Shown here piece after piece: positions 1 through 64,000 of a stretch of DNA of 64,000 nucleotides; the stretch's first letter is position 1; each line of letters starts with the position of its first letter. The notes below the pieces were generated by a model. That model ran no database searches and had not been told where the DNA came from. It worked only from the letters and a program-made list of their open reading frames with translations. The stretch is from Anaerobiospirillum succiniciproducens DSM 6400 (GTDB lineage: Bacteria > Pseudomonadota > Gammaproteobacteria > Enterobacterales > Succinivibrionaceae): NCBI RefSeq assembly GCF_000482845.1, contig NZ_AXWV01000019.1, positions 1 through 64,000 on the forward strand, read 5' to 3'. Made by a program: the position numbers and the translations under genes.

Positions 1-353
1 TAAAAAAGTTGATAATTGCACGATAAGACGCAATTGTTATTACAAGCAAAGCAAAATGGCTATGGTCAAGCTACATATTACGGGCGCACATCACCATCTA
101 ACACCATAATGATGTCAGATCACTTTAGGCACGCCACTTCTAGTGAAATTCTGAGAGGCAAATTATATCACGTTATCTAAAAGGCACAGCTTTAAGGCTA
201 CATCTAACGTATGTTTAACTGTCACAATTTGCGCATTTGAACAAACAGATTATGACCTGTTGTAAGTTTGATTTTACTTGCCTTAGAAAAACAAAAGCCT
301 CGCAATGCGAGGCCTCTGTAAACTCATGCAACGCAGCTTACGCTGCCTTAACA
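1..353. other. Intergenic stretch downstream of cheW
   Basis: AT-rich sequence at the window edge with no convincing gene on either strand. The only recognisable element is the cheW terminator near its right end. Confidence 0.6.
286..313 (-). terminator. Rho-independent terminator of cheW
   Basis: Read on the minus strand, a perfect 7-bp stem (GCCTCGC/GCGAGGC, 3-nt loop) is followed by TTTTGTTTTT. It lies about 40 bp beyond the cheW stop and should end the cheW transcript. Confidence 0.9.
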
Positions 354-863
354 TTAGTTTGAAATGTTGGCGATGTCCTGCCACTCTTCTTCAGTAAGAA
401 GCTTGTACAGGTCGATGAGGATGAGCAGATCATCTTCACGATTGCAAACACCGCAAATGAACTTAGCGCTCTCTTCGGTACCTACGTTAGGGGTATCGTC
501 GATCTCATTAGTGTTGAGGTCAACTACTTCAGCAACAGAGTCAACTAAAATACCAACAACCTGACGCTCAGACTCGATGATCATGATACGGGTGTTATCA
601 GTAATCTCTGATGGTGGCAGACCGAAACGCATACGGGTATCAATAACAGATACTACGTTACCACGCAGGTTGATAATACCTAATACGTAAGCTGGTGCAC
701 CAGGAACTGGAGCGATGTCAGAGTAACGTAATACTTCACGAACCTGCATTACGTTAACACCGTACATTTCACGGTCGAGCTGGAAAGTTACCCAACGTAA
801 AACCTCACCCTGGCTGCTATCTGGATCGTAAATTGAGGTTGAAGTTGTCTCTTCATTAGCCAT
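354..863 (-). CDS. cheW: Chemotaxis coupling protein CheW
   Basis: CheW couples methyl-accepting receptors to the CheA kinase in the cytoplasmic chemosensory array. The 169-residue product is almost entirely one CheW domain, with motifs typical of the family (YGVNVMQVREVLRY, YVLGIINLRGNVVSVIDTR near residues 33-75). The reading frame is open upstream to a TTG at 887, but that codon has no usable ribosome site. The ATG at 863 (MANEE...) has AGAGGA about 11 bases upstream and gives the usual family length. It is the last gene of the parC-parP-cheW group, as in Vibrio. It is separated from parP by a 2.2 kb segment holding a plus-strand island, so it probably has its own promoter. A clear terminator follows. 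Confidence 0.95.
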   Translation of the reverse strand: MANEETTSTSIYDPDSSQGEVLRWVTFQLDREMYGVNVMQVREVLRYSDIAPVPGAPAYVLGIINLRGNVVSVIDTRMRFGLPPSEITDNTRIMIIESERQVVGILVDSVAEVVDLNTNEIDDTPNVGTEESAKFICGVCNREDDLLILIDLYKLLTEEEWQDIANISN

Positions 864-1710
864 TTGTATAAAGTCCTCTGAACTCAATCTCCAACTCTAC
901 AACATTATGTTGGAGAATCCCCGACAAGCTAAAGGTATTAAACCTAATGCATCCTTATGCTCTGATGATCAAAGCAGGAGTACTGCCTTATGACAGTAGC
1001 ATAACAATGCTAGCAGCATGATAGCAAAACAAGCTGTTACACAAAAGTAACACTTAATGCTTAAGCTGCTCTGTCTATAAGTTCAGTATACCCTTATCGG
1101 TCTACGCTGATTGCACGAACGTGCTCAATTCATGCCTAAACTACACTAGATTGACCTTGATGTGACTAATAGACTTATCATCAAGTCTTAAGTCGCATTT
1201 TGAGCCACTATTTTAGTTTATAGGCGGTATATATAAGCTGCATGGCAATTAAAAACAATCACCTGCGCCTTATGTATTGCTCATAGCACCGTCAAAATAA
1301 CTCACACTTTGTGTAAGTCATGTATAGTGCTATCCTCATGATTATAGCCTAGAAAATCGTTTGCTTACATGATCAAAGGCAAAATATTGAATACAAGTGC
1401 GCCTAAAGTGCCGATTGCAACAAGCTTTTTGACAAAAACCTAGTTCCAACATGCCCAACGAGTGATCATAAAGGCAAACTCGACTAATCAATAAGCGAAC
1501 AAGCAATTTAGCTATGTGCTGCTTTTGTAAAACATTTCAGTACAACTGCACCAATAACATACCAAAAATATATCTACCATGGACAGTAAAGTACGCCAAA
1601 TGACCTAAGACAGCAAGGGCCGCTAAATGGCCATGGACAGTAAAGTCCGCTAAGTGGACTAAGACGGCAATGGCCGCTAAAATGCCATGGACAGTAAAGA
1701 CCGCGAGCGG
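864..1710. other. Intergenic region upstream of cheW, with 54-bp repeat
   Basis: About 850 bp with no credible gene. The right end (1577-1700) carries a 54-bp tandem repeat. The cheW promoter should lie here, but I could not pick a convincing sigma-28 or sigma-70 site. Confidence 0.5.
1577..1700. repeat. 54-bp tandem repeat, 2 full copies plus a partial third
   Basis: Copies start at CCATGGACAGTAAAG at 1577, 1631 and 1685 (54-bp period). Each full copy contains a GCAAGGGCCGCTAA or GCAATGGCCGCTAA segment. Related GACAGCAAGGGC / GGCAGCAAGGGC sequences occur beside hairpins at about 2999 and 33046, suggesting a dispersed intergenic repeat family. The third partial copy supplies an ATG (1687) that is in frame with the next small gene. 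Confidence 0.8.
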
Positions 1711-1944
1711 ATGATTACTGTTCAGCGTTATAAAGAATTTTACGTTGGTGCTCGATGTGAAATCGTGAGTGTGCATCATCCGGTGTTTGCTAAAAATATT
1801 GGCACTATTGTAAAAATCGTTACGATATACGATTCAGGATGTGTGGAGTTTCCTTGTACTGGCTACTCTCACTTACATTATGGCAACATGGAAACCCAAA
1901 GTGTCATAGATAGAATGAATGCGTTGGCATTTCTGATTGTATAA
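1711..1944 (+). CDS. Small conserved-looking protein, possibly KOW-like
   Basis: A 77-residue product I do not firmly recognise. It has the look of a small KOW/SH3-like barrel: a VGARCEIVSV strand, then NIGTIVKIVTIY and a C-terminal part ending FLIV. No membrane segment or signal peptide is visible. The frame is open from an ATG at 1687, but that ATG lies inside a repeat copy, so I prefer the ATG at 1711; neither has a strong ribosome site. It is 40 bp upstream of the antitoxin-like gene and on the same strand, opposite to the flagellar genes, so the three plus-strand genes may be one acquired unit. Confidence 0.55.
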   Translation: MITVQRYKEFYVGARCEIVSVHHPVFAKNIGTIVKIVTIYDSGCVEFPCTGYSHLHYGNMETQSVIDRMNALAFLIV

Positions 1945-1984
1945 TGTCAGTTAATTTCTAATTGTAAATTATAGAGGGTTGAAT

Positions 1985-2236
1985 ATGAGTATGGATCTAT
2001 CTCATCTGGCCGAAATGACACCTTCTGATGAAGCACGATTTTTTACCGTTTTTGATAGACAACTTGGATATGATGCAGGTGAAGAAGCCCGTGCTAATCT
2101 TCTTAGTGGCGTACCTATTTATTACGCTGAACGAAATACACCAGAAGGGTGTGTTATAAAAGAATATCCAGATGGTCGTAAGGAACTGGTGAGTTTCATG
2201 ACTGGTACAGAAAAAGTAGTTGAGGTTAAGCCCTGA
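1985..2236 (+). CDS. Small partner (antitoxin-like) protein of a zeta-type kinase
   Basis: An 83-residue soluble protein with the pattern seen in short partners encoded directly upstream of chromosomal zeta-toxin-like kinases: FDRQLGYDAGEEARANLLSG, then PIYYAERNTPEGCVIKEYP and a DGRKELV segment. GAGG sits 7 bases before the ATG at 1985; an in-frame TTG at 1979 is possible but less well placed. Its TGA overlaps the ATG of the next gene (TGATG), so the two are translationally coupled. A toxin-antitoxin role is inferred from this arrangement only; here the partner kinase is broken while this gene is intact. Confidence 0.65.
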   Translation: MSMDLSHLAEMTPSDEARFFTVFDRQLGYDAGEEARANLLSGVPIYYAERNTPEGCVIKEYPDGRKELVSFMTGTEKVVEVKP

Positions 2237-2826
2237 TGCGTCCTCAACTCTAGGTTATTGCAGGGCCTAATGGTGCAGGAAAATCTACCCTAGTTAAGCG
2301 ACATATCCTTGGTAAAATAGAGGTTGTTAACCCTGATGATATTGCGCGGGAACAAGGTATAAGCAATCGAAAGGCAGGAGAGCAGGCACTTTTTCTGCGC
2401 ACGGAAAATCTCAAAAATAGATGTACTTTCGCTGTATAAACGACACTCACAGGAATGGGGGAGATTAAGTTAATGCAGCTTGCTGCGACTGCAGGTTACA
2501 AAATTAATTTAATCTATATGGGGGTAAAAGATGTAGGAATGTCAGTAGCTCGCGTTAACCAGCGTGTAAGCCTTGGTGGTCATAATGTGCCTGTTGATGA
2601 TCTTTTCAGACGATACGAGCGTTCTGTAACCAACCTACCTAAAGCTATGGCCGTGGCTGACCGGGTATGGGTATTTGATAACAGTTATAACAGACGGCGA
2701 TTACTTTTCCGCACAGAACAAGATAAAACAAAGTTCATTTCTAATGATTTGCCTGATTGGTTTAAAAAAGTCGCTGGGACAGAGATTGAGCAGGCCAGAA
2801 TGAAAAAGAAGAAATTAAGTCGTTAG
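2236..2826 (+). pseudogene. Zeta-toxin-like ATP/GTP-binding kinase, broken by two in-frame stops
   Basis: Frame +1 from the overlapping ATG at 2236 encodes a roughly 196-residue zeta-toxin/P-loop kinase with Walker A GPNGAGKSTL at its start and the family-type NPDDIA and LIYMGV segments. The frame contains TAG at 2251 (codon 6) and TAA at 2437 (codon 68), with no frameshift and with coding similarity continuing through both. An aromatic Trp before VIAGPNGAGKS and a Glu before TTLTG are what such proteins normally have, so single substitutions explain both stops. The downstream part can be read as a 123-codon frame from 2455, but that lacks the P-loop and should be inactive. It ends just before a terminator. 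Confidence 0.8.
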
Positions 2827-2843
2827 TTAAATGTCTAAGGATA

Positions 2844-2868
2844 AACCGGCTATAAGCCGGTTTTTTTT
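2844..2868 (+). terminator. Terminator of the plus-strand island
   Basis: AACCGGCT-ATA-AGCCGGTT followed by a run of eight T, 18 bp after the zeta-like reading frame ends. Confidence 0.93.
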
Positions 2869-3002
2869 GATAATCTCTTTTACACACACTTGTGTTTAGC
2901 TAAATATTTTATTTAACTAAACGGGGTTCCGTGGGAATTTCTGCGATAACACCCGCTAAGCGATTTCTCCCTGACGGAAATCACTTAAAGGACATAAGGC
3001 AG

Positions 3003-3026
3003 CAAGGGCCGCTAATGCGGCCCTTG
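3003..3026. repeat. Perfect 10-bp hairpin downstream of parP
   Basis: CAAGGGCCGC-TAAT-GCGGCCCTTG, 36 bp beyond the parP stop. It has no T-run on the minus strand, so it may be a weak or Rho-dependent terminator, or a member of the GCAAGGGC repeat family also seen at 1577-1700 and 33054. Confidence 0.6.
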
Positions 3027-3061
3027 GCAATCATATTCTTTTGTATCAGTGCCTATAAGAA

Positions 3062-5656
3062 CTAGGCGTTCTTAGTGCCTTTAGTGCCATTGTCACCTTT
3101 TTCTTCGCTGATATTACGCACTAAGTCTTCGATATCTGCACCGGCCTCAAATAAAGCGATTAAAGCCTTAACATGCAGTAAGGCGCACTTCTCGGCAGTT
3201 ACGATACCAGCAAGCCATGGACGGTTACCAGGAATCTCACGCCACTTGATCTGAGAGCTAGTTAAAGTACGGTTACCCTCTAAGACGTCACAACCAATAG
3301 ACCATGGAGACATGCCTAAGGAGATTAAGTAAGGGTACTTCTCTGGGCTTTGCTTAATATCTGGCTTAACCCAACGTAAGGTATCAACGATATTAATCTT
3401 ATCGCCACGAACATCAGTAATACCCATGAACCATGAAGGCTTACCAAAGAGGTTGGTAATCTTATCGCACTCGAAGATACCACCAAGGTCGATAAGAGGC
3501 ACAGCAAAGCGTACGCCCTGAACTAAGAAGAACAGTACCTGGAATTGCTCGCCAAGATCAACGTTCTTCCAATCCTTGTTAATAGCGTGCAGCTTATCAG
3601 CCATACGCTGTTCAGCAGTCTGAGGAGGAGCCTTGGTAACCTGCTCAATCTTCTGAACTTGCTCAACCTTGACCTCAGGCTCTGCAACCTTAGTCTCAAC
3701 CTTGACCTCAGGCTCAGAAACCTTAGTCTCAACCTTAACCTCAGGCTCTGCAACCTTGGTCTCAACCTTAACCTCAGGCTTTGCAACCTTGGTCTCAACC
3801 TTAACCTCAGGCTCTGCAACCTTAGTCTCAGTAGCAGTCTGAGGAACAATGGTATTAAGCAGACGCTGCAGGCTTTCGCTATCACCTGGATCGGCAAACT
3901 CAAGCTCTTTAGCAGTTTCAGTCTTAGTTGCGGTCTGCAGCTGTGGCTCATAGCTTACAGCTGAAGACACTGATGAAGAACTCTCTTCGTCAGCAGAACT
4001 TTGTGCAGCAGCGATCATGGCTGCATCGGCTGCGCTTTCAGCAGCGGCAGCATCAGCCTTGTCCTTATCAGACTGCTCAGCTGCGGCAATCATGGCAGCA
4101 TCGGCAGCACTCTCGGCTGCAGCAGCATCTGCCTTGTCCTTATCAGCCTGCTCGGCTGCGGCGATCATGGCAGCATCGGCAGCGCTCTCGGCTGCAGCAG
4201 CATCGGCCTTGTCCTTATCAGACTGCTCAGCTGCAGCGATCATGGCTGCATCGGCTGCGCTTTCAGCAGCGGCAGCATCTGCCTTGTCCTTATCAGACTG
4301 CTCAGCTGCAGCGATCATGGCTGCATCGGCTGCGCTCTCGGCTGCTGCAGCATCTGCCTTGTCCTTATCAGACTGCTCAGCTGCAGCGATCATGGCAGCA
4401 TCAGCAGCGCTCTCGGCTGCAGCAGCATCTGCCTTGTCCTTATCAGACTGCTCAGCTGCGGCGATCATGGCTGCATCGGCTGCGCTTTCAGCAGCGGCAG
4501 CATCTGCCTTGTCCTTTTCAGATTGCTCGGCTGCAGCGATCATGGCAGCATCAGCAGCGCTCTCGGCATCAACAGTATCTGCCTTGTCCTTTTCAGATTG
4601 CTCGGCTGCGGCGATCATGGCTGCATCAGCAGCGCTCTCAGCAGCGACAGCATCTGCCTTGTCCTTATCAGCCTGCTCGGCTGCAGAAATCATGGCTGCA
4701 TCAGCTGCGCTCTCAGCATCAACAGGGATCTCATTGGCGCTTTCAGATGCGCTATCCTTGCCACTTTCAGATGCGCTTTGCTCAGCATCTTCCTGAGCGG
4801 AGCTTTGTGCTACGCTTGGCTGTGCAATGCTATCAGATGATGTAGTTGATGACTCTGAGCTCTGTGCTTCCTTATCATCAGCAACATGCTCTGCATCTTC
4901 AACACTAGTACCAGAGACCACCTTCTCGATAACGATCGCGTCATCGGTAGTATGGGTATGAATAACCTCAGTGCTATCAGGTGTGGTGGTAACAACTGTT
5001 TGAGTCTGAACATCTGCTGTTGAAGAAGAGGTCGTTACGCTGCTGGTAACAGCCTTTGGCTGAATGCCGATTTGCACAAACTCGCTAGTGCTTGGCTCTT
5101 CTTCATCAATAGAGATGAATGGCTCTTTAGAGATCGCATCATAGGCACGATCGACTGATGAACCTGTAGCAACTTCTTGCTCTTGAGCTTGGGTTGCAGA
5201 TACAGTCTCATCAGCAGCTGAAGAAATAACGATACCCTCAGTTGAAGCCTTGGCACTTTCTAAGTTAGAAGGCTCTGTCTTAAGAGGTGCAGACTGCTCA
5301 TTAAGCCCCTTAGAGACAACACTCTGAGTAACAACTGCAGCGTTAGTAGCGCTGACTGTTAATGAGTCGCTGTCTGCAATAGTCTTAGAGGATACTTCAC
5401 CTTGAGCACTCACAATAGTGCTTGAAGCGCCAGTTGATGCTAAAGCTGCATGGTTAGCGTCAATAGCGGCATTGGCACTCGTAAGTACACTTTCATTGGC
5501 TTCTTTTGAGTAGGAGGATTCGTCGGCAGGTGCAGCCTGCATGTCCCCTTGTTCTTGGAGCTCACCGTCAAACTCCTCATCATCTACTTCAGCAAGCATT
5601 TGCTGGAAGTAGGCAATGAGAGTTTCCTCTTCACGGTCGTGATGACTTGGAGCCAT
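3062..5656 (-). CDS. parP: ParP-like polar array protein with CheW-like C-terminal domain and giant repeat linker
   Basis: In Vibrio, ParP sits between ParC and CheW, binds CheA and receptors through a C-terminal CheW-like domain, and keeps chemosensory arrays at the pole. This 864-residue product has the same position and a CheW-like domain at about residues 695-850 (VRFAVPLIDLGGIFE, WFMGITDVRGDKINIVDTL). The rest is low complexity: acidic, Ser/Thr/Ala-rich residues 1-310; ten 25-residue Ala-rich repeats (AESAADAAMIAAAEQSDKDK type) at about 312-550; five 11-residue VAEPEVKVETK repeats at about 609-665. The repeats give long spurious open frames on the plus strand. The start ATG has AAGGAG 8 bases upstream. 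The protein is far longer than known ParP proteins. Confidence 0.85.
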   Translation of the reverse strand: MAPSHHDREEETLIAYFQQMLAEVDDEEFDGELQEQGDMQAAPADESSYSKEANESVLTSANAAIDANHAALASTGASSTIVSAQGEVSSKTIADSDSLTVSATNAAVVTQSVVSKGLNEQSAPLKTEPSNLESAKASTEGIVISSAADETVSATQAQEQEVATGSSVDRAYDAISKEPFISIDEEEPSTSEFVQIGIQPKAVTSSVTTSSSTADVQTQTVVTTTPDSTEVIHTHTTDDAIVIEKVVSGTSVEDAEHVADDKEAQSSESSTTSSDSIAQPSVAQSSAQEDAEQSASESGKDSASESANEIPVDAESAADAAMISAAEQADKDKADAVAAESAADAAMIAAAEQSEKDKADTVDAESAADAAMIAAAEQSEKDKADAAAAESAADAAMIAAAEQSDKDKADAAAAESAADAAMIAAAEQSDKDKADAAAAESAADAAMIAAAEQSDKDKADAAAAESAADAAMIAAAEQSDKDKADAAAAESAADAAMIAAAEQADKDKADAAAAESAADAAMIAAAEQSDKDKADAAAAESAADAAMIAAAQSSADEESSSSVSSAVSYEPQLQTATKTETAKELEFADPGDSESLQRLLNTIVPQTATETKVAEPEVKVETKVAKPEVKVETKVAEPEVKVETKVSEPEVKVETKVAEPEVKVEQVQKIEQVTKAPPQTAEQRMADKLHAINKDWKNVDLGEQFQVLFFLVQGVRFAVPLIDLGGIFECDKITNLFGKPSWFMGITDVRGDKINIVDTLRWVKPDIKQSPEKYPYLISLGMSPWSIGCDVLEGNRTLTSSQIKWREIPGNRPWLAGIVTAEKCALLHVKALIALFEAGADIEDLVRNISEEKGDNGTKGTKNA
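3660..3830 (-). repeat. 33-bp in-frame tandem repeat in parP (about 5 copies)
   Basis: Encodes VAEPEVKVETK and close variants (VAKPEVKVETK, VSEPEVKVETK), joining the Ala-rich repeat tract to the CheW-like domain. The Lys/Glu/Val/Pro alternation suggests an extended charged spacer. Confidence 0.9.
4005..4720 (-). repeat. 75-bp in-frame tandem repeat in parP (10 copies)
   Basis: ATCATGG recurs at exactly 75-bp steps (4014, 4089, 4164 ... 4689). Each unit encodes 25 residues, AESAADAAMIAAAEQSDKDK plus ADAAA, with a few substitutions mostly at one end (VDAES, QSEK, MISAAE). The high identity between copies indicates recent expansion by unequal exchange or slippage. The Ala-rich, DKDK-punctuated unit is predicted to be helical. 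Confidence 0.95.
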
Positions 5657-6122
5657 TACAAATTCTCCTTGAGCAGCTTATTAGCGTGCCTACTAAAAGA
5701 CCTGACCTTAATCTTGGCAATTTAAAGATCATCAGTCTTAATACAAACCTGCACTTTCACTAACTGCAGGTTTGCCAAATGTAATTGTCTTTAAGCTTGC
5801 TCTGCGTAGCCTCATGCACTGCATGAGCAAAACTCATAATTCTTTTAGTAAGAAAAAAGCATTTAATGATCAACTGTAATCTAACTACAACTCTGAGCTC
5901 TTAACTATCCACGCTACTGAGAGTGGCAAGTAACGTAAATTTAGGCATATTTAGCTGTCTATTTGTAGATTACTAGTGCTCTATTGACTTCATATGCGCT
6001 TGATGCGCAAGAGTAAAACTATGAAATCGTTTATATCTTTTGCTTTTCTTACTGATGCAAGCTGCACTATTAAGTTTGTTAACTTATGTGGCAGTCAAAC
6101 ACCTTAAAACTGTACCTTTAAG
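5657..6122. other. Intergenic region between parC and parP
   Basis: 465 bp with no gene on either strand and no clear terminator or promoter that I can support. Confidence 0.5.
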
Positions 6123-6968
6123 CTAGATCATCTCAAGCTTAATGGCGTCGCCTACATCCTTGAGATTTTCTGATACACGATCAGGATGACGCTCTAACTC
6201 GCTCTCGATGAGAGATTTGAGTAAGTTACGGTAGGCAACAGAACCCTGACGGGAATCATCCATAAGTGGCAGAGGTAATCTACGTGCAGATGACTCTCTA
6301 AAGGAGATATCAATCGGAATACTGCCACGCCAAATATGATCGCGATAGTGAGTCTTTAAATAGCTAAGGCTCTGTACTGAGGCCTTGGTGCGACGGTCAT
6401 ACATGGTTGGGATGATGATGTAATCAAAATGTACGCTCTTGTTAGCACGCTGCATCACAGTAAAGGTACGCACCATACCCTCAAGGCCCTTAAGAGCTAA
6501 GAACTCGGTTTGGGTTGGAACAATAATAGTAGTTGCGGCTACTAAAGCATTAACCATCAGAGCGCCTAAGACAGGAGGACAGTCGATGAGGACTACATCG
6601 TAGCAATCTTCGATGAGGCTTAAAGAGCGAGATAAAATACGACCTACACCCTGACGACCGGATAAATGACGGTCAATGGTAGCTAAGGTCATAGAGGCTG
6701 AGATCAGATCTAAGCCCTCATGAGCGGTCTTGGTAATACAGCGCAAGATACCCTCACGAGTTGGGGTCTTCATTGCGTATAAGTCGAACAGATTGTTTTG
6801 ATCGATCCTTTCGTCATCTATACCTAAATATGAGGTAAGAGAAGCATGCGGATCTGTGTCGACCACCAATACGCGGAGGTTTTCTTTTTGTAACCAGCCA
6901 GCAATTGAGGCGACTGTTGTGGTCTTACCCACACCGCCTTTCTGGCTTGCAACGGCCCATACTAACAC
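6123..6968 (-). CDS. parC: ParC-type ParA/Soj family ATPase for chemosensory array positioning
   Basis: A deviant Walker-A ATPase of the ParA/MinD superfamily. The equivalent gene next to parP and cheW in Vibrio (ParC, not the topoisomerase subunit) directs polar placement of chemotaxis arrays. The Walker A motif KGGVGKTT is at residues 10-17, VVDTDPHASLT follows as the Walker A' region, and LIDCPPVLG is the Walker B region. The frame is open to 7028, but a GTG at 6968 preceded by GGGAG at 7-11 bases gives the usual start just before the P-loop (281 residues). It lies downstream of motB and upstream of parP, with spacers of about 0.6 and 0.5 kb. Confidence 0.9.
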   Translation of the reverse strand: MLVWAVASQKGGVGKTTTVASIAGWLQKENLRVLVVDTDPHASLTSYLGIDDERIDQNNLFDLYAMKTPTREGILRCITKTAHEGLDLISASMTLATIDRHLSGRQGVGRILSRSLSLIEDCYDVVLIDCPPVLGALMVNALVAATTIIVPTQTEFLALKGLEGMVRTFTVMQRANKSVHFDYIIIPTMYDRRTKASVQSLSYLKTHYRDHIWRGSIPIDISFRESSARRLPLPLMDDSRQGSVAYRNLLKSLIESELERHPDRVSENLKDVGDAIKLEMI

Positions 6969-7594
6969 TGCCCACTCCCGATAAAATAAATGAAACCGGT
7001 AAAGCTTATATCCTAAAGCTGCATACAAAAGTGTCTATTGACGCTGCATAAGGTACTAATGTGCTTGATAGAACACACTGCACACAAGTAAAAGCTTAAA
7101 TATGTATTTTAGCAAGATACATCATCGATGTGAGTATCTTATGACGTGATTCTCAACTCTAAAAGCAAAAAAGATAACTCTATCCAACTCAAGCTTTACA
7201 GCATCGCAAAACTTCATGTGCCCATATGCACTCATAACTATCACAAAATAGCTTTAAGAAAAGCACAAGCAAGTTATTTTTAATTGCTCCTTTTGTTTGC
7301 TTAAAGTGCCAGATGTGGCATTGAGATTGGCAGAAACGTCATAAAACCTGCCAAAGAAAAGTGCTCAAAGGAATACTGCTTTTTAATGCACACGTAGATT
7401 CTGCAGTGCTCGTTTGAGAACTCTTGTAAAAGAGTGTCAAAGCTATGGCCTATCTTGAGGAGATGAAAGCCCCAGCCAGAGTGCCATGAGGCTTTGTCTG
7501 TGTTTTTGCTTTGCAAATTTTTGCGGCCATAAAAACACAAACAGGCGCTGCCTTGCGACAGCGCCTTTAATCAAACTAATGATCAATGTGTATA
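6969..7594. other. Intergenic region between motB and parC
   Basis: About 625 bp with no supported gene. It holds the motB terminator at 7543-7566. Confidence 0.55.
7543..7566 (-). terminator. Terminator of motB
   Basis: On the minus strand, an 8-bp perfect stem AGGCGCTG/CAGCGCCT (8-nt loop) is followed by a T-rich stretch (TTTGTGTTTTT). It begins about 30 bp after the motB stop. Confidence 0.85.
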
Positions 7595-8854
7595 TTAGTT
7601 CTGAGAACCAAAGTTTGGCAGCTCTACTCTGCCGGCACCTGCATCGCCCTCAGCAGGAGGAGCTTCCTCCTCCATAACACCAACATCTTGATCGATTGGC
7701 TCAGCCTTGAAGCTTACAGAACCATCAGGGTTTGCTTCGAAGTTAAAGCCACCACTACCTGCTCTACGTGTAGGGATCATGTTCTCAGAGCTACCTGGAA
7801 CAACCTGTAGATTCTGATTCTTCAGAGCCTCACGAGAGATAGCGATTACTACACGTCTATTCTGTGCACGACCAGCGCGGGTTGCATTTGAGTAGAACGG
7901 TGAGTACTGGCCATATGCCTCAGCTGCTAAACGCTGTGGATCAATACCGTTAGCCTCAAGCTCCTGCAGCACGTTAATAGCACGGCGAGAAGAAAGCTCC
8001 CAGTTATTGCCGTAAATAGCGCTTGGCACGAAAGAGTTATCAGTATAACCGCGTACACGGATATAGTTGTTAACGTTCTTGAGCGTATTGGCAATAGAAG
8101 CGATCACTGGACGTGAGCGTGTCAGGATTGATGAAGAGTTAGGAGCAAACAGCATGGTTGAAGAAATGTTGATGGTAATCCAGTTTGGATCGTGCTCAAC
8201 AATCACTTCATTGCTTAAGCCTTGCTCTGAAATGGTCTCAGAGATGGAACGCATCAGAGTATCGAATGGCTGACCAGATGGGTTCTCACCTTCAAACTCG
8301 CTTTCAGCAGGACCAACACCGCCTTCTGAAACCTCATCAAGCTTACCGCCTTCGGTCATACCAGAAGACTTATCAGTCTGAGAGTCTGGGGTTACATTAG
8401 TTAAGGTACCCTGAGTTGGCTCAATAACCTCGGAGGCCTCTAAGTTACCCTGAGTTACAGCCTCAGCGTTCTCATCGGAGTTTGCAGTCTGCTCCATAGC
8501 ACCTGCATCTTCTAAGCTCTGCTGAGTAACACCGAAGTCCATAACACCGCCGCCACCAGGGGCCTCAGTCTGAACTTCGCCCTTTTGAGCTGCAGCAGAT
8601 GCTAAAGAAGCATCAGCCATCAGATTGGCAACTGGACCTGGCAGTGCAATAACACCTGGTACTGCTGACACCATGCCCATTTCGCTGAATGATGCCATCA
8701 GACCTTTAATCATGGACTGAGCATCAACAGACTTAGCCATAGCAAACGAATACAGCACCACAAACACCGCGAACATCAGTGTCATGAAGTCAGCATAAGA
8801 AACCAGCCAACGCTCTAGGTTCTCATGGCCTGCATGTTTTTTCTTTCTTGCCAT
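7595..8854 (-). CDS. motB: Flagellar motor stator protein MotB (MotD-like position)
   Basis: MotB pairs with MotA in the inner membrane to form the ion-driven stator and anchors it to peptidoglycan. The 419-residue product has a basic N-terminus, one membrane segment at about residues 24-44 with the ion-binding Asp22 in SYADFMTL, a long acidic and Gly/Ser-rich periplasmic linker (about 70-210), and an OmpA-like peptidoglycan-binding domain at about 215-345 (WELSSRRAINVLQEL, AQNRRVVIAI). A 70-residue acidic tail follows. It is longer than the usual 300-350 residues because of linker and tail. Its position after cheB-motA matches MotC/MotD of Pseudomonas. The ion specificity cannot be read from the sequence. 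Confidence 0.94.
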   Translation of the reverse strand: MARKKKHAGHENLERWLVSYADFMTLMFAVFVVLYSFAMAKSVDAQSMIKGLMASFSEMGMVSAVPGVIALPGPVANLMADASLASAAAQKGEVQTEAPGGGGVMDFGVTQQSLEDAGAMEQTANSDENAEAVTQGNLEASEVIEPTQGTLTNVTPDSQTDKSSGMTEGGKLDEVSEGGVGPAESEFEGENPSGQPFDTLMRSISETISEQGLSNEVIVEHDPNWITINISSTMLFAPNSSSILTRSRPVIASIANTLKNVNNYIRVRGYTDNSFVPSAIYGNNWELSSRRAINVLQELEANGIDPQRLAAEAYGQYSPFYSNATRAGRAQNRRVVIAISREALKNQNLQVVPGSSENMIPTRRAGSGGFNFEANPDGSVSFKAEPIDQDVGVMEEEAPPAEGDAGAGRVELPNFGSQN

Positions 8855-8871
8855 TGTTAAATCCCTTACAG

Positions 8872-8902
8872 GTCTAGCTACTAGCTAAGAGCAACTAGAC
8901 CG
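8872..8902. repeat. Inverted repeat upstream of motB
   Basis: GGTCTAG and CTAGACC separated by 17 bp, starting 18 bp upstream of the motB start codon. It could fold in the motB leader or be an operator. Function unknown. Confidence 0.45.
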
Positions 8903-9125
8903 TCAAAAGCACGTGGCTCGCAGGAAAATCCTGTGCTCTTGCTAAACCGCCGCAACGTGCGACGATGCGGCCTGTGCTTTTGTTCAATGCACTGACTACT
9001 TTCATAGTCCTTGCATGATTAAGATGAGTCATTAACTCTTAAGAACATTAGGTCATGCACTAAGCTTAAAACTAAGATCTTTTTACAAGGCTCATCTAAA
9101 TGTTTAATCAGGAGACGAGTAGAAA

Positions 9126-9872
9126 CTAATCACCATTGAGGTTGCCAGTGTAAACACCGATACGACGCTTGAGCATAAGGGTGTTCTCAGAGCTGGCGAT
9201 AGATACGAGACCTTCTAAGGTCATGTACTTATACAGGGCGATTTCAGCATTTAAGGTACGAATACGGTTAGCAGCTGGAATCAAGAATACGTTAGCACCT
9301 GCCACACCGTAAATGGTTGCAACGAATGCCACAGCAATGGAAGGACCTAACAGGTCAGGACGGTCTAACAGGGACATAGCGTGAATCAGACCCATAACCG
9401 CACCAATAATACCCATACATGGGAAGTAACCACCTAAGGACTCATAGAACTTAGCGTTTGGCTCAAGCTTCTGCTGCTCAAGCTCAATTGCGTTCTCAAG
9501 CAGAGCATAAAGAGCATCTTTATCTACACCGTCCACAATCATCTGAATGCCAGTGCGGGTAAAGTCGTCATTAGCGGAAGCTACGGAGTTTTCCAAAGCC
9601 AGAGGACCCTGCTGACGAGCAATGGTGGACATACCAGCAAGCAGTTCACCTTGGGACTGGAAGTTTAAGCGTGGAGGTGAAATGAGCCATAAGAAGTGCT
9701 TGAAAGCGGTGAGAATTTCTTTTGGAGAGAACTGCACGAAACCGGCACCAAGACCAGCACCGCACACGATCAGGAATGCTGGGGCATTCAACAGCGCTGA
9801 AGGGTGAGTACCTTCAATCAGCATGGTCGCAATCATACAGGCGATTGCGATAACAAGACCAAAAACGTTCAT
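9126..9872 (-). CDS. motA: Flagellar motor stator protein MotA (MotC-like position)
   Basis: Membrane ion-channel partner of MotB. The 248-residue protein shows four hydrophobic segments (about 1-20, 27-47, 145-170, 178-205). The cytoplasmic loop lies between segments 2 and 3, and the conserved Pro in GYFPCMGIIGAVMGLIHAM and the PSIAVAFVATIYGVAGAN segment line the channel. I start at the ATG at 9872 (MNVFGLVIAI), which aligns with relatives; an in-frame GTG at 9884 is the alternative, and neither has a good Shine-Dalgarno. motA and motB are usually overlapping or nearly so, but here 270 bp separates them. A 1.2 kb repeat-bearing spacer separates motA from cheB. Confidence 0.93.
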   Translation of the reverse strand: MNVFGLVIAIACMIATMLIEGTHPSALLNAPAFLIVCGAGLGAGFVQFSPKEILTAFKHFLWLISPPRLNFQSQGELLAGMSTIARQQGPLALENSVASANDDFTRTGIQMIVDGVDKDALYALLENAIELEQQKLEPNAKFYESLGGYFPCMGIIGAVMGLIHAMSLLDRPDLLGPSIAVAFVATIYGVAGANVFLIPAANRIRTLNAEIALYKYMTLEGLVSIASSENTLMLKRRIGVYTGNLNGD

Positions 9873-10269
9873 ACTTATATACACAGAACCAAGTTATAGG
9901 CCTATAGCTATATAAGCTTTCTTAAAGAGAAGCATAAAAACATGCCACCTTGAAGAACTCTCAATAAGCTAAAGAGCACATCAGTTTCTTAAGTTTTACT
10001 TAAGCAACTTTGAACCTAGTTCCTGGTGTCTCCTTAGTCAACCTAACTAAATGACTTGAAAAAACTGGCCTAAGATCCTGCATACGATAGCAAGAGCGCT
10101 CCGTATACCGCCACTAAAGCCATGTCACTGCTGTGACTTTTGTGTCCTTAGACACGTATGCAGAGCATTCCCTCTGCAATTCTGCTCACGACAACCTTAG
10201 ATCATACTTAGAGCAACTTAGGACTACTCTATAGAGTGGTTGTCATTACAAGGCATCATTTGATGCTTT

Positions 10270-10348
10270 GCAATTGTTTTTAACGAGACTCATAAGTTAA
10301 AGGCAATGCATGCTTAAACTTTTTCTAAGCATCGTTAAAAACAATCGC
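10270..10348. repeat. Long inverted repeat upstream of motA
   Basis: TTGTTTTTAACG (10274-10285) and CGTTAAAAACAA (10333-10344) are perfect 12-bp arms, extending to 16 bp with one mismatch. The 47-bp loop includes GCATGC. No transposase lies between or beside the arms. Confidence 0.6.
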
Positions 10349-10822
10349 AACTACGCCTAATTATGCATGCTATTTAGTCGCATGCAAAAGTAAACAGTTC
10401 AAGTTTGAGTCTAAGACCACAAAGATCCTGACTACAATACTTTAGTACATAGACATAAAGTTCTCATGTACTATGAAACAAGGTTGTGATGAACACGAGA
10501 TTATTGCACTGCAAATCAGCAAAGATCATGTGATTTGATGGCCTCAAGGCCCAAATACATTAGTGCTTGTGCATTTATGCTAGCTTTATGCCAATAGATG
10601 AGCCAAAAAACCGCCAGATCTCAGTACTGACGGGCTTTATAAAAAAAACTAGTTACAATCAAAGCTGTAAGTACCCTAATATTTTTCATCTTTATTGGCC
10701 ACAATGCACCATATTAACTCGCAAAAAGCTCAAGGACCTACGTCTCTAGCATCCTAACTCTTGCCATAGTCAAAACTACAACTACTAAAAAAACAACCAC
10801 GGTCCAAGCATTTAGCCGTGGC

Positions 10823-10966
10823 CTTGCTGCCGCAAATTAAAGGTGATGTGGGCGTTTACTTGCTGCTGCAAATTAAAGGTGATGTGGGCGTGACCTTGCT
10901 GCTGCAAAGCAAAGATTATGTGGGCGTGACCTTGCTGCTGCAAAGTAAAGATGATGTGGCCATTAA
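10823..10966. repeat. 36-bp tandem repeat, 4 copies
   Basis: Direct copies beginning CTTGCTGC at 10823, 10859, 10895 and 10931, diverging slightly from one to the next. There are no spacers, so it is not a CRISPR array. One frame across it is open for 67 codons, but with no ribosome site and no resemblance to a known protein. Confidence 0.85.
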
Positions 10967-10976
10967 AAGCAAAAAA

Positions 10977-11012
10977 GCTCCGCATCTTAATTTAGATGTG
11001 GAGCTTTTTTTA
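10977..11012 (-). terminator. Terminator of cheB (bidirectional)
   Basis: AAAAGCTCCGCATCT/AGATGTGGAGCTTTT forms a long stem with one wobble, with A-run before and T-run after. It can therefore terminate in both directions; it sits 43 bp past the cheB stop. Confidence 0.88.
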
Positions 11013-11054
11013 TCAAGTTAAGCTTTTGATATTAGCTTTACTTTTGATATTAGC

Positions 11055-12407
11055 TTACTTACGCATCTCTTGAATGATGCAGTCAGCAAACTTATCTAAA
11101 GGTAAGATCTGATCTGCTAAACCTGCATTAACAACAGCCTGTGGCATGCCGTAAACAACGCAAGTATCCTCATTCTGAGCCCAAACTACAGAGCCCTTAG
11201 AACGTAACATGCGGCAGCCTTCGCAACCATCTGAGCCCATGCCAGTTAAGATCATGGAAAGAACAGAACCGCCATAGATATTGGCAATAGAGGCAAAAGT
11301 TACGTCAACGCAAGGGTGGTAAACCACACGAGGATCAGCTGGAAGAACACGGGTACGAACACGACCTGCAGCCTTCTCAAGGAGCATCTGACGACCACCA
11401 GGAGCAATATAAACATGTCCTGGCTCTAATACCATGCCATCAGCTGCCTCTAATACTTCGTTCTGGCTTAAGCCATTTAAACGCTGCGCAAAGGTAGTGG
11501 TGAATGATGCTGGCATGTGCTGCACGATAACAACAGGTACGTTCATACGTGGCAGCTTAGGAATAATGTTCTGCAGAGCAATTGGTCCGCCAGTTGATGA
11601 GCCGATCGCAATAAGATCGTGAGACTTACCAGATACTTTAAATGCAGTTGAAACGCCCTTAGCGTTACCAAAAGTAAACTGCATAGCTGCAGCAGGACGA
11701 CCTTGGTTTACACTACCTAATGAGTTGTAAATCTTATCGAAGTCCTGACGTATAGTACCAGTCATTGGTGCAGTAGCAGCACCTGCTGTAGCGGCTGTGC
11801 TCTCAGTCGGACGTACAGTGCTAGTAGTACGGCTTAAAGTAGAGCTAGTAGCAGTAGTACGGCCAAGTGGGCTAGTGCTTGAAGTTACAGTGGTTGTACG
11901 TGAAGTTGCTAAAGTAGAGGTACGAGCGCCAAGTGTAGAAGTAGCTGGAGTTGAAGTTGCAGCTGGGCGTGAGCTTAAAGCGCTTGGACGTGCAGGTGTT
12001 CTACGAATGTGTGAACGAGCAACAGCCTTAATTGAAGAACGTAACTCATTTAAGGCTTCCTCACGCTTGTGAGCAATATCCTCAAAGTTCTTTGGCATGA
12101 AGTCGACGGCACCGGCTTCAAGTGCCTTAAAGGTTGAGTTGGCACCTTCAAAAGTTAAGGAGGAGAACATTAAGATCGGAGTAGGACACTTGCTCATGAT
12201 CTCCTGAACAGCAGTAATACCGTCCATGACAGGCATTTCCACGTCCATAGTAATCACGTCAGGCTTTAAAGACATAGTCTTTTCTACGCCTTCTTTACCA
12301 TCCTTAGCCTCACCAACAACCTCTAGGCTAGGATCGCCGGAGATGATCTCAGTAAGTCTCTTTCTAAAGAAGGTAGAGTCGTCTACTATGAGTACCTTAG
12401 TTGCCAT
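11055..12407 (-). CDS. cheB: Chemotaxis response regulator protein-glutamate methylesterase CheB
   Basis: CheB removes methyl groups (and deamidates Gln) on receptors when phosphorylated by CheA, giving adaptation. The 450-residue product has a receiver domain at 1-120 (VDD at 8-10, phosphoacceptor Asp55 in TMDVEMPVMDG) and a C-terminal methylesterase domain at about 255-450. The catalytic Ser is in IGSSTGGP, the His in VQHMP and the Asp in GMGSDG. The linker (about 130-245) is expanded and rich in Thr, Ser, Ala and Arg, roughly 100 residues longer than usual. AAGAGG lies 5 bases before the ATG. It is flanked by spacers of 1.8 kb (to cheA) and 1.2 kb (to motA), so it is probably transcribed alone. 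No cheR is present in the window. Confidence 0.96.
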   Translation of the reverse strand: MATKVLIVDDSTFFRKRLTEIISGDPSLEVVGEAKDGKEGVEKTMSLKPDVITMDVEMPVMDGITAVQEIMSKCPTPILMFSSLTFEGANSTFKALEAGAVDFMPKNFEDIAHKREEALNELRSSIKAVARSHIRRTPARPSALSSRPAATSTPATSTLGARTSTLATSRTTTVTSSTSPLGRTTATSSTLSRTTSTVRPTESTAATAGAATAPMTGTIRQDFDKIYNSLGSVNQGRPAAAMQFTFGNAKGVSTAFKVSGKSHDLIAIGSSTGGPIALQNIIPKLPRMNVPVVIVQHMPASFTTTFAQRLNGLSQNEVLEAADGMVLEPGHVYIAPGGRQMLLEKAAGRVRTRVLPADPRVVYHPCVDVTFASIANIYGGSVLSMILTGMGSDGCEGCRMLRSKGSVVWAQNEDTCVVYGMPQAVVNAGLADQILPLDKFADCIIQEMRK

Positions 12408-12932
12408 AAGAACCTCTTACGTTTGTTCTTCCGTACTCGTTTGTATGGCATTGTACGGAAGCCTCTCAATCTGTTCACTCAGTCGCGTAACCTATCTTGT
12501 TTCGGCTACTTGACAGTCTGACTCGTCTCAAACACTAACTTGGCAACTTGTCTTAAATATGACAAGTACTTGAATGCTTGCCTTTTCGTTACGTTGTTTG
12601 TGACTACAGCAAGATCATTACACTTGAAACAAAAGTCAAGCTAAGTATTGCTGTAAGCAATCTATTGGATAATCCTAAGTCACACCATTATTCATCTATG
12701 AGCTCTAGTGAAAATTACCAGCATAAGCTCTTAAGTTAATTATATTAATGCACCTTTTATCAAAGATCACTTGGAAAAGCAGGTACATTGAGCTTTTTAC
12801 TTAAGTAGACAAAATCACTTAATGACTTTTAAAGCCTAGCTTCGATTTTATCTTATACATACTGGCAAAAGCTTGGCATGCACAATGGAGTCAATGACTT
12901 TTCATTTTACGACAACAGGAGGTAAAACCCTT

Positions 12933-12980
12933 ATGTTTGCGCCGAAAATGCTGACAAATGCACACTTTACAACCAATTAA
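12933..12980 (+). other. Possible 15-codon small ORF with strong ribosome site
   Basis: AGGAGG at 12917-12922 lies 10 bases before an ATG opening MFAPKMLTNAHFTTN and a TAA stop. There is no gene downstream on this strand for a leader peptide to control. It could be chance; listed because the Shine-Dalgarno is perfect within an otherwise empty 1.8 kb. Confidence 0.15.
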
Positions 12981-13963
12981 TTTGAATCGCAATGCTAGTT
13001 GTAACTCAATAGCGCATCATAGCTTACAGAATAACTATGCTGTGTGCGCAAACCTCGATACCGCCATGTTACTAAAAACCTTAGTGCACTCAATGTAAGG
13101 CTTATAAGTACTGCTTTAATAAAGCTACTAACATAGCAACACGCTTAAAGCACTAAGAATAATTAAGCTCGCTTACAAGTCGCTTAAAGGCTTATTCTGG
13201 CGATCTTGTATCAGTGGAGCGGTATGTTTAGCTTGAGCCTATAAGTACAAAACGGTAGCACGATTAGGTATTTGAATCTTGCTTACTTATAAGCTTTTTC
13301 TTAGGCCTAATTAATGAGCATTTAGTCAGTGACTATAACTCTTTTATGATTGTGACTAACTAGGCAAGTAAACAATGTACCTTATTACACTTATTCGCTT
13401 ACAAGGCGGCTAGATAGTGGCATTTGCATGTGTATCCTAGATACTACGAAAGCGTAGTTTATCCCCCAAAGTGTAAACAAAGCAATAGATAAGTTAACAC
13501 TTATGTACTTGCCTTTTTAAAGTGCATGCCACTCTCAAGACAACAAGATTCCCACTGAGAACGCAATGTAAACTTAACCACTTGCGAGGCTCTTATTTAA
13601 AAGTCGATAAATAAGCTATATGTAAGCACAGAGTTGTTAAAAATTAGGAAACTACTCTCTAAGTTTTGTTCAATATAGCCAAAGTTATAAACATTAAAAT
13701 TTGCAAAAGTTGCAACTTTCTATCAATTCTTGTGAAAACTCAAAACTAACATAACTTTCGTAAACTGCACCAATGCGAATATAGTCTTGTATTACAGTAT
13801 CTTTAGCTGCTCTCATGACTAGCCCCATGAGTCATTAAGCTTAGTACTAAGATCATTCATCAATAATGGATCTAGAGCTTGCGATGTGCAAAGAGCTTGA
13901 GTTTTTTGGGAGAAGAAAGAGTCTAAGAGTTGGCGGGAATAAAAATTGAGGTATGAAAAAAAC

Positions 13964-13996
13964 AAAAGAGAGGAAGTCTATGACCACCTCTCTTTT
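13964..13996 (-). terminator. Terminator of the cheY-cheZ-cheA operon
   Basis: AAAAGAGAGG/CCTCTCTTTT 10-bp stem, 13-nt loop, followed on the minus strand by TTTTGTTTTTTTC. It lies about 195 bp beyond the cheA stop. Confidence 0.85.
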
Positions 13997-14191
13997 AGGC
14001 ATGGCGTATTAGGCCATGCATTAATTGCAGTTAAGTCTGTTTTAAAGCACCTGTGACTAGCTGGTGATGTGCAAAGCTAGATCATAGCTTAGACAACTGA
14101 ATCCATGGCCATGTACAAGTACTTTTTAGGCTCAGCGCAATAACTAATTAGCTACTCTATGCATTTGTACTGCGCTGCACTTGTTAATTGA

Positions 14192-16198
14192 TTAGTAGCG
14201 ATTGCCGCCCTTACGAGCGTAGGCACGGATTAATCCAGGAATATCGAGGATTAATGCGATACCACCATCAGAGGTGATGGTTGCACCGGACATACCTGGG
14301 GTATGACGGAGCAAGCTATCTAAAGGCTTAATCACAACTTCTTCCTGACCAACTAACTCATCAACTACAAAGCCAACGAGGTTAGATGCAGGAACTTGAA
14401 CTAAGACGATGTGCGCCTTGCCCTTCAAGTATTCGTTGATAGAGCAGTTCTCGAACCACTGCTTTAAGAAGAACAGTGGAACTGCCTTATCACGAATAAT
14501 GACAGTGTTCTGGCCATCAACATTACGCATAGTAGAGAGATCAATGTAGAAGATCTCAGATACTGAGGTAAGAGGCAGAGCAAAGGTACGACCTGAGATC
14601 TGAACCATCAGGGTAGGTAAAATTGCTAAGGTTAATGGAACCTTAATTTCAATAGTAGTACCTACGCCGACTTCAGATATAACGCGTACAGATCCGTTGA
14701 GCTTGGAGATGTTGGTCTTAACAACGTCCATGCCCACACCACGACCTGAAATATCGGTAATCTCAGTGTTAGTTGAGAAACCTGGAGCGAAAATCAGGTT
14801 GTAGGCTTCTTCATCAGAAATCCTAGCAGCAGCTTCCTCATCAAGCACGCCCTTGCGAACAGCAACTTGACGTAACTTGTTAGGATCCATACCTGCACCG
14901 TCGTCAATAATACGGAGCAGAATGTGATCACCTTGCTGAGCAGCTGACAGAGTAACAGTACCAGTTGCAGGCTTGCCAAAGGCAGTACGCTCTGATGGTA
15001 ACTCAATACCGTGGTCACAGCAGTTACGAACCATGTGAATCATTGGATCAGCCAATGCATCAACGAGGTTCTTATCAAGCTCGGTGTCTTCACCAGCCAT
15101 CTCGAGGTTAATCTGCTTATTGAGCTTACGTGCAAGGTCACGAACTAAGCGAGGGAAGCGACCAAATACCTTCTTGATTGGCTGCAGACGGGTCTTCATT
15201 ACAGAGCCCTGTAAGTCTGCGGTTACCACATCAAGGTTAGCTATTACCTTGTTCATCTCCTGATCGGAACGATGTGCGGCAATAGAAACAAGACGGTTAC
15301 GAACAAGTACGAGCTCACCTACCATGTTCATGATGTCATCGAGAACCTTGCTATCAACACGCATGGTGGTCTCAACATCAGGAGCGGCGGCAGCTTGAGT
15401 CTTTTGTACTGGTGGCTTAGCTGCAGCAATAGCAGCAGCGCCCTTAACTGGAGCCTTCTTTTGCTCAACTACCTTAGCAGCGGCTGGAGCTGGAGCTGGA
15501 GCAGGAGCTGCAGCAGGCTTTGCTACAGGAGCTGGGGCAGGAGCTGCCTTATCTGAGTCATGACCTGCATCGTGCAGCATCTTGTCAAACTCAGCATCAG
15601 TAGCATCAACTGACTTATTGTTTTGCTCATCGTTCTCTGCACCAGGAGCATGACCCTTACCATGAAGCTGATCAAGCAGAGCCTCGAACTCATCTTCAGT
15701 GATGTCATCAACACTGCGATTTTCATCAGCAGGTGCTGGCTCTGGCTCTGGCTCTGGCTCAGGTTCTGGCTCTGGCTCAGGTTCTGGAGCTGCCGCAGCA
15801 GCAGCATCACCACCTACGCTCTTACCATCAGCAATATCATGCAGACGGGTAATGAGCTCAGCAGGAACTGGATCTAAAGGCTCTCGATTCTGCACAGCAG
15901 TGAACAGACGAGTAATCTCGTCATAAGCCTGTAAAACCGCATCCATGGAGGCTGCATTTAAGGTGATCTTACCGTTACGCAGCATGTCGAATACGTTCTC
16001 AGCTGCGTGACAGATATCAACGAGTTCGTTTAATCCAAGGAAGCCTGCACCGCCTTTCACGGTATGGAAGCCGCGGAAGATGGAGTTCAGCAAATCCTTG
16101 TCGTCAGGGGCTTTCTCAATTTGGACCAGCTGTTCATCGAGTTGCTCGATAATTTCGCCAGCCTCAACCAAGAAGTCCTGCAAAATCTCCTCATCCAT
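14192..16198 (-). CDS. cheA: Chemotaxis histidine kinase CheA
   Basis: CheA autophosphorylates and passes phosphate to CheY and CheB. Domains of the 668-residue product are: P1 Hpt at 1-110 with His45 in GFHTVKGGAGF; a linker at about 130-275; the dimerisation segment starting MRVDSKVLDDIMNMVGELVL at about 280; the ATPase domain with N-box HMVRNCCDHGIE, IDDGAGMDP and GRGVGMDVVK; and a C-terminal CheW-like P5 domain. A globular P2 CheY-binding domain is not obvious. The linker instead holds an (EP)n run, Pro/Ala-rich tracts and two short acidic motifs (ITEDEFEALLDQLHG and DATDAEFDKMLHD). AGGAG precedes the ATG by 8 bases. The gap to cheZ is 9 bp, or 15-30 bp typical within operons counting cheY. 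Confidence 0.97.
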   Translation of the reverse strand: MDEEILQDFLVEAGEIIEQLDEQLVQIEKAPDDKDLLNSIFRGFHTVKGGAGFLGLNELVDICHAAENVFDMLRNGKITLNAASMDAVLQAYDEITRLFTAVQNREPLDPVPAELITRLHDIADGKSVGGDAAAAAAPEPEPEPEPEPEPEPEPAPADENRSVDDITEDEFEALLDQLHGKGHAPGAENDEQNNKSVDATDAEFDKMLHDAGHDSDKAAPAPAPVAKPAAAPAPAPAPAAAKVVEQKKAPVKGAAAIAAAKPPVQKTQAAAAPDVETTMRVDSKVLDDIMNMVGELVLVRNRLVSIAAHRSDQEMNKVIANLDVVTADLQGSVMKTRLQPIKKVFGRFPRLVRDLARKLNKQINLEMAGEDTELDKNLVDALADPMIHMVRNCCDHGIELPSERTAFGKPATGTVTLSAAQQGDHILLRIIDDGAGMDPNKLRQVAVRKGVLDEEAAARISDEEAYNLIFAPGFSTNTEITDISGRGVGMDVVKTNISKLNGSVRVISEVGVGTTIEIKVPLTLAILPTLMVQISGRTFALPLTSVSEIFYIDLSTMRNVDGQNTVIIRDKAVPLFFLKQWFENCSINEYLKGKAHIVLVQVPASNLVGFVVDELVGQEEVVIKPLDSLLRHTPGMSGATITSDGGIALILDIPGLIRAYARKGGNRY

Positions 16199-16207
16199 GT
16201 CGCACTC

Positions 16208-16978
16208 CTAAAAGCCGAGACTTGCAAGTAAGTCATCCACTTCGTCTTGTGAAGCGGCGGCTGTGTTGTCTTCGATTTGGCTATCTAGAGCAGGGCCCTG
16301 AGCCTCAATTGCTTTCTGCTTGATGCGTTCCTGATCGGCCTCAGGAGTGTACTGACCGAAGAAACGTAAGAACTCAACGAGCTTACCCTCAACCTCAGTA
16401 ACAAGTCCAATAACACGTTGGATCATCTGACCTGTTAAGTCTTGGAAATCCTGAGCCATCAGAATTTCGTTTAACTGATTAGAAAGATCTGAGGCATCTT
16501 CAGCTGTCTTCTTGAGCAGATCGTCAATTCGATGACATAAGAAAACGAATTCAAAACGATCGATACGACCGTTCATAAGATGCTTCCAAATAGGCATCAA
16601 GTCATCAATAGAGGACTTTAATGCATATGAAATTGGAGTACATCTATCAACTGCATCAAGAGTACGTGTAGCAGCCTTATCAGTTACAGAAATAATGTAA
16701 CGTAAACGTTCAGATGCATTTGGGATCTCCTCATCGGTGATCTCACGTAATCTTGGGTCGTAGGCAAACTTCTGAACTGCAGTATGCAGATCACGGGTTA
16801 AATAACCCACTTGCTGATAGAAGCTCTCCTCATGTTGCTGAGTAATAGCAATCAGCTTACGATCAGCTTCTTTTTGCATTCCTGCCTCGAGCAGCATGAC
16901 AAGCTCACGAGCGTCCTCTAAGGTGAGGATTGGCTTATCATTGTCGATCACAGGTGCTACATTCTCTATTTCGGACAT
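16208..16978 (-). CDS. cheZ: CheY-P phosphatase CheZ
   Basis: CheZ accelerates dephosphorylation of CheY-P. The product (256 residues) is largely helical and carries the active-site motif AQDFQDLTGQMIQRV around residues 175-190, where the DLTGQ Asp and Gln contact CheY. The C-terminal peptide QDEVDDLLASLGF is the CheY-tethering end. An in-frame GTG at 16990 extends the frame, but the ATG at 16978 (MSEIENV) has AGGTGGAG placed 6 bases upstream and is preferred. It lies between cheY and cheA with gaps of about 21 and 9 bp, so the three are co-transcribed. Confidence 0.95.
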   Translation of the reverse strand: MSEIENVAPVIDNDKPILTLEDARELVMLLEAGMQKEADRKLIAITQQHEESFYQQVGYLTRDLHTAVQKFAYDPRLREITDEEIPNASERLRYIISVTDKAATRTLDAVDRCTPISYALKSSIDDLMPIWKHLMNGRIDRFEFVFLCHRIDDLLKKTAEDASDLSNQLNEILMAQDFQDLTGQMIQRVIGLVTEVEGKLVEFLRFFGQYTPEADQERIKQKAIEAQGPALDSQIEDNTAAASQDEVDDLLASLGF

Positions 16979-16999
16979 GAGCCGCTCCACCTATTGTTG

Positions 17000-17395
17000 T
17001 TATTCACCACCACCATCGATACGCTCGAAGATCTTGTCGAGCTTACCTTTGAGGATGTCAGCGGTAAAAGGCTTAACGACATAGCCGTTAACGCCAGCCT
17101 GTGCTGCTGTAACAATCTGCTCACGCTTAGCTTCAGCGGTAACCATAAGCACAGGAATTGACTTTAGCTTTGGATTGGAGCGAATAGCCTTGAGAAGGTC
17201 AATGCCCTGCATAATAGGCATATTCCAGTCGGTGATTACGAATTCAAAATCGCCGCTCTCGAGCATTGGAAGAGCTGTTGCACCATCATCGGCTTCAAAA
17301 GTGTTGTTGTAGCCAAGATCGCGCAGCAGATTCTTAATAATGCGTCGCATTGTAGAAAAGTCATCAACGATCAAAATCTTGATATTTTTATCCAA
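17000..17395 (-). CDS. cheY: Chemotaxis response regulator CheY
   Basis: A single-domain receiver that binds the flagellar switch (FliM) when phosphorylated. The 131-residue product shows the acidic pair Asp11-Asp12, phosphoacceptor Asp56 in [13 protein letters not shown], the Thr of PVLMVTAEA and the Lys of GYVVKPF. The start codon is TTG at 17395, with a perfect AAGGAG 6 bases upstream; no closer ATG fits. It is the first gene of the cheY-cheZ-cheA operon. Confidence 0.97.
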
Positions 17396-19156
17396 GATCT
17401 TCTCCTTAACTGCAAAAAGTCTCAGGCAATGAAAATATGAAAAGAAAAATAAAGCCTGATTTGACTAGGTGGAACATACCACCAGGCCACTTAGTGTGAC
17501 ACTTCATCTGCTTAGAATGTAGCCTAAGCCACATACTACAGATCGTATGTATTTTGACAACCATTGCAAAAGGAGTGCTAGCTATCTTTGTATGTAAGAC
17601 TCATAGCAAAGCTAGATCTAATCATCACCCTTACATCTGATTGAAAGATTGCTGCATGTTCTTAAGAGTGCCTACATTGCAAGACGAAGTTGCCTTTGCT
17701 TGCACACTCATAAGAACTAGCTAATGTTTAACTAGCCTACATCAATCAAGTGGCGGATTATATACACCGCACTCAAAATACAGTGAACTACTAAGCCCAA
17801 AGTAGTGACTTAGCTTAGTCACAAAGCTAAACGCATTGTAACAGGAATATTCACCTTCCCTTTTACGTAACAAGCTAAAAGCTTATTACAAGAAATCTGT
17901 CTTACCTTTAAAGCTTAATTAAGCTTATACGTAAGTTAGTTTATCAAACAGCTTACTTGCATAGTAGCTTTTGATATTGGCACTAATCATTTTGCCTTAA
18001 GCTATAGCTCAGATTAAACGCTTTGATATCGGAGCATAGATTATAGCCTTTTTTGAATGCAAAAGGACTCATGCAAGCAATCGCCTGTGAGTCAAATATG
18101 CCTCAGTGATTATACGCGTGCCTGATAAGAACTATGTAGTTGCTCGTCACAAAGTACAAACAACTTCCATGCTTTCTAGCACATACAAACAATATTAACG
18201 CCAAATGGCATTGCCTGCAAATAACCAAGCAGCTGTTTTGCCCATAGATAGCACATTTTTGATAGTTTCTTTTACACAATCAAAAACTTAGATGCCATGG
18301 ACAAACTTAAATTATTGAACATCGATTGGCAAATATATGTGATTGTACGCTGTAGCTAGTTCCATGCCCAAGTAAAACTTTACACTGCAAACTTAACAAT
18401 GCGGTTGTATGACGAGCTATACGGATACTGAGCAAAAAACTTGATTATTGCACTGACATCGCGCACAGATGACAAGCATGTATTTTCTCATCCTGAACGT
18501 TACTTGCTGCTCTTTAATAAAGTCGTAAGAATGACGATCAGATTATTAATGCTAGCAAACGTTGTAATTTGAGTGTGTTATACCACAACCAATGAACAAT
18601 AACTCATATCTATGCCACACAAAGCGCATAAGGTTAAAGCAAGATCAAAGCATTGTGTGCAATATCATAGTTATTTTATAGCTTATAACTACGCTATATT
18701 GCACTTAGTGCATATAACTTTATCCACAAAATTATCTTTTGCAGCATGTGCACAGATATGTAGAGATCATTTAAAAAGATCACGGCTTCAAAAATACTAC
18801 ACTAACTCCTTAAGATCACCACATGATAGATATTAGTTGTATCTACCATTTCTTAATATAAGCATGTTCATGCAAAGCTTACAAAGCGATTATAGTCAGC
18901 AATCAAGCCTAAATTAGAAGCACAAAGATCACTCCTTATTTAGCCTATCTGACATCAATATCATAGATCAAAGATCAAAGATCATAAGATCTTAGCTCGC
19001 CATAGACCTTGTTATTTGTATCTTGCAATACGCACTTACTATTGTTGTAGCAAAGCTGCTGCTTGTTAGAAGCTGTAGCCTCTACTGATTAAGCTGCAGT
19101 TGCTACTTAACTAGGCGTAGAGCAACTACAAATAATCAGATAAGTTTGGAGCTATC
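17396..19156. other. 1.8 kb spacer between fliA and cheY
   Basis: No supported gene. Short open frames (for example 18612-18836 on plus) lack a ribosome site and family resemblance. The cheY promoter is expected here; no site is clear enough to list. Confidence 0.5.
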
Positions 19157-21820
19157 CTAGCTATCCTTGTTGCTACGCTCGCGCTCCATAGCAAGGAACT
19201 CCTCTAATGAGAGCACAATCGGCTGAGCACGAGGACGGCCACGTTTAGGTGATGTACCATCGTTTCTAGTATCACTTGATGCTTTTGCACTTACCTTGCT
19301 TGTAGATGATCTTCTAGTACGTGTGGTTCTATTTGTCTGTCGCTTCTTTAAGCCAACCAAATCAAGATCGCCATTTGTAGCATCTTCGCTCTCATAGCTT
19401 GGGCTGCTATACAAATCATCAGCGCTACTTGAATTTAAGGTCTGAGCGTACATAGCCTCATCAGCAATCTCGTTAAGATACTCTTGCGCTGGTCCTTGTT
19501 GATAGTTTGGAGCGCAAGCTGCATGAGAAGCTGAGTCAGGCTCTGTCAGATTTGAAACTGCAACAAATTTAGCCACTGCCTTCTTTTGCATGGCAATGAG
19601 CTGATTTTCTTTACGTTGCATTTCACTGGCGCGTTGATGCTTGCGAGCCTCAACTACTTCAATAGTCTTAAAGATAAGCTCAGCAAATTCCTTTTGCGCC
19701 ATGAACTTCTGTCGCTTAGCCTTAGCTAGCTGCACAATCGTAGCAGTACGCATGATAATATCGTTGAACTCTGCCTGAGCCTGCTCTTTAGAGAGCGTTA
19801 CATCACGCTTAGGAGCCTCAACTTGTGGTAGATCAGCAGAGAAGTCGCTAACAAAAGCTGGCTCAGTCTGATCGCACATAGCATCAATTTCTTCAAGTAA
19901 GTGTTCCGGTATGTCAGATGGAATACTACTAAAATTCGGCTTTTTAGCTACAGCAGCTTGATCCTTGCTATCTTGATCCTTGCTATCTTGATTATTGCTA
20001 TCTTGATCATTTGCCTTGAAGGCTTTATTCGCGCTTTCATCTAGAAGGTTAAGATCAATTAACTCCTGAATATTCTCAGACTGCTGCTTTTCAAAAACCA
20101 TCTGACCAAATGCAGCTTTAATCGGATCATACTGCGGTGAGGACGGATCAAGCTCAGGAGCAAGTAAGCGATTACGCTTATCAGCATTAGCTGCACTTGA
20201 ATCGCCTGATGATTTTTTACCGTCAGCAGCCTTAGTTGTCTGCGCCTCAATATCCGCAGCATAATTTTCAGCAAAAGGATTTGGCATATCAGAAAGACCA
20301 ACATCAGGCAGAGAAATGTCTGACATGCTGATCTTTACTTCGCGCTTAGACTTAACCTTAGAACGTGATGGTACTGTAATTGACGGAAGAGCAATGCCGT
20401 TAATTGATTCGCTATCACTCTTAGATGCACTGCTTGAATCTTTGTCCTCAGAGCTATTAGCCTCTACTGCACCAACGAGATCATCTTGAGAGATGTCAAA
20501 CTCTTCATCAAGCTGCTCCTTTTGAGCTAACTTAGACTGCTTGAGAGCATGCCTCTTACTATCGGCAATCATAGTAGGAGTATCTTCAAGCTCAGGCTTA
20601 TCATTGGCAAAAGGTCTATTAGCATCACGTTTCTTTAATCGCGCAGTTGGCGCAATAAGAGCTTCTTGACGCTTACGTTTTACCTGGGCAATAGTATAGG
20701 CAAGACGCTCTTGTTCTATGCGTCTTTCTTCTTCACGCTCAGCTACAATTCTTCTACCGTGCTCGGTCTTAACATCAATTTCGCCGTCCTCATCAAAGAG
20801 CAAGGAAGGCTTCTTTGCTGTCTTTTTAGGAATTGGACGAGCACCTTCAGACATAATGCGATCGATCTTACGCATCTTGTCAGAATCAGCTTCATCCTTA
20901 GCATCAACATTGAGTTGATTGTCTGAGCCATAGGCAAATGCAAAGTCATCTGCATAAAGATCTTCAATACTAGATCTACGGAATTTTTTAGGTTTTTCTT
21001 CGGCAACTTTGAAGCCGTCGATTACCATTACCTCATCGCTAGGAGCTTGTCCCTCACGGTTCTTGCCCCATAAGTAGAGATCTTTACGAATATGCTTAAA
21101 GCCATTAGCCATTAATTGACAGATACGAGAGCTAGACACGCCAAGGATCGCAGATATTTCCTTAACGTTCATATGCTTTTCGTAGTATAGGCCAATGACA
21201 TAACGCTCTTTATCAGGAAGATTCTTAAGAGCCTTAACTAAATCCTGATTGAACTGTTCAGCAATGATGCCATCGTAGAGGGTGTCATCATGGAATGGAA
21301 TGTTCTCACTTTGAGATAGTTCGTAAAGAAAGTCTTCAGTACAGCCTGTATCTTCCACAGCCATAACTTGAGACTGATTGGTGTCCACCATAATAAGATG
21401 CAGATCGTTAATATCTACGCCTACATCTTTAGCAATTTCATAATCAGATGGTTCACGACCAAGAATCTGACTTAAACGCTCACGAGCCTCGGTAATAATA
21501 CGAGCATTAACATGAACAGTACGTGGGGCCCAATCACTACGTCGCAAGCCATCAATGATACTGCCACGAATACGCAATGCAGCATAGCTTTTAAATGACG
21601 CGCCTTTGCCGTCAACAAAGTTATTCACAGCATCGATTAGACCAAGCATGCCATTTTGAATAAGATCATTGAGATCTATATTCGCAGGCAGACGTCCTTT
21701 GATGAATAAGGCAATGCGCTTAACCAGAGGAGCGTACTCAAGCACCATTTGTTGGCGCTCGGACATACTCTTGTTGGAGTAAGCCTTAATTGCTGAATCA
21801 TTTGGATCTCTTGGTGCCAT
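19157..21820 (-). CDS. fliA: Flagellar sigma-28 factor FliA with a 630-residue C-terminal extension
   Basis: FliA directs RNA polymerase to late flagellar and chemotaxis promoters. Residues 1-250 are a complete sigma-28 protein: region 2 (YAPLVKRIALFIKGRLPA, DLIQNGMLGLIDAV, ASFKSYAALRIRGSIIDGLR), region 3 (ARERLSQILGREPSDYEIA) and region 4 (LPDKERYVIGLYYEKHMNVKEI, SSSRICQL). Normal FliA ends there at about 240 residues. Here the frame continues for some 630 more residues of charged, Ser/Asp/Lys-rich sequence. This includes a short DQDSK-type repeat near residue 610-625, a helical stretch around 690-745, and near the end (about 855-865) an AT-hook-like KRGRPR in a basic RTTRTRRSS context. No stop or frameshift separates the parts. 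Confidence 0.93.
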   Translation of the reverse strand: MAPRDPNDSAIKAYSNKSMSERQQMVLEYAPLVKRIALFIKGRLPANIDLNDLIQNGMLGLIDAVNNFVDGKGASFKSYAALRIRGSIIDGLRRSDWAPRTVHVNARIITEARERLSQILGREPSDYEIAKDVGVDINDLHLIMVDTNQSQVMAVEDTGCTEDFLYELSQSENIPFHDDTLYDGIIAEQFNQDLVKALKNLPDKERYVIGLYYEKHMNVKEISAILGVSSSRICQLMANGFKHIRKDLYLWGKNREGQAPSDEVMVIDGFKVAEEKPKKFRRSSIEDLYADDFAFAYGSDNQLNVDAKDEADSDKMRKIDRIMSEGARPIPKKTAKKPSLLFDEDGEIDVKTEHGRRIVAEREEERRIEQERLAYTIAQVKRKRQEALIAPTARLKKRDANRPFANDKPELEDTPTMIADSKRHALKQSKLAQKEQLDEEFDISQDDLVGAVEANSSEDKDSSSASKSDSESINGIALPSITVPSRSKVKSKREVKISMSDISLPDVGLSDMPNPFAENYAADIEAQTTKAADGKKSSGDSSAANADKRNRLLAPELDPSSPQYDPIKAAFGQMVFEKQQSENIQELIDLNLLDESANKAFKANDQDSNNQDSKDQDSKDQAAVAKKPNFSSIPSDIPEHLLEEIDAMCDQTEPAFVSDFSADLPQVEAPKRDVTLSKEQAQAEFNDIIMRTATIVQLAKAKRQKFMAQKEFAELIFKTIEVVEARKHQRASEMQRKENQLIAMQKKAVAKFVAVSNLTEPDSASHAACAPNYQQGPAQEYLNEIADEAMYAQTLNSSSADDLYSSPSYESEDATNGDLDLVGLKKRQTNRTTRTRRSSTSKVSAKASSDTRNDGTSPKRGRPRAQPIVLSLEEFLAMERERSNKDS

Positions 21821-22584
21821 GATATGCTCTGCTTCCCAATTCGTTCACTGTATCTGCTCTATAGCCACTACATCATCATAAATAAGAAATAAGACCATCC
21901 TAGATTGACCTTGCCTAAGCTTATAGCATTGGCATCATCCTTAAAGTGGTTCTGCCTATTCATAAATTAGTAGCGTGTTAGTAGCTTTGCAGATAGTTTA
22001 AGACTGTAGCAATAGACACACTAAGCCTTAACTTTGCCTAGAGTCAAGTATGTAATCTTGCTTAATCGATACAGTCTATTGCAGTCTAATGACAGCTTCA
22101 ATTTTAAGTACTTAATTAGTGCAGCAACCATTGCTCTGTATGAGAACAACAAAAACTAATGGGCGTACACACTAAACACACACCTAAACAAAGACATTTG
22201 AGTCTGAAACTTATTAATAATGCCTACTCTTCATACAACAAACAAAGATTGCTGATGTGTGTAGTCAAGCTATCTTGTTCGATTCTATTAGAATTTACGC
22301 GCAACGTCCATGATATAAGCAAGTTTGCGAGAACTTAAACCAATATTTGACTTAACTTTCTCAGTTCTGTACCGAATAAAAAATCACCTAAACTCCTTAG
22401 ATAAGCCAAATATCAGCACTAGACTACTTAGAAAGGATTTTATTTTGCTTTTGCATGATTTTGCAAATTAAACGAGCGATAGTGCCTTTGAGCGAAAATC
22501 ACCTTCACTTCTGTAAGTAAATGTATTTCGCTAGGCATAAAAAAACCCGCATAAAGCGGGCTTTTTAGAGGATTACTAGAGTTT
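21821..22584. other. Spacer between flhG and fliA
   Basis: About 760 bp without a supported gene; holds the flhG terminator near its left end. Confidence 0.55.
22539..22566 (-). terminator. Terminator of flhG (works in both directions)
   Basis: AAAAAAACCCGC-ATAAA-GCGGGCTTTTT, 19 bp after the flhG stop. Confidence 0.93.
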
Positions 22585-23580
22585 TTACAGACCTTGAGCT
22601 TTAGCCTCAGCTTTAGCTGCTTCTAAACGCTTTTCAAGATCAGCTGGTGATCCCTTACCATCAGGAGAACTCATTCCTAAAAGACTGCCAATTGGCATAG
22701 GAGGCTCATCATTACCAGCCTTGATACTAGCGCCAGTATTCTGGTTAGTGCCATCATCTGGACGCTTGATAAGGTTTTCTACGAAGAACTCTAAGTAACC
22801 ACCTGGAATATCTGGAATTGGCCAGTTAAGCACGCGACGCGCTAAGCTCTTAAAAGCACGTGCAGCAGGTGCTTGCGGGAATGCATCAACTACGCAGGTA
22901 CGCTGACGAATAGCTTTGCGCATGTTGATATCAATTGGAATACAGCCGCACAGTTCTAAAGCTACATCTAAGAACTTGTCAGTTAAGGTAACAAGCTTCT
23001 TGAACATGAACTTGCCTTCTTCAAGTGAGTGCACCTGATTGGCAATAATGCGGAACTTAGAAACGTCGTAATCGTTTGACAGTACCTTCATCTGGGCATA
23101 AGCGTCAGCAACAGAAGTAGACTCGTTGCAAACCACCATGATGACGTCTTGCGCAGCACGGCAAAATGACAGAACCATGTCAGAAATACCAGCTGCAGTA
23201 TCAACGATTAAGAAATCTACTGGCTCTTCTAAAGAGGAGAAAGCACGGATCAGACCTGCATGCTGATCAACACTTAACTCTGCCATCTCCTTGAGACCTG
23301 ATGAAGCTGGGACAATGCGTAATCCCTGAGGGCCATCTTGAATAATCTCTTGAAGTGAGCACTCGCCACGTAATACGTGAGCTAAGTTCTTGTGAACCTT
23401 TAAGCCCAGCATAACGTCGATATTAGCAAGACCCAAGTCAGCGTCAAATAGCATGACGTGCTTGCCCATTTGACACAGAGCTACTGCTAGATTTAAGGAG
23501 ACTGATGATTTACCTACACCACCTTTACCACCAGTAACGGTGATGACTTTAACTCTTCTCCATTTGTATTTCTGTACCAT
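22585..23580 (-). CDS. flhG: Flagellar number regulator FlhG (MinD-like ATPase)
   Basis: FlhG (FleN/YlxH) is a MinD/ParA-type ATPase that limits flagellar number and antagonises FlhF. The 331-residue product has the deviant Walker A GGKGGVGKSS at 17-26, the Walker A' region LFDADLGLANIDVMLGL and the Walker B region LIVDTAAGIS. A divergent Pro/Gly-rich C-terminal tail of about 60 residues follows. The N-terminus is only 16 residues before the P-loop and has no DQAxxLR-type motif, which in studied FlhG proteins activates the FlhF GTPase. An in-frame TAG lies just three codons upstream of the ATG, so the motif cannot be recovered by a longer start. Its place between flhF and fliA is as expected. 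Confidence 0.93.
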   Translation of the reverse strand: MVQKYKWRRVKVITVTGGKGGVGKSSVSLNLAVALCQMGKHVMLFDADLGLANIDVMLGLKVHKNLAHVLRGECSLQEIIQDGPQGLRIVPASSGLKEMAELSVDQHAGLIRAFSSLEEPVDFLIVDTAAGISDMVLSFCRAAQDVIMVVCNESTSVADAYAQMKVLSNDYDVSKFRIIANQVHSLEEGKFMFKKLVTLTDKFLDVALELCGCIPIDINMRKAIRQRTCVVDAFPQAPAARAFKSLARRVLNWPIPDIPGGYLEFFVENLIKRPDDGTNQNTGASIKAGNDEPPMPIGSLLGMSSPDGKGSPADLEKRLEAAKAEAKAQGL

Positions 23581-24893
23581 ACAAACGACACCCTAAATAG
23601 TAATCTCTTTGTCAAACAAACGAATCTTATACACTTGAACAACACACAGAGTGTAAAAGTTTCGTAAAACAAAACACTTTAGGTAACAGATAGCTTTTGA
23701 GCTACCTTAGATGCTAGCTAATGTAATTAGCTAGACACTACCACGATGTTACAACTAAGGAGCACATATTCAATAGTATGTGTACCATAGTGCTTTGCTA
23801 ACGTATACCTACGAAACAAAGGCTTTATGCATCAAGCTTTCAACTAGAGATACAAACAAGAACTGAAACGCATTGTGCTCTTGTTATTAACTAAAAAGAT
23901 CTCATTGAGACCAACTCTAGATGCAAGCTTACTTGCTCTAAGAAAATATGTATCTATATATTACATTAAATCGTGATGCGGACTAATTTATTAAGAGCAA
24001 TGTTAGCAAAAGATGTTGTAACTAGAAAATATTCTTAATAATGATTATTGTCATGCAATCTAGATCACAATCAATTGATCTAATGTAACTAATATGACAC
24101 TCATCTGACTTAGACAAGTTACTGCGCCTATGCAATGCAAAAATCAGCCCTACTTTGCAAAAACGCACTAAAAAGTTATTAAGCCGTACTTACAAATGGC
24201 TAGTGTATCGTATTTAGCTTGCAAATTATACTAAAGTTCATACACATCTCAACTTACATAATTGACTAAGTATATCAACAAAATATCTAATGCCTGCTCT
24301 AAGAGCAGTTCTTATGGGCTGCCATGTATAAAAGATTGACACTAGCATTCAGGTAAACACTATACTCGATCCCCATTAGCTGAACCTTAGCACCACCATT
24401 TTCTATCACATAATCTTGTTGGTTTTGGCAACATATATGGCATCAATAACAAGGCAGTATTGGCCTAAGCGGCATACATGTTCTCACTGCATTGCACAAT
24501 CACAAACCAAAAGACCTCTTAGCAGTCTAAATGCATGGCTACAATTGCTCATTATCGATTAGCCAAAGCACTGAGTTTAAGTAGTCATTTAGCAATTAAG
24601 ACAATAGTAAGCAGGCTCTTCAATGAAGTATAGATTGTCCTTAGATTAGAGTGGCTAGATTAGACAGATGTAGATCAGATCGGTTTTAGCGCGACTTAAT
24701 AGTCACCCGGTACGGGATTAAATCGGTTTTAGCGCGAGTTATTAGGACTGGAGCAGATCGAATCTGTTTGGGCAGGATTAGAATGATTGTGCGGCCTTGA
24801 AATGACAACGCCTCAAAGAGCTATGAGATCGCAGCACTTAAGATGCATGGCGATGCTATTGAGCTTTTTGAGGCGCGATAAAAGTATTGTCTC
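23581..24893. other. 1.3 kb spacer between flhF and flhG
   Basis: No supported gene. Contains a 16-bp exact direct repeat ATCGGTTTTAGCGCGA (24680-24695 and 24723-24738, 43 bp apart) and the flhF distal hairpin. Confidence 0.55.
24809..24875 (-). terminator. Possible terminator or large hairpin downstream of flhF
   Basis: CGCCTCAAAGAGCT pairs with AGCTTTTTGAGGCG with one mismatch around a 39-base loop that itself holds partial pairing. It begins 19 bp after the flhF stop. The following T-run on the minus strand is weak. Confidence 0.45.
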
Positions 24894-26534
24894 TTAGACC
24901 TTGCTAAGCATGCTGCGAGCAGTATCATCCTCTACAGCAGACAGAGCACGTCTTGCTAAGGCATTTGGATTTGGAATATCTAAATCCTCAGGCACACGCT
25001 GACCATCAGTAATGTAGGAGATCGGCAGCTTCATCTCAATACATAAAGATAAAGCATCACCTACGTTCTGGCACTCGTCGATCTTAGTTAAGATGAGACC
25101 AACTAAACCGATAGAAGCAAAGTGATCATAAGCATGCTGTAAGACCTTACGCTGAGTGGTGCAAGGCAGCACTAAATAGTGCTTGAGCTGCAGGCTAGAT
25201 TGCATCTTAAGCTGAGAGAGCTGAGCATTAAAACGCTCATCCTTAAAGCCTACACCAGCAGTATCCACTAAGATGAGGCTCTTATCTGACAGGGTGTATA
25301 AAAGCTGTGGTAACTCAGCAATGTTCTTCACTGCAAAGGTGGAGCATCCCATGATACGACCATAGGTCTTGATCTGCTCAACAGCACCAATACGATAGTG
25401 ATCAGCTGTAACAATCGCCACACGCTGAGGTCCATAACGCATCACAAAGCGGGCAGCCAGCTTAGCTAGAGTAGTCGTCTTTCCGACACCGGCTGGGCCG
25501 ATTAAGGTAACGATACCACCCTTAGATACGATCTCATCCTCACCAGTGATGATGGAACGCTCTAAAATACTTAAAAGTTCACGCCATGCGCCGTTGAAAG
25601 TAATCTCAGCTGGCAGCTGATTTACAAGGTGATCTGAAACCTTATCTGAGAAGCCTACGCTGCACAGAAGCTTAAAGATCATAGCCTTTACAGGCTCATT
25701 ACGTGAACGGTTATCTTGCATCAGACCTGCAAGTTCAAATTGTAAAAGCTTACGGATGTTTTCAACCTCAGCACGCATCTTCTCTAAATCTTTACGTACT
25801 GCAGCATCAGTAACTGTAGACTGGCGGTAAGTATCGATACCAGCCTTGCTCTCATAAGCTTCTTTTTCTTGCTTGGTCTTAGATTTTACAAAGAAATTCT
25901 TAAACTCTCGCTGCTGCGCTAAAGGCAGAGGTGGAGTCTTAAAGAGATCAGCATCCTCGTCGAGTGACGGGTCAATGCGTGAAGGACCAGCCTTCTTGTT
26001 CTCAATAGCCATATCGTCGTCATCTCCAGGTACAGGGTTGATAATGCGGGAAACACCAGTTCCCTTTAAAGAGTCAGACTGAGGTCTGCGTGATTGGAGG
26101 TAGTCATAATCTCTCTCACGAGTTTGTCCACTCTTTGCTGCAATATCATTAAGCAGTTGATCACCCTGCTCTTTGGACATGGCCTTCTGGCGTTCTAAAA
26201 TCTCGATCAGACTTTGAGCATAAGCCTGACTCTTGCCACCAATAAGACGGCGATCAGGCTGCGCTTTAGGCTCACGTGAGCTCAGCTGCACCTGATCTTC
26301 ACCTAAGTCACGTCCAGCAGCCGCATTAATAGCACCACCTGCATTAGTTGGTGCAGGGCGCGGACTTGGAGGTGTACTTGGCTTGTTAACTGGCAGACTC
26401 TCTACGCCTGCCACAATTTCAACGCCAGCAGCCACGCGCTTATTGGACATGATGATTGCATCATCTCCGAGCTCATCCTTGACTAAGGTAAGAGCCTCTT
26501 TCATGTCCTTAGCTACAAAACGTTTTAGTTTCAT
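24894..26534 (-). CDS. flhF: Signal-recognition-type GTPase FlhF
   Basis: FlhF is an SRP-family GTPase that marks the pole where the flagellum is assembled. The 546-residue product has an N-terminal B region (MKLKRFVAKDMKEALTLVKD), a long charged and Pro-rich linker up to about 250, an N domain, and a C-terminal G domain. The G domain shows Walker A GPAGVGKTTT at about 345, DHYRIGAVEQIKTYG, DTAGVG and the specificity motif LTKIDE. The frame opens at a GTG at 26543, but AGGTGG sits 5 bases before the ATG at 26534, which is the start used. Separated from flhA and flhG by more than 1 kb on each side. Confidence 0.95.
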   Translation of the reverse strand: MKLKRFVAKDMKEALTLVKDELGDDAIIMSNKRVAAGVEIVAGVESLPVNKPSTPPSPRPAPTNAGGAINAAAGRDLGEDQVQLSSREPKAQPDRRLIGGKSQAYAQSLIEILERQKAMSKEQGDQLLNDIAAKSGQTRERDYDYLQSRRPQSDSLKGTGVSRIINPVPGDDDDMAIENKKAGPSRIDPSLDEDADLFKTPPLPLAQQREFKNFFVKSKTKQEKEAYESKAGIDTYRQSTVTDAAVRKDLEKMRAEVENIRKLLQFELAGLMQDNRSRNEPVKAMIFKLLCSVGFSDKVSDHLVNQLPAEITFNGAWRELLSILERSIITGEDEIVSKGGIVTLIGPAGVGKTTTLAKLAARFVMRYGPQRVAIVTADHYRIGAVEQIKTYGRIMGCSTFAVKNIAELPQLLYTLSDKSLILVDTAGVGFKDERFNAQLSQLKMQSSLQLKHYLVLPCTTQRKVLQHAYDHFASIGLVGLILTKIDECQNVGDALSLCIEMKLPISYITDGQRVPEDLDIPNPNALARRALSAVEDDTARSMLSKV

Positions 26535-27550
26535 CAAAACCACCTATGGTCGCTACAGCTTGCCGGATTCGAGACTTTGGCATGAACCATCTAGCTTGAA
26601 TAAGACCTAACAAACAATGTTTAGGTTAAGCAACAAAAAAGCTTGCCACCAACACATAGCACTACTCATATCTTAATAACTCATGAACAGTCTAAGTTCA
26701 TGTTTATATCATTGAGCTTAAAGCAGCCATGCTTGAAGGGGCTATACAAACTAGGTCGAAAAACCACATTAAAGTTGCAGACAGTTGCAGTGATGCGTCA
26801 AAAACTCATGCAATCATCAAGACAAAACATCTAGATAGCGGCACGGTGACAATAACTGATTGTATTACTCTGAGCATAGCCTGAACTTAGGCTTAGCTTC
26901 GTATGCATCCACACTAGATAGCTGTCTCTGCACTTTAAAGATTAAGTGCTTTTAACAGTCTTAGCGTTGTACGTAAATCAGAATTGCCTAGTTAAATGAC
27001 GAATAATCACTGTTGAACAGGGGCAAAAGCAAGCAAAATTAATGCCCTTGGATGTTTGCCGCGCCTATTTAAAACAACAGGTGCGCAACCATTTAACTAC
27101 TGAACAACATCTTGCGAAAACGACAAGTTTTCAGCTAAAGCAATAAGCTAATTTTAGCTATGCAATCAGCTGATAGTCTTTGGCTAATTTCTCATAGTTC
27201 GGATATTGTATGAAAAAACTACCCCCATTACCACGCATCTAACGCACATCTTCGCAATTTGGGGCGCACTTATGACTAATTCTACCCAGCATACTTAACA
27301 TTATGGCAAAAAGTGAAAGCAAAATCGCAATTAAACCCTAGTTACAACACGGTTTGTGAGCATTTTAATGAATGGCTTATTCATCATCACTGAACCGCCG
27401 CATAAGCTAATTAGCATACAACCTTTTAATTTTTGACAAACAAATATAGATATTTCGTAGGGCATTCAATTAATTTTACTCAAAACCTAGCGTTAAAGCT
27501 GTATGACATCTTTGAGCAAAGCTAACGAATATGTATGTTTGATTGAGTGG

Positions 27551-27601
<51 letters not shown>

Positions 27602-27640
27602 AGCAACTCTTTCAAATTCAGTTTTTGCTAAGACACATAA

Positions 27641-27668
27641 CAAAAAACCCCGCTAGTGCGAGGTCTTT
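27641..27668 (-). terminator. Terminator of flhA
   Basis: On minus, GACCTCGC pairs with GCGGGGTT (wobble included), loop ACTA, then TTTTTTGTT; 26 bp past the flhA stop. Confidence 0.88.
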
Positions 27669-27693
27669 TGCTTTTAGATATTTATACCTTTAG

Positions 27694-29895
27694 TTATCCG
27701 CGTAACTGAGGCTGTGCGTTGTTGTTACCAACTACTGACACAATCTTAATCTGCTTATCATCAGGAATCTCTTGGTAAGAGAGTACACGCAGACCAGGAA
27801 TAGTGTTCTTAACAAAGCGTGACAGAGTTGAACGCAAGATACCTGAAGTAAGCAGAATTGCAGGTTCGCCAGCCATTTCTTGGTTGGCAGTTGCTTCGTA
27901 CAGAGACTTCTGCATTCTGTCTGCAAGACCAGGCTCAATACCAACGCCTTCGGCACCACCAGTCTCAAGAGACTTATGTAATACCTTCTCAAGATCAGGA
28001 GATAAGGTAATTACAGGGATGATGAGATCGCCACCAACAATATCCTGAATAATCAGACGGCGCAGACCGATACGGCATGCAGCGGTAAGAACTTCTGGAT
28101 CCTGACTCTTTGGAGCGTATTCGACTAAAGTCTCTAAGATGGTACGCATATCGCGAACAGGAACACCCTCATGCAGCAAGTTCTGCAGGAGCTTGGTAAG
28201 CAGACCAAGGTTGACGATGTTTGGTACCAGACCACCAACGAGCTTTGGCTGAGTCTTGGAAACAATATCCAGAATGTTCTGAACCTCTTCCTGACCGATT
28301 AAGGAAGCGCAGTTATTAGCTAAGATCTGTGATAAGTGAGTTGCAACTACGGTAGAGCAGTCAACCACAGTATAGCCAAGACCTAAAGCACGATCGTTAT
28401 CCTGCTTGGTAATCCATACAGCCTCGAGACCGAAAGCTGGATCCTTAGTAGCAATACCAGGAACACGACCGAATACCTGACCTGGGTTAATCGCCATATC
28501 ACGATCAGGCTGAATCTCAGCCTCACCGAAGGTAACACCCATGAGAGTAATACGGTAGCTGTTTGGACCTAAGTCGAGGTTATCACGAATATGTACAGGA
28601 GGGATAAGGAAGCCCAAGTCCTGAGATAACTTCTTACGTACACCCTTAACACGGTTGAGAAGCTCACCACCTTGAGCCTTATCCACCATAGGAATAAGAC
28701 GATAGCCCACTTCAAGACCGATGATATCAACTTCAGATACATCGTCCCAAGAAAGTTCACGCTGATCTGGAGCTGGCTCATCAGGCACTGGAGGTGGAGC
28801 CATAGCAGCTTCCATATCCAGACGCTGCTTACGCTTGATAAGGAAGCCAATAAGCATGGAGATAAAGGCTAAGCTTAAGAAAGCGATATGTGGCATGCCA
28901 GGAACAATACCCATAACAAAGAGTACGCCGGCAACGATGAACATGGTCTTAGACTGGCTAAAGAGTTCTGATACCACCTGCTGACCCATTTCACTTTCTG
29001 AACCAGTCTGACGAGTAACAATAATCGCAGCAGCTACAGAGAGTAACAGGGAAGGAATCTGAGCAACCAGACCGTCACCGATGGACAGTAAGGTATAAAT
29101 ACGGGCTGACTCACCAAAGCTTAAGTCGTGGAAAACGGTACCAATGATAATACCGCCAATAACGTTGATGAACAGGATCAAAATACCTGCAATCGCGTCA
29201 CCTTTAACGAACTTGGACGCACCGTCCATGGAACCATAGAAGTCAGCTTCACGAGCAATTTCACTACGACGCTCACGGGCCTGCTCTTGATTGATGAGGC
29301 CAGCGTTAAGGTCGGCGTCAATAGCCATCTGCTTACCAGGCATAGCATCCAAGGTGAAACGTGCAGACACTTCAGAAATACGTCCAGCACCCTTGGTAAC
29401 TACAACGAAGTTAATGATAACTAAGATGGCGAATACGATTAAACCAACAGTGTACGAACCACCCATTACCACGTGACCGAAGGCCTCAATCACTTTACCG
29501 GCAGCGGCGGTACCATCCTGACCATTAATCAGAATTACACGGGTAGATGCAACGTTCAATGCCAAACGTAAGATCGTAGTCAGCAGCAGAACAGACGGGA
29601 ATGAGCCGAAATCTAGAGGACGCTTGGAGTAGATTGCAACTAAGAGCACCACCATTGACAGGGCAATGTTGAATGAGAACAACATATCCAGAAGCAATGG
29701 AGGAATTGGCAAGGTGACCATTGCTAAACATGCAAGCACGAGCAATGGAGTACCAAGCTTAATCACGCGCAGCTTATTAACGGCAGCGCCACCATAAGCG
29801 AGACCGGCTGCAACCTTAGGGTTAGCCTGGGCCTTACTTAGAGCACCGTTAATAGGGGTGCTTATCTTAGTACCGAGGTTAGATAAGAAACTCAC
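27694..29895 (-). CDS. flhA: Flagellar export gate protein FlhA
   Basis: FlhA is the large nonameric membrane component of the flagellar type III export gate and docks chaperone-substrate complexes. The product (about 733 residues) has an N-terminal half with eight predicted membrane segments from about residue 45 and the conserved FHIPEP-type cytoplasmic loop (SEVSARFTLDAMPGKQMAID, READFYGSMDGASKFVKGDA). A cytoplasmic domain from about 390 to the end follows. The GTG at 29895 has GGAC 8 bases upstream; an in-frame TTG at 29919 is an alternative. flhB, normally upstream, is absent, and the next genes on this strand are the DnaC-like and J-like genes. Confidence 0.96.
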   Translation of the reverse strand: MSFLSNLGTKISTPINGALSKAQANPKVAAGLAYGGAAVNKLRVIKLGTPLLVLACLAMVTLPIPPLLLDMLFSFNIALSMVVLLVAIYSKRPLDFGSFPSVLLLTTILRLALNVASTRVILINGQDGTAAAGKVIEAFGHVVMGGSYTVGLIVFAILVIINFVVVTKGAGRISEVSARFTLDAMPGKQMAIDADLNAGLINQEQARERRSEIAREADFYGSMDGASKFVKGDAIAGILILFINVIGGIIIGTVFHDLSFGESARIYTLLSIGDGLVAQIPSLLLSVAAAIIVTRQTGSESEMGQQVVSELFSQSKTMFIVAGVLFVMGIVPGMPHIAFLSLAFISMLIGFLIKRKQRLDMEAAMAPPPVPDEPAPDQRELSWDDVSEVDIIGLEVGYRLIPMVDKAQGGELLNRVKGVRKKLSQDLGFLIPPVHIRDNLDLGPNSYRITLMGVTFGEAEIQPDRDMAINPGQVFGRVPGIATKDPAFGLEAVWITKQDNDRALGLGYTVVDCSTVVATHLSQILANNCASLIGQEEVQNILDIVSKTQPKLVGGLVPNIVNLGLLTKLLQNLLHEGVPVRDMRTILETLVEYAPKSQDPEVLTAACRIGLRRLIIQDIVGGDLIIPVITLSPDLEKVLHKSLETGGAEGVGIEPGLADRMQKSLYEATANQEMAGEPAILLTSGILRSTLSRFVKNTIPGLRVLSYQEIPDDKQIKIVSVVGNNNAQPQLRG

Positions 29896-30443
29896 TGTCA
29901 AAAGTCCGTCTGTAATCAAAAAACCATGATTTAATGGCTCTATGCAAGGATTTTGCCACGCATACGGTGCCTCATATAGCTGATAAATATCGCATTGAAA
30001 ATGCAGCTAGAGATATGTGGCTCTATCCAAGATAGAAAAGAAAAAAGCATCTTGAGCAGGTCAAAACAATATCCTTATCAAGAGAGCTTTTCTAGGTATG
30101 GTCATACGCTCAAACAGTGCTAAGACAATAACTTAAAGCACTTTTGAGCATGCAGCAAACAATTTACGGCGGTCATTATAACCGCATAACCTGACTAAAC
30201 AAAGAAACTAAGCGACATTGCATTACTTGGGTGAAACTATGTGAATAGCGCCACACCAAAACTGCATTGCCCACATAATTTAGCACTTTTTTACTTACAT
30301 GCGTGAAACAAAAGCATGTACAAAAGGCACTATCCAAACTCAAGCTACACCCATCAAGCAGCAAACAGGCAACAGCAATACGCCATTACCGCCATCCTAC
30401 GTTCATTGCAGATATTATGGAAAGAGGCTGCGCTAATACCAAC
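29896..30443. other. Spacer between the DnaC-like gene and flhA
   Basis: About 520-550 bp; no supported gene, terminator or promoter. Confidence 0.45.
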
Positions 30444-32792
30444 CTATGGCAGATATGAGCCATTAAAGCGGATATATGGACGGCGGCTGCGACCAAATAA
30501 GCAAGTAGCGGTTACTGAAAAGCTCTTAATGCCCTCATAGCATAAATCACCAATGGCCTTGTGAATGGACTGCAAATTAACTGCAGTGGTTATAACCATT
30601 GGCAATCCTTGTGAGCTACGACGACGTAATAACTCGTTAAAGATCTTCTGAGCAAAAGGATCTAAGGCACTGTTGTCAGAGCACAGACCATCTAGAATCA
30701 ATAAGTCCGTATTGCAAAAAGCATTGAAGCGGCGATTTCGCTCATTTTTGTCTTCAAAGCTTTCATTATTTGAATAAAACCAAGTTTTCTTGATGTCATC
30801 AAAGGTGGTGAGCATGCTCAAAGGCACATCAGGATGGCGGCCAATTTCTGTCTTGCTATGGGTACGCAGCTGCATAAACTTGTTACCAATAGCATGACAA
30901 AGACAGGTCTTACCTGTACCCATATCACCAAAGACTAAGAGCATTTGTGGGGTAACCTGAGGATAAATATTGCTAATAAAGCGCAGTGATAAGGTAAAGG
31001 CATCATTGTTGAACTTATCACGATTTAAAGTCGCAAAGTTATACTTAGAATCGACATTACCAGAGCGCTTCATATCCTTAACGAAACGACGGTAGTAGTC
31101 TTCTTTGCGCTTTCTTACCTCAGCTGCTACCTCAATGGTTTCACGACGACGCATAAGCTCAGCATCACCAGGTCTAACTTCAATATCATCGATATTGATA
31201 CCAGTGTGCTGTTCAATCTTGCGCAGCAGCATCTCAATTGGAGAGCGTGGACGGGATGAGCTATGAGTTGTAGCATCCTCATCTTGGGTAACTGTCTGTC
31301 TTAAATCCTGCACAAAGCCACTATCTTGTGCCGGCACTGCACTTTCACTAGTGTCCTTGCTAGTAGCTTCTGAAGTGCCAAAGTCATCATACTCATCATC
31401 TGGGTAATCAGGAGTATCAGGATCAGCAAGCAACATCTGGAAGCGAATCTTAAGCTCCATCTCCAAATGCTCAAAGCGTGCACGCTGTGCTTGCAGCCTT
31501 TCAATCAGTGCAGCCTGTTGAGGACTCATACCAGGACGAACGGATGGGATTCGATAGAGCTTAGGAACGAGATCATCATAAGGCGTAGTGGTTTGCTCCA
31601 CAGCAAGACGTGCACCTTCATAGGTTCTTGAAAACGCCATAGCCTTGGCTGCAGGATCATTAACATTTGCCATCTGCTGCGTATTGCCATTAAACACTAT
31701 CTTGGAGCTCTCTCTTTCAAGCGGGACACTCTTAGTGTTTTGGCCATTTGACTGCATGGCAATGGTACGTAACTCATCAGAATAACCTGCAGCATTCGCA
31801 TCAGCTTTAGCAGTTGCTGCAGCATATGCCATTGTCTGAGTATAAGACTGACTCATGGCCTCATCCGAAGCTACATTAGCTGCTCTAGCAGATCCTGCAC
31901 TAGAGCTTGCATTAGAGCCACCAGCCACAACACTGCCCATATCCGGACCACCCGTATTCTTAGATGCCTGTTCAAAGCCGCCAGCATAAGCAGCCACAGG
32001 TGTCATAGGAATATTGGCTCTAGCTTCATAAGACTCTGGAGCTAACTTAAGCTTCTCTTGCGGAGTACCGATTGGCTCATCAATGTTTGAGCCTTTGTTA
32101 TCAGCGCCCGCCCAACCATTAGCACCACCAGCGCCAGTTACCTGGCCTTGACCAAACTGACCGCCCTGTCCTTGACCAAATTGTCCTGGCTGCATCTGGC
32201 CTGGACCAAACTGACCGCCCTGTCCTTGGCCAAATTGACCAGGCTGCATCTGGCCTTGACCAAACTGACCAGGCTGCATCTGTCCTTGGCCAAATTGTCC
32301 TGGCTGCATCTGACCTTGACCAAACTGACCGCCCTGTCCTTGACCAGGCTGCAACTGTCCTTGAGCAAATTGTCCTGGCTGCATCTGACCTTGACCTTGG
32401 CCATACTGATTTTGCTGAGGCTGAGTGAACTGCCCTGGTGATCTTTGAGCAAACTGACCTTGCTGACCGTACTGATTACCTTTGGCTTGCTGATACTGTG
32501 CTTGCTGCATCGCTGCATTGGCATTGGCATTTAGATTTGCAGCGGTACTGGCGTTTGGAGACATTGCACCTTGTGCATAAGAAAAATCATCCTGTACGCC
32601 TGGAGCCATGATTAAGGATGGGCCAAGCGGGCCAGTAGATATTGGAGCGGCATTAGGCATTGCAGATGGTATTGCTTGCTGATGCGGCGCTTGGCCTACA
32701 TTGGCATTATCGATCTGACTAGTGCGCTCAACAATCTGTGGGGTAGCATTGGTGTCAACAAAAGATCCTGATGGTTTGTTGTTATAAGACAT
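30444..32792 (-). CDS. DnaC-like AAA+ ATPase with long Gln/Gly-rich N-terminal region
   Basis: The C-terminal 180 residues resemble DnaC/IstB-type helicase-loader ATPases: Walker A GDMGTGKTCLCHAIGNKF at about 622-640, a Walker B-like TDLLILDGL, and an IFNELLRRRSSQGLPMVITT segment typical of the family. The first 600 of 782 residues are unlike any DnaC. They include a tract of near-repeats GQFGQGQMQP (about 125-215), long Ala/Asn/Gln-rich stretches, and a helical charged section (about 410-600). Whether it loads replicative helicase is unknown; the N-terminal DnaB-binding region of DnaC is not recognisable. It lies 365 bp downstream of the J-like gene and upstream of flhA, on the same strand as both. 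Confidence 0.7.
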   Translation of the reverse strand: MSYNNKPSGSFVDTNATPQIVERTSQIDNANVGQAPHQQAIPSAMPNAAPISTGPLGPSLIMAPGVQDDFSYAQGAMSPNASTAANLNANANAAMQQAQYQQAKGNQYGQQGQFAQRSPGQFTQPQQNQYGQGQGQMQPGQFAQGQLQPGQGQGGQFGQGQMQPGQFGQGQMQPGQFGQGQMQPGQFGQGQGGQFGPGQMQPGQFGQGQGGQFGQGQVTGAGGANGWAGADNKGSNIDEPIGTPQEKLKLAPESYEARANIPMTPVAAYAGGFEQASKNTGGPDMGSVVAGGSNASSSAGSARAANVASDEAMSQSYTQTMAYAAATAKADANAAGYSDELRTIAMQSNGQNTKSVPLERESSKIVFNGNTQQMANVNDPAAKAMAFSRTYEGARLAVEQTTTPYDDLVPKLYRIPSVRPGMSPQQAALIERLQAQRARFEHLEMELKIRFQMLLADPDTPDYPDDEYDDFGTSEATSKDTSESAVPAQDSGFVQDLRQTVTQDEDATTHSSSRPRSPIEMLLRKIEQHTGINIDDIEVRPGDAELMRRRETIEVAAEVRKRKEDYYRRFVKDMKRSGNVDSKYNFATLNRDKFNNDAFTLSLRFISNIYPQVTPQMLLVFGDMGTGKTCLCHAIGNKFMQLRTHSKTEIGRHPDVPLSMLTTFDDIKKTWFYSNNESFEDKNERNRRFNAFCNTDLLILDGLCSDNSALDPFAQKIFNELLRRRSSQGLPMVITTAVNLQSIHKAIGDLCYEGIKSFSVTATCLFGRSRRPYIRFNGSYLP
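32135..32425 (-). repeat. Gln/Gly-rich in-frame repeats in the DnaC-like gene
   Basis: Imperfect tandem units coding GQFGQGQMQP and GQFGQGQG, about nine in all, built from CTGGCTGCATCTG and CTTGACCAAA blocks. Copy number is likely to vary between strains. Confidence 0.85.
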
Positions 32793-33053
32793 TCTCTACC
32801 CCCACTTCAGCTCGTATAGCCTCTAGAGTTATAACAGTTGCCAAGCACTAGGCCTATTCATTAGACCAATACTATTAATGCACTCTTAGATCATATCATT
32901 TGGCATCAAGCAGACCAAACTAAGCGCTACGATGCTACTTATCTAGAGCCGCTTTGATTAACCTAGACTCTACGATGCTGCTCATCTAGAGGCGCTTTGA
33001 TTAATCTAGATTCTAAGATCGCTTGCTTTATTGATGAGCAGTAAAGACAGCAA

Positions 33054-33083
33054 GGGCGTCAGCCTTGATGAAGGATGACGCCC
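33054..33083. repeat. GGGCGTCA hairpin, copy 1
   Basis: GGGCGTCA/TGACGCCC, 14-base loop containing CCTTGATGAAGG, which can extend the stem. Preceded by GACAGCAAG, as in the 54-bp repeat near 1610. Located 75-105 bp past the J-like stop on the minus strand. Confidence 0.8.
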
Positions 33084-33099
33084 GTGTCTAGTATTGCAT

Positions 33100-33127
33100 G
33101 GCGTCAGCCTTTAATAAGAGTGACGCC
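33100..33127. repeat. GGCGTCA hairpin, copy 2
   Basis: GGCGTCA/TGACGCC with 14-base loop; a near copy of the neighbouring hairpin. No T-run on minus, so a terminator role is uncertain. Confidence 0.75.
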
Positions 33128-33157
33128 CATGATCAATGAATATTAGTTGCTTTAGTA

Positions 33158-35008
33158 CTAATGCATCAGCGCATTAATATAAACAGCTGCTGCAGCCAGA
33201 ATGATTAAGGCCACGCCAGCTACTAAGGTCTTGAAACTTACTGGAGGAGGTAGACGGTCTACCTGACGCAATGTAATCTCAACTAAGGTCTGAGTGCTTG
33301 GAGATGTATTGTAGTACTTAAAGCTGTTAAGGATTTCCTTAAAGCGATTGCGCTGACGTGCTAGCTTACGCTTGAAGAAAGAGCTACGACGCTTTTGCAC
33401 TGCAATAATCTTGCGGCGCTCTTCAGCTTGGCGCTTCTTCTCTTCACGTGAAAGCTTTACCTTGGCACTCTTTTGTACACCATCAGCTTGCATCTGTACT
33501 TGAGGAGGATTCTGATTGGTCTGTTCAGGAGCAGGGGCCGTATCTTCAACCTTACCAAAGCTCTGACCAAAGGAGCCAAACTTGCTCTCATCAATCTTAA
33601 ACTCTTGCTCAACTGCTGGCTTAACCTTGATACGGTATGGATGACGTAGAGCTATGTTTACTAATACGAGCATAAAGCTAACGTTGTAACGAACTGCCAT
33701 ATCCTGTAAATGCAAGGAGCAGTCAACATACGCGCCCTTTAAGCCTAAGGTACGATTAAAGGCATCTATGACCTTGTACACTGAGCGATTAAAGGCATAG
33801 AAGTTATCTATAAGCTGCTTATCATCAGACAGAAGATAGTACTTCTCAAAGTTTTGCGCAATCTGATAGTAGTAAGGCAGTGCATCTTCAATACGACGCA
33901 GTGAGTTAATGAAGTAGTCAATATCATCACTCTTCATTCTAAAATACAGACGCTCAATCTTAGCAATAATGCTTCTGAGCTTTTGTACTAACTCACTTGA
34001 GTACATGCGACCAAACTCAGTTGCATATAAATGGAATGCATAGTGAGTGATGGAAGCAAGGTTATAGACATAGTCTAAATATAAAGCACGCTCACGAGCC
34101 TCATAACAACGCTGACGGAAAGCCTCCATTAAAGAGTTGTTTACGGCTAAAAAGCGTGAGATCTCATCAATGATGTAGTTAGCTGCAGGATTTGGATTAA
34201 GCTCTACCTCAGTAAAGTCATCATCCATACCATACTCACGGTTAATTGCAGCAATGCGGTCGATAAGATCATTGAGCGCCTCATTTAAGTGGCGATCAAA
34301 GCTACCTGCTTGCTTCTTTAAGCTCAGATTATTGATGATGGTACTACGGGTTAGTCCTGTGTCAGTGTTTTGTAACTTAGTACGACTTTGCTGAGCTTCC
34401 TTGTTTAAAACACCGTGACCAGCGCCTACAAAAGCTCTTGAGTCAAGATTGTCCTCGTTTTCGAGCTTCTCTTTTTCTTGGTTAAGGACGTCAAGCACTT
34501 TAGCAAGTAAGAACGCGCCTTTAACCTTAAACTTGTCACCAATGACTACTTGCACAAAGGCCTGTGTCATTTCCTCATCTTGCAGGCAACGACTGTATAA
34601 AGTTGCTGCATCATCAAAACGATCTTCCATCAAGGCAAGAACAGCTAAATTGATGTATGAAGAGAAGTTCTGACGGCTTTGCAGAATCTTGACCGCCTTT
34701 TCACGTTCTTTGCGTGATAAATAGTACAGAGCAGCCTTATCGGCTTTGTCAGTAACTACAAACCAGAACATGGCATGGTACATACGACCACGAGCAGACA
34801 TGAGCTTACTCTTAGCTTGCTCAAGACGGCGTGGTGTTCTTAGCGGAGCCTTCAAGTAAGAAGTGATATCTTGCTCCAGCACCACCTCATTGCCTTTTAA
34901 AGACTCTTCCATCATCCGCTTGTAGTTTGCAGACAGGGCTTTGGCCTGAGCCTGTACGCCTAGTCCTAAAACTCGGTACGGATTATCGAGTACCAATGAC
35001 AACGCCAT
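33158..35008 (-). CDS. Tail-anchored protein with degenerate J-like N-terminus, function unknown
   Basis: A 616-residue protein I do not recognise as a named family. The N-terminus (LDNPYRVLGL... ANYKRM) has the look of the start of a J domain, but there is no HPD tripeptide, so DnaK stimulation is unlikely. A helical, repeat-like middle (about 100-430; TPR-like segments such as ALMEDRFDDAATLYSRCLQD) follows, then a Gln/Pro-rich linker and a very basic stretch (KKRQAEERRK, SFFKRKLARQRNRFK at about 520-565). One membrane segment lies at the extreme C-terminus (LVAGVALIILAAAAVYI, about 593-612). It should face the cytoplasm, held by that tail anchor. AGGA precedes the ATG. It probably forms a unit with the DnaC-like ATPase downstream. 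Confidence 0.65.
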   Translation of the reverse strand: MALSLVLDNPYRVLGLGVQAQAKALSANYKRMMEESLKGNEVVLEQDITSYLKAPLRTPRRLEQAKSKLMSARGRMYHAMFWFVVTDKADKAALYYLSRKEREKAVKILQSRQNFSSYINLAVLALMEDRFDDAATLYSRCLQDEEMTQAFVQVVIGDKFKVKGAFLLAKVLDVLNQEKEKLENEDNLDSRAFVGAGHGVLNKEAQQSRTKLQNTDTGLTRSTIINNLSLKKQAGSFDRHLNEALNDLIDRIAAINREYGMDDDFTEVELNPNPAANYIIDEISRFLAVNNSLMEAFRQRCYEARERALYLDYVYNLASITHYAFHLYATEFGRMYSSELVQKLRSIIAKIERLYFRMKSDDIDYFINSLRRIEDALPYYYQIAQNFEKYYLLSDDKQLIDNFYAFNRSVYKVIDAFNRTLGLKGAYVDCSLHLQDMAVRYNVSFMLVLVNIALRHPYRIKVKPAVEQEFKIDESKFGSFGQSFGKVEDTAPAPEQTNQNPPQVQMQADGVQKSAKVKLSREEKKRQAEERRKIIAVQKRRSSFFKRKLARQRNRFKEILNSFKYYNTSPSTQTLVEITLRQVDRLPPPVSFKTLVAGVALIILAAAAVYINALMH

Positions 35009-35367
35009 ACTTACAATCCTGTTGTATTACTAACTTAACCTTGCATTAGACAAGCAAGAACCATCACTATACAAGTATAGATTAGACCGTTCTTTGACTA
35101 TATCTAAAGCAAAACGCCATATATTTAAGCACAAGGCAGGATGTCAAAACAACTAAACTTATTTCCTCACTGATTTTGTAAAGCACGCAAGCTAAGGCTA
35201 GACACCATGAACATGCACCTTTTCTTGGCAATTACATTGTTGAGAATCTAAAGGTCATGCTATGAGTCGAAGTTGCTCTTTTGTCATTTGCTACAATGAA
35301 GAAGCAAAAGTCACAGAACACTTTTCTAACAGGCAAATCAACGTGCTGTATGCATCAAGGAGTACTT
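35009..35367. other. Divergent intergenic region
   Basis: 359 bp between the divergently transcribed J-like gene and the RpiB-like gene; promoters for both are expected here. No individual site is clear. Confidence 0.45.
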
Positions 35368-36000
35368 ATGAAGATCGGTCTTATCATGGAAAACTCTCAG
35401 GCAGCTAAGAATGCTCTGGTATACGAAGAGCTATCAAACGTTGCCAAGGCTAATGGTCATGAGGTTATCAATTTTGGCATGTACTCAAGCGAGGACAAAC
35501 GTTGCTTAACCTACGTTATGAACGGTCTTTTAAGTGCCTTAGTTTTAAATTGCAAGGTTGTAGACTTTGTAGTAACTGGATGTGGTACGGGTGAAGGTGC
35601 CTGCCTTGCTTGCAATGCATTCCCTGGCGTGCAATGCGGTCATGTGACTAATCCAGTTGATGCCTATCTGTTCACCCAAGTTAACGGCGGTAATGCTATT
35701 GCCCTACCTTATGCACAAAACTTCGGTTGGGGTGGTGAGCTTAACTTACGCTATACCTTTGAAAAGCTCTTTGTGTCTCCATTTGGTGGCGGCTACCCTG
35801 TAGAGCGTCGCGAACCTGAGCAAAGAAATGCTCGCATCCTTACCGAGGTCAAGGCCATTACTCATCGCCCGCTCATTGATATTCTCAAAGATCTCGATCG
35901 TGATTTCGTCAAAACCACCATCGACGATCCAAAGTTTGCTGAGCTCTTCTATCCAAATTGTGCTGATGATGAGATCGCCGCGTTCTTAAAGAGCCTATAG
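35368..36000 (+). CDS. RpiB/LacA/LacB-family sugar-phosphate isomerase
   Basis: A 210-residue cytoplasmic protein of the RpiB/LacAB fold, members of which interconvert aldose and ketose phosphates such as ribose 5-phosphate. Visible family features are the MKIGLIMENSQAAKN start, the active-site region DFVVTGCGTGEGACLACNA followed by PGVQCG, and NGGNAIALP. It is longer than RpiB (about 150 residues), with a C-terminal extension of some 60 residues, matching a subfamily whose substrate is not established. AAGGAG lies 5 bases before the ATG at 35368; the open frame extends to 35281, but that start has no ribosome site. It is a single gene by position. Confidence 0.85.
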   Translation: MKIGLIMENSQAAKNALVYEELSNVAKANGHEVINFGMYSSEDKRCLTYVMNGLLSALVLNCKVVDFVVTGCGTGEGACLACNAFPGVQCGHVTNPVDAYLFTQVNGGNAIALPYAQNFGWGGELNLRYTFEKLFVSPFGGGYPVERREPEQRNARILTEVKAITHRPLIDILKDLDRDFVKTTIDDPKFAELFYPNCADDEIAAFLKSL

Positions 36001-36235
36001 CCACAAAACAAGGCACCACCTCTTGCAACTGATCTTCACTCCATGCAAAGAAAACTTAGTACCAATGACTTGGGGTGCTAATAAGACACTAATGCCATCA
36101 CAATGCACCTAGTGATTGTATTGACGCCATTAGCAAACCATGCGTGCGCACGATCAAGATCGCCTTGTTTATAAGGTTTATGCAAATCTACCTAGTCTAT
36201 ATGACACAAAATTTAAAAAATCTTTAACCAAAAGC

Positions 36236-36264
36236 TTGCCATAGTACGCTCTCGTGCATATAAT
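36236..36264 (+). promoter_or_regulatory. Sigma-70 promoter of tRNA-Val
   Basis: TTGCCA (36236-36241) and a perfect TATAAT (36259-36264) with a 17-bp spacer, 15 bp before the tRNA 5' end; a GC-rich block follows the -10, as in stable RNA promoters. Confidence 0.88.
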
Positions 36265-36279
36265 GAGCGCACTCACTGA

Positions 36280-36357
36280 GGATGCTTAGCTCAGTCTGGT
36301 TAGAGCATCTGCCTTACAAGCAGAGGGTCATAGGTTCGAGTCCTATAGCATCCACCA
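36280..36357 (+). tRNA. tRNA-Val (anticodon UAC)
   Basis: Cloverleaf with acceptor GGATGCT/AGCATCC, D-arm with TAGCTCAGTCTGGTTAGAGCA, anticodon stem TCTGC/GCAGA around loop CTTACAA (anticodon TAC at 36315-36317), the T-loop sequence GGTTCGAGTCC, discriminator A and an encoded CCA end (36355-36357). Confidence 0.97.
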
Positions 36358-36363
36358 TTACCA

Positions 36364-36384
36364 AGCCCGCTTTAGCGGGTTTTG
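36364..36384 (+). terminator. Terminator of tRNA-Val
   Basis: AGCCCGC-TTTA-GCGGGTT followed by TTGTTGTTT, seven bases after the CCA end. Confidence 0.88.
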
Positions 36385-36656
36385 TTGTTTCTGGGCCATG
36401 CAAAAAAAAAATTGCTACCCCATTTTGGCCATCAAATCGGCCCATGATAGAACAACACCTCATCTCTTTGCCTAAAGCAAGCGCATTATCTCTATAATGA
36501 TTGTGAAAAATGGCCATCCCTCTCTCTTAGCTAAGAGTTTCCAAAGCCAATCGCCCAACCTCCTTTCCTAATTGATTTAAGCCTAGCGTTCTTGCTAGTT
36601 TAATGTTCTCTGTTAAGGCTAAATTTACTTGGTGTTTTTTTCTATTGGCACATACA

Positions 36657-36693
36657 AAAACACCCCACAACCATAATAGCTGCAGGGTGTTTT
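36657..36693 (-). terminator. Terminator of pykA
   Basis: AAAACACCC/GGGTGTTTT 9-bp stem with a 19-base loop, A-run and T-run on either side, 48 bp beyond the pykA stop. Confidence 0.85.
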
Positions 36694-36740
36694 GTGTTTA
36701 GCGTAGTACTCGCCTTGAGCCCTTGTTGTGGCTTTTTAGC

Positions 36741-38183
36741 TTATTCTACGGTGATAACACGCATGGAGTCAGTGTGACCTGATGAGCCCATGGATACACC
36801 AAAGGCAATTACCATCTTATCACCTGACTTAACCTGACCCTTGTTGATCAGGAACTTCACAACTTCCTTAAGTAACTCGTCACGATCATTGTAGGCAAGG
36901 TTGTCAAAGAAGTATGGGGTTACACCACGGTACATACACATTCTGCGTACAGATGGCTCGTTACGGGAGAATGCATAAATTGGCAGACCAGAACGGTAAC
37001 GGGACATTAACAGAGGTAAGTGACCACTATCGGTAAAGGCAATCAGACCATGAATGCCCTCTAAGTGGTTAGCTGCAAACATGGAAGATACAGCGATGGT
37101 CTCTTCTGCGTTAGAGAACATTCTGTCAGCACGGTAGCCAGACTTCTGAACCTGAGACTCAGCACCTTTACATACCTCAGACATGGCACGTACGGTCTCA
37201 ATTGGATAATCACCCGCTGCAGTCTCAGCTGAGAGCATTACAGCATCGGTACCATCTAACACAGCGTTAGATACGTCCATAACCTCAGCACGAGTAGGCA
37301 TTGGGCTCTTAATCATGCTTTCCATCATCTGAGTTGCAGTGATAACAGCACGGTCTAAACCACGAGCAAAGTTGATGAGGCGCTTTTGTACAGACATCAG
37401 GTTAGCATCGCCGATTTCAACACCAAGATCACCACGAGCAACCATAACTACATCAGATGCCATTACTACATCACGCATAGCCTCTTCAGAAGCTACAGCC
37501 TCAGCACGCTCAACCTTAGCAACGATAGCTGCATTAGAGCCTGCCTCACGTAACAGACGACGGGCTTCTTCTAAGTCCTTACCGCAACGTGGGAAAGATA
37601 CAGCAATGTAATCAACTTCTAACTGAGCTGCATACTTGATGTCCTGCTTGTCCTTAGCAGTAAGAGCTGGAGCAGATAAACCACCGCCCTTCTTGTTGAT
37701 GCCCTTGTTGTTAGATAAAGGACCAGCCACAATTACAGTAGTAACAATGCGAGTCTCTTCTACCTTGGTAACAGCCAGCTGAATACGACCATCATCGAGT
37801 AATAACAGATCGCCAGGTTTAACGTCATTAGGAAGATCGCGATAAGTTAAACCTACGCTCTCCTGAGTACCCTCATCAAGATCTAAAGCAGCATCAAGAA
37901 CAAAAGTATCGCTTGGCTTTAAGAGGATTGGTCCATTCTTAAACTTACCGATACGGATCTTAGGACCCTGTAAGTCACCCATGATAGCTACTGGCATACC
38001 GAGGTCAGCAGAGGCCTTACGGATCATCTCAACGCGCTTTTGGTGATCCTCAAAAGTGCCGTGAGAGAAGTTCAGACGAACTACGTTAGCACCGGCGCGA
38101 ATAAGCTCCTCAATAACACCAGGACGATCGGTTGCAGGACCTAAGGTAGTTACAATCTTAGTTCTGCGTTTTACTGCTGACAT
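36741..38183 (-). CDS. pykA: Pyruvate kinase (PykA type)
   Basis: Catalyses phosphoenolpyruvate + ADP to pyruvate + ATP, the last step of glycolysis. The 480-residue product matches the PykA (type II) form over its length: [20 protein letters not shown] at the N-terminus, [48 protein letters not shown], the active-site segment [12 protein letters not shown], and [24 protein letters not shown] lies 7 bases before the ATG. It is monocistronic, facing the tRNA-Val terminator, with its own terminator. Confidence 0.97.
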
Positions 38184-38662
38184 ATGAAGATCCTCTTAAA
38201 TATCGGGTTGATGCCCTGCTTAAGCAACAAACAAATCAAATCTGCTAGCATGCATCGAAAAAGCCGACTATAGCTAGGTAAGGTAGCACCTTACCTTATC
38301 TGTAGTAGCAGGAAGTGTGTATCATCCAGTAATGAGTCTCAGCGTTGATAGAAAAAGTCTGCCCTTTATGGACTTACTTAGATACTTTTAGGCTCTAGTA
38401 CGCTGCGACCCGATAACTTTTCCATTTTAAGAGCGTTGCTAAACTATAGCAAGCACAAGCCTAACAAGCCTGACAGTCTTAGCAATGTCTAAAGGCTAAT
38501 GGTTATGAATTAACTTGTTGATAGCAACAAGCATCTGTCGCAAAAGCACTCAAAGAAAATGAAAGGCAATGACGTATAGTCTGTCAAGCGTATAAAGGCA
38601 ACTATAGTCGTATACCACAGTCTAAAGCTGGTAGTACTTGTTTTGGCAAACGGCCTTTGCAA
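38184..38662. other. Spacer between acetyltransferase gene and pykA
   Basis: About 480 bp; no gene, and no element clear enough to list. The pykA promoter is expected here. Confidence 0.45.
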
Positions 38663-39241
38663 CTAGCTTTGTGCATCGTCCACATATTTTAGAAACTTAG
38701 CAGGAACACCGCCTACGACTGTATTAGCTGCAACATCTTTTGTGACTACGGCACCTGCAGCAATGATCGCATTGTCACCAATAGTTACACCAGGCAAAAT
38801 GGTTACATGTGAACCTACCCAAACCTTTTTGCCAATATGGATTGCAGATGGATGATTATCTGCTCGACAATCTGGATTAAGATCATGGTTAATGGTGGCC
38901 ATCACCACGTTAGAGCCGATTAAACAGCCATCGCCAATATAGACGCCGCCATGATCTTGGAAATGACAGCCGCAATTGATAAAGACGTTTTCGCCTACAA
39001 AAATGTTCTTGCCGCACTCAGAATAAAAAGGTGGAAACAGTGTAAAGCTATCAGGTACTTTCTTACCAATTAGCTCAGAAAAGAGCGAGCGCACAGTAGC
39101 CTCATCATGATAGCCATTATTTATCTTAGCTGTGATCTTCATGGCCTCTTGAGCTAGCTTATGCATACACTGATGTAATGGCGAACCTGCTTTTGCAACT
39201 TCACCATTTCTCAAACTTTCTAAAGCCTCTTGTAAACCCAT
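38663..39241 (-). CDS. Hexapeptide-repeat sugar O-acetyltransferase (maltose/galactoside type)
   Basis: Member of the LacA/Maa/NodL left-handed beta-helix acetyltransferases, which move acetyl groups from acetyl-CoA to sugar hydroxyls. The 192-residue product has an N-terminal helical Mac domain, then [20 protein letters not shown], the catalytic His in ATINHDLNP, and hexapeptide turns ending in [19 protein letters not shown] and [13 protein letters not shown] precedes the ATG at 39241 by 6 bases, so this is chosen over the ATG at 39247. It is divergent from the ATP-grasp gene cluster, 360 bp away, and might act with it, though such enzymes are also commonly stand-alone. Confidence 0.88.
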
Positions 39242-39602
39242 ACACATCTCCTTAGTTCAAGTAGATCCAACATATTACAGATCTTAGTTATATATTGCAG
39301 TGCACAGTCTTTTAGATCGCTGCTGTGCTATTATGGTTGTTTTTCAAACATATGTGAGTAAGCTTTACATTGCTATTACATAGTGCTGTCCTCAAAGACA
39401 CTTGTTGTAGCGCACATAAGCTCATTCAGTTTATAAAATGATTACTGATTACGCTGCACCCTTGCGTCTATCGATCAACGATCCATATAACTACTCAAGC
39501 TACAGCTATTCAAACTGAAGACTTTTCAAAGAGCAAGCTCGTTCACTAGTAAGGAACTTAGCCACATTTATCACTTGTCTAGTTAAGTTGTTGTTTTGTT
39601 TT
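39242..39602. other. Divergent intergenic region
   Basis: 360 bp between the acetyltransferase gene and the first ATP-grasp gene; AT-rich, no supported element. Confidence 0.4.
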
Positions 39603-40883
39603 ATGAAGACTATGTCACCACATTTAATCAATAAAGCCGCAACAGGAAAGAGAATTCTTATTCTTGGGGCCTCACTTGAGAATGCTCCATATATACAATA
39701 CATGCTAGAACAAGGCTTTAATGTTGTTTGTGCTGACCGCTGCCCTGCTGACTTTAAAGGGCAATTTGATGCATATGGCTCTGCCTTTACGCTCTATGCG
39801 GTGGACTTCTCCAATGACGAGCTCATCGATGAGATCATTACTAAAGAGCATATTACTCATACCCTAGCTCTTCCCATTGGTCGTGCCTTAATTTGTCTTG
39901 GTCGTATCAATGACAAATTTGGCTTTATTGGCCCTTCATACAAAGCGATAGATACTTTAACTAACAAACTATCCTTTCATCGCTTTTGTGAGCTTAATGA
40001 GCTTAGCCATGCTCAATACCTAATCGTACAAGATAACTCAGAGCATGGTTTGCTTGAAGATGCTCATCTGATAGAAGCGCAAGCGCAATACCCCTTTATT
40101 ATTAAGCCAGCGTTCGGCTCAGGCTCAAGTGGTGTTTGTATCATCAACAACCGTCAAGAGCTGCTTTCTTACAAAGTGCCTGAACGCTTTGTAAATAGCC
40201 CTTTATTAGTTGAGCAAATCATTCAAGGAAGTGAGTACTCTTGTAATGTTTTTGTGGATAGCTATAGCAAGCCACACTGTATTGGCATGTTTAAAAAAGG
40301 ACTCTCTAAACCTCCTTACAGACAAGAGGCATGCTACTTTAGCGATGATTACACTGATGCTTTTGATACTGTGTATGAAAGCATGGCCAAAATTTGTAAG
40401 AGCCTAGACTTAAGACAATGCTTTATCAATGCAGATGTCATTATCGACCATAACGCACAGCCATATATTGTAGATATTTCTCCACGCATTGGAGGCAACA
40501 GCCTACTTAGACTTCTAAGTTTCAATGGCAATCACCCTCTTAGATTTTTTACTGACTGCGTCCTTGGTGATAAGGATGTATTAGTGCAGGAACAAAAGTG
40601 CTCGGTAATGCGCTTTTTTGACTTCCAGAATTCTTTTACTTATGAGGGCGTAACCTCTCTCAAGACAGGTAAAAAATCGGCTCTAGACGGCTCAATTGAC
40701 TGCTGTTTTAGCCCAGCTGACAAAGCTGACATCATCAGCCTGGTTAATAACCTGCATATTGGCGATCTGCTTGGCCCCATGACGAATGGAAGAGACGTTG
40801 CTAGAGGCCATATCTTTGTTCAAAAAGAAGACACAGCTTCAGCCTTTGCTATGACTTCTCAATACCTTGAGGCTTTGACTTAG
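39603..40883 (+). CDS. ATP-grasp ligase, copy 1
   Basis: A 426-residue cytoplasmic enzyme of the ATP-grasp superfamily, which joins a carboxylate to an amine or similar nucleophile through an acyl-phosphate. Features are: an N-terminal pre-ATP-grasp domain (RILILGASLENAPYIQYML; LALPIGRALICLGRIND), the ATP-binding core with YPFIIKPAFGSGSSGV at about 180, SEYSCNVFVD, and the metal-binding end VDISPRIGGNSL near 295-305. A C-terminal domain with GDLLGPMTNGRDV resembles the lid/substrate region of PurK- and BacD-like enzymes. The substrate is unknown. No Shine-Dalgarno precedes the ATG at 39603 (alternatives: TTG 39588, ATG 39612). A close paralogue follows. Confidence 0.85.
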   Translation: MKTMSPHLINKAATGKRILILGASLENAPYIQYMLEQGFNVVCADRCPADFKGQFDAYGSAFTLYAVDFSNDELIDEIITKEHITHTLALPIGRALICLGRINDKFGFIGPSYKAIDTLTNKLSFHRFCELNELSHAQYLIVQDNSEHGLLEDAHLIEAQAQYPFIIKPAFGSGSSGVCIINNRQELLSYKVPERFVNSPLLVEQIIQGSEYSCNVFVDSYSKPHCIGMFKKGLSKPPYRQEACYFSDDYTDAFDTVYESMAKICKSLDLRQCFINADVIIDHNAQPYIVDISPRIGGNSLLRLLSFNGNHPLRFFTDCVLGDKDVLVQEQKCSVMRFFDFQNSFTYEGVTSLKTGKKSALDGSIDCCFSPADKADIISLVNNLHIGDLLGPMTNGRDVARGHIFVQKEDTASAFAMTSQYLEALT

Positions 40884-41440
40884 CGCCCCATTGCCTCAAT
40901 AGCCATCTGCTCTTTTAGATAAGCCTGCTTAGCGCAAAACCATCTAAGCTGTGGTTTTAGATAAGCCTGCTTAGCGCAACACCATCTAAGCTGTGGTTTT
41001 AGATAAGCTTGCTAAGCGCAACACCATCTAAGCTATGGTGCATCCGTTACGCTATGACTGCTGTTGCAAAAACAATAAATCGTGTAATGATCTTTGTTGG
41101 ATGTGCCGTACATAAAAAGGACTTAAGGCGAGCCTTGTGCTATTATTATAAGAATCACAAATATCAAACATAAGACGTATGCACTAACGAGCTAGTTTTA
41201 GATAACAGCTAAAGACTATGCATTTTTTTGCGAGCAACATAGACTCTAGCAACGACTCTAGCGACTAAGGACTTAGTACTTTTACTGAATAGTAATGAGT
41301 AGCTAAGTTCATCTGCATTAAAAGATTAAACTTCGGTGTTTATCCAATGGCACAGCAAGGTTAGATGCATTGAGCATCTGTAAAACTCTTGGCTTTAACT
41401 ATTGTCACGATTAGGCTGTCACTTGCCAATTTAGCTTATT
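40884..41440. other. Spacer between the two ATP-grasp genes
   Basis: 556 bp holding the 42-bp repeats; no gene. The length suggests the second ATP-grasp gene may have its own promoter. Confidence 0.5.
40913..41038. repeat. 42-bp tandem repeat, 3 copies, between the ATP-grasp genes
   Basis: Units start TTTTAGATAAGC at 40913, 40955 and 40997 with one to four differences. Each unit holds complementary TTAGAT...ATCTAA arms, so the three can fold as hairpins. They lie 30 bp after the first ATP-grasp stop. Confidence 0.93.
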
Positions 41441-42712
41441 ATGATTTCCTCTACTCAAATACATACCACGGCTAAAAAGAAGGTACTCATCTTAGGAGCT
41501 TCTCTTGAGAATGAGCCTTTTATCAGATATCTGCTTGAGTCTGGATTTGAGCTAGTATGTGTAGATAAAAATCCAGCTCCTTTGGATAAGACTTTGGCGC
41601 AATTTCATGATGCCTTAAAGATCTATGCCCAAGACTTTTCCGACGATGACACGCTCGATGCAATCATTGCCAAAGAAAAGGTTGACTATACCCTAGCCCT
41701 GCCAATTGGTCGCGCATTAGTATGCCTTGGCCGCATCAATGACAAGTTTGCATATGCTGGCCCATCTTTTTACGCCATTGACACTCTTACCGATAAGCAA
41801 AAGTTTCATCTCTTTTGTGAAGAACATGGCCTCAATCACTGCCATCATATGCAGCTTGCCATAGACAGTGACACCTCTCTTACTCAAGAGTTAGAGCATA
41901 TTGAAGAAAGCTTTAACTATCCATTTATTATCAAGCCAACCTTTGGCTCAGGATCTAGTGGCGTTGAGATCATTTCTAGTAGAAAAGATCTGCTTGAGTA
42001 TCAAATGCCAGCTCGTTTTGACAGCGGCTTAGTACTAATCGAAGAGTTAATTAAAGGCACTGAATACTCATGCAGTTTCGTGGTTGATAATGAAGGCATG
42101 CCTCATTGCATGGGCATATTTTCAAAGTACATCTCAAAACCGCCATACAGACAGGAGTCTGTATACTTTAGTGACGACTTTTCTGATGAGCTGTCATTGA
42201 TAGTCCCATCTATAACTACCATCTGTAATGAACTTAAACTAAAGTCTTGCTTTATCAGCTCTGATGTAATCGTTACTAAAGACAAAGAGTCGTTCATTAT
42301 TGATATTTCACCAAGATTAGGTGGTAATAGTATCTCTACACTGCTCTCTAACAATAACAATCATCCCCTGCGTTTTTTCCAAGAATGCATTATTTATGGC
42401 CACAAACCTGTCATCAACAAGCAAAGATGCGCTGTACTAGCCTTTTTTGACTTTGACAAAGAGTCTAGTTATAAGGGGGTAACAGACGTTCTGACAGGTA
42501 AGAAAAACACAGATGATTATGGCATTGCCTCATGCTTTAACAAAGACGAGAAAGCTCATATTATTGAGCTTATTAACGACTTGCATATAGGCGATGAAAT
42601 CGGTCCAATGAAAAACGGTGCGGATGTTTACCGTGGCCACATAGTCATTGAGCATGACTCAATAGACCATGCATATCAGCTTGCTGATAAGTATCTTGCA
42701 GCTTTGCAATAG
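41441..42712 (+). CDS. ATP-grasp ligase, copy 2
   Basis: A 423-residue paralogue of the preceding ATP-grasp enzyme, colinear over its whole length. Shared blocks include VLILGASLEN, TLALPIGRAL, LGRINDKF, YPFIIKPTFGSGSSGV, SKPPYRQES, DISPRLGGNS, NNHPLRFF and IGPMKNGADVYRGHI. Putative ATP- and metal-binding residues are kept, so both copies are probably active and may act on related but different substrates. The ATG at 41441 has no Shine-Dalgarno, like the other three genes of this cluster. It is 137 bp from the first methyltransferase-like gene. The reaction is unknown; a carboxylate-amine ligase is an inference from the fold. Confidence 0.85.
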   Translation: MISSTQIHTTAKKKVLILGASLENEPFIRYLLESGFELVCVDKNPAPLDKTLAQFHDALKIYAQDFSDDDTLDAIIAKEKVDYTLALPIGRALVCLGRINDKFAYAGPSFYAIDTLTDKQKFHLFCEEHGLNHCHHMQLAIDSDTSLTQELEHIEESFNYPFIIKPTFGSGSSGVEIISSRKDLLEYQMPARFDSGLVLIEELIKGTEYSCSFVVDNEGMPHCMGIFSKYISKPPYRQESVYFSDDFSDELSLIVPSITTICNELKLKSCFISSDVIVTKDKESFIIDISPRLGGNSISTLLSNNNNHPLRFFQECIIYGHKPVINKQRCAVLAFFDFDKESSYKGVTDVLTGKKNTDDYGIASCFNKDEKAHIIELINDLHIGDEIGPMKNGADVYRGHIVIEHDSIDHAYQLADKYLAALQ

Positions 42713-42849
42713 ACCATGCATCAATGCATAGCTATGTACTGATGACTAGCCTTAGGCATTGCAATAGCCCTTGGGCTAGCCTCATATACATGAGCTGAAA
42801 ACTAACTTATATTGTTAATTATTTACTAAAGATTATTGTGAGCTTACAT

Positions 42850-44154
42850 ATGTCTAACATTATTAGCTACGAACAGTTCGACTGTTGCCCTGTATGCGGA
42901 TCAAAGCATTACACCATAGGCTCTGAACACAAAGAAATGCTACAAATGTTGCCAATGAAAGCTCAAGACATTGCGCAACAAGATATCGTAAAGTTTACCC
43001 CTGCCTTATGTGAGAACTGCGGTCTGTCATTTAATCTTGAAGGCCTTAGCAATCATTCTCGTGGCATTATCTATAAGAACTATCAGTTCTTGAAACCTAG
43101 TACTGGTGTCGGCGCTGCAAATTACGTAACTTTCATCAATGAGGTTCGTAAACACCTTAAATCTAAAGATGATGCTGTAATTGAAATTGGTGGCTATGAT
43201 GGCTATCTCTTAAGAGAGCTGAGTAAAGATGGTTACCACGATCTAACCTTAATTGATCCTTCTGTACAAACAGATGATGACGATACAGCTTTACAAAAGA
43301 TTGTCTCTATTAATGGCTTTTTCCCATCTGATGATCCTGTCTATAAGTCACGTCATGCTAATAAAGAGGTGCAAGGATCATGTATAGAGCACAATGCTCT
43401 GCGTCGCTACAAAGTAGTTGCTGCTAAAGACGTGCTGCAAATGATTGATGATCCTTTAGGCTTCATCAAGGGCATGAATGACATTATGGAGCTTGGCGGT
43501 ATTGCCGTTCTAACTTCTGTACCACTGCATACCATGCACTCGTTGCAATGCGTGCACTTAGGCATTAACGCTTACACCTATATTGCACAGCAATGCGGCT
43601 TTACCCTTATAGATACTTATAAGCGCCCTGAAAATGGCTATGTAGTTTATGTATTGCGCAAGGATGTTGATCTCATTGAGGATGCAGACAAGGCTAAAGA
43701 GTTTGCCAAGATTCCTCAACGCTCTGCTGATGATTTTCAAAAAGAACAACAACTACAGCGCGAGCTTATCAAGACCAACGGCCAATTTGGACAGAAGGCT
43801 GCAGCATACCTTAAGTCGGTGGTCAAACCATATGTTGAACAAGGTCAAGAGATTGTTATTTACGGTACAGGCTTCTACTCGTTTTGTATTCTAGATACGC
43901 TCAATTTAGATATGAGCAAAACTAAGCTTACCTTAGTAAACTCATCACAAGAGCAGGACGGATTCCTATTCATGTTGCCAAGCAGAGAGACTATTGCAGT
44001 CCATTATGCAAAACGTGAACTATCTAACCGCCATATACCTCTGCTTATCTTAGGCATTATGTCACCACTGTTCAAAGCCGAGATTGAAAGCTTCTTAAAA
44101 GAGATTAACTGCAGCTGTGACCAAATCATTTATCTGCCAGACCATGATGCCTAA
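42850..44154 (+). CDS. Zinc-finger class C-methyltransferase-like protein, copy 1
   Basis: A 434-residue protein with the three-part layout of NDP-sugar C-methyltransferases. At residues 10-55 there is a putative zinc-binding domain (CPVCGS ... CENCG). A class I SAM-binding domain at about 100-260 has VIEIGGYDGYLLREL as motif I. A C-terminal Rossmann-like domain at about 320-434 has IVIYGTGFYSFCILDTL. In known members this fold methylates NDP-keto sugars during deoxysugar synthesis; the substrate here is not known. The ATG at 42850 is preferred to the GTG at 42838; neither has a ribosome site. Follows the ATP-grasp pair and precedes its own paralogue. Confidence 0.82.
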   Translation: MSNIISYEQFDCCPVCGSKHYTIGSEHKEMLQMLPMKAQDIAQQDIVKFTPALCENCGLSFNLEGLSNHSRGIIYKNYQFLKPSTGVGAANYVTFINEVRKHLKSKDDAVIEIGGYDGYLLRELSKDGYHDLTLIDPSVQTDDDDTALQKIVSINGFFPSDDPVYKSRHANKEVQGSCIEHNALRRYKVVAAKDVLQMIDDPLGFIKGMNDIMELGGIAVLTSVPLHTMHSLQCVHLGINAYTYIAQQCGFTLIDTYKRPENGYVVYVLRKDVDLIEDADKAKEFAKIPQRSADDFQKEQQLQRELIKTNGQFGQKAAAYLKSVVKPYVEQGQEIVIYGTGFYSFCILDTLNLDMSKTKLTLVNSSQEQDGFLFMLPSRETIAVHYAKRELSNRHIPLLILGIMSPLFKAEIESFLKEINCSCDQIIYLPDHDA

Positions 44155-44364
44155 AGGAAATATTAGGCACTTAACATAGCAATATGTATAAGTAATGCCT
44201 CATGCGCTTAGTCGCTACGCAAGCGTCACAATAGCTTTGTGATTTATCAAGGCTTACAGACCACTTCGGCTGTAGCCACAATACATCAATATTTATACAG
44301 CCACACAAGAGTATTCAGTGCTGAATGCCTATATGCTTAGTGGCTGATAGTTGGCCATATAACA

Positions 44365-45675
44365 ATGCGCTCTGCTTTTTCATCTGCTGAAAGTCCATCG
44401 ATTATTCAATACGAGCATCTCAACAGCTGCCCTCTGTGCGGTTCACATAACTATACAAAAGGATCCCTACATCGTGAGATCCTGCAACCAGCAGCATTGC
44501 CTGCTAATTTAATGCATTTACAAGGCAATGTCTCTTTCGTATCTGCCTTATGTGAAGATTGCGGTGCCTCTTTTAATCTTGAGGGGCTTAGTGATGAAAC
44601 TAGAATTACTCTAAGCAAGCACTCTTATGCCTTTTTAAAGCCAAGCCAAGGTGTAGGCGTATCTAACTATAATGATTATCTAGATATAATCATGCAGTAC
44701 CTCCCGCATAAAAACCAGCGTTTTGCCGAGATTGGTGGTTATGACGGCTATACTCCAGCTATTTTATCTAAGCATGGCTATACAGATTTAAGCTTGATTG
44801 AGCCATCTCCTCAAATCGACAAGAGCTTAGTTGAACAAGGCAAGGTAAAGCTCTATAAAGGATTTTTCCCTGAGGCAGATCCAGTGTGGTCATACCATGA
44901 GCTTGAATACTCTGAGCGTAAGGAGCATCTTTATGATGTTATAGCCGCACGTGATGTCTTTCAGATGCTCGGCGATCCTTTGCAGATGCTTAAATGGATT
45001 AATATTTGCCTTAAAACCAATGGCTTTGCTATTTGCTCATCAGGCGATATTGACGTAATGCATCCGCAACAAAAGCTACACTTAGGTCTTAATGCATATC
45101 GTACCATGGCTCGCGCTGCAGGTTTTACTATTGTAAAGACAATAAAACCACACAGATACTCCACCGTATTTTATGTAATGCGTAAAGAAGTAGACTTAGT
45201 ATCTGATGGTCAAGCTGCAAAAGACTTTTGCGCTGCTGCTCCATGCTCAAAAGAAGATTTTGAAAAAGAGCAATTAAAACAGCGTGAGATTGTTCAACGT
45301 ACTAGACAAACTGATGCAGAGGCCTTAAAGAGATTAAATGATGCGGTAACTAAGCACCATAATCTTGGCCATGAAATTATTTTATACGGCACTGGCTATA
45401 CCTGCTCAGAGCTGATGGGCAACTTGCAAATTCCACTATCTGAACTAAATTTGACTATAGTCAATTCAGATAAGAATGAAGATGGCTACCTATACTTACG
45501 ACCAGATGATCAGACAAATATAGTCCACTATGCTGGAAGCTATCTAAAAGACAAAAATATCCCGCTTATTATTCTTGCCGTGCGTAGTAAGCCCTTTAAA
45601 CAAGAGATTGAGCAACTGCTTAAAAGCATTAACTGTCAATGTGACGAACTGTTATTTATCTACGATAACGACTAA
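44365..45675 (+). CDS. Zinc-finger class C-methyltransferase-like protein, copy 2
   Basis: A 436-residue paralogue of the preceding protein with the same three parts: N-terminal CPLCGS ... CEDCG zinc site; SAM-binding domain with AEIGGYDGYTPAILS; and C-terminal domain with EIILYGTGYTCSELM. The shared segment SFNLEGLS, the LKPS run and the conserved central block (aspartate-valine-x-QMLGDPL here, DVLQMIDDPL in copy 1) show colinearity. 210 bp separates it from copy 1. No Shine-Dalgarno before the ATG. The cluster ends here, facing purC with a shared bidirectional terminator. Confidence 0.82.
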   Translation: MRSAFSSAESPSIIQYEHLNSCPLCGSHNYTKGSLHREILQPAALPANLMHLQGNVSFVSALCEDCGASFNLEGLSDETRITLSKHSYAFLKPSQGVGVSNYNDYLDIIMQYLPHKNQRFAEIGGYDGYTPAILSKHGYTDLSLIEPSPQIDKSLVEQGKVKLYKGFFPEADPVWSYHELEYSERKEHLYDVIAARDVFQMLGDPLQMLKWINICLKTNGFAICSSGDIDVMHPQQKLHLGLNAYRTMARAAGFTIVKTIKPHRYSTVFYVMRKEVDLVSDGQAAKDFCAAAPCSKEDFEKEQLKQREIVQRTRQTDAEALKRLNDAVTKHHNLGHEIILYGTGYTCSELMGNLQIPLSELNLTIVNSDKNEDGYLYLRPDDQTNIVHYAGSYLKDKNIPLIILAVRSKPFKQEIEQLLKSINCQCDELLFIYDND

Positions 45676-45691
45676 AGGCTGCACATCAGCA

Positions 45692-45763
45692 AAAGTAGCG
45701 CTGCTACTGTTAAACAAAGTAGCGCAGCTACTGTTAAGCAAAGTAGCACAGCTACTATTAATT
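45692..45763. repeat. Three tandem 24-bp mini-hairpins
   Basis: AAAGTAGCGC(T/A)GCTACTGTTAA units at 45692, 45716 and 45740. Each holds the perfect palindrome AGTAGC-N3-GCTACT. They lie 17 bp after the second methyltransferase stop and may protect the 3' end of the mRNA. Confidence 0.92.
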
Positions 45764-45794
45764 GTCTTGTTCATGACCTGACAGTTAACAAACA

Positions 45795-45834
45795 AAAAAC
45801 CCACTAAAGTGATTACTCTCTTTAGTGGGTTTTT
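45795..45834. terminator. Bidirectional terminator between methyltransferase copy 2 and purC
   Basis: AAAAACCCACTAAAG/CTTTAGTGGGTTTTT, a perfect 15-bp arm pair with a 10-base loop, giving a T-run for both converging transcripts. Confidence 0.95.
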
Positions 45835-45910
45835 AGTGCACTGCATAAATTGCTATGAGCACTAGCTCATGATGCACAGTGCTTTGAAGCACTGCTAGCA
45901 GCTTTATAGA

Positions 45911-46621
45911 TTAGAGTGGGCAGCCGATACGACGTGCAACTTCCTCGTAACCTTCGATAACGTCACCTAAGCCCTGACGGAAACGATCCTTGTCAAGCTT
46001 CTTACGGGTTTCCTTATCCCATAAACGGCAGCCGTCTGGAGAGAACTCATCACCTAAGATGATCTTGCCTTCGTACAGACCGAACTCTAACTTGTAATCA
46101 ACTAAGATTAAGCCAGCCTTGTCAAAGAGATCCTTTAAGGTCTCGTTGATCTTGAAGGATAAACGCTTCATCTCATCGATCTGCTCCTGGGTACCCCAGC
46201 CAAAGGAAATGATGTGAGACTCATTTACCATTGGATCGTGCAGCTCGTCGTTCTTGTAGAAGAACTCGAAGGTAGGTGGGTTGAGGTCACGACCCTCTTC
46301 GATGCCAAGGCGCTTGCAAACAGAACCAGCAGCTACGTTACGAACAACGCACTCAACTGGGAGCATCTGCAGCTTCTTAACTAAGCACTCGGTGTCGGAG
46401 AGTAACTCCTCAACGTGTACAGGAATACCTGCCTCTTCAAGCTTCTTCATGATGAAGAAATTAAAGCGGTTGTTAGTACGGCCCTTGCGGTCTAACTGCT
46501 TAATAATCTTGCCATCAAAAGCGGAGGTATCATCGCGGAACAGCATGATGTAGTGATTTGGATCTTCAGTCTCGTATACAGACTTTGCCTTGCCGCGATA
46601 GAGTTCCTGTTTCTTTTCCAT
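45911..46621 (-). CDS. purC: SAICAR synthetase PurC
   Basis: Phosphoribosylaminoimidazole-succinocarboxamide synthase: ligates aspartate to CAIR with ATP in purine biosynthesis. The 236-residue product (E. coli 237) shows [19 protein letters not shown] at the start, [50 protein letters not shown] and [15 protein letters not shown] start at the ATG at 46621; a TTG at 46636 is in frame. It follows bamC on the same strand, preserving the gammaproteobacterial dapA-bamC-purC order (dapA itself is not present here). Confidence 0.97.
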
Positions 46622-46670
46622 TTTGAGTAATCCCAAAAAAGTAGTATGTTATCCACTAAACCTATGGTCT

Positions 46671-46723
46671 AGCGGCTTTAGGAAGCTAATGCTCCCTCTC
46701 TGTTCCTACTGCAAAAAGCCGCT
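46671..46723 (-). other. Stem in the purC leader or bamC 3' end
   Basis: AGCGGCTTT (46671-46679) and AAAGCCGCT (46715-46723) form a perfect 9-bp stem with a 35-base loop, 50 bp upstream of purC. It could be the bamC terminator (a T-run is missing) or a leader structure. Confidence 0.45.
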
Positions 46724-46917
46724 TATCATATTAAAGATTTGCAAAATTTGCAGAGGCCTTACTTTCCCACATGCTGCGGGTAGGGTTATCAATTTCACCA
46801 TGTACTGATAACCAAGGTAGTTTCCCACCTATTGCCATGAGAAATAACAAGAAGTTTTGTTAGCTCATCAAGGCTCAAACAACGTGCCCGATCAGATATC
46901 TATCAGGCTTGTTGATT

Positions 46918-48096
46918 TTAATCCTCGTCAGCGAATTTGGCAAGATAATTAGCACCTTCGCTCTTGTATGCAGCAAACTCTTTGACTATGGCTGCAGAGA
47001 AGCCATTGTATAAGGTTGCAACCTGAACACCGCTTAAAGGCTTATCATCCTCATCGTAGAAGGTCAGCACAGAGTGGTTGCCTGCAACTGCAATTCGTAC
47101 GATGTATTTGTTGGACTCAAGGCCAAATGGACGAATACCTTGTGAGGTATAGAAATCAGCATCTTCCTCTTCTAAAGTGAATGTGATGGAAGAACGAGAT
47201 ACTGAGTACTCATTAATCTCCATGCCATACTGTGAGAGTACGCCACGCATTACATTCCAAACTGCCTCGTATGGGGCATTAACAATGATAGCGTCCTGAT
47301 TGTTGTTATCACGGCCTAAAACAGGCTCAATATAGTCAGGAATAGCCTGGAAAGTACGCTGCTGCAGAGCTAAGGCACTGATAAGCTCGTTAGCAAAACC
47401 AGTGGTAAAGCTGCGCTTCTGACGTGAATTTAAAATGGCGCTGCTGCCTTTAGCATCAGAAACAGAGTTAACTAAGGTAATTAACAGACCAACTGTACCT
47501 TGGTTTGATGAAACCACGCGTACGGTGTAGATCTGGTTAAACTTAGCATTGTCATCATCAATGCTCTCGTTGTATACCTGACCATAATCGTTGTAGGTCT
47601 TGCTAGCAGTAGCAAGCAACATCTGATCTGCACGTACTTCAGCTACTGGAATCTTTAAGTAATCTAAAGCTGCACCTAAGTACTGCCATGCGTCGTTAGT
47701 TGTTCTTACATTCATGTTGCCATAAGGTAAGAACCAAACTAAGGCGGCATTATCCTGATTACGGATATCAACACCTAACTCATTTACGCGGGATACTACA
47801 GGTGGACGAACATCCATGACCTCGCCAACCATATAGCGGCTCTCTGGAGTTGCAGCAACATTGGCAATATCTAATGACTTGTCGGTATATGGAGTAGATA
47901 AGGCAGCAGGAACCTTCATAGGATCCTCAGCCTCTACAGCATGGGCATGCTCATAGTAACCTGTAGGAGTTCTCAGCGAGTTATCGGTTGAGACATACTC
48001 CCAAGTTTCGTCAATGGCTCCGCAAGCAGACAGTAAAGTGGCAGTGCCGCCAACAGTAAATGCCATGGCGATGGTCTTAATCTTGGTACCGAACAA
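46918..48096 (-). CDS. bamC: Outer membrane assembly lipoprotein BamC
   Basis: BamC (NlpB) is a lipoprotein of the BAM complex that inserts beta-barrel proteins into the outer membrane. The 392-residue product has a lipoprotein signal with lipobox LLSAC (Cys25). The conserved early segment MVGEVMDVRPPVV follows, then two helix-grip domains (NAALVWFLPYG... and DAIIVNAPYEAVWNVMRG...). The start is TTG at 48096 with GGAG 8 bases before it; an internal ATG would leave a weak signal peptide. The position upstream of purC supports the call. Confidence 0.9.
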   Translation of the reverse strand: MFGTKIKTIAMAFTVGGTATLLSACGAIDETWEYVSTDNSLRTPTGYYEHAHAVEAEDPMKVPAALSTPYTDKSLDIANVAATPESRYMVGEVMDVRPPVVSRVNELGVDIRNQDNAALVWFLPYGNMNVRTTNDAWQYLGAALDYLKIPVAEVRADQMLLATASKTYNDYGQVYNESIDDDNAKFNQIYTVRVVSSNQGTVGLLITLVNSVSDAKGSSAILNSRQKRSFTTGFANELISALALQQRTFQAIPDYIEPVLGRDNNNQDAIIVNAPYEAVWNVMRGVLSQYGMEINEYSVSRSSITFTLEEEDADFYTSQGIRPFGLESNKYIVRIAVAGNHSVLTFYDEDDKPLSGVQVATLYNGFSAAIVKEFAAYKSEGANYLAKFADED

Positions 48097-48747
48097 TCTT
48101 AATTCTCCAAAACCTAAACTAGGTCAACGGGGATGGATTTAACTTATTCTCAGCTAGTGCCGAGATAGCTAGACATTGTCTACTAGAAGTATAGTTTCTA
48201 GCTAAAACATCCTAATACTTTAGCTCACTAAATGAGCCCTGTCTTAGTAAATAGGATGAAGTGTAAGCTATAGCAATCACGTATTTTAATGCATTCTTAA
48301 CTAATGCGCTATCAACGACCAAAAATTTATCTAACGAAAGAGCTTTAGCTACCTACATTTACACCTCTCAAACAAAACTATCCAAGCCTAGCCCACAAAA
48401 TATCCCACTGCATAGCATCAAAAGGCCCATCTAAGGGGAGTGTCCAGCTCCATTCTTTCATTATTAGACTCTTGTGCGTCTTGGACTAACTGGCACTTTA
48501 ACAATGGCCCTTTAAGTAATTGGCTCTTTGCGTAAATAGCGCGAGTGTAAATGGCCTTTTGGGCAAAGTGCATCTTTACAAATGCACCCACTTTGCAAAA
48601 GCAAGTGTTCACATTATCGCTTTTAAATCTTATTGGCATGTACCAATGCAAAAGGGCTGCTAAACGCCTTGAAAGGTATTTAGCAGCCCTTTTAATGTAC
48701 TTAAGCTTTGGCAGCAATAGTAATGCTGCTAGCTTTAGTAGATCTTA
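48097..48747. other. Spacer upstream of bamC with terminator
   Basis: 650 bp; no gene supported. Contains the terminator of the glnS downstream gene and near-repeats built on TAAATGGCCTTT and CTTTGCAAAA. Confidence 0.5.
48650..48693 (-). terminator. Terminator of the glnS-hypothetical operon
   Basis: AAAAGGGCTGCTAAA/TTTAGCAGCCCTTTT perfect 15-bp arms with a 14-base loop. The stem has T-runs on both sides, 55 bp past the hypothetical gene. Confidence 0.93.
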
Positions 48748-49209
48748 TTAGTCACCTAAACCTGGACGGAGCAGTGGCTTCTTTAAGTAGTTGAAGAGGT
48801 TCTCAGCTACCATGTTCAGTACTTCCTTAATGGAGCTTAACTCTGGATCGTACTGATTGATGAAGACCGGCTCGCAATCTGGCTCGTAGTAACAAACTGA
48901 TGAGAATACTGCATCTACGTCAGTCTCAGATAAGGTCAGAGAGCAACGGAAGTCTACAAAGCGCTCAACACCAGCCTGAGCTAAGAGTGGATCACGCATG
49001 ATCTTGTGGAAGTTGATTACTGAAATGTTGCGATCGTCTAAGAAAATGTGGTTTGGACGAACGCCCATCTTGACCCAGTGCTCAGCCTTATCAAAAGCGC
49101 GCTCTAATGGTGAGTCAGAGTGGAAGATAAATGGAACTTCGTAATCTGAACCAGGAGGTGGAGCGAGAGGATCGGTATTCTTCTCAAATGCATCAGTATT
49201 ATCTGACAT
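48748..49209 (-). CDS. Hypothetical soluble protein co-transcribed with glnS
   Basis: A 153-residue acidic protein with no family I can name. No signal peptide or membrane segment is visible. It contains VPFIFHSDSPLERAFDKAE, then HIFLDDRNISVINFHKIM and VDFRCSLTLSETDVDAVFSS, a mixed alpha/beta pattern. A strong GGAG is 6-8 bases upstream of the ATG. It starts 16 bp after the glnS stop, so it is very probably the second gene of a glnS operon, and it is followed by a strong terminator. Its function cannot be inferred from neighbours. Confidence 0.8.
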   Translation of the reverse strand: MSDNTDAFEKNTDPLAPPPGSDYEVPFIFHSDSPLERAFDKAEHWVKMGVRPNHIFLDDRNISVINFHKIMRDPLLAQAGVERFVDFRCSLTLSETDVDAVFSSVCYYEPDCEPVFINQYDPELSSIKEVLNMVAENLFNYLKKPLLRPGLGD

Positions 49210-49225
49210 GATTATCTCCTACTAA

Positions 49226-50896
49226 CTATGCCTGAACCTTCTTGGTCTCACGTAAGGCAACGGTTAAATTGAATACAGGCTGATTCTCGGCAGAATGCTT
49301 AGAATCAACGCAGAAATAGCCCTCACGCTCAAACTGGAAGCTATCTCCAACTTTAGCACTCTTTAAAGAAGCTTCTAAAGCAGCATGCTCAATTACTTCA
49401 ACAGAGTGTGAATCTACAACTGAGGTGATGTCATCCTCTGCACCTGGGTTAGGTACAGTGAACAGACGCTGGTACATCATTACCTTGCCGTCATAGTAAT
49501 TGTTGGCATCAACAAAGTGAATAACACCCTTTGCCTTAACGCCTTCAACATCACAACCCACTGAGTTTGGAATTGCTTGTGCGTGTACACAAACTACATT
49601 GCCATTAACGTCCTTTTCACAGGAGGTGGCCTTGATGATGTAGCCATGACGCAGACGTACAGTACCACCAAGCTTTAAGCGCTTGTACTGCTTGTTGGCC
49701 TCTTCACGGAAATCAGCCTCATCGATGAATAACTCACGAGAGAAGCTTACTTCACGAGAACCAAGCTCTGGCTTGTCTGGGTGGTTTGGAACAGTAAATG
49801 ATGTAGCAGTTACACCCTCTTCACCATAGTTATCAATGATGAGCTTAATTGGGTGTAATACAGCCATAGCACGAGGTGCATTGGCATTTAAGTCTTCACG
49901 AATGCATGACTCTAAAGCAGACATCTCAACGATATTGTCTTGCTTAGTAACACCAATACGACGGCAGAACTCTCTTAATGATGCAGGGGTAAAGCCACGA
50001 CGACGTAAACCAGAAATAGTGGTTAAACGTGGATCATCCCAACCATCAACAAAGCCCTCAGTAACTAAGAGGTTGAGCTTACGCTTAGAGGTAATGGAGT
50101 ACTCTAAGTTTAAACGGCTCATCTCATACTGATGAGGCATGCAGTCAATAGTGATGTTCTCTAAAACCCAGTCATACAGACGACGGTTGTCTTGGAACTC
50201 TAAAGTACAAATAGAGTGAGTGATGCCCTCGATGGCGTCTGAGATACAGTGAGTGAAGTCGTACATTGGGTAAATGCACCACTTGTCACCGGTCATAGCA
50301 TGAGCGGCATAACGAATACGATAGATCACTGGATCACGCATACACATAAATGGTGATGCCATGTCGATCTTGGCACGTAAGCAGGCCTTACCCTCTTCAA
50401 AACCACCATCACGCATCTTTTCAAAGAGCTTGAGGTTTTCTTCAGGGCTGCGATCACGATATGGGCTGTGCTTACCAGGCTCTTTTAAAGTGCCACGGTA
50501 CTGTCTAATCTCATCTGGTGAGAGTTCATCAACATAAGCAAGGCCCTTGTGAATGAGCTCAACAGCATAGCCATACAGACGATCAAAGTAGTCAGAAGAA
50601 TGGCGTACTTCACCATTCCACTTAAAGCCTAACCACTGTACGTCTTCTTTAATTGAGTTGATGTACTCCATATCCTCTTTAACAGGATTGGTGTCATCAA
50701 AACGTAAGTTACAGGTGCCGTTGTAATCACGTGCTAAACCGAAGTTTAAGCAAATGCTCTTGCAGTGACCGATGTGCAGATAACCGTTTGGCTCTGGAGG
50801 AAAACGGGTAGCTACATGATCATGACGACCTTCTTTAAGGTCAGCATCAATGATTTCAGTGATAAAGTTGCGTGGAATTTTCTCTACAGAATCCAT
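49226..50896 (-). CDS. glnS: Glutaminyl-tRNA synthetase GlnS
   Basis: Charges tRNA-Gln with glutamine. The 556-residue product (E. coli 554) has the class I HIGH motif at residues 41-44 in [15 protein letters not shown]. The second signature is present as SITSKRKLN near residue 270, and [18 protein letters not shown] and a C-terminal anticodon-binding beta-barrel region follow. GGAG is 6 bases before the ATG at 50896; the ATG at 50902 would have no spacing. Operon with the hypothetical gene downstream. Confidence 0.97.
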
Positions 50897-52003
50897 CGCC
50901 ATCTCCAGTATAAACAGCAGCGACCATGCAATCAGTTAAACTCAGAGTCTCTTTAAATAATCTTGAGCACGAAAGCTGTCGAAGAACAGCTTAGCAGTAC
51001 CACCACTCTTCGCAAAGAATGGCCATACATGCTCAAAGACGCAGTTTCTTTGGAGACTTGGTGTATTTCACCACATCTGAAAGTGCATGCAGAGCAATCT
51101 AAGCGCAACTGATTGCTAAGGTTAGCTGCTGTAGAAAAGCTAATGATCCTGATATATTACAGACTTTAATAGTGCAAGTGCAAATTATTAAGTTCAAAAG
51201 ACCAAATTTCGTCTCTTATAGACTCTCATCAAGCCTGATTTAACACTCATCTACGTAAGTCTATAACCATCAGCATAAGCTTCTAACATAATGCTAGAGG
51301 CTTACTAAAAGACCATGTACAAGCGTTTAAAAGCCAATTTAAAGGCCAAAAACTAACCTAAGGTATCTTAGAAAAATTAAGTTACCTATCTTGCTCAAGC
51401 GATTGTAGCAAAGGCCGCAAAAACCCTCAAACTCTATCTAACAAAAGGTCACCATCATCGCACTTTAAGTTTGTAAAAAACCATCAAGCGCCACATACGA
51501 CCAATGCCATCAATACAGCACAGAATACAGTTGCGCTGATCTTAATTCAAAAGGGGTTACACACACGGCGCTGCATGTGCTTTTATCAATCTTTATTGGC
51601 TCTAAAAGGTGATCTTTGACGAAAATCAGGATATGAGCGCAGATTACATAAGAAAAATCGTGCATCATAGACACATACAAGGATTCAAGAACCATTGAAA
51701 GATGCTTCTATTGTGACTAGTTTTGCTTGCACTTAGGCTCTTTGATGCTTCTTGAGCTCAACTAAAAGCGCTCAAATGTCAGATTTCTTTCAAATTTTTA
51801 CGCTTTGTATTAGAATAGAGCGCTATTTTCACAGCCGACTACGCTGCGGCCGGGACACAGTCCAAGCTCTAGAGCTTTGTCGATGCAGATAGAGTGTTTC
51901 AAATTGGTGATCCTTGTTACGTGAGCTTAAGCTCTGCGGTAGTTCACCTGTTGCCAATGCCAGCTGTAGAACACAAAATACGGTTACTTTTAAGGACTCG
52001 ATT
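50897..52003. other. Divergent spacer between glnS and maoP
   Basis: 1.1 kb with no gene supported. It must carry promoters for glnS (minus) and maoP (plus); TAGAAT at 51811 is a possible -10 without a good -35, so not listed as a promoter. Confidence 0.45.
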
Positions 52004-52357
52004 ATGAGCTTTGAATCTGATAAGCAGTTTAACGATTTCCAACACTTTGCCCGTGGCATCCGCCGTTCAGGTGAGTTCTCCATCCGTGAAAGCGCTATCT
52101 TAGAGCAGTGCGGTGTCGCCATGATGGAGCTACATCAGGGCATCCGTAAGCCTGCCGATGAGACTGAGCAGACTTTCGTAGATCAACTGCACTCTGAGGA
52201 AGTTATCACTGATCCTAATGCCAAGATCTTCAAGAAGTACCTGCAGGTTATCCAGCCTCGTCGTCTGCACCGTCTGTGCTCTGTTGGCGCTGATGATGAG
52301 ATGGGCGCAAACGATTTTGGCGGCGGCTCAGGCGGCGACGACAGCTCAATCGACTAA
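52004..52357 (+). CDS. maoP: MaoP/YifE-family protein (DUF413)
   Basis: A 117-residue protein of the DUF413 family. The E. coli member (YifE/MaoP) acts at the Ori macrodomain together with the maoS site. It has the diagnostic RGIRRSGEFSIRESAILEQCG block and the KPADETEQTF and YLQVIQPRRLHRL segments; the acidic Gly/Ser-rich tail is also family-like. AAGGA lies 7-8 bases before the ATG at 52004; the frame is open to 51914 but the upstream part has no start with a ribosome site. A maoS-like site was not sought beyond simple inspection. Confidence 0.86.
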   Translation: MSFESDKQFNDFQHFARGIRRSGEFSIRESAILEQCGVAMMELHQGIRKPADETEQTFVDQLHSEEVITDPNAKIFKKYLQVIQPRRLHRLCSVGADDEMGANDFGGGSGGDDSSID

Positions 52358-52888
52358 GATTAGCTTTAGCATCATGCCCTTGCATGATGCTCTTCTGGCC
52401 TAATTATTCTTCTTAGGCCCTACCGCCTCAGCGGCTCTTCGATTAGGCGGGGTTAACAGCCCCACCTATCATCAAACCTCTCTACAAAATCCCCCTGCCT
52501 TTTTCATTGCTTCACAGCCTACTCTTCTTCTCCAAGGCAAGCAGCACTATTGCCCAAAGCTCCTATTAGCTAATGTTGACACAGCTAGCTTAAGGCCAAA
52601 CAGTCGAGCACTTATTGATGCTTCTTAGATAGTGCTGTCCTTACTGAGCATCATGATGCTTGCAAGCTTTAGATGCTGGTATTGGACTGCTCTCTTAAGC
52701 TGCAGGGCACTGATACGGCAAAAGAGAGCTTGCAATGCGTTGATAGCAGCTCTTTTATATACGATAGCCTTGATAGGCATGACGAGCATGTGCGTTGCTG
52801 TGGTTATTGGCGGCACAACAAGGAAATTGATGTAGTGCCGCAATCAGTAATGGGGTGTTGTTTGCAGCTCTTTTGATGCGCTTATGTG
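52358..52888. other. Convergent spacer between maoP and fliR with hairpins
   Basis: 530 bp. The left part has stacked hairpins (52368-52450); the remainder has no gene and no terminator for fliR that I can see. Confidence 0.5.
52368..52450 (+). repeat. Three consecutive hairpins after maoP
   Basis: AGCATCATG/CATGATGCT (52368-52391), GGCCTAA/TTAGGCC (52397-52419) and CCGCCT/AGGCGG (52423-52450). None has a good T-run; they may together end the maoP transcript. Confidence 0.6.
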
Positions 52889-53689
52889 CTAGAAAATACC
52901 TTCACAGTCTGTACCAATCAGAGTACAGCTTGAGGACATGATAGAGTTGATCGCGATAGTGAAGTTAGCCATGAAAGCGTTCAAACTTACTAAGAGTACA
53001 GAAATACCTACGATCATGGAGATAGCAAAACCTAAGGAGAACACGTTTAACTGAGGAGCAGCACGGGTCATAACACCGAAGGTAAAGTTAACTACTAACA
53101 GCGCACAAATAGCAGCAATCGAAGTTGAAAGTGCGCATTGGAACATGGTTGCGCCAAAGAATATGATGGCCTCTAAACTTGGTGGAGTAAAGATACCAGG
53201 GGCAATTGGCAGCGTTTCAAAACTTAATAACAGCAATCTGATGAACACTAAATGACCATCAACTGCAAAGAACACTAAGGTTGCTAAAACGGTAAAGAAC
53301 TGACCTACAACTGGAGCATTGGTACCAGATACAGGGTCAACTAAAGAGGCAAAACCAAGACCGGTCTGCATGGCAATGGCCTGACCTGCAAGCACGAATG
53401 TAGCAGCTAGATATTGCGTGATAAAGCCAATACCAGCACCGATAATTACCTGAGAGATGGTGGTAATGATGCCAAGAGTAGAGAAAGACTGGATCTCAGT
53501 GTCAATAGGCGGAATGTTTGGCAAGAAGCACACTGTCATAGCCAAAGCTAGCAGTGCTCTTACCATACGAGGTACAGTAGAGGCTGAGAAGGTCATAAAT
53601 GCCATCAAGAAACCACCAATACGGCACAATGGCCATACGATGGAATCAATCGAGTTGAGCATAAATGGCTCAAGAAAGTTTATTCCCAT
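52889..53689 (-). CDS. fliR: Flagellar export gate protein FliR
   Basis: FliR is one of the three FliP/Q/R proteins that form the export gate in the membrane. The 266-residue product has about six hydrophobic segments and typical motifs (LCRIGGFLMAFMTFSASTVP, GLGFASLVDPVSGTNAPVV). In related operons flhB follows directly (in some bacteria fused to fliR), but here no flhB follows and the next genes are not flagellar. The MGINFL start is accepted without strong ribosome evidence. Confidence 0.95.
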   Translation of the reverse strand: MGINFLEPFMLNSIDSIVWPLCRIGGFLMAFMTFSASTVPRMVRALLALAMTVCFLPNIPPIDTEIQSFSTLGIITTISQVIIGAGIGFITQYLAATFVLAGQAIAMQTGLGFASLVDPVSGTNAPVVGQFFTVLATLVFFAVDGHLVFIRLLLLSFETLPIAPGIFTPPSLEAIIFFGATMFQCALSTSIAAICALLVVNFTFGVMTRAAPQLNVFSLGFAISMIVGISVLLVSLNAFMANFTIAINSIMSSSCTLIGTDCEGIF

Positions 53690-53803
53690 GTCAGCACCGC
53701 TGCAATTAAAACCTAATGCCCTTGTTACTTAAGCTTAAGTATTGGACTCAAATCATCCGCTATCCAGGCTATTAACAGACCAAGGATGGCGCTTTAAGCT
53801 TTA

Positions 53804-54073
53804 TTAACCCACTACCATCGGGATGGAGTGTACAAGTCCAAAGAAGAACTCCATAAGCTTAGTTAAAGCCCAGTGTGCGCCCCACATCAGACCAAGCACA
53901 GTAACTAACAGACGAGGTAAGAATGATAAGGTTTGTTCGTTAATGGAAGTTGCAGCTTGGAAAACTGACACCATCAGACCAACTACTAGAGAAGGCAAAA
54001 TGGAGGCAGTCACTAGTACTGCAACCAATCCTAACGCCTGACGGACAACGTCAACAAATACCTCTGGTTCCAT
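53804..54073 (-). CDS. fliQ: Flagellar export gate protein FliQ
   Basis: An 89-residue two-helix membrane protein of the export gate, the standard length. Motifs EVFVDVVRQALGLVAVLV and AATSINEQTLSFLPRLL are typical. The ATG at 54073 (MEPEVFVDVV) has AGAGG 8-9 bases upstream; the frame also opens at a GTG at 54082. It lies between fliP and fliR. Confidence 0.95.
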   Translation of the reverse strand: MEPEVFVDVVRQALGLVAVLVTASILPSLVVGLMVSVFQAATSINEQTLSFLPRLLVTVLGLMWGAHWALTKLMEFFFGLVHSIPMVVG

Positions 54074-54318
54074 GGCTGGCACCTCTTGTTAAGGGCTGGC
54101 TTATTAAAAATAAGCTTAACTCTATCTTATGTGGAGTTAGCCCATATTAATTATCTTTCATTGCTCAAAGAATGATAAGACTTTGAGTCAATGCAAATGT
54201 AACTTAGGAAGCTGAGCTTAAGTTAGATAAAGACATGCGCTGTAAGTAAAACCCGAGAAAAGCGCAAAAGTCGTGAATCTTATTAAGCATTTGCCTTTAA
54301 ACTTCTAAACGGCTTTGT

Positions 54319-55149
54319 TTACGCGGGAACACCAATACCGTAAGAGGCGAGCAGCGATCCCATAATTAAAGTCCAGCCGTCAACTAACACAAAGAGCATC
54401 AGTTTGAACGGCAACGACACAATCATTGGCGAGAGCATCATCATACCCATAGCCATCAGAATGGACGCTACAACTAAGTCAATAATCAAGAAAGGCAAGA
54501 AGAGCATGAAGCCAATTTGGAAGGCTGTCTTGAGCTCTGAAACGATGAATGCTGGAATCAGTACATGTAAAGGTACTTCCTCTGGAGTCTGTACTTGTAC
54601 ATCAGCGTACTCCATAAAAGCATTAAGATCAGACATACGAGTCTGCTCACGCATGAAAGCATGCAGTGGCTTTTGGGCGACTACAAACGCATCTCGAGCC
54701 TGCATCTGATCATTTAGATATGGCACGATGGCGGTATTGTAGATGGAGTTTAAAACTGGGGTCATGATGTAGATAGTCATGAAGAATGCTAAACCCACCA
54801 GAATCTGGTTGGATGGGGAAGTTTGCAGACCCATGGCTTGACGCAAAATCGCTAGCACGATGATGATACGTACAAACGAAGTTGTCATGATAATAATCGA
54901 TGGTAGGAAGCTCAATAAAGTCATGAGCATCACTACTTGCAAGGATAAAGAGTAGTCCTGTGTACCATCTGGATTAGTCTTTACAGTAAAAGCTGTCATA
55001 TCCAGATCTGCTGCCTGTGTTACAGAGCAAAAATACAAGATCAGACCTGAAATAACACTCCACGTTAGGCCAATCATAAAAAGACGCTTTAGTCCCTGCA
55101 GCTGAGCATACGGATCAGCTTTGAGACTACTTGTGTTCTGGTTAACCAT
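54319..55149 (-). CDS. fliP: Flagellar export gate protein FliP
   Basis: A 276-residue core export-gate protein. It starts with an N-terminal hydrophobic signal/membrane segment at about residues 25-48. FliP motifs follow: [40 protein letters not shown], and [20 protein letters not shown]. It has some 30 more residues at the N-terminus than usual before the first membrane segment. It is 96 bp from fliO and 245 bp from fliQ. Confidence 0.96.
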
Positions 55150-55245
55150 ACAAACTACTCTCGGGTTTTAGTGTAAAGGCCAAGCATACTCTTAGCCGTG
55201 CACTAGGAAAGTCTACAAGATTATCCTATCCTAGAGATCTTCTTT

Positions 55246-57186
55246 CTATTTAGAATCTTTCTTATCAGAAGCATCATCAGATACATCTGAATCGGCAGCC
55301 ATGATATCACGGCCGGCCTCAGTTTCACTCAGCTCATCGAAACGTTCTTTGCCCTCAGCATAAGCCTTAGCAAAAATCTTCGCAAACTCTTCGCCTTTAG
55401 GATCGGCTTTAGACGTTCTAGAGTCAGCATCAGCCATAGATGAGTGTGCATCACCATGAGCATGATCATTACTCTTTTGCTCATCCTCTGCATCATCATT
55501 GTGCCCATGATCGACCCAGGTTACGCCAGTAGAACCATCAGCTACAGGAACAGTTTCATCTTTGGCTGCGATCTTATCTTTAACGAGAGCCGACACTGAA
55601 TCGCTAGAGGTAACAGTATTGCCCTCATTAGATGCACTGTCTGCTGCAGGCTGCTCATCACAATCGAGCTTATCATCCTGTACAGCATCGGCTTGCGTGC
55701 CATCATCGCCAGCTTTAGCAGCATCGGCTTGCGCTGTATCGGCTTGCTCAGCTTGTGCTTGCCTAAGCTCGCTCACGTCAGCTTGCTCGGATGCATCGCC
55801 AACAGCGGCAGTAATTGCATCGGATAGCTTTTCAGCATCTGAGTGAGTGTTGGCTTTTGCATCAGTCATACATGAGTCACTGTGTGCTGAGCTGCCATTA
55901 ATCTCGCCATCGGCTGTAGAGCTTTGAGCACTAATAGCATTGTTATCTACTGCACTATTGGTGCTTGCATCGGATGCAGCGGCCTTTTCTGAAAAAACTA
56001 CTGATGTCTTTTCGACACTAGGTAGTTCTCCACTGCCCTGCTCGTCCATACCAATATGACGCATTGCATGCTTTAGACGTGAAGCTCTTTCATGTAAAAC
56101 ATCATCATCAGGCATCATGGTTAGATTGGAGGTGGCACGGGCTGCTACTTTACGAGCTGCCTGAGCTTTAATTTTTGCCTCGGTGATATCCTTGGATGCT
56201 AATTTTGTCTCGCTGCTCTTAAAAGTCTTTGTATAGAGCTCCTCATCTAAATAATCAGAGTCATCATCTTCATATGACTCGCTTATTTCCTTAGATGCTG
56301 CGGCTTTGGCTGCTTTAGCCTCTTTTTGTGAGTCATTATCTAGCTCTAAAATTAGATTGATGTTACTTGGAGTTACACCGAGTAACAGATGACGGTCACC
56401 AACGCGTACTTGCACAATACGCTCTTTTGGACCAAGTGCCATCTGAGTCTCAAGACGAATGGAGCTACCAGATCTTTGTACAAAGCGTGACTTCTTAATT
56501 AAGAAAGCTAGGATAAAGATAATGCCTAAAACAGCGATGGTAGAAAGTAACCACTGAATAATACCTGAGGTGGTATTTAAGCCACCTTCAGCTAATGAGC
56601 CAGATCTTTTTGGACGGTCGGCAGCAAAAGCATTGAACTTTTCAACAGCAGAAGCTTTATCCTGTGCCGATGGTTGTAATTCGTTACTTTGAGCTTCATC
56701 TGCAAGAGCTGCAGTGGCATGTTCAGCCATGATGGCATCATCAGCGGCAGCAGTTTCGTTAAACTCAAGGTCAACCACCTGCGGCTTTTGATCATTCTTA
56801 GTTTGGTCAACAGCTACTTTAACAGTATTTTGCTCAGCGCTATCAGCTACAGCTTTGTCATTGTCTGATGCTGCTTGTGCATTAGCTGTTGCAGCTGCCT
56901 CTGCTCTCTTAGCTGCAGCTGTTGCATGCTGTGCAGTTTGTGGTACCGTTTGCTGTGGTGCGGCTTGCTTTGCTGCAGCATTATCATTAGCGGCAACTTC
57001 AGTTGCAGCACTAGTGCCTTGTGCTAAGACTTGCGATGAGCTAAAGAGGGCAAAAGATGAGCAAGTAAGTGCAAAGAAAAAACAAGATGCCTTGGTAACT
57101 TGCTTGAAAGAAATGGGTTTTAAGATATACAGATCCTGATTTAAAAAGCCTCTGACGGCAGATGTATACGAATGTGCTGTACGCAT
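55246..57186 (-). CDS. fliO: FliO with very long N- and C-terminal extensions
   Basis: FliO assists assembly of the FliP/Q/R export gate. The usual FliO is 100-150 residues. This product is 646: signal-like hydrophobic stretch at about 30-50, an Ala/Gln-rich periplasmic region to about 205, the single membrane segment (IIQWLLSTIAVLGIIFILAF, about 209-230), and the FliO core (GSSIRLETQMALGPKERIV ... DRHLLLGVTPSNINLIL, to about 290). A 350-residue acidic Ala/Asp/Ser-rich cytoplasmic tail follows. AAAGGTGG lies 5-8 bases before the ATG at 57186, so that is the start. A terminator lies between it and fliN. Confidence 0.88.
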   Translation of the reverse strand: MRTAHSYTSAVRGFLNQDLYILKPISFKQVTKASCFFFALTCSSFALFSSSQVLAQGTSAATEVAANDNAAAKQAAPQQTVPQTAQHATAAAKRAEAAATANAQAASDNDKAVADSAEQNTVKVAVDQTKNDQKPQVVDLEFNETAAADDAIMAEHATAALADEAQSNELQPSAQDKASAVEKFNAFAADRPKRSGSLAEGGLNTTSGIIQWLLSTIAVLGIIFILAFLIKKSRFVQRSGSSIRLETQMALGPKERIVQVRVGDRHLLLGVTPSNINLILELDNDSQKEAKAAKAAASKEISESYEDDDSDYLDEELYTKTFKSSETKLASKDITEAKIKAQAARKVAARATSNLTMMPDDDVLHERASRLKHAMRHIGMDEQGSGELPSVEKTSVVFSEKAAASDASTNSAVDNNAISAQSSTADGEINGSSAHSDSCMTDAKANTHSDAEKLSDAITAAVGDASEQADVSELRQAQAEQADTAQADAAKAGDDGTQADAVQDDKLDCDEQPAADSASNEGNTVTSSDSVSALVKDKIAAKDETVPVADGSTGVTWVDHGHNDDAEDEQKSNDHAHGDAHSSMADADSRTSKADPKGEEFAKIFAKAYAEGKERFDELSETEAGRDIMAADSDVSDDASDKKDSK

Positions 57187-57337
57187 GGGCACCACCTTTC
57201 AGGATCAAATAGATTAAAAGCAATTGAAGTAAGACAATGCTTAGAGATGTTTAGCATTGCAAGCACTATATACCTAATGACAATAGCCTTTAAGTACTAG
57301 CGGGCACAAAAGTGCAATAGTTGGAGGCCTATCAAGC

Positions 57338-57376
57338 AAAAAGCCCAATGGCAGTAGATCTGCGCAATGGGCTTTG
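57338..57376 (-). terminator. Terminator after fliN
   Basis: On minus, GCCCATTGCGCAG pairs with CTGCCATTGGGC (two imperfections, 5-base loop) then TTTTTGC; 20 bp past the fliN stop. Its presence inside the fliL-R series suggests fliO has its own promoter. Confidence 0.75.
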
Positions 57377-57395
57377 CACTGAAACAAACCAGCGA

Positions 57396-57788
57396 TTACT
57401 GGAGTTTCTTGATACGCTCAACCTGGCTGATAACATCGGTGAGACGGATACCGAACTTATCGTTAACTACCACAACTTCACCGTGGGCAATTAAGGTACC
57501 GTTCACGAGAACATCTAAAGGTTCGCCTGCCAGACGCTCAAGCTCAATAACAGAGCCTTGGTTTAACTGTAACAGGTTACGAATGGAAATCTTGGCGTGG
57601 CCTACTTCCATAGTAATGGTTACAGGAATATCTAAAATCGCGTCTAACTTCTTTCGCTCTTCACGAGATAGCGGAGCTTTGCTCTTACTAGGATCGTCAA
57701 AAGTTTCAAGCTCGGCGGTGTTCATGTCCTCCATACCATCGGTTGATGGTAAGCCGTCGGCCCAATCTGTATTATCCAAATCCGACAT
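57396..57788 (-). CDS. fliN: Flagellar switch protein FliN
   Basis: FliN forms the C-ring base with FliM and helps export and switching. The 130-residue product has a short acidic N-terminus and the SpoA domain in its second half (ILDIPVTITMEVGHAKISI, NQGSVIELERLAGEPLDV, VNDKFGIRLTDVI). GGAGAG lies before the ATG. It is 205 bp from fliM. Confidence 0.96.
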   Translation of the reverse strand: MSDLDNTDWADGLPSTDGMEDMNTAELETFDDPSKSKAPLSREERKKLDAILDIPVTITMEVGHAKISIRNLLQLNQGSVIELERLAGEPLDVLVNGTLIAHGEVVVVNDKFGIRLTDVISQVERIKKLQ

Positions 57789-57993
57789 CTTATGGATCTC
57801 TCCGTTATGAGCAGCGCCAATGCGTGCTGTTAAGTTAGTTTTGCTTGAAAAACGCTTGCTGTTCTTAACAGCACCTAGCGTCGGTTATTTAATCTGTCTA
57901 ATGCTTAAGTTACGCCACATTTACAGTGCCGTAAAACTATCTAGCTGCCTTAATGATTTACTCTTATATAACTAGGCTGCTAGATAGAAAGCA

Positions 57994-59043
57994 TTAGTCG
58001 TCATCAAACTCTTCAAGGTCATCATCATCCTCAATAGAGATACCAGAACCCTTGAGGAATGAAAGATCGCTCTTCATTGATGGTGGACGCTTGAGGATAT
58101 CAGAAATCTTGATAGCCAGTTTTTCCTTGGTGCGACCAAGTTTTGCGTGGTAGCTAGGTAAGTCTTCGATATAGACGAGCAGATTATCAGGCATATCAAC
58201 GTTAAGCACGTCGCCTACCTTTAAATCCATTACCTGGCCAAGGCTTAATACGAGATCGAGCATCTTAACGCGCATATCAACTTGCACGTCCATAACTTCT
58301 TCTCTTAATGCCTTGTTCCAACGAACGTCAGTATCGCCCTTATCTGACTGCACACCAGCGTCAAGCAGTTCCCGAATTGGCTCGATCATAGAGTATGGGA
58401 AGGCGATATGCATATCACCGCCACCACCATCTAAGTCGATGTGGAACTGGTTAACTACGAGCATCTCGGATGGTGACACGATGTTAGCCATTGCAGGGTT
58501 AACTTCGGAGTCAAGGTACTCAAACTCCACGTCCATAACTGGAGCCCAAGCTTCCTTATAGTCCTCAAACACCATCTTAAGGAGCTTTTGAATGATACGA
58601 CGCTCGGTTGGTGTAAATTCACGACCTTCAATCTTGGCACGGAAACGACCTTCGCCACCAAAGAAGTTCTCTACAAGAATGAACACTAAACGAGCTTCTA
58701 AAGTAACTAAGGCAGTACCTTTTAATGGACGGAAGCGCACCATGTTAAGAGAGGTAGGCACGTACAGAGTCTGTACATACTCACCAAACTTCATCATTTT
58801 GACGCCGATCCAAGTTACCTCAGCCGAGTGACGCATCATGTTAAAGAGACTGATACGCATGTGACGAGCAAAACGCTCATCTACCAACTCTAAGGTTGGC
58901 ATACGACCACGAACAATGCGCTCTTGTGAACCGAAGTCGAACGGTTTGACACCTTGGCCACCTTCGTCAAACTGATCCGGCTCTACATCATCAGCTCCGT
59001 GGAGAAGAGCGTCGATCTCATCCTGCGTTAAAAACTCAGTCAT
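57994..59043 (-). CDS. fliM: Flagellar switch protein FliM
   Basis: FliM binds CheY-P and sets the direction of flagellar rotation. The 349-residue product shows the N-terminal CheY-binding peptide (LTQDEIDALLHG, residues 5-16), a middle domain (RMPTLELVDERFARHMRISL; GGEGRFR), and a C-terminal SpoA domain. It ends in a run of acidic residues (DDDDLEEFDDD). It starts 20 bp after the fliL stop. Confidence 0.96.
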   Translation of the reverse strand: MTEFLTQDEIDALLHGADDVEPDQFDEGGQGVKPFDFGSQERIVRGRMPTLELVDERFARHMRISLFNMMRHSAEVTWIGVKMMKFGEYVQTLYVPTSLNMVRFRPLKGTALVTLEARLVFILVENFFGGEGRFRAKIEGREFTPTERRIIQKLLKMVFEDYKEAWAPVMDVEFEYLDSEVNPAMANIVSPSEMLVVNQFHIDLDGGGGDMHIAFPYSMIEPIRELLDAGVQSDKGDTDVRWNKALREEVMDVQVDMRVKMLDLVLSLGQVMDLKVGDVLNVDMPDNLLVYIEDLPSYHAKLGRTKEKLAIKISDILKRPPSMKSDLSFLKGSGISIEDDDDLEEFDDD

Positions 59044-59063
59044 ACCTAATCAATTCCCCAAAG

Positions 59064-59597
59064 TTACTGCATTACAAAGTTTGTAAAGAGTACTTGCTCT
59101 ACTAATGGCTGGTTAACTACACCTGTAAGCTTGGTTCTAATGCCGTCTAAAAGCAGGCGCTTGAAACGCTGTCTGCCAGATGGGCTTGCAAGGCTTTCAA
59201 AGTCCTGCTGTGAGCAGATCTCTGAGATGGTGGAGCTAATGAGAGGTAAATGCTGTTGAGCTAAAGCTGCATTTGCACTGCCGTGAACAACGAGAACCGG
59301 GTCAACCTGAACCATGTGACCACGCTTGGTCTTGCCTGGGAGGTTGAATGTGAATGCAGTCTCGAAGCGGATGTACTGATCAGAAAAATCAGCACTAGTG
59401 CTAGTGCCAGCTTGGCCTGCAATATCCACAGCACTCTCTTCTTCAGGGGCTGGGAAAGGCCATAAATTCTGTAAGTAAGCATAAGCACCATAGCCGCCGA
59501 CGCCTAAGATAAATAAGACGACGAAAGCGATCATGAGCATCAGCTTCTTTCTTGATTTACCGCCGCGTGTGCTTAAGTCATCATCTGTATCTGACAT
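59064..59597 (-). CDS. fliL: Flagellar basal-body-associated protein FliL
   Basis: FliL is a single-pass inner-membrane protein near the stator. The 177-residue product has a cytoplasmic N-terminus of about 15 residues, a membrane segment at about 18-40 (LMLMIAFVVLFILGVGGYGA), and a periplasmic domain ending QVLFTNFVMQ, as usual. The ATG at 59597 has GAGAGAGG upstream; the open frame runs on to 59654 but the extra codons lack a ribosome site. First gene of fliL-fliM. Confidence 0.95.
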   Translation of the reverse strand: MSDTDDDLSTRGGKSRKKLMLMIAFVVLFILGVGGYGAYAYLQNLWPFPAPEEESAVDIAGQAGTSTSADFSDQYIRFETAFTFNLPGKTKRGHMVQVDPVLVVHGSANAALAQQHLPLISSTISEICSQQDFESLASPSGRQRFKRLLLDGIRTKLTGVVNQPLVEQVLFTNFVMQ

Positions 59598-59958
59598 GTT
59601 CCTCTCTCCGTATGACTGTCTAAAAGCTACGTTGAATAGTCTATTATGGCACACAAGAGGAGGCTAAATCCAAGGGTAAACTGCGCATACCTATGCAAAA
59701 GATAGGTTTTCGTAGCCTCATTACGCTTGATTCGGTATATTCAGGATTAATAATTCCTGATGAATACGCGACTTATTGACTTAAGATGCTGCGTGTCCGT
59801 GATGTCAAAAGCGCTGACACATTTTTGATGTGTTGCACTAACTTTGAGAAGGACTTAGGAAGGATCTAAAGTCAGTCTGGTCTTAAGCTGCTCTTATGTA
59901 AAATTATTCTTACCAAGCTTACATTGATGACACTAGACTGACTATCGGCTGGGCTAAC

Positions 59959-59993
59959 AAAAACTCCTCACAGTCAAATTTATTGTAAGGAGT
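59959..59993 (-). terminator. Terminator of fliK
   Basis: On minus, ACTCCTTACA pairs with TGTGAGGAGT (one G-T wobble, 11-base loop) then TTTTTG; about 105 bp beyond the fliK stop. A second plain hairpin CCCACAG/CTGTGGG at 60003-60026 lies just before it. Confidence 0.8.
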
Positions 59994-60098
59994 GTCTGTT
60001 TTCCCACAGTTTATTACTTCTGTGGGTTAGGACGTATGGTTCCTTGACGATACGCGCCCAGCCGGCGCTGTCAAATTATCAGCAATTGAAGCCGGCTC

Positions 60099-62636
60099 TT
60101 AACCTCTTGCAACGACTGTACCACGCTTAGCAAAGCTTGATAATTCGCGGTTTGCAGAGCTTAAATCCATAGAAGAATTGTCATCTACGATGCCTTGAAT
60201 AGCTGCTTTGTCGTCATCAGACAAAGAACGTGCATTAGCAATTAAAGCATCAACACTTACATCGTCAGTTGCGACATTGACACTATGACGCTGTGAAGAT
60301 GCAGCCTTAGTTACTGCTGCAGCTGATGGACGATTGTTTGCTACAACATTTGCAACCTCTACCTCGGACTCATCTAAGTCACTTACTGAGGCATCAGTCT
60401 TAATGTTCTGCTGAGATAAGATTTCCTTAAGCTTTGGCAGCGCCTTTTCTAAGATTGCACGGGTTTGTGGATTAGCAGCTGCTAAAGAAACAGACACCGC
60501 ATCATTATTATCGCTAAGCTCAATAGAAATCTTCATCTTGCCCATCTCATTAGGGCTTAACTCCATTGAAAGCTGCTTCATATTACGTGCAGCCATCTGC
60601 ATGACGCGCTCGTGAATCTCAGATGCGTCAGTATCCTCTGATCCAGTAAACGCAAAGCGAGTCATATGAGCAGGAACAGCTTCTTTTGCACCGTCAGTTG
60701 CTTGAGCTTGTTGACTTGATGCCATGCCTGCAAATGCAGCGTCTTGCTCTGAACTATCGCTTGAGCCAAACTCAGTAGATGCACCATCGCTATCTGATAA
60801 AGCTGCAACGCCTTCACCATCACCAAACATAGAGGCAAAGAGTGAGCTTTGTGAATAAGTGGTGCTCTGAGCAGTTGAGCTTAAGCCCTTGATGCCAGAT
60901 TTTAAGGAGTTAAGTGCCTGGTTTACAGTCTCGGAACGAGTTGCATCACTCTTAAGAGCCTCATCAGAGAGCAGGCTATTACGGGCCTGAGCCTCAGCCA
61001 TTAACTTAGCAGCTGCACTCTTGTCATTTTGTTGTGCAGTAGCTAAACGTAACAGAGCCTCTTGAGCATTGTTAGTCTTGCCTGACTCGTTTGAGGTAGT
61101 TACATCCTTAACATTCTTTAATACCTCATCACCGCCGTTTAACACCTTTGAGGCATCTGAAGATGAGTGACGAGCGAGCTCAGATAAGTTAGCTTGAGTA
61201 CGCTGATTAACAGTTTGAGAGTTCTTAGCTGTTCCAGCGGCATTAGCTGCGTTTTGTGATTGCTGAGCATCTGCAGTGGATCTTACACCCTTGTTAGCTA
61301 ATGCAGCGCGTGAACCTTCAGCCTCAGCACCATGGCTTAAGCGAGCCTTGTTAGCATTCTTAATCAGAGTTTGAGAGTCTGACTCTTCACCAACTGCGTT
61401 AACACGATTCTGAGCTAAAACATTTTGCGAAGCAGTAGGCTTTGCATCTGCCTTAGCTGCAGCAGAAGCGCTTGAAGCGCCGCTTAAAGTCATACCAGCT
61501 GCAGCTGCGTCATCAGCAACACCATTTAAGGAGTTTAAGAGAGTGTTGCTTGATTGAGCACTTGCAGTTAATGAATTGGTGTTATCACGTGAGGTTGGCA
61601 GACCATTGAGAGCCTGAGCATCACGACGCTCTTGGGCCATGGTCTGTGGGTTGGACATTTGCAGGCTTAACTTGCTCACATTGGTCTCACGTGCAAGAAC
61701 ATCTAAGTTCTGACGTAATTCTTGATTGTTGAGCTTGTTGATCTCACGAGCCTTGTTGTCTGCCTCAACGTTCTGAGCATTACGAATTTCAGACTCTTGA
61801 CGACGGCTGCGATCCTGAAGAGTTTGACTGATCTTTTCGTCAGTCTCTACACCCTCAATATCCATCATCTTCTGAGCAGCCTGAGCTGACTCGGTCATCT
61901 CATCAGTGCCATAACCTACTGCAGATGAAGAACTTGCAAATGAAGAACCACTGTTTTGTGATCCCATACCAGCTGACTCACCCTGAGCAGTAGATGTGGT
62001 TGTACTTGCAGCGCCCTGAGTACCAGATACAGCGCCACCAACAGAAGTAGAAGCAACTGAACTGCCACCTACAGAAGCAGCAACACTGTTGCTTACAGAT
62101 GAGCTAGAGGTTGATGCAGAGGCTGAACCACTACGGGAGAATGCTGATGCAAGAATGTCAGAAGGGCGCATAGTTTTGGTTTGTTCTGCCTTCTCTTCGA
62201 GCATGTCAGCATTATTCTGAGACTGTTTAGTCTGAGCCTCAGCGGCAATATCCATACGAGTCATTGAGGCAATTTCAGCAGCCTCAGCATTAAGACTCAT
62301 CATGCGCTCACGGTCATCAGCGAGCTTACGATTGCGGCTCTTCTTCTCCTCTTCCTCGTCATCTAGACGCTTTTGGAAGTCCTTAGAGGCAGCATCCATA
62401 GAGTCTTTTTGCGATGCAGAAATATCCTTAACCATGCTGACGTTCTTTTGCTCAGTATTTGAGAGCACACCACCAGACATACGAGTCTTGAGGGTAGAAA
62501 GCACATTAGAAAACTTAGCGGCAACGGAATCGTCGCCCTGAGACATAAGGCGATCGTAAGGATTCTCTTTAGAACCTTTCTTAGCTAAATCAGCAGTTGC
62601 TTGAGCATTCTGATTGTGTAAATTCTGAGTCTGCAT
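60099..62636 (-). CDS. fliK: Flagellar hook-length control protein FliK
   Basis: FliK is the secreted ruler that stops hook growth and switches export specificity. The product is 845 residues. The Flg_hook domain is recognisable near the C-terminus, about residues 690-785 (MELSPNEMGKMKISIEL, NPQTRAILEKALPKLKEIL). The N-terminal 680 residues are Ser/Ala/Gln-rich and disordered-looking, which is normal for FliK. It is longer than most (E. coli about 375). TGAGG lies before the ATG at 62636; the TTG at 62648 is in frame. It is the first flagellar gene on this side of the window; fliJ, usually upstream, is not within the window. Confidence 0.9.
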   Translation of the reverse strand: MQTQNLHNQNAQATADLAKKGSKENPYDRLMSQGDDSVAAKFSNVLSTLKTRMSGGVLSNTEQKNVSMVKDISASQKDSMDAASKDFQKRLDDEEEEKKSRNRKLADDRERMMSLNAEAAEIASMTRMDIAAEAQTKQSQNNADMLEEKAEQTKTMRPSDILASAFSRSGSASASTSSSSVSNSVAASVGGSSVASTSVGGAVSGTQGAASTTTSTAQGESAGMGSQNSGSSFASSSSAVGYGTDEMTESAQAAQKMMDIEGVETDEKISQTLQDRSRRQESEIRNAQNVEADNKAREINKLNNQELRQNLDVLARETNVSKLSLQMSNPQTMAQERRDAQALNGLPTSRDNTNSLTASAQSSNTLLNSLNGVADDAAAAGMTLSGASSASAAAKADAKPTASQNVLAQNRVNAVGEESDSQTLIKNANKARLSHGAEAEGSRAALANKGVRSTADAQQSQNAANAAGTAKNSQTVNQRTQANLSELARHSSSDASKVLNGGDEVLKNVKDVTTSNESGKTNNAQEALLRLATAQQNDKSAAAKLMAEAQARNSLLSDEALKSDATRSETVNQALNSLKSGIKGLSSTAQSTTYSQSSLFASMFGDGEGVAALSDSDGASTEFGSSDSSEQDAAFAGMASSQQAQATDGAKEAVPAHMTRFAFTGSEDTDASEIHERVMQMAARNMKQLSMELSPNEMGKMKISIELSDNNDAVSVSLAAANPQTRAILEKALPKLKEILSQQNIKTDASVSDLDESEVEVANVVANNRPSAAAVTKAASSQRHSVNVATDDVSVDALIANARSLSDDDKAAIQGIVDDNSSMDLSSANRELSSFAKRGTVVARG

Positions 62637-64000
62637 GATAAACCTCAATCAGGCCATCACTGCCACATACAAAAACTTGAGCAGCTATAGCTTTCTGGCC
62701 TGTTTTTAACCAAAACTATAGATAGTCTTGTGCAACACTCATGCCATTAAGAATGGCTTATTTAACGCAAAAATCTATAAGGCTAGATACCAAAACATAA
62801 CGATCTCAAGTAATGCAAATACAAAGCAACAAACCCGATAAATAAGCTATTTATAAAAACATCAGGTATTACTAAGGACGCAGCTTATGCACACGTGATC
62901 TTTTGATCATGCCATCAAGCACACACCACCTTTAAGCCCACTGTGCCGCAGTGATCCCCTCAAAAACCTATAAACAAGCCATCTTTATTCTTATGTACAT
63001 GAGATGGCATAACTTGCCGCTTGTAACTTGAGACGGTCAAAACTTACATCTACCAACAAAAAACGCTAAATTGCGGCCTTACCCATTGAATGCTTGAACT
63101 GTGATCTTATGATCCTTTAGCCGCATCAAATGAACTTTGCGATCCTGCTACCCACCCATACAACGATGATCCTTACCACTAGATCCACTCACGCTCTGCT
63201 GCAGCCTTTGCGCATTATTCGTATGTTTTATTGAAACTAAGTAACATTAGCATCGCCCCATATACCATCAGTTTGTAAACAGCAAAGAAACTGTTATCTG
63301 GCTCTTATCTGTAGGTTTCAGACCTAGCAGATCTGTCGAGCTACTATGTTGTAGCTTTGCTTATAAAACTACTAAGTTTCCTATGTATTACTATCACATC
63401 AAAACATTCTAATGCCGTTGCATTCATGATCTGATTGAAACATGTAAATGAAGCGCAAATGTAAACTATTAACATCGTATCTATGCATAGATATACAGAG
63501 TATCTAGTCTTTGGCTCATTTTTGACAAGTTGCATGTGTATTTTGCATAGTTGCGATGGAATTGCCCCTTTCTACGTGTAACTCAATTTTTAGATACGCT
63601 TAAGTCATATCTAGTAAATATACGAAAAGCACAGTCATATCGGAGAAACGCATTGGATTTACGTTTCACGCACTGCACCAAACTGACACATTTACAAAGT
63701 TCGACTGTTACTTTGTAACTCTCTTATAAGTCAAATCATAGATACACATATCATTAGCAAAAGATGCGATATTGACTTAAAAGAATTTAATTCTAGTTAC
63801 AACAGTTTTAGACAATCTAGATACAATATTACCCCCCGCACACCTGATAGTTAAAAAACTATACCAGTGACAAAGTTCATACTTTTTAAAGTTTTTGCCA
63901 CTTTTTTTGCTGATTTTGGGAAACTTTCAGCCAAAATATGGTCTAACAACGTGAAACCACTTATGTGGCGAAACACTTAAAACTTATTTACGACCATCAA
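62637..64000. other. Intergenic region upstream of fliK
   Basis: 1.36 kb to the window end, AT-rich, with no supported gene on either strand. The fliK promoter should be here; no sigma-54 or sigma-28 match was clear enough to claim. Confidence 0.5.

Follow-up and report, generated by a model that had tools for sequence, protein, structure and literature searches.

A genus-wide C-terminal tail on the flagellar sigma factor FliA of Anaerobiospirillum, with a conserved motif and, in some species, an AT-hook core

Promoter choice by sigma factors is set through a fixed set of domains. In Actinobacteria, WhiB7 is bound to region 4 of SigA and contributes an AT-hook that targets RNA polymerase to the AT-rich stretch immediately upstream of the -35 element (PMC3905903). 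In Myxococcus xanthus, CarD has an unfolded HMGA-like C-terminus with RGRP hooks, which is required for full promoter activation (PMC4374960). A CarD/HMGA-like tail was defined by an unfolded C-terminus in which an acidic segment precedes repeated RGRP hooks. Here, we describe the flagellar sigma factor FliA (sigma-28) found in a stretch of 64,000 nucleotides from Anaerobiospirillum succiniciproducens DSM 6400 (contig NZ_AXWV01000019.1, positions 1 to 64,000; hereafter the window). Like WhiB7, this FliA places an AT-hook core beside sigma region 4, and like CarD it is a protein of the transcription machinery with an RGRP-bearing C-terminal tail. Neither is homologous to FliA. WhiB7 is a separate Fe-S protein that acts in trans, whereas the window hook lies within the sigma factor, at the end of a candidate tether of 632 residues; CarD is not a sigma factor but binds the RNA polymerase beta subunit, and has four hooks.

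The window fliA (19157-21820, minus strand) is a single ORF of 887 residues with an ATG start and no internal stops. The preliminary description of this DNA had proposed that FliA is complete within the first 250 residues and that the same uninterrupted frame continues to residue 887. Both statements held: a full FliA occupies residues ~10-251, with the family models ending by residue 249, and the frame is one ORF. Within the core (residues 1-251; 21068..21820, minus strand), the Pfam sigma-70 domains for regions 2 (residues 25-97), 3 (108-158) and 4 (197-246) each scored above cut-off, and the NCBIfam FliA model PRK06986 matched residues 10-249 with 233.5 bits (cut-off 201). FliA structures 9wsf, 6pmi and 1rp3 were consistent with this assignment. 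At otherwise invariant FliA core columns, the window core differs at three only, all conservatively (L-I, V-I, T-S). The 887-residue protein is the sole FliA in the 3.80-Mb genome, where the other match was RpoD. Its gene has a flagellar context, as the order flhF-flhG-fliA-cheY-cheZ-cheA is found in the window and kept in relatives. AT-rich intergenic gaps of 0.8-1.8 kb flank fliA in the flagellar cluster (17396-19156, 21821-22584 and 23581-24893). The window FliA thus has regions 2, 3 and 4, the gene order and a FlgM gene in the genome in common with known FliA proteins. These proteins, and 39 FliA that we sampled in other Succinivibrionaceae genera, stop just past region 4, while the window FliA runs 632 residues further.

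The C-terminal tail (residues 256-887; 19160..21055, minus strand) has the properties of genuine coding sequence. The probability of 632 open codons arising by chance at this base composition is ~4e-18, and synonymous codon usage is gene-like in each third of the tail (z 5.9-6.7). Of the in-frame starts in the tail, only that at residue 878 has a Shine-Dalgarno-like sequence, so no second gene lies hidden there. For the closest species pair, dN/dS was 0.19 in the tail and 0.044 in the core, which shows purifying selection on the codons of the tail. The alternative that an assembly or frameshift error joined fliA to a second gene, which had been named as a possible refutation, or that the tail is untranslated, is extremely improbable. 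We found no point in its support, and long FliA frames in eight other genus genomes, the gene-like codon usage in all three parts of the tail and the tail dN/dS all argue against it, ruling out a joining or frameshift error. The same lines of evidence agree with the earlier reading of the tail as a continuation of the FliA frame, making one fused protein. A 15-bp tandem repeat of 3.5 copies, detected with TRF, lies inside the tail (19957..20008, minus strand) and is a sign of growth by slippage.

Long FliA frames of 442-568 residues were present in all eight other Anaerobiospirillum genomes where fliA was found, so the search for relatives that the preliminary description had suggested gave a positive answer. 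In one further genus genome, 90% complete and in 360 contigs, FliA was not matched, owing to either an assembly gap or a loss. The 39 FliA frames from other Succinivibrionaceae genera are all tail-less and measure 242-279 residues, except for one frame of 435 residues. We rejected this frame as a tailed FliA, because its extra length is upstream read-through and the tail is absent. FliA proteins in 75 records from named genomes outside the genus also end at or just past region 4. The view that FliA normally stops after this region therefore held across both sets. In a phylogenetic tree, tailed and tailless FliA are split by a single starred branch (99/98). Because the tail is genus-wide (nine of nine FliA) and absent from the FliA of other genera (0 of 39), it was probably gained in a single event, which is most simply placed at the base of the genus. 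The tailed FliA is real, and is unreported in the open-access papers that we searched, where we found no tailed FliA and no AT-hook sigma factor; the functions discussed below are proposals.

The tail had been described as disordered, which was correct in part. It falls on the disordered side of a charge-hydropathy plot, and 347 of its 632 residues (~55%) have an AF2 pLDDT below 50. Helices were nevertheless predicted at four places (residues 353-394, 566-602, 678-758 and 872-886), from a shallow alignment. The helix at residues 353-394 (20639..20764, minus strand; pLDDT about 77-94 per block) follows the conserved motif described below. The long single helix at residues 678-758 (19547..19789, minus strand) reached a pLDDT of about 90-93, which with the shallow alignment is to be read as helix propensity. 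Both AF2 models had a low pTM (0.33 and 0.29) and gave no usable docking of the tail. Outside the conserved islands, most of the tail is no more alike between species than shuffled sequence. Sequence comparison and prediction together portray the tail as a linker that evolves quickly, is about half disordered and contains two conserved islands.

One island is the motif S[LS]LF[DN][DE]xxE[IV], which occurs once per tail in all nine genus FliA proteins, where 1e-8 to 4e-6 occurrences per tail are expected. It lies about 25-80 residues past region 4 and is often followed by xMRTxHGR. The window copy is at residues 339-348, within the conserved stretch SLLFDEDGEI...HGR (residues 339-358; 20747..20806, minus strand). 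There, AF2 predicted two short strand-like positions, resembling a hairpin, followed by the helix. A motif profile searched against ten genus genomes gave significant E-values for FliA alone, with no other convincing match, RpoH included. A relationship to the OspA sheet was rejected: the PDB match to its LFNEKGEL repeats had a summed E-value of 0.0002 and no single significant stretch. We regard the match as a chance one that supports at most a hairpin shape of the motif. Sliding-clamp binding sites are expected to have a leading Gln, which is missing here, and this identification was dropped. The preliminary description had focused on the AT-hook and missed this motif. The tail to which it drew attention is indeed genus-wide, but the universal element is the motif, as RGRP is found in just four of the nine tails.

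The other island is the C-terminal end. The AT-hook core KRGRPR (residues 859-864; 19229..19246, minus strand) is an RGRP core flanked by basic residues, and in shuffled tails RGRP and [KR]RGRP[RK] occur with probabilities of 0.003 and 0.00015, respectively. It does not quite end the tail as had been proposed, since a predicted helix (residues 872-886) comes after it. Core and helix are part of a block, RGRPxxxPxVxSxEEFxAM (19160..19273, minus strand), shared by the window species and two others (L003 and L004). The helix was predicted confidently in both modelled species (pLDDT about 91). A plain protein search matched window tail residues 843-882 in other species with an E-value of 5.8e-4 and 43% identity. 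An AT-hook core in a basic context, as first described, is thus kept in two further species together with its surroundings. The window tail has one hook, L003 two and L004 three; the L009 tail has RGRP without the C-terminal block, and the other five tails have no hook. Tails L005-L007 end in PRRRRS or PRRRSR, and L011 and L012 have neither RGRP nor an end of this type. The Pfam AT_hook model (PF02178, gathering cut-off 17.4 bits) gave no match on the window protein; for the FliA of one other genome (G001), it scored 19.1 in a genome search and 15.3 in hmmscan. The net charge of the last 60 residues is +4 to +8 in seven of the nine proteins and near zero in L011 and L012; for comparison, it is at most +2 in 27 of 29 other window proteins. 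Two changes are needed to place the hook block on the tree, where it clusters only weakly. As RGRP is absent from five of nine tails, the AT-hook need not be the ancestral function of the tail.

FliA is not the only lengthened protein of the genus. RpoH frames measure 607-911 residues in all genus genomes where they were found and 283-403 elsewhere, while RpoD shows no comparable lengthening. The RpoH proteins sampled from the genus (L171, on contig C66 of the window genome; L172-L177, L043 and L044) are extended at both ends: the N-terminal extension is long and mostly acidic, the C-terminal one basic, with a charge of +12 to +21 in the last 100 residues. In two species, the C-terminal extension contains the AT-hook/H1-like KKRRGRKK or KKRGRKK, and an RpoH from another genus of the family (L178) has the C-terminus GRKRGRPR. 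FliA and RpoH are thus both alternative sigma factors whose C-terminal extension is basic and AT-hook/H1-like; RpoH differs in its additional acidic N-terminal extension and in giving no match to the FliA motif. FliO measures 354-751 residues in the genus and 122-315 elsewhere; the window FliO (55246-57195; 649 residues) has a long acidic C-terminal extension. A CheW-like protein of 864 residues (3062-5656) is of low complexity in its N-terminal two thirds, with about ten 25-residue repeats (AESAADAAMIAAAEQSDKDKADAAA), and TRF detected a 75-bp repeat array in its gene. A DnaC-like ATPase (30444-32792) has a long Q/G/P-rich N-terminal region. Because FliO and the CheW-like protein are also lengthened, the data suggest that growth of disordered sequence is general in the genus. 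The C-termini of FliO, FliK, MotB and CheZ are negatively charged, and positive C-terminal charge distinguishes FliA and RpoH from the other extended proteins.

Identity between the window FliA core and those of its congeners is only 43-49%, and the window branch measures 2.25, compared with 0.05-0.47 for most congeners. Neighbouring proteins from these genomes share about 81-95% identity (FlhA 90-93%, CheY 86-91%, CheZ 86-95%, FlhG 83-89%). The FlgM of the window genome is likewise the most divergent of the genus, at 29-43% identity to the others. Synonymous sites in the core are saturated at these distances, and the pattern suggests a functional pair evolving rapidly together rather than decaying. 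FlgM is kept in nine of ten genus genomes; one genome with a tailed FliA (G001) had no FlgM match at E 0.01, unlike the nine others. The retention of FlgM rules out the tail as its replacement and leaves the earlier suggestion of altered FlgM control, in the sense of its loss, unsupported; FlgM control is probably kept.

Flagellin genes vary widely in number, with 100 Flagellin_N matches in the window genome (G000), 43 in G005, at least 150 in G006 and 3-18 in the other genus species. The three species with most flagellins are those with the hook block. Upstream of flagellin genes, of which 60 were sampled, canonical sigma-28 promoters (TAAAGTTT-N11-GCCGATAA) were no commoner than expected by chance, and a genome scan for this pattern was close to the control, with the FlgM gene present. 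Sigma-54-type sites (TGGCAC-N5-TTGCW) were found upstream of 14 of 20 flagellins in G006 and six of 16 in G000 (L239-L278). These sites, and the lack of canonical sigma-28 sites upstream of the sampled flagellins, weaken the proposal of a hook that helps sigma-28 to control the very large flagellin families.

We tentatively favour, short of calling it probable, a working FliA whose flexible tether bears a docking motif in all species and, at its end, a built-in anchor for the minor groove in some, by analogy an in-cis version of the WhiB7 or CarD role. The conserved motif would dock onto a partner, which may be RNA polymerase, the sigma core or a flagellar regulator, and the remainder of the tail would form the tether. 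The basic or AT-hook end, for which we propose binding from its sequence, may grip the AT-rich minor groove near promoters. The holoenzyme would thereby be held or selected there, a role that WhiB7 and CarD fulfil in trans and the tail would fulfil in cis. This model is supported by the restriction of the tail to the genus, its low dN/dS, the invariant motif, recovery of the C-terminal AT-hook block between divergent species and the basic ends of most FliA and of RpoH, with WhiB7 and CarD as precedents. The five tails without RGRP, the near-zero terminal charge of L011 and L012, the silence of PF02178 on the window protein, the lack of canonical sigma-28 promoters upstream of the sampled flagellins and the FliO and CheW-like extensions speak against it. 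Close to it in likelihood, and quite possible, is that slippage and weak constraint simply grow disordered tails. The tail would then be mostly passive, its RGRP minor or due to chance, and the 10-residue motif alone would be kept. This accounts well for the length and variability of the tail. It is favoured by the lengthened FliO, RpoH and repeat-containing CheW-like proteins and the 15-bp repeat in the tail itself, as well as by the mostly unalignable tail and the very fast window core. However, the tail dN/dS is well below 1, and passive growth does not explain a motif invariant in nine of nine tails or a C-terminal block kept between otherwise differing species. Moreover, the C-terminal charge on the sigma factors suits DNA binding, whereas that of FliO, FliK, MotB and CheZ is negative.

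The universality of the motif could also be read as that of a control element. SLLF[DN]E..EI would fold back on the sigma core or interact with either the export gate or a flagellar regulator, thereby tuning FliA release, FliA stability or FlgM hand-over, with DNA binding secondary. We consider this unlikely. In its favour, no other element of the tail is universal, and the motif is exclusive to FliA and close to region 4, the FlgM site. The window species also has an unusually divergent FliA together with an unusually divergent FlgM. Yet FlgM itself is present almost throughout, and no partner was found, the two AF2 models being unusable for docking.

Returning to the tether and anchor, a broader form would have both FliA and RpoH of the genus carry HMGA/H1-like DNA-binding tails, so that the sigma factor supplies its own upstream minor-groove anchor in addition to the docking motif. 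This form is somewhat doubtful. If it is true, an anchor and docking motif borne by the sigma factor would determine promoter choice by a different route, as the upstream minor-groove anchor is elsewhere supplied by separate proteins. A genus with two tailed alternative sigma factors would offer a natural test of a sigma-borne anchor on upstream DNA, and of how disordered tails of the transcription machinery affect regulon size or FlgM timing. The 100-copy flagellin family of the window genome makes this question concrete.
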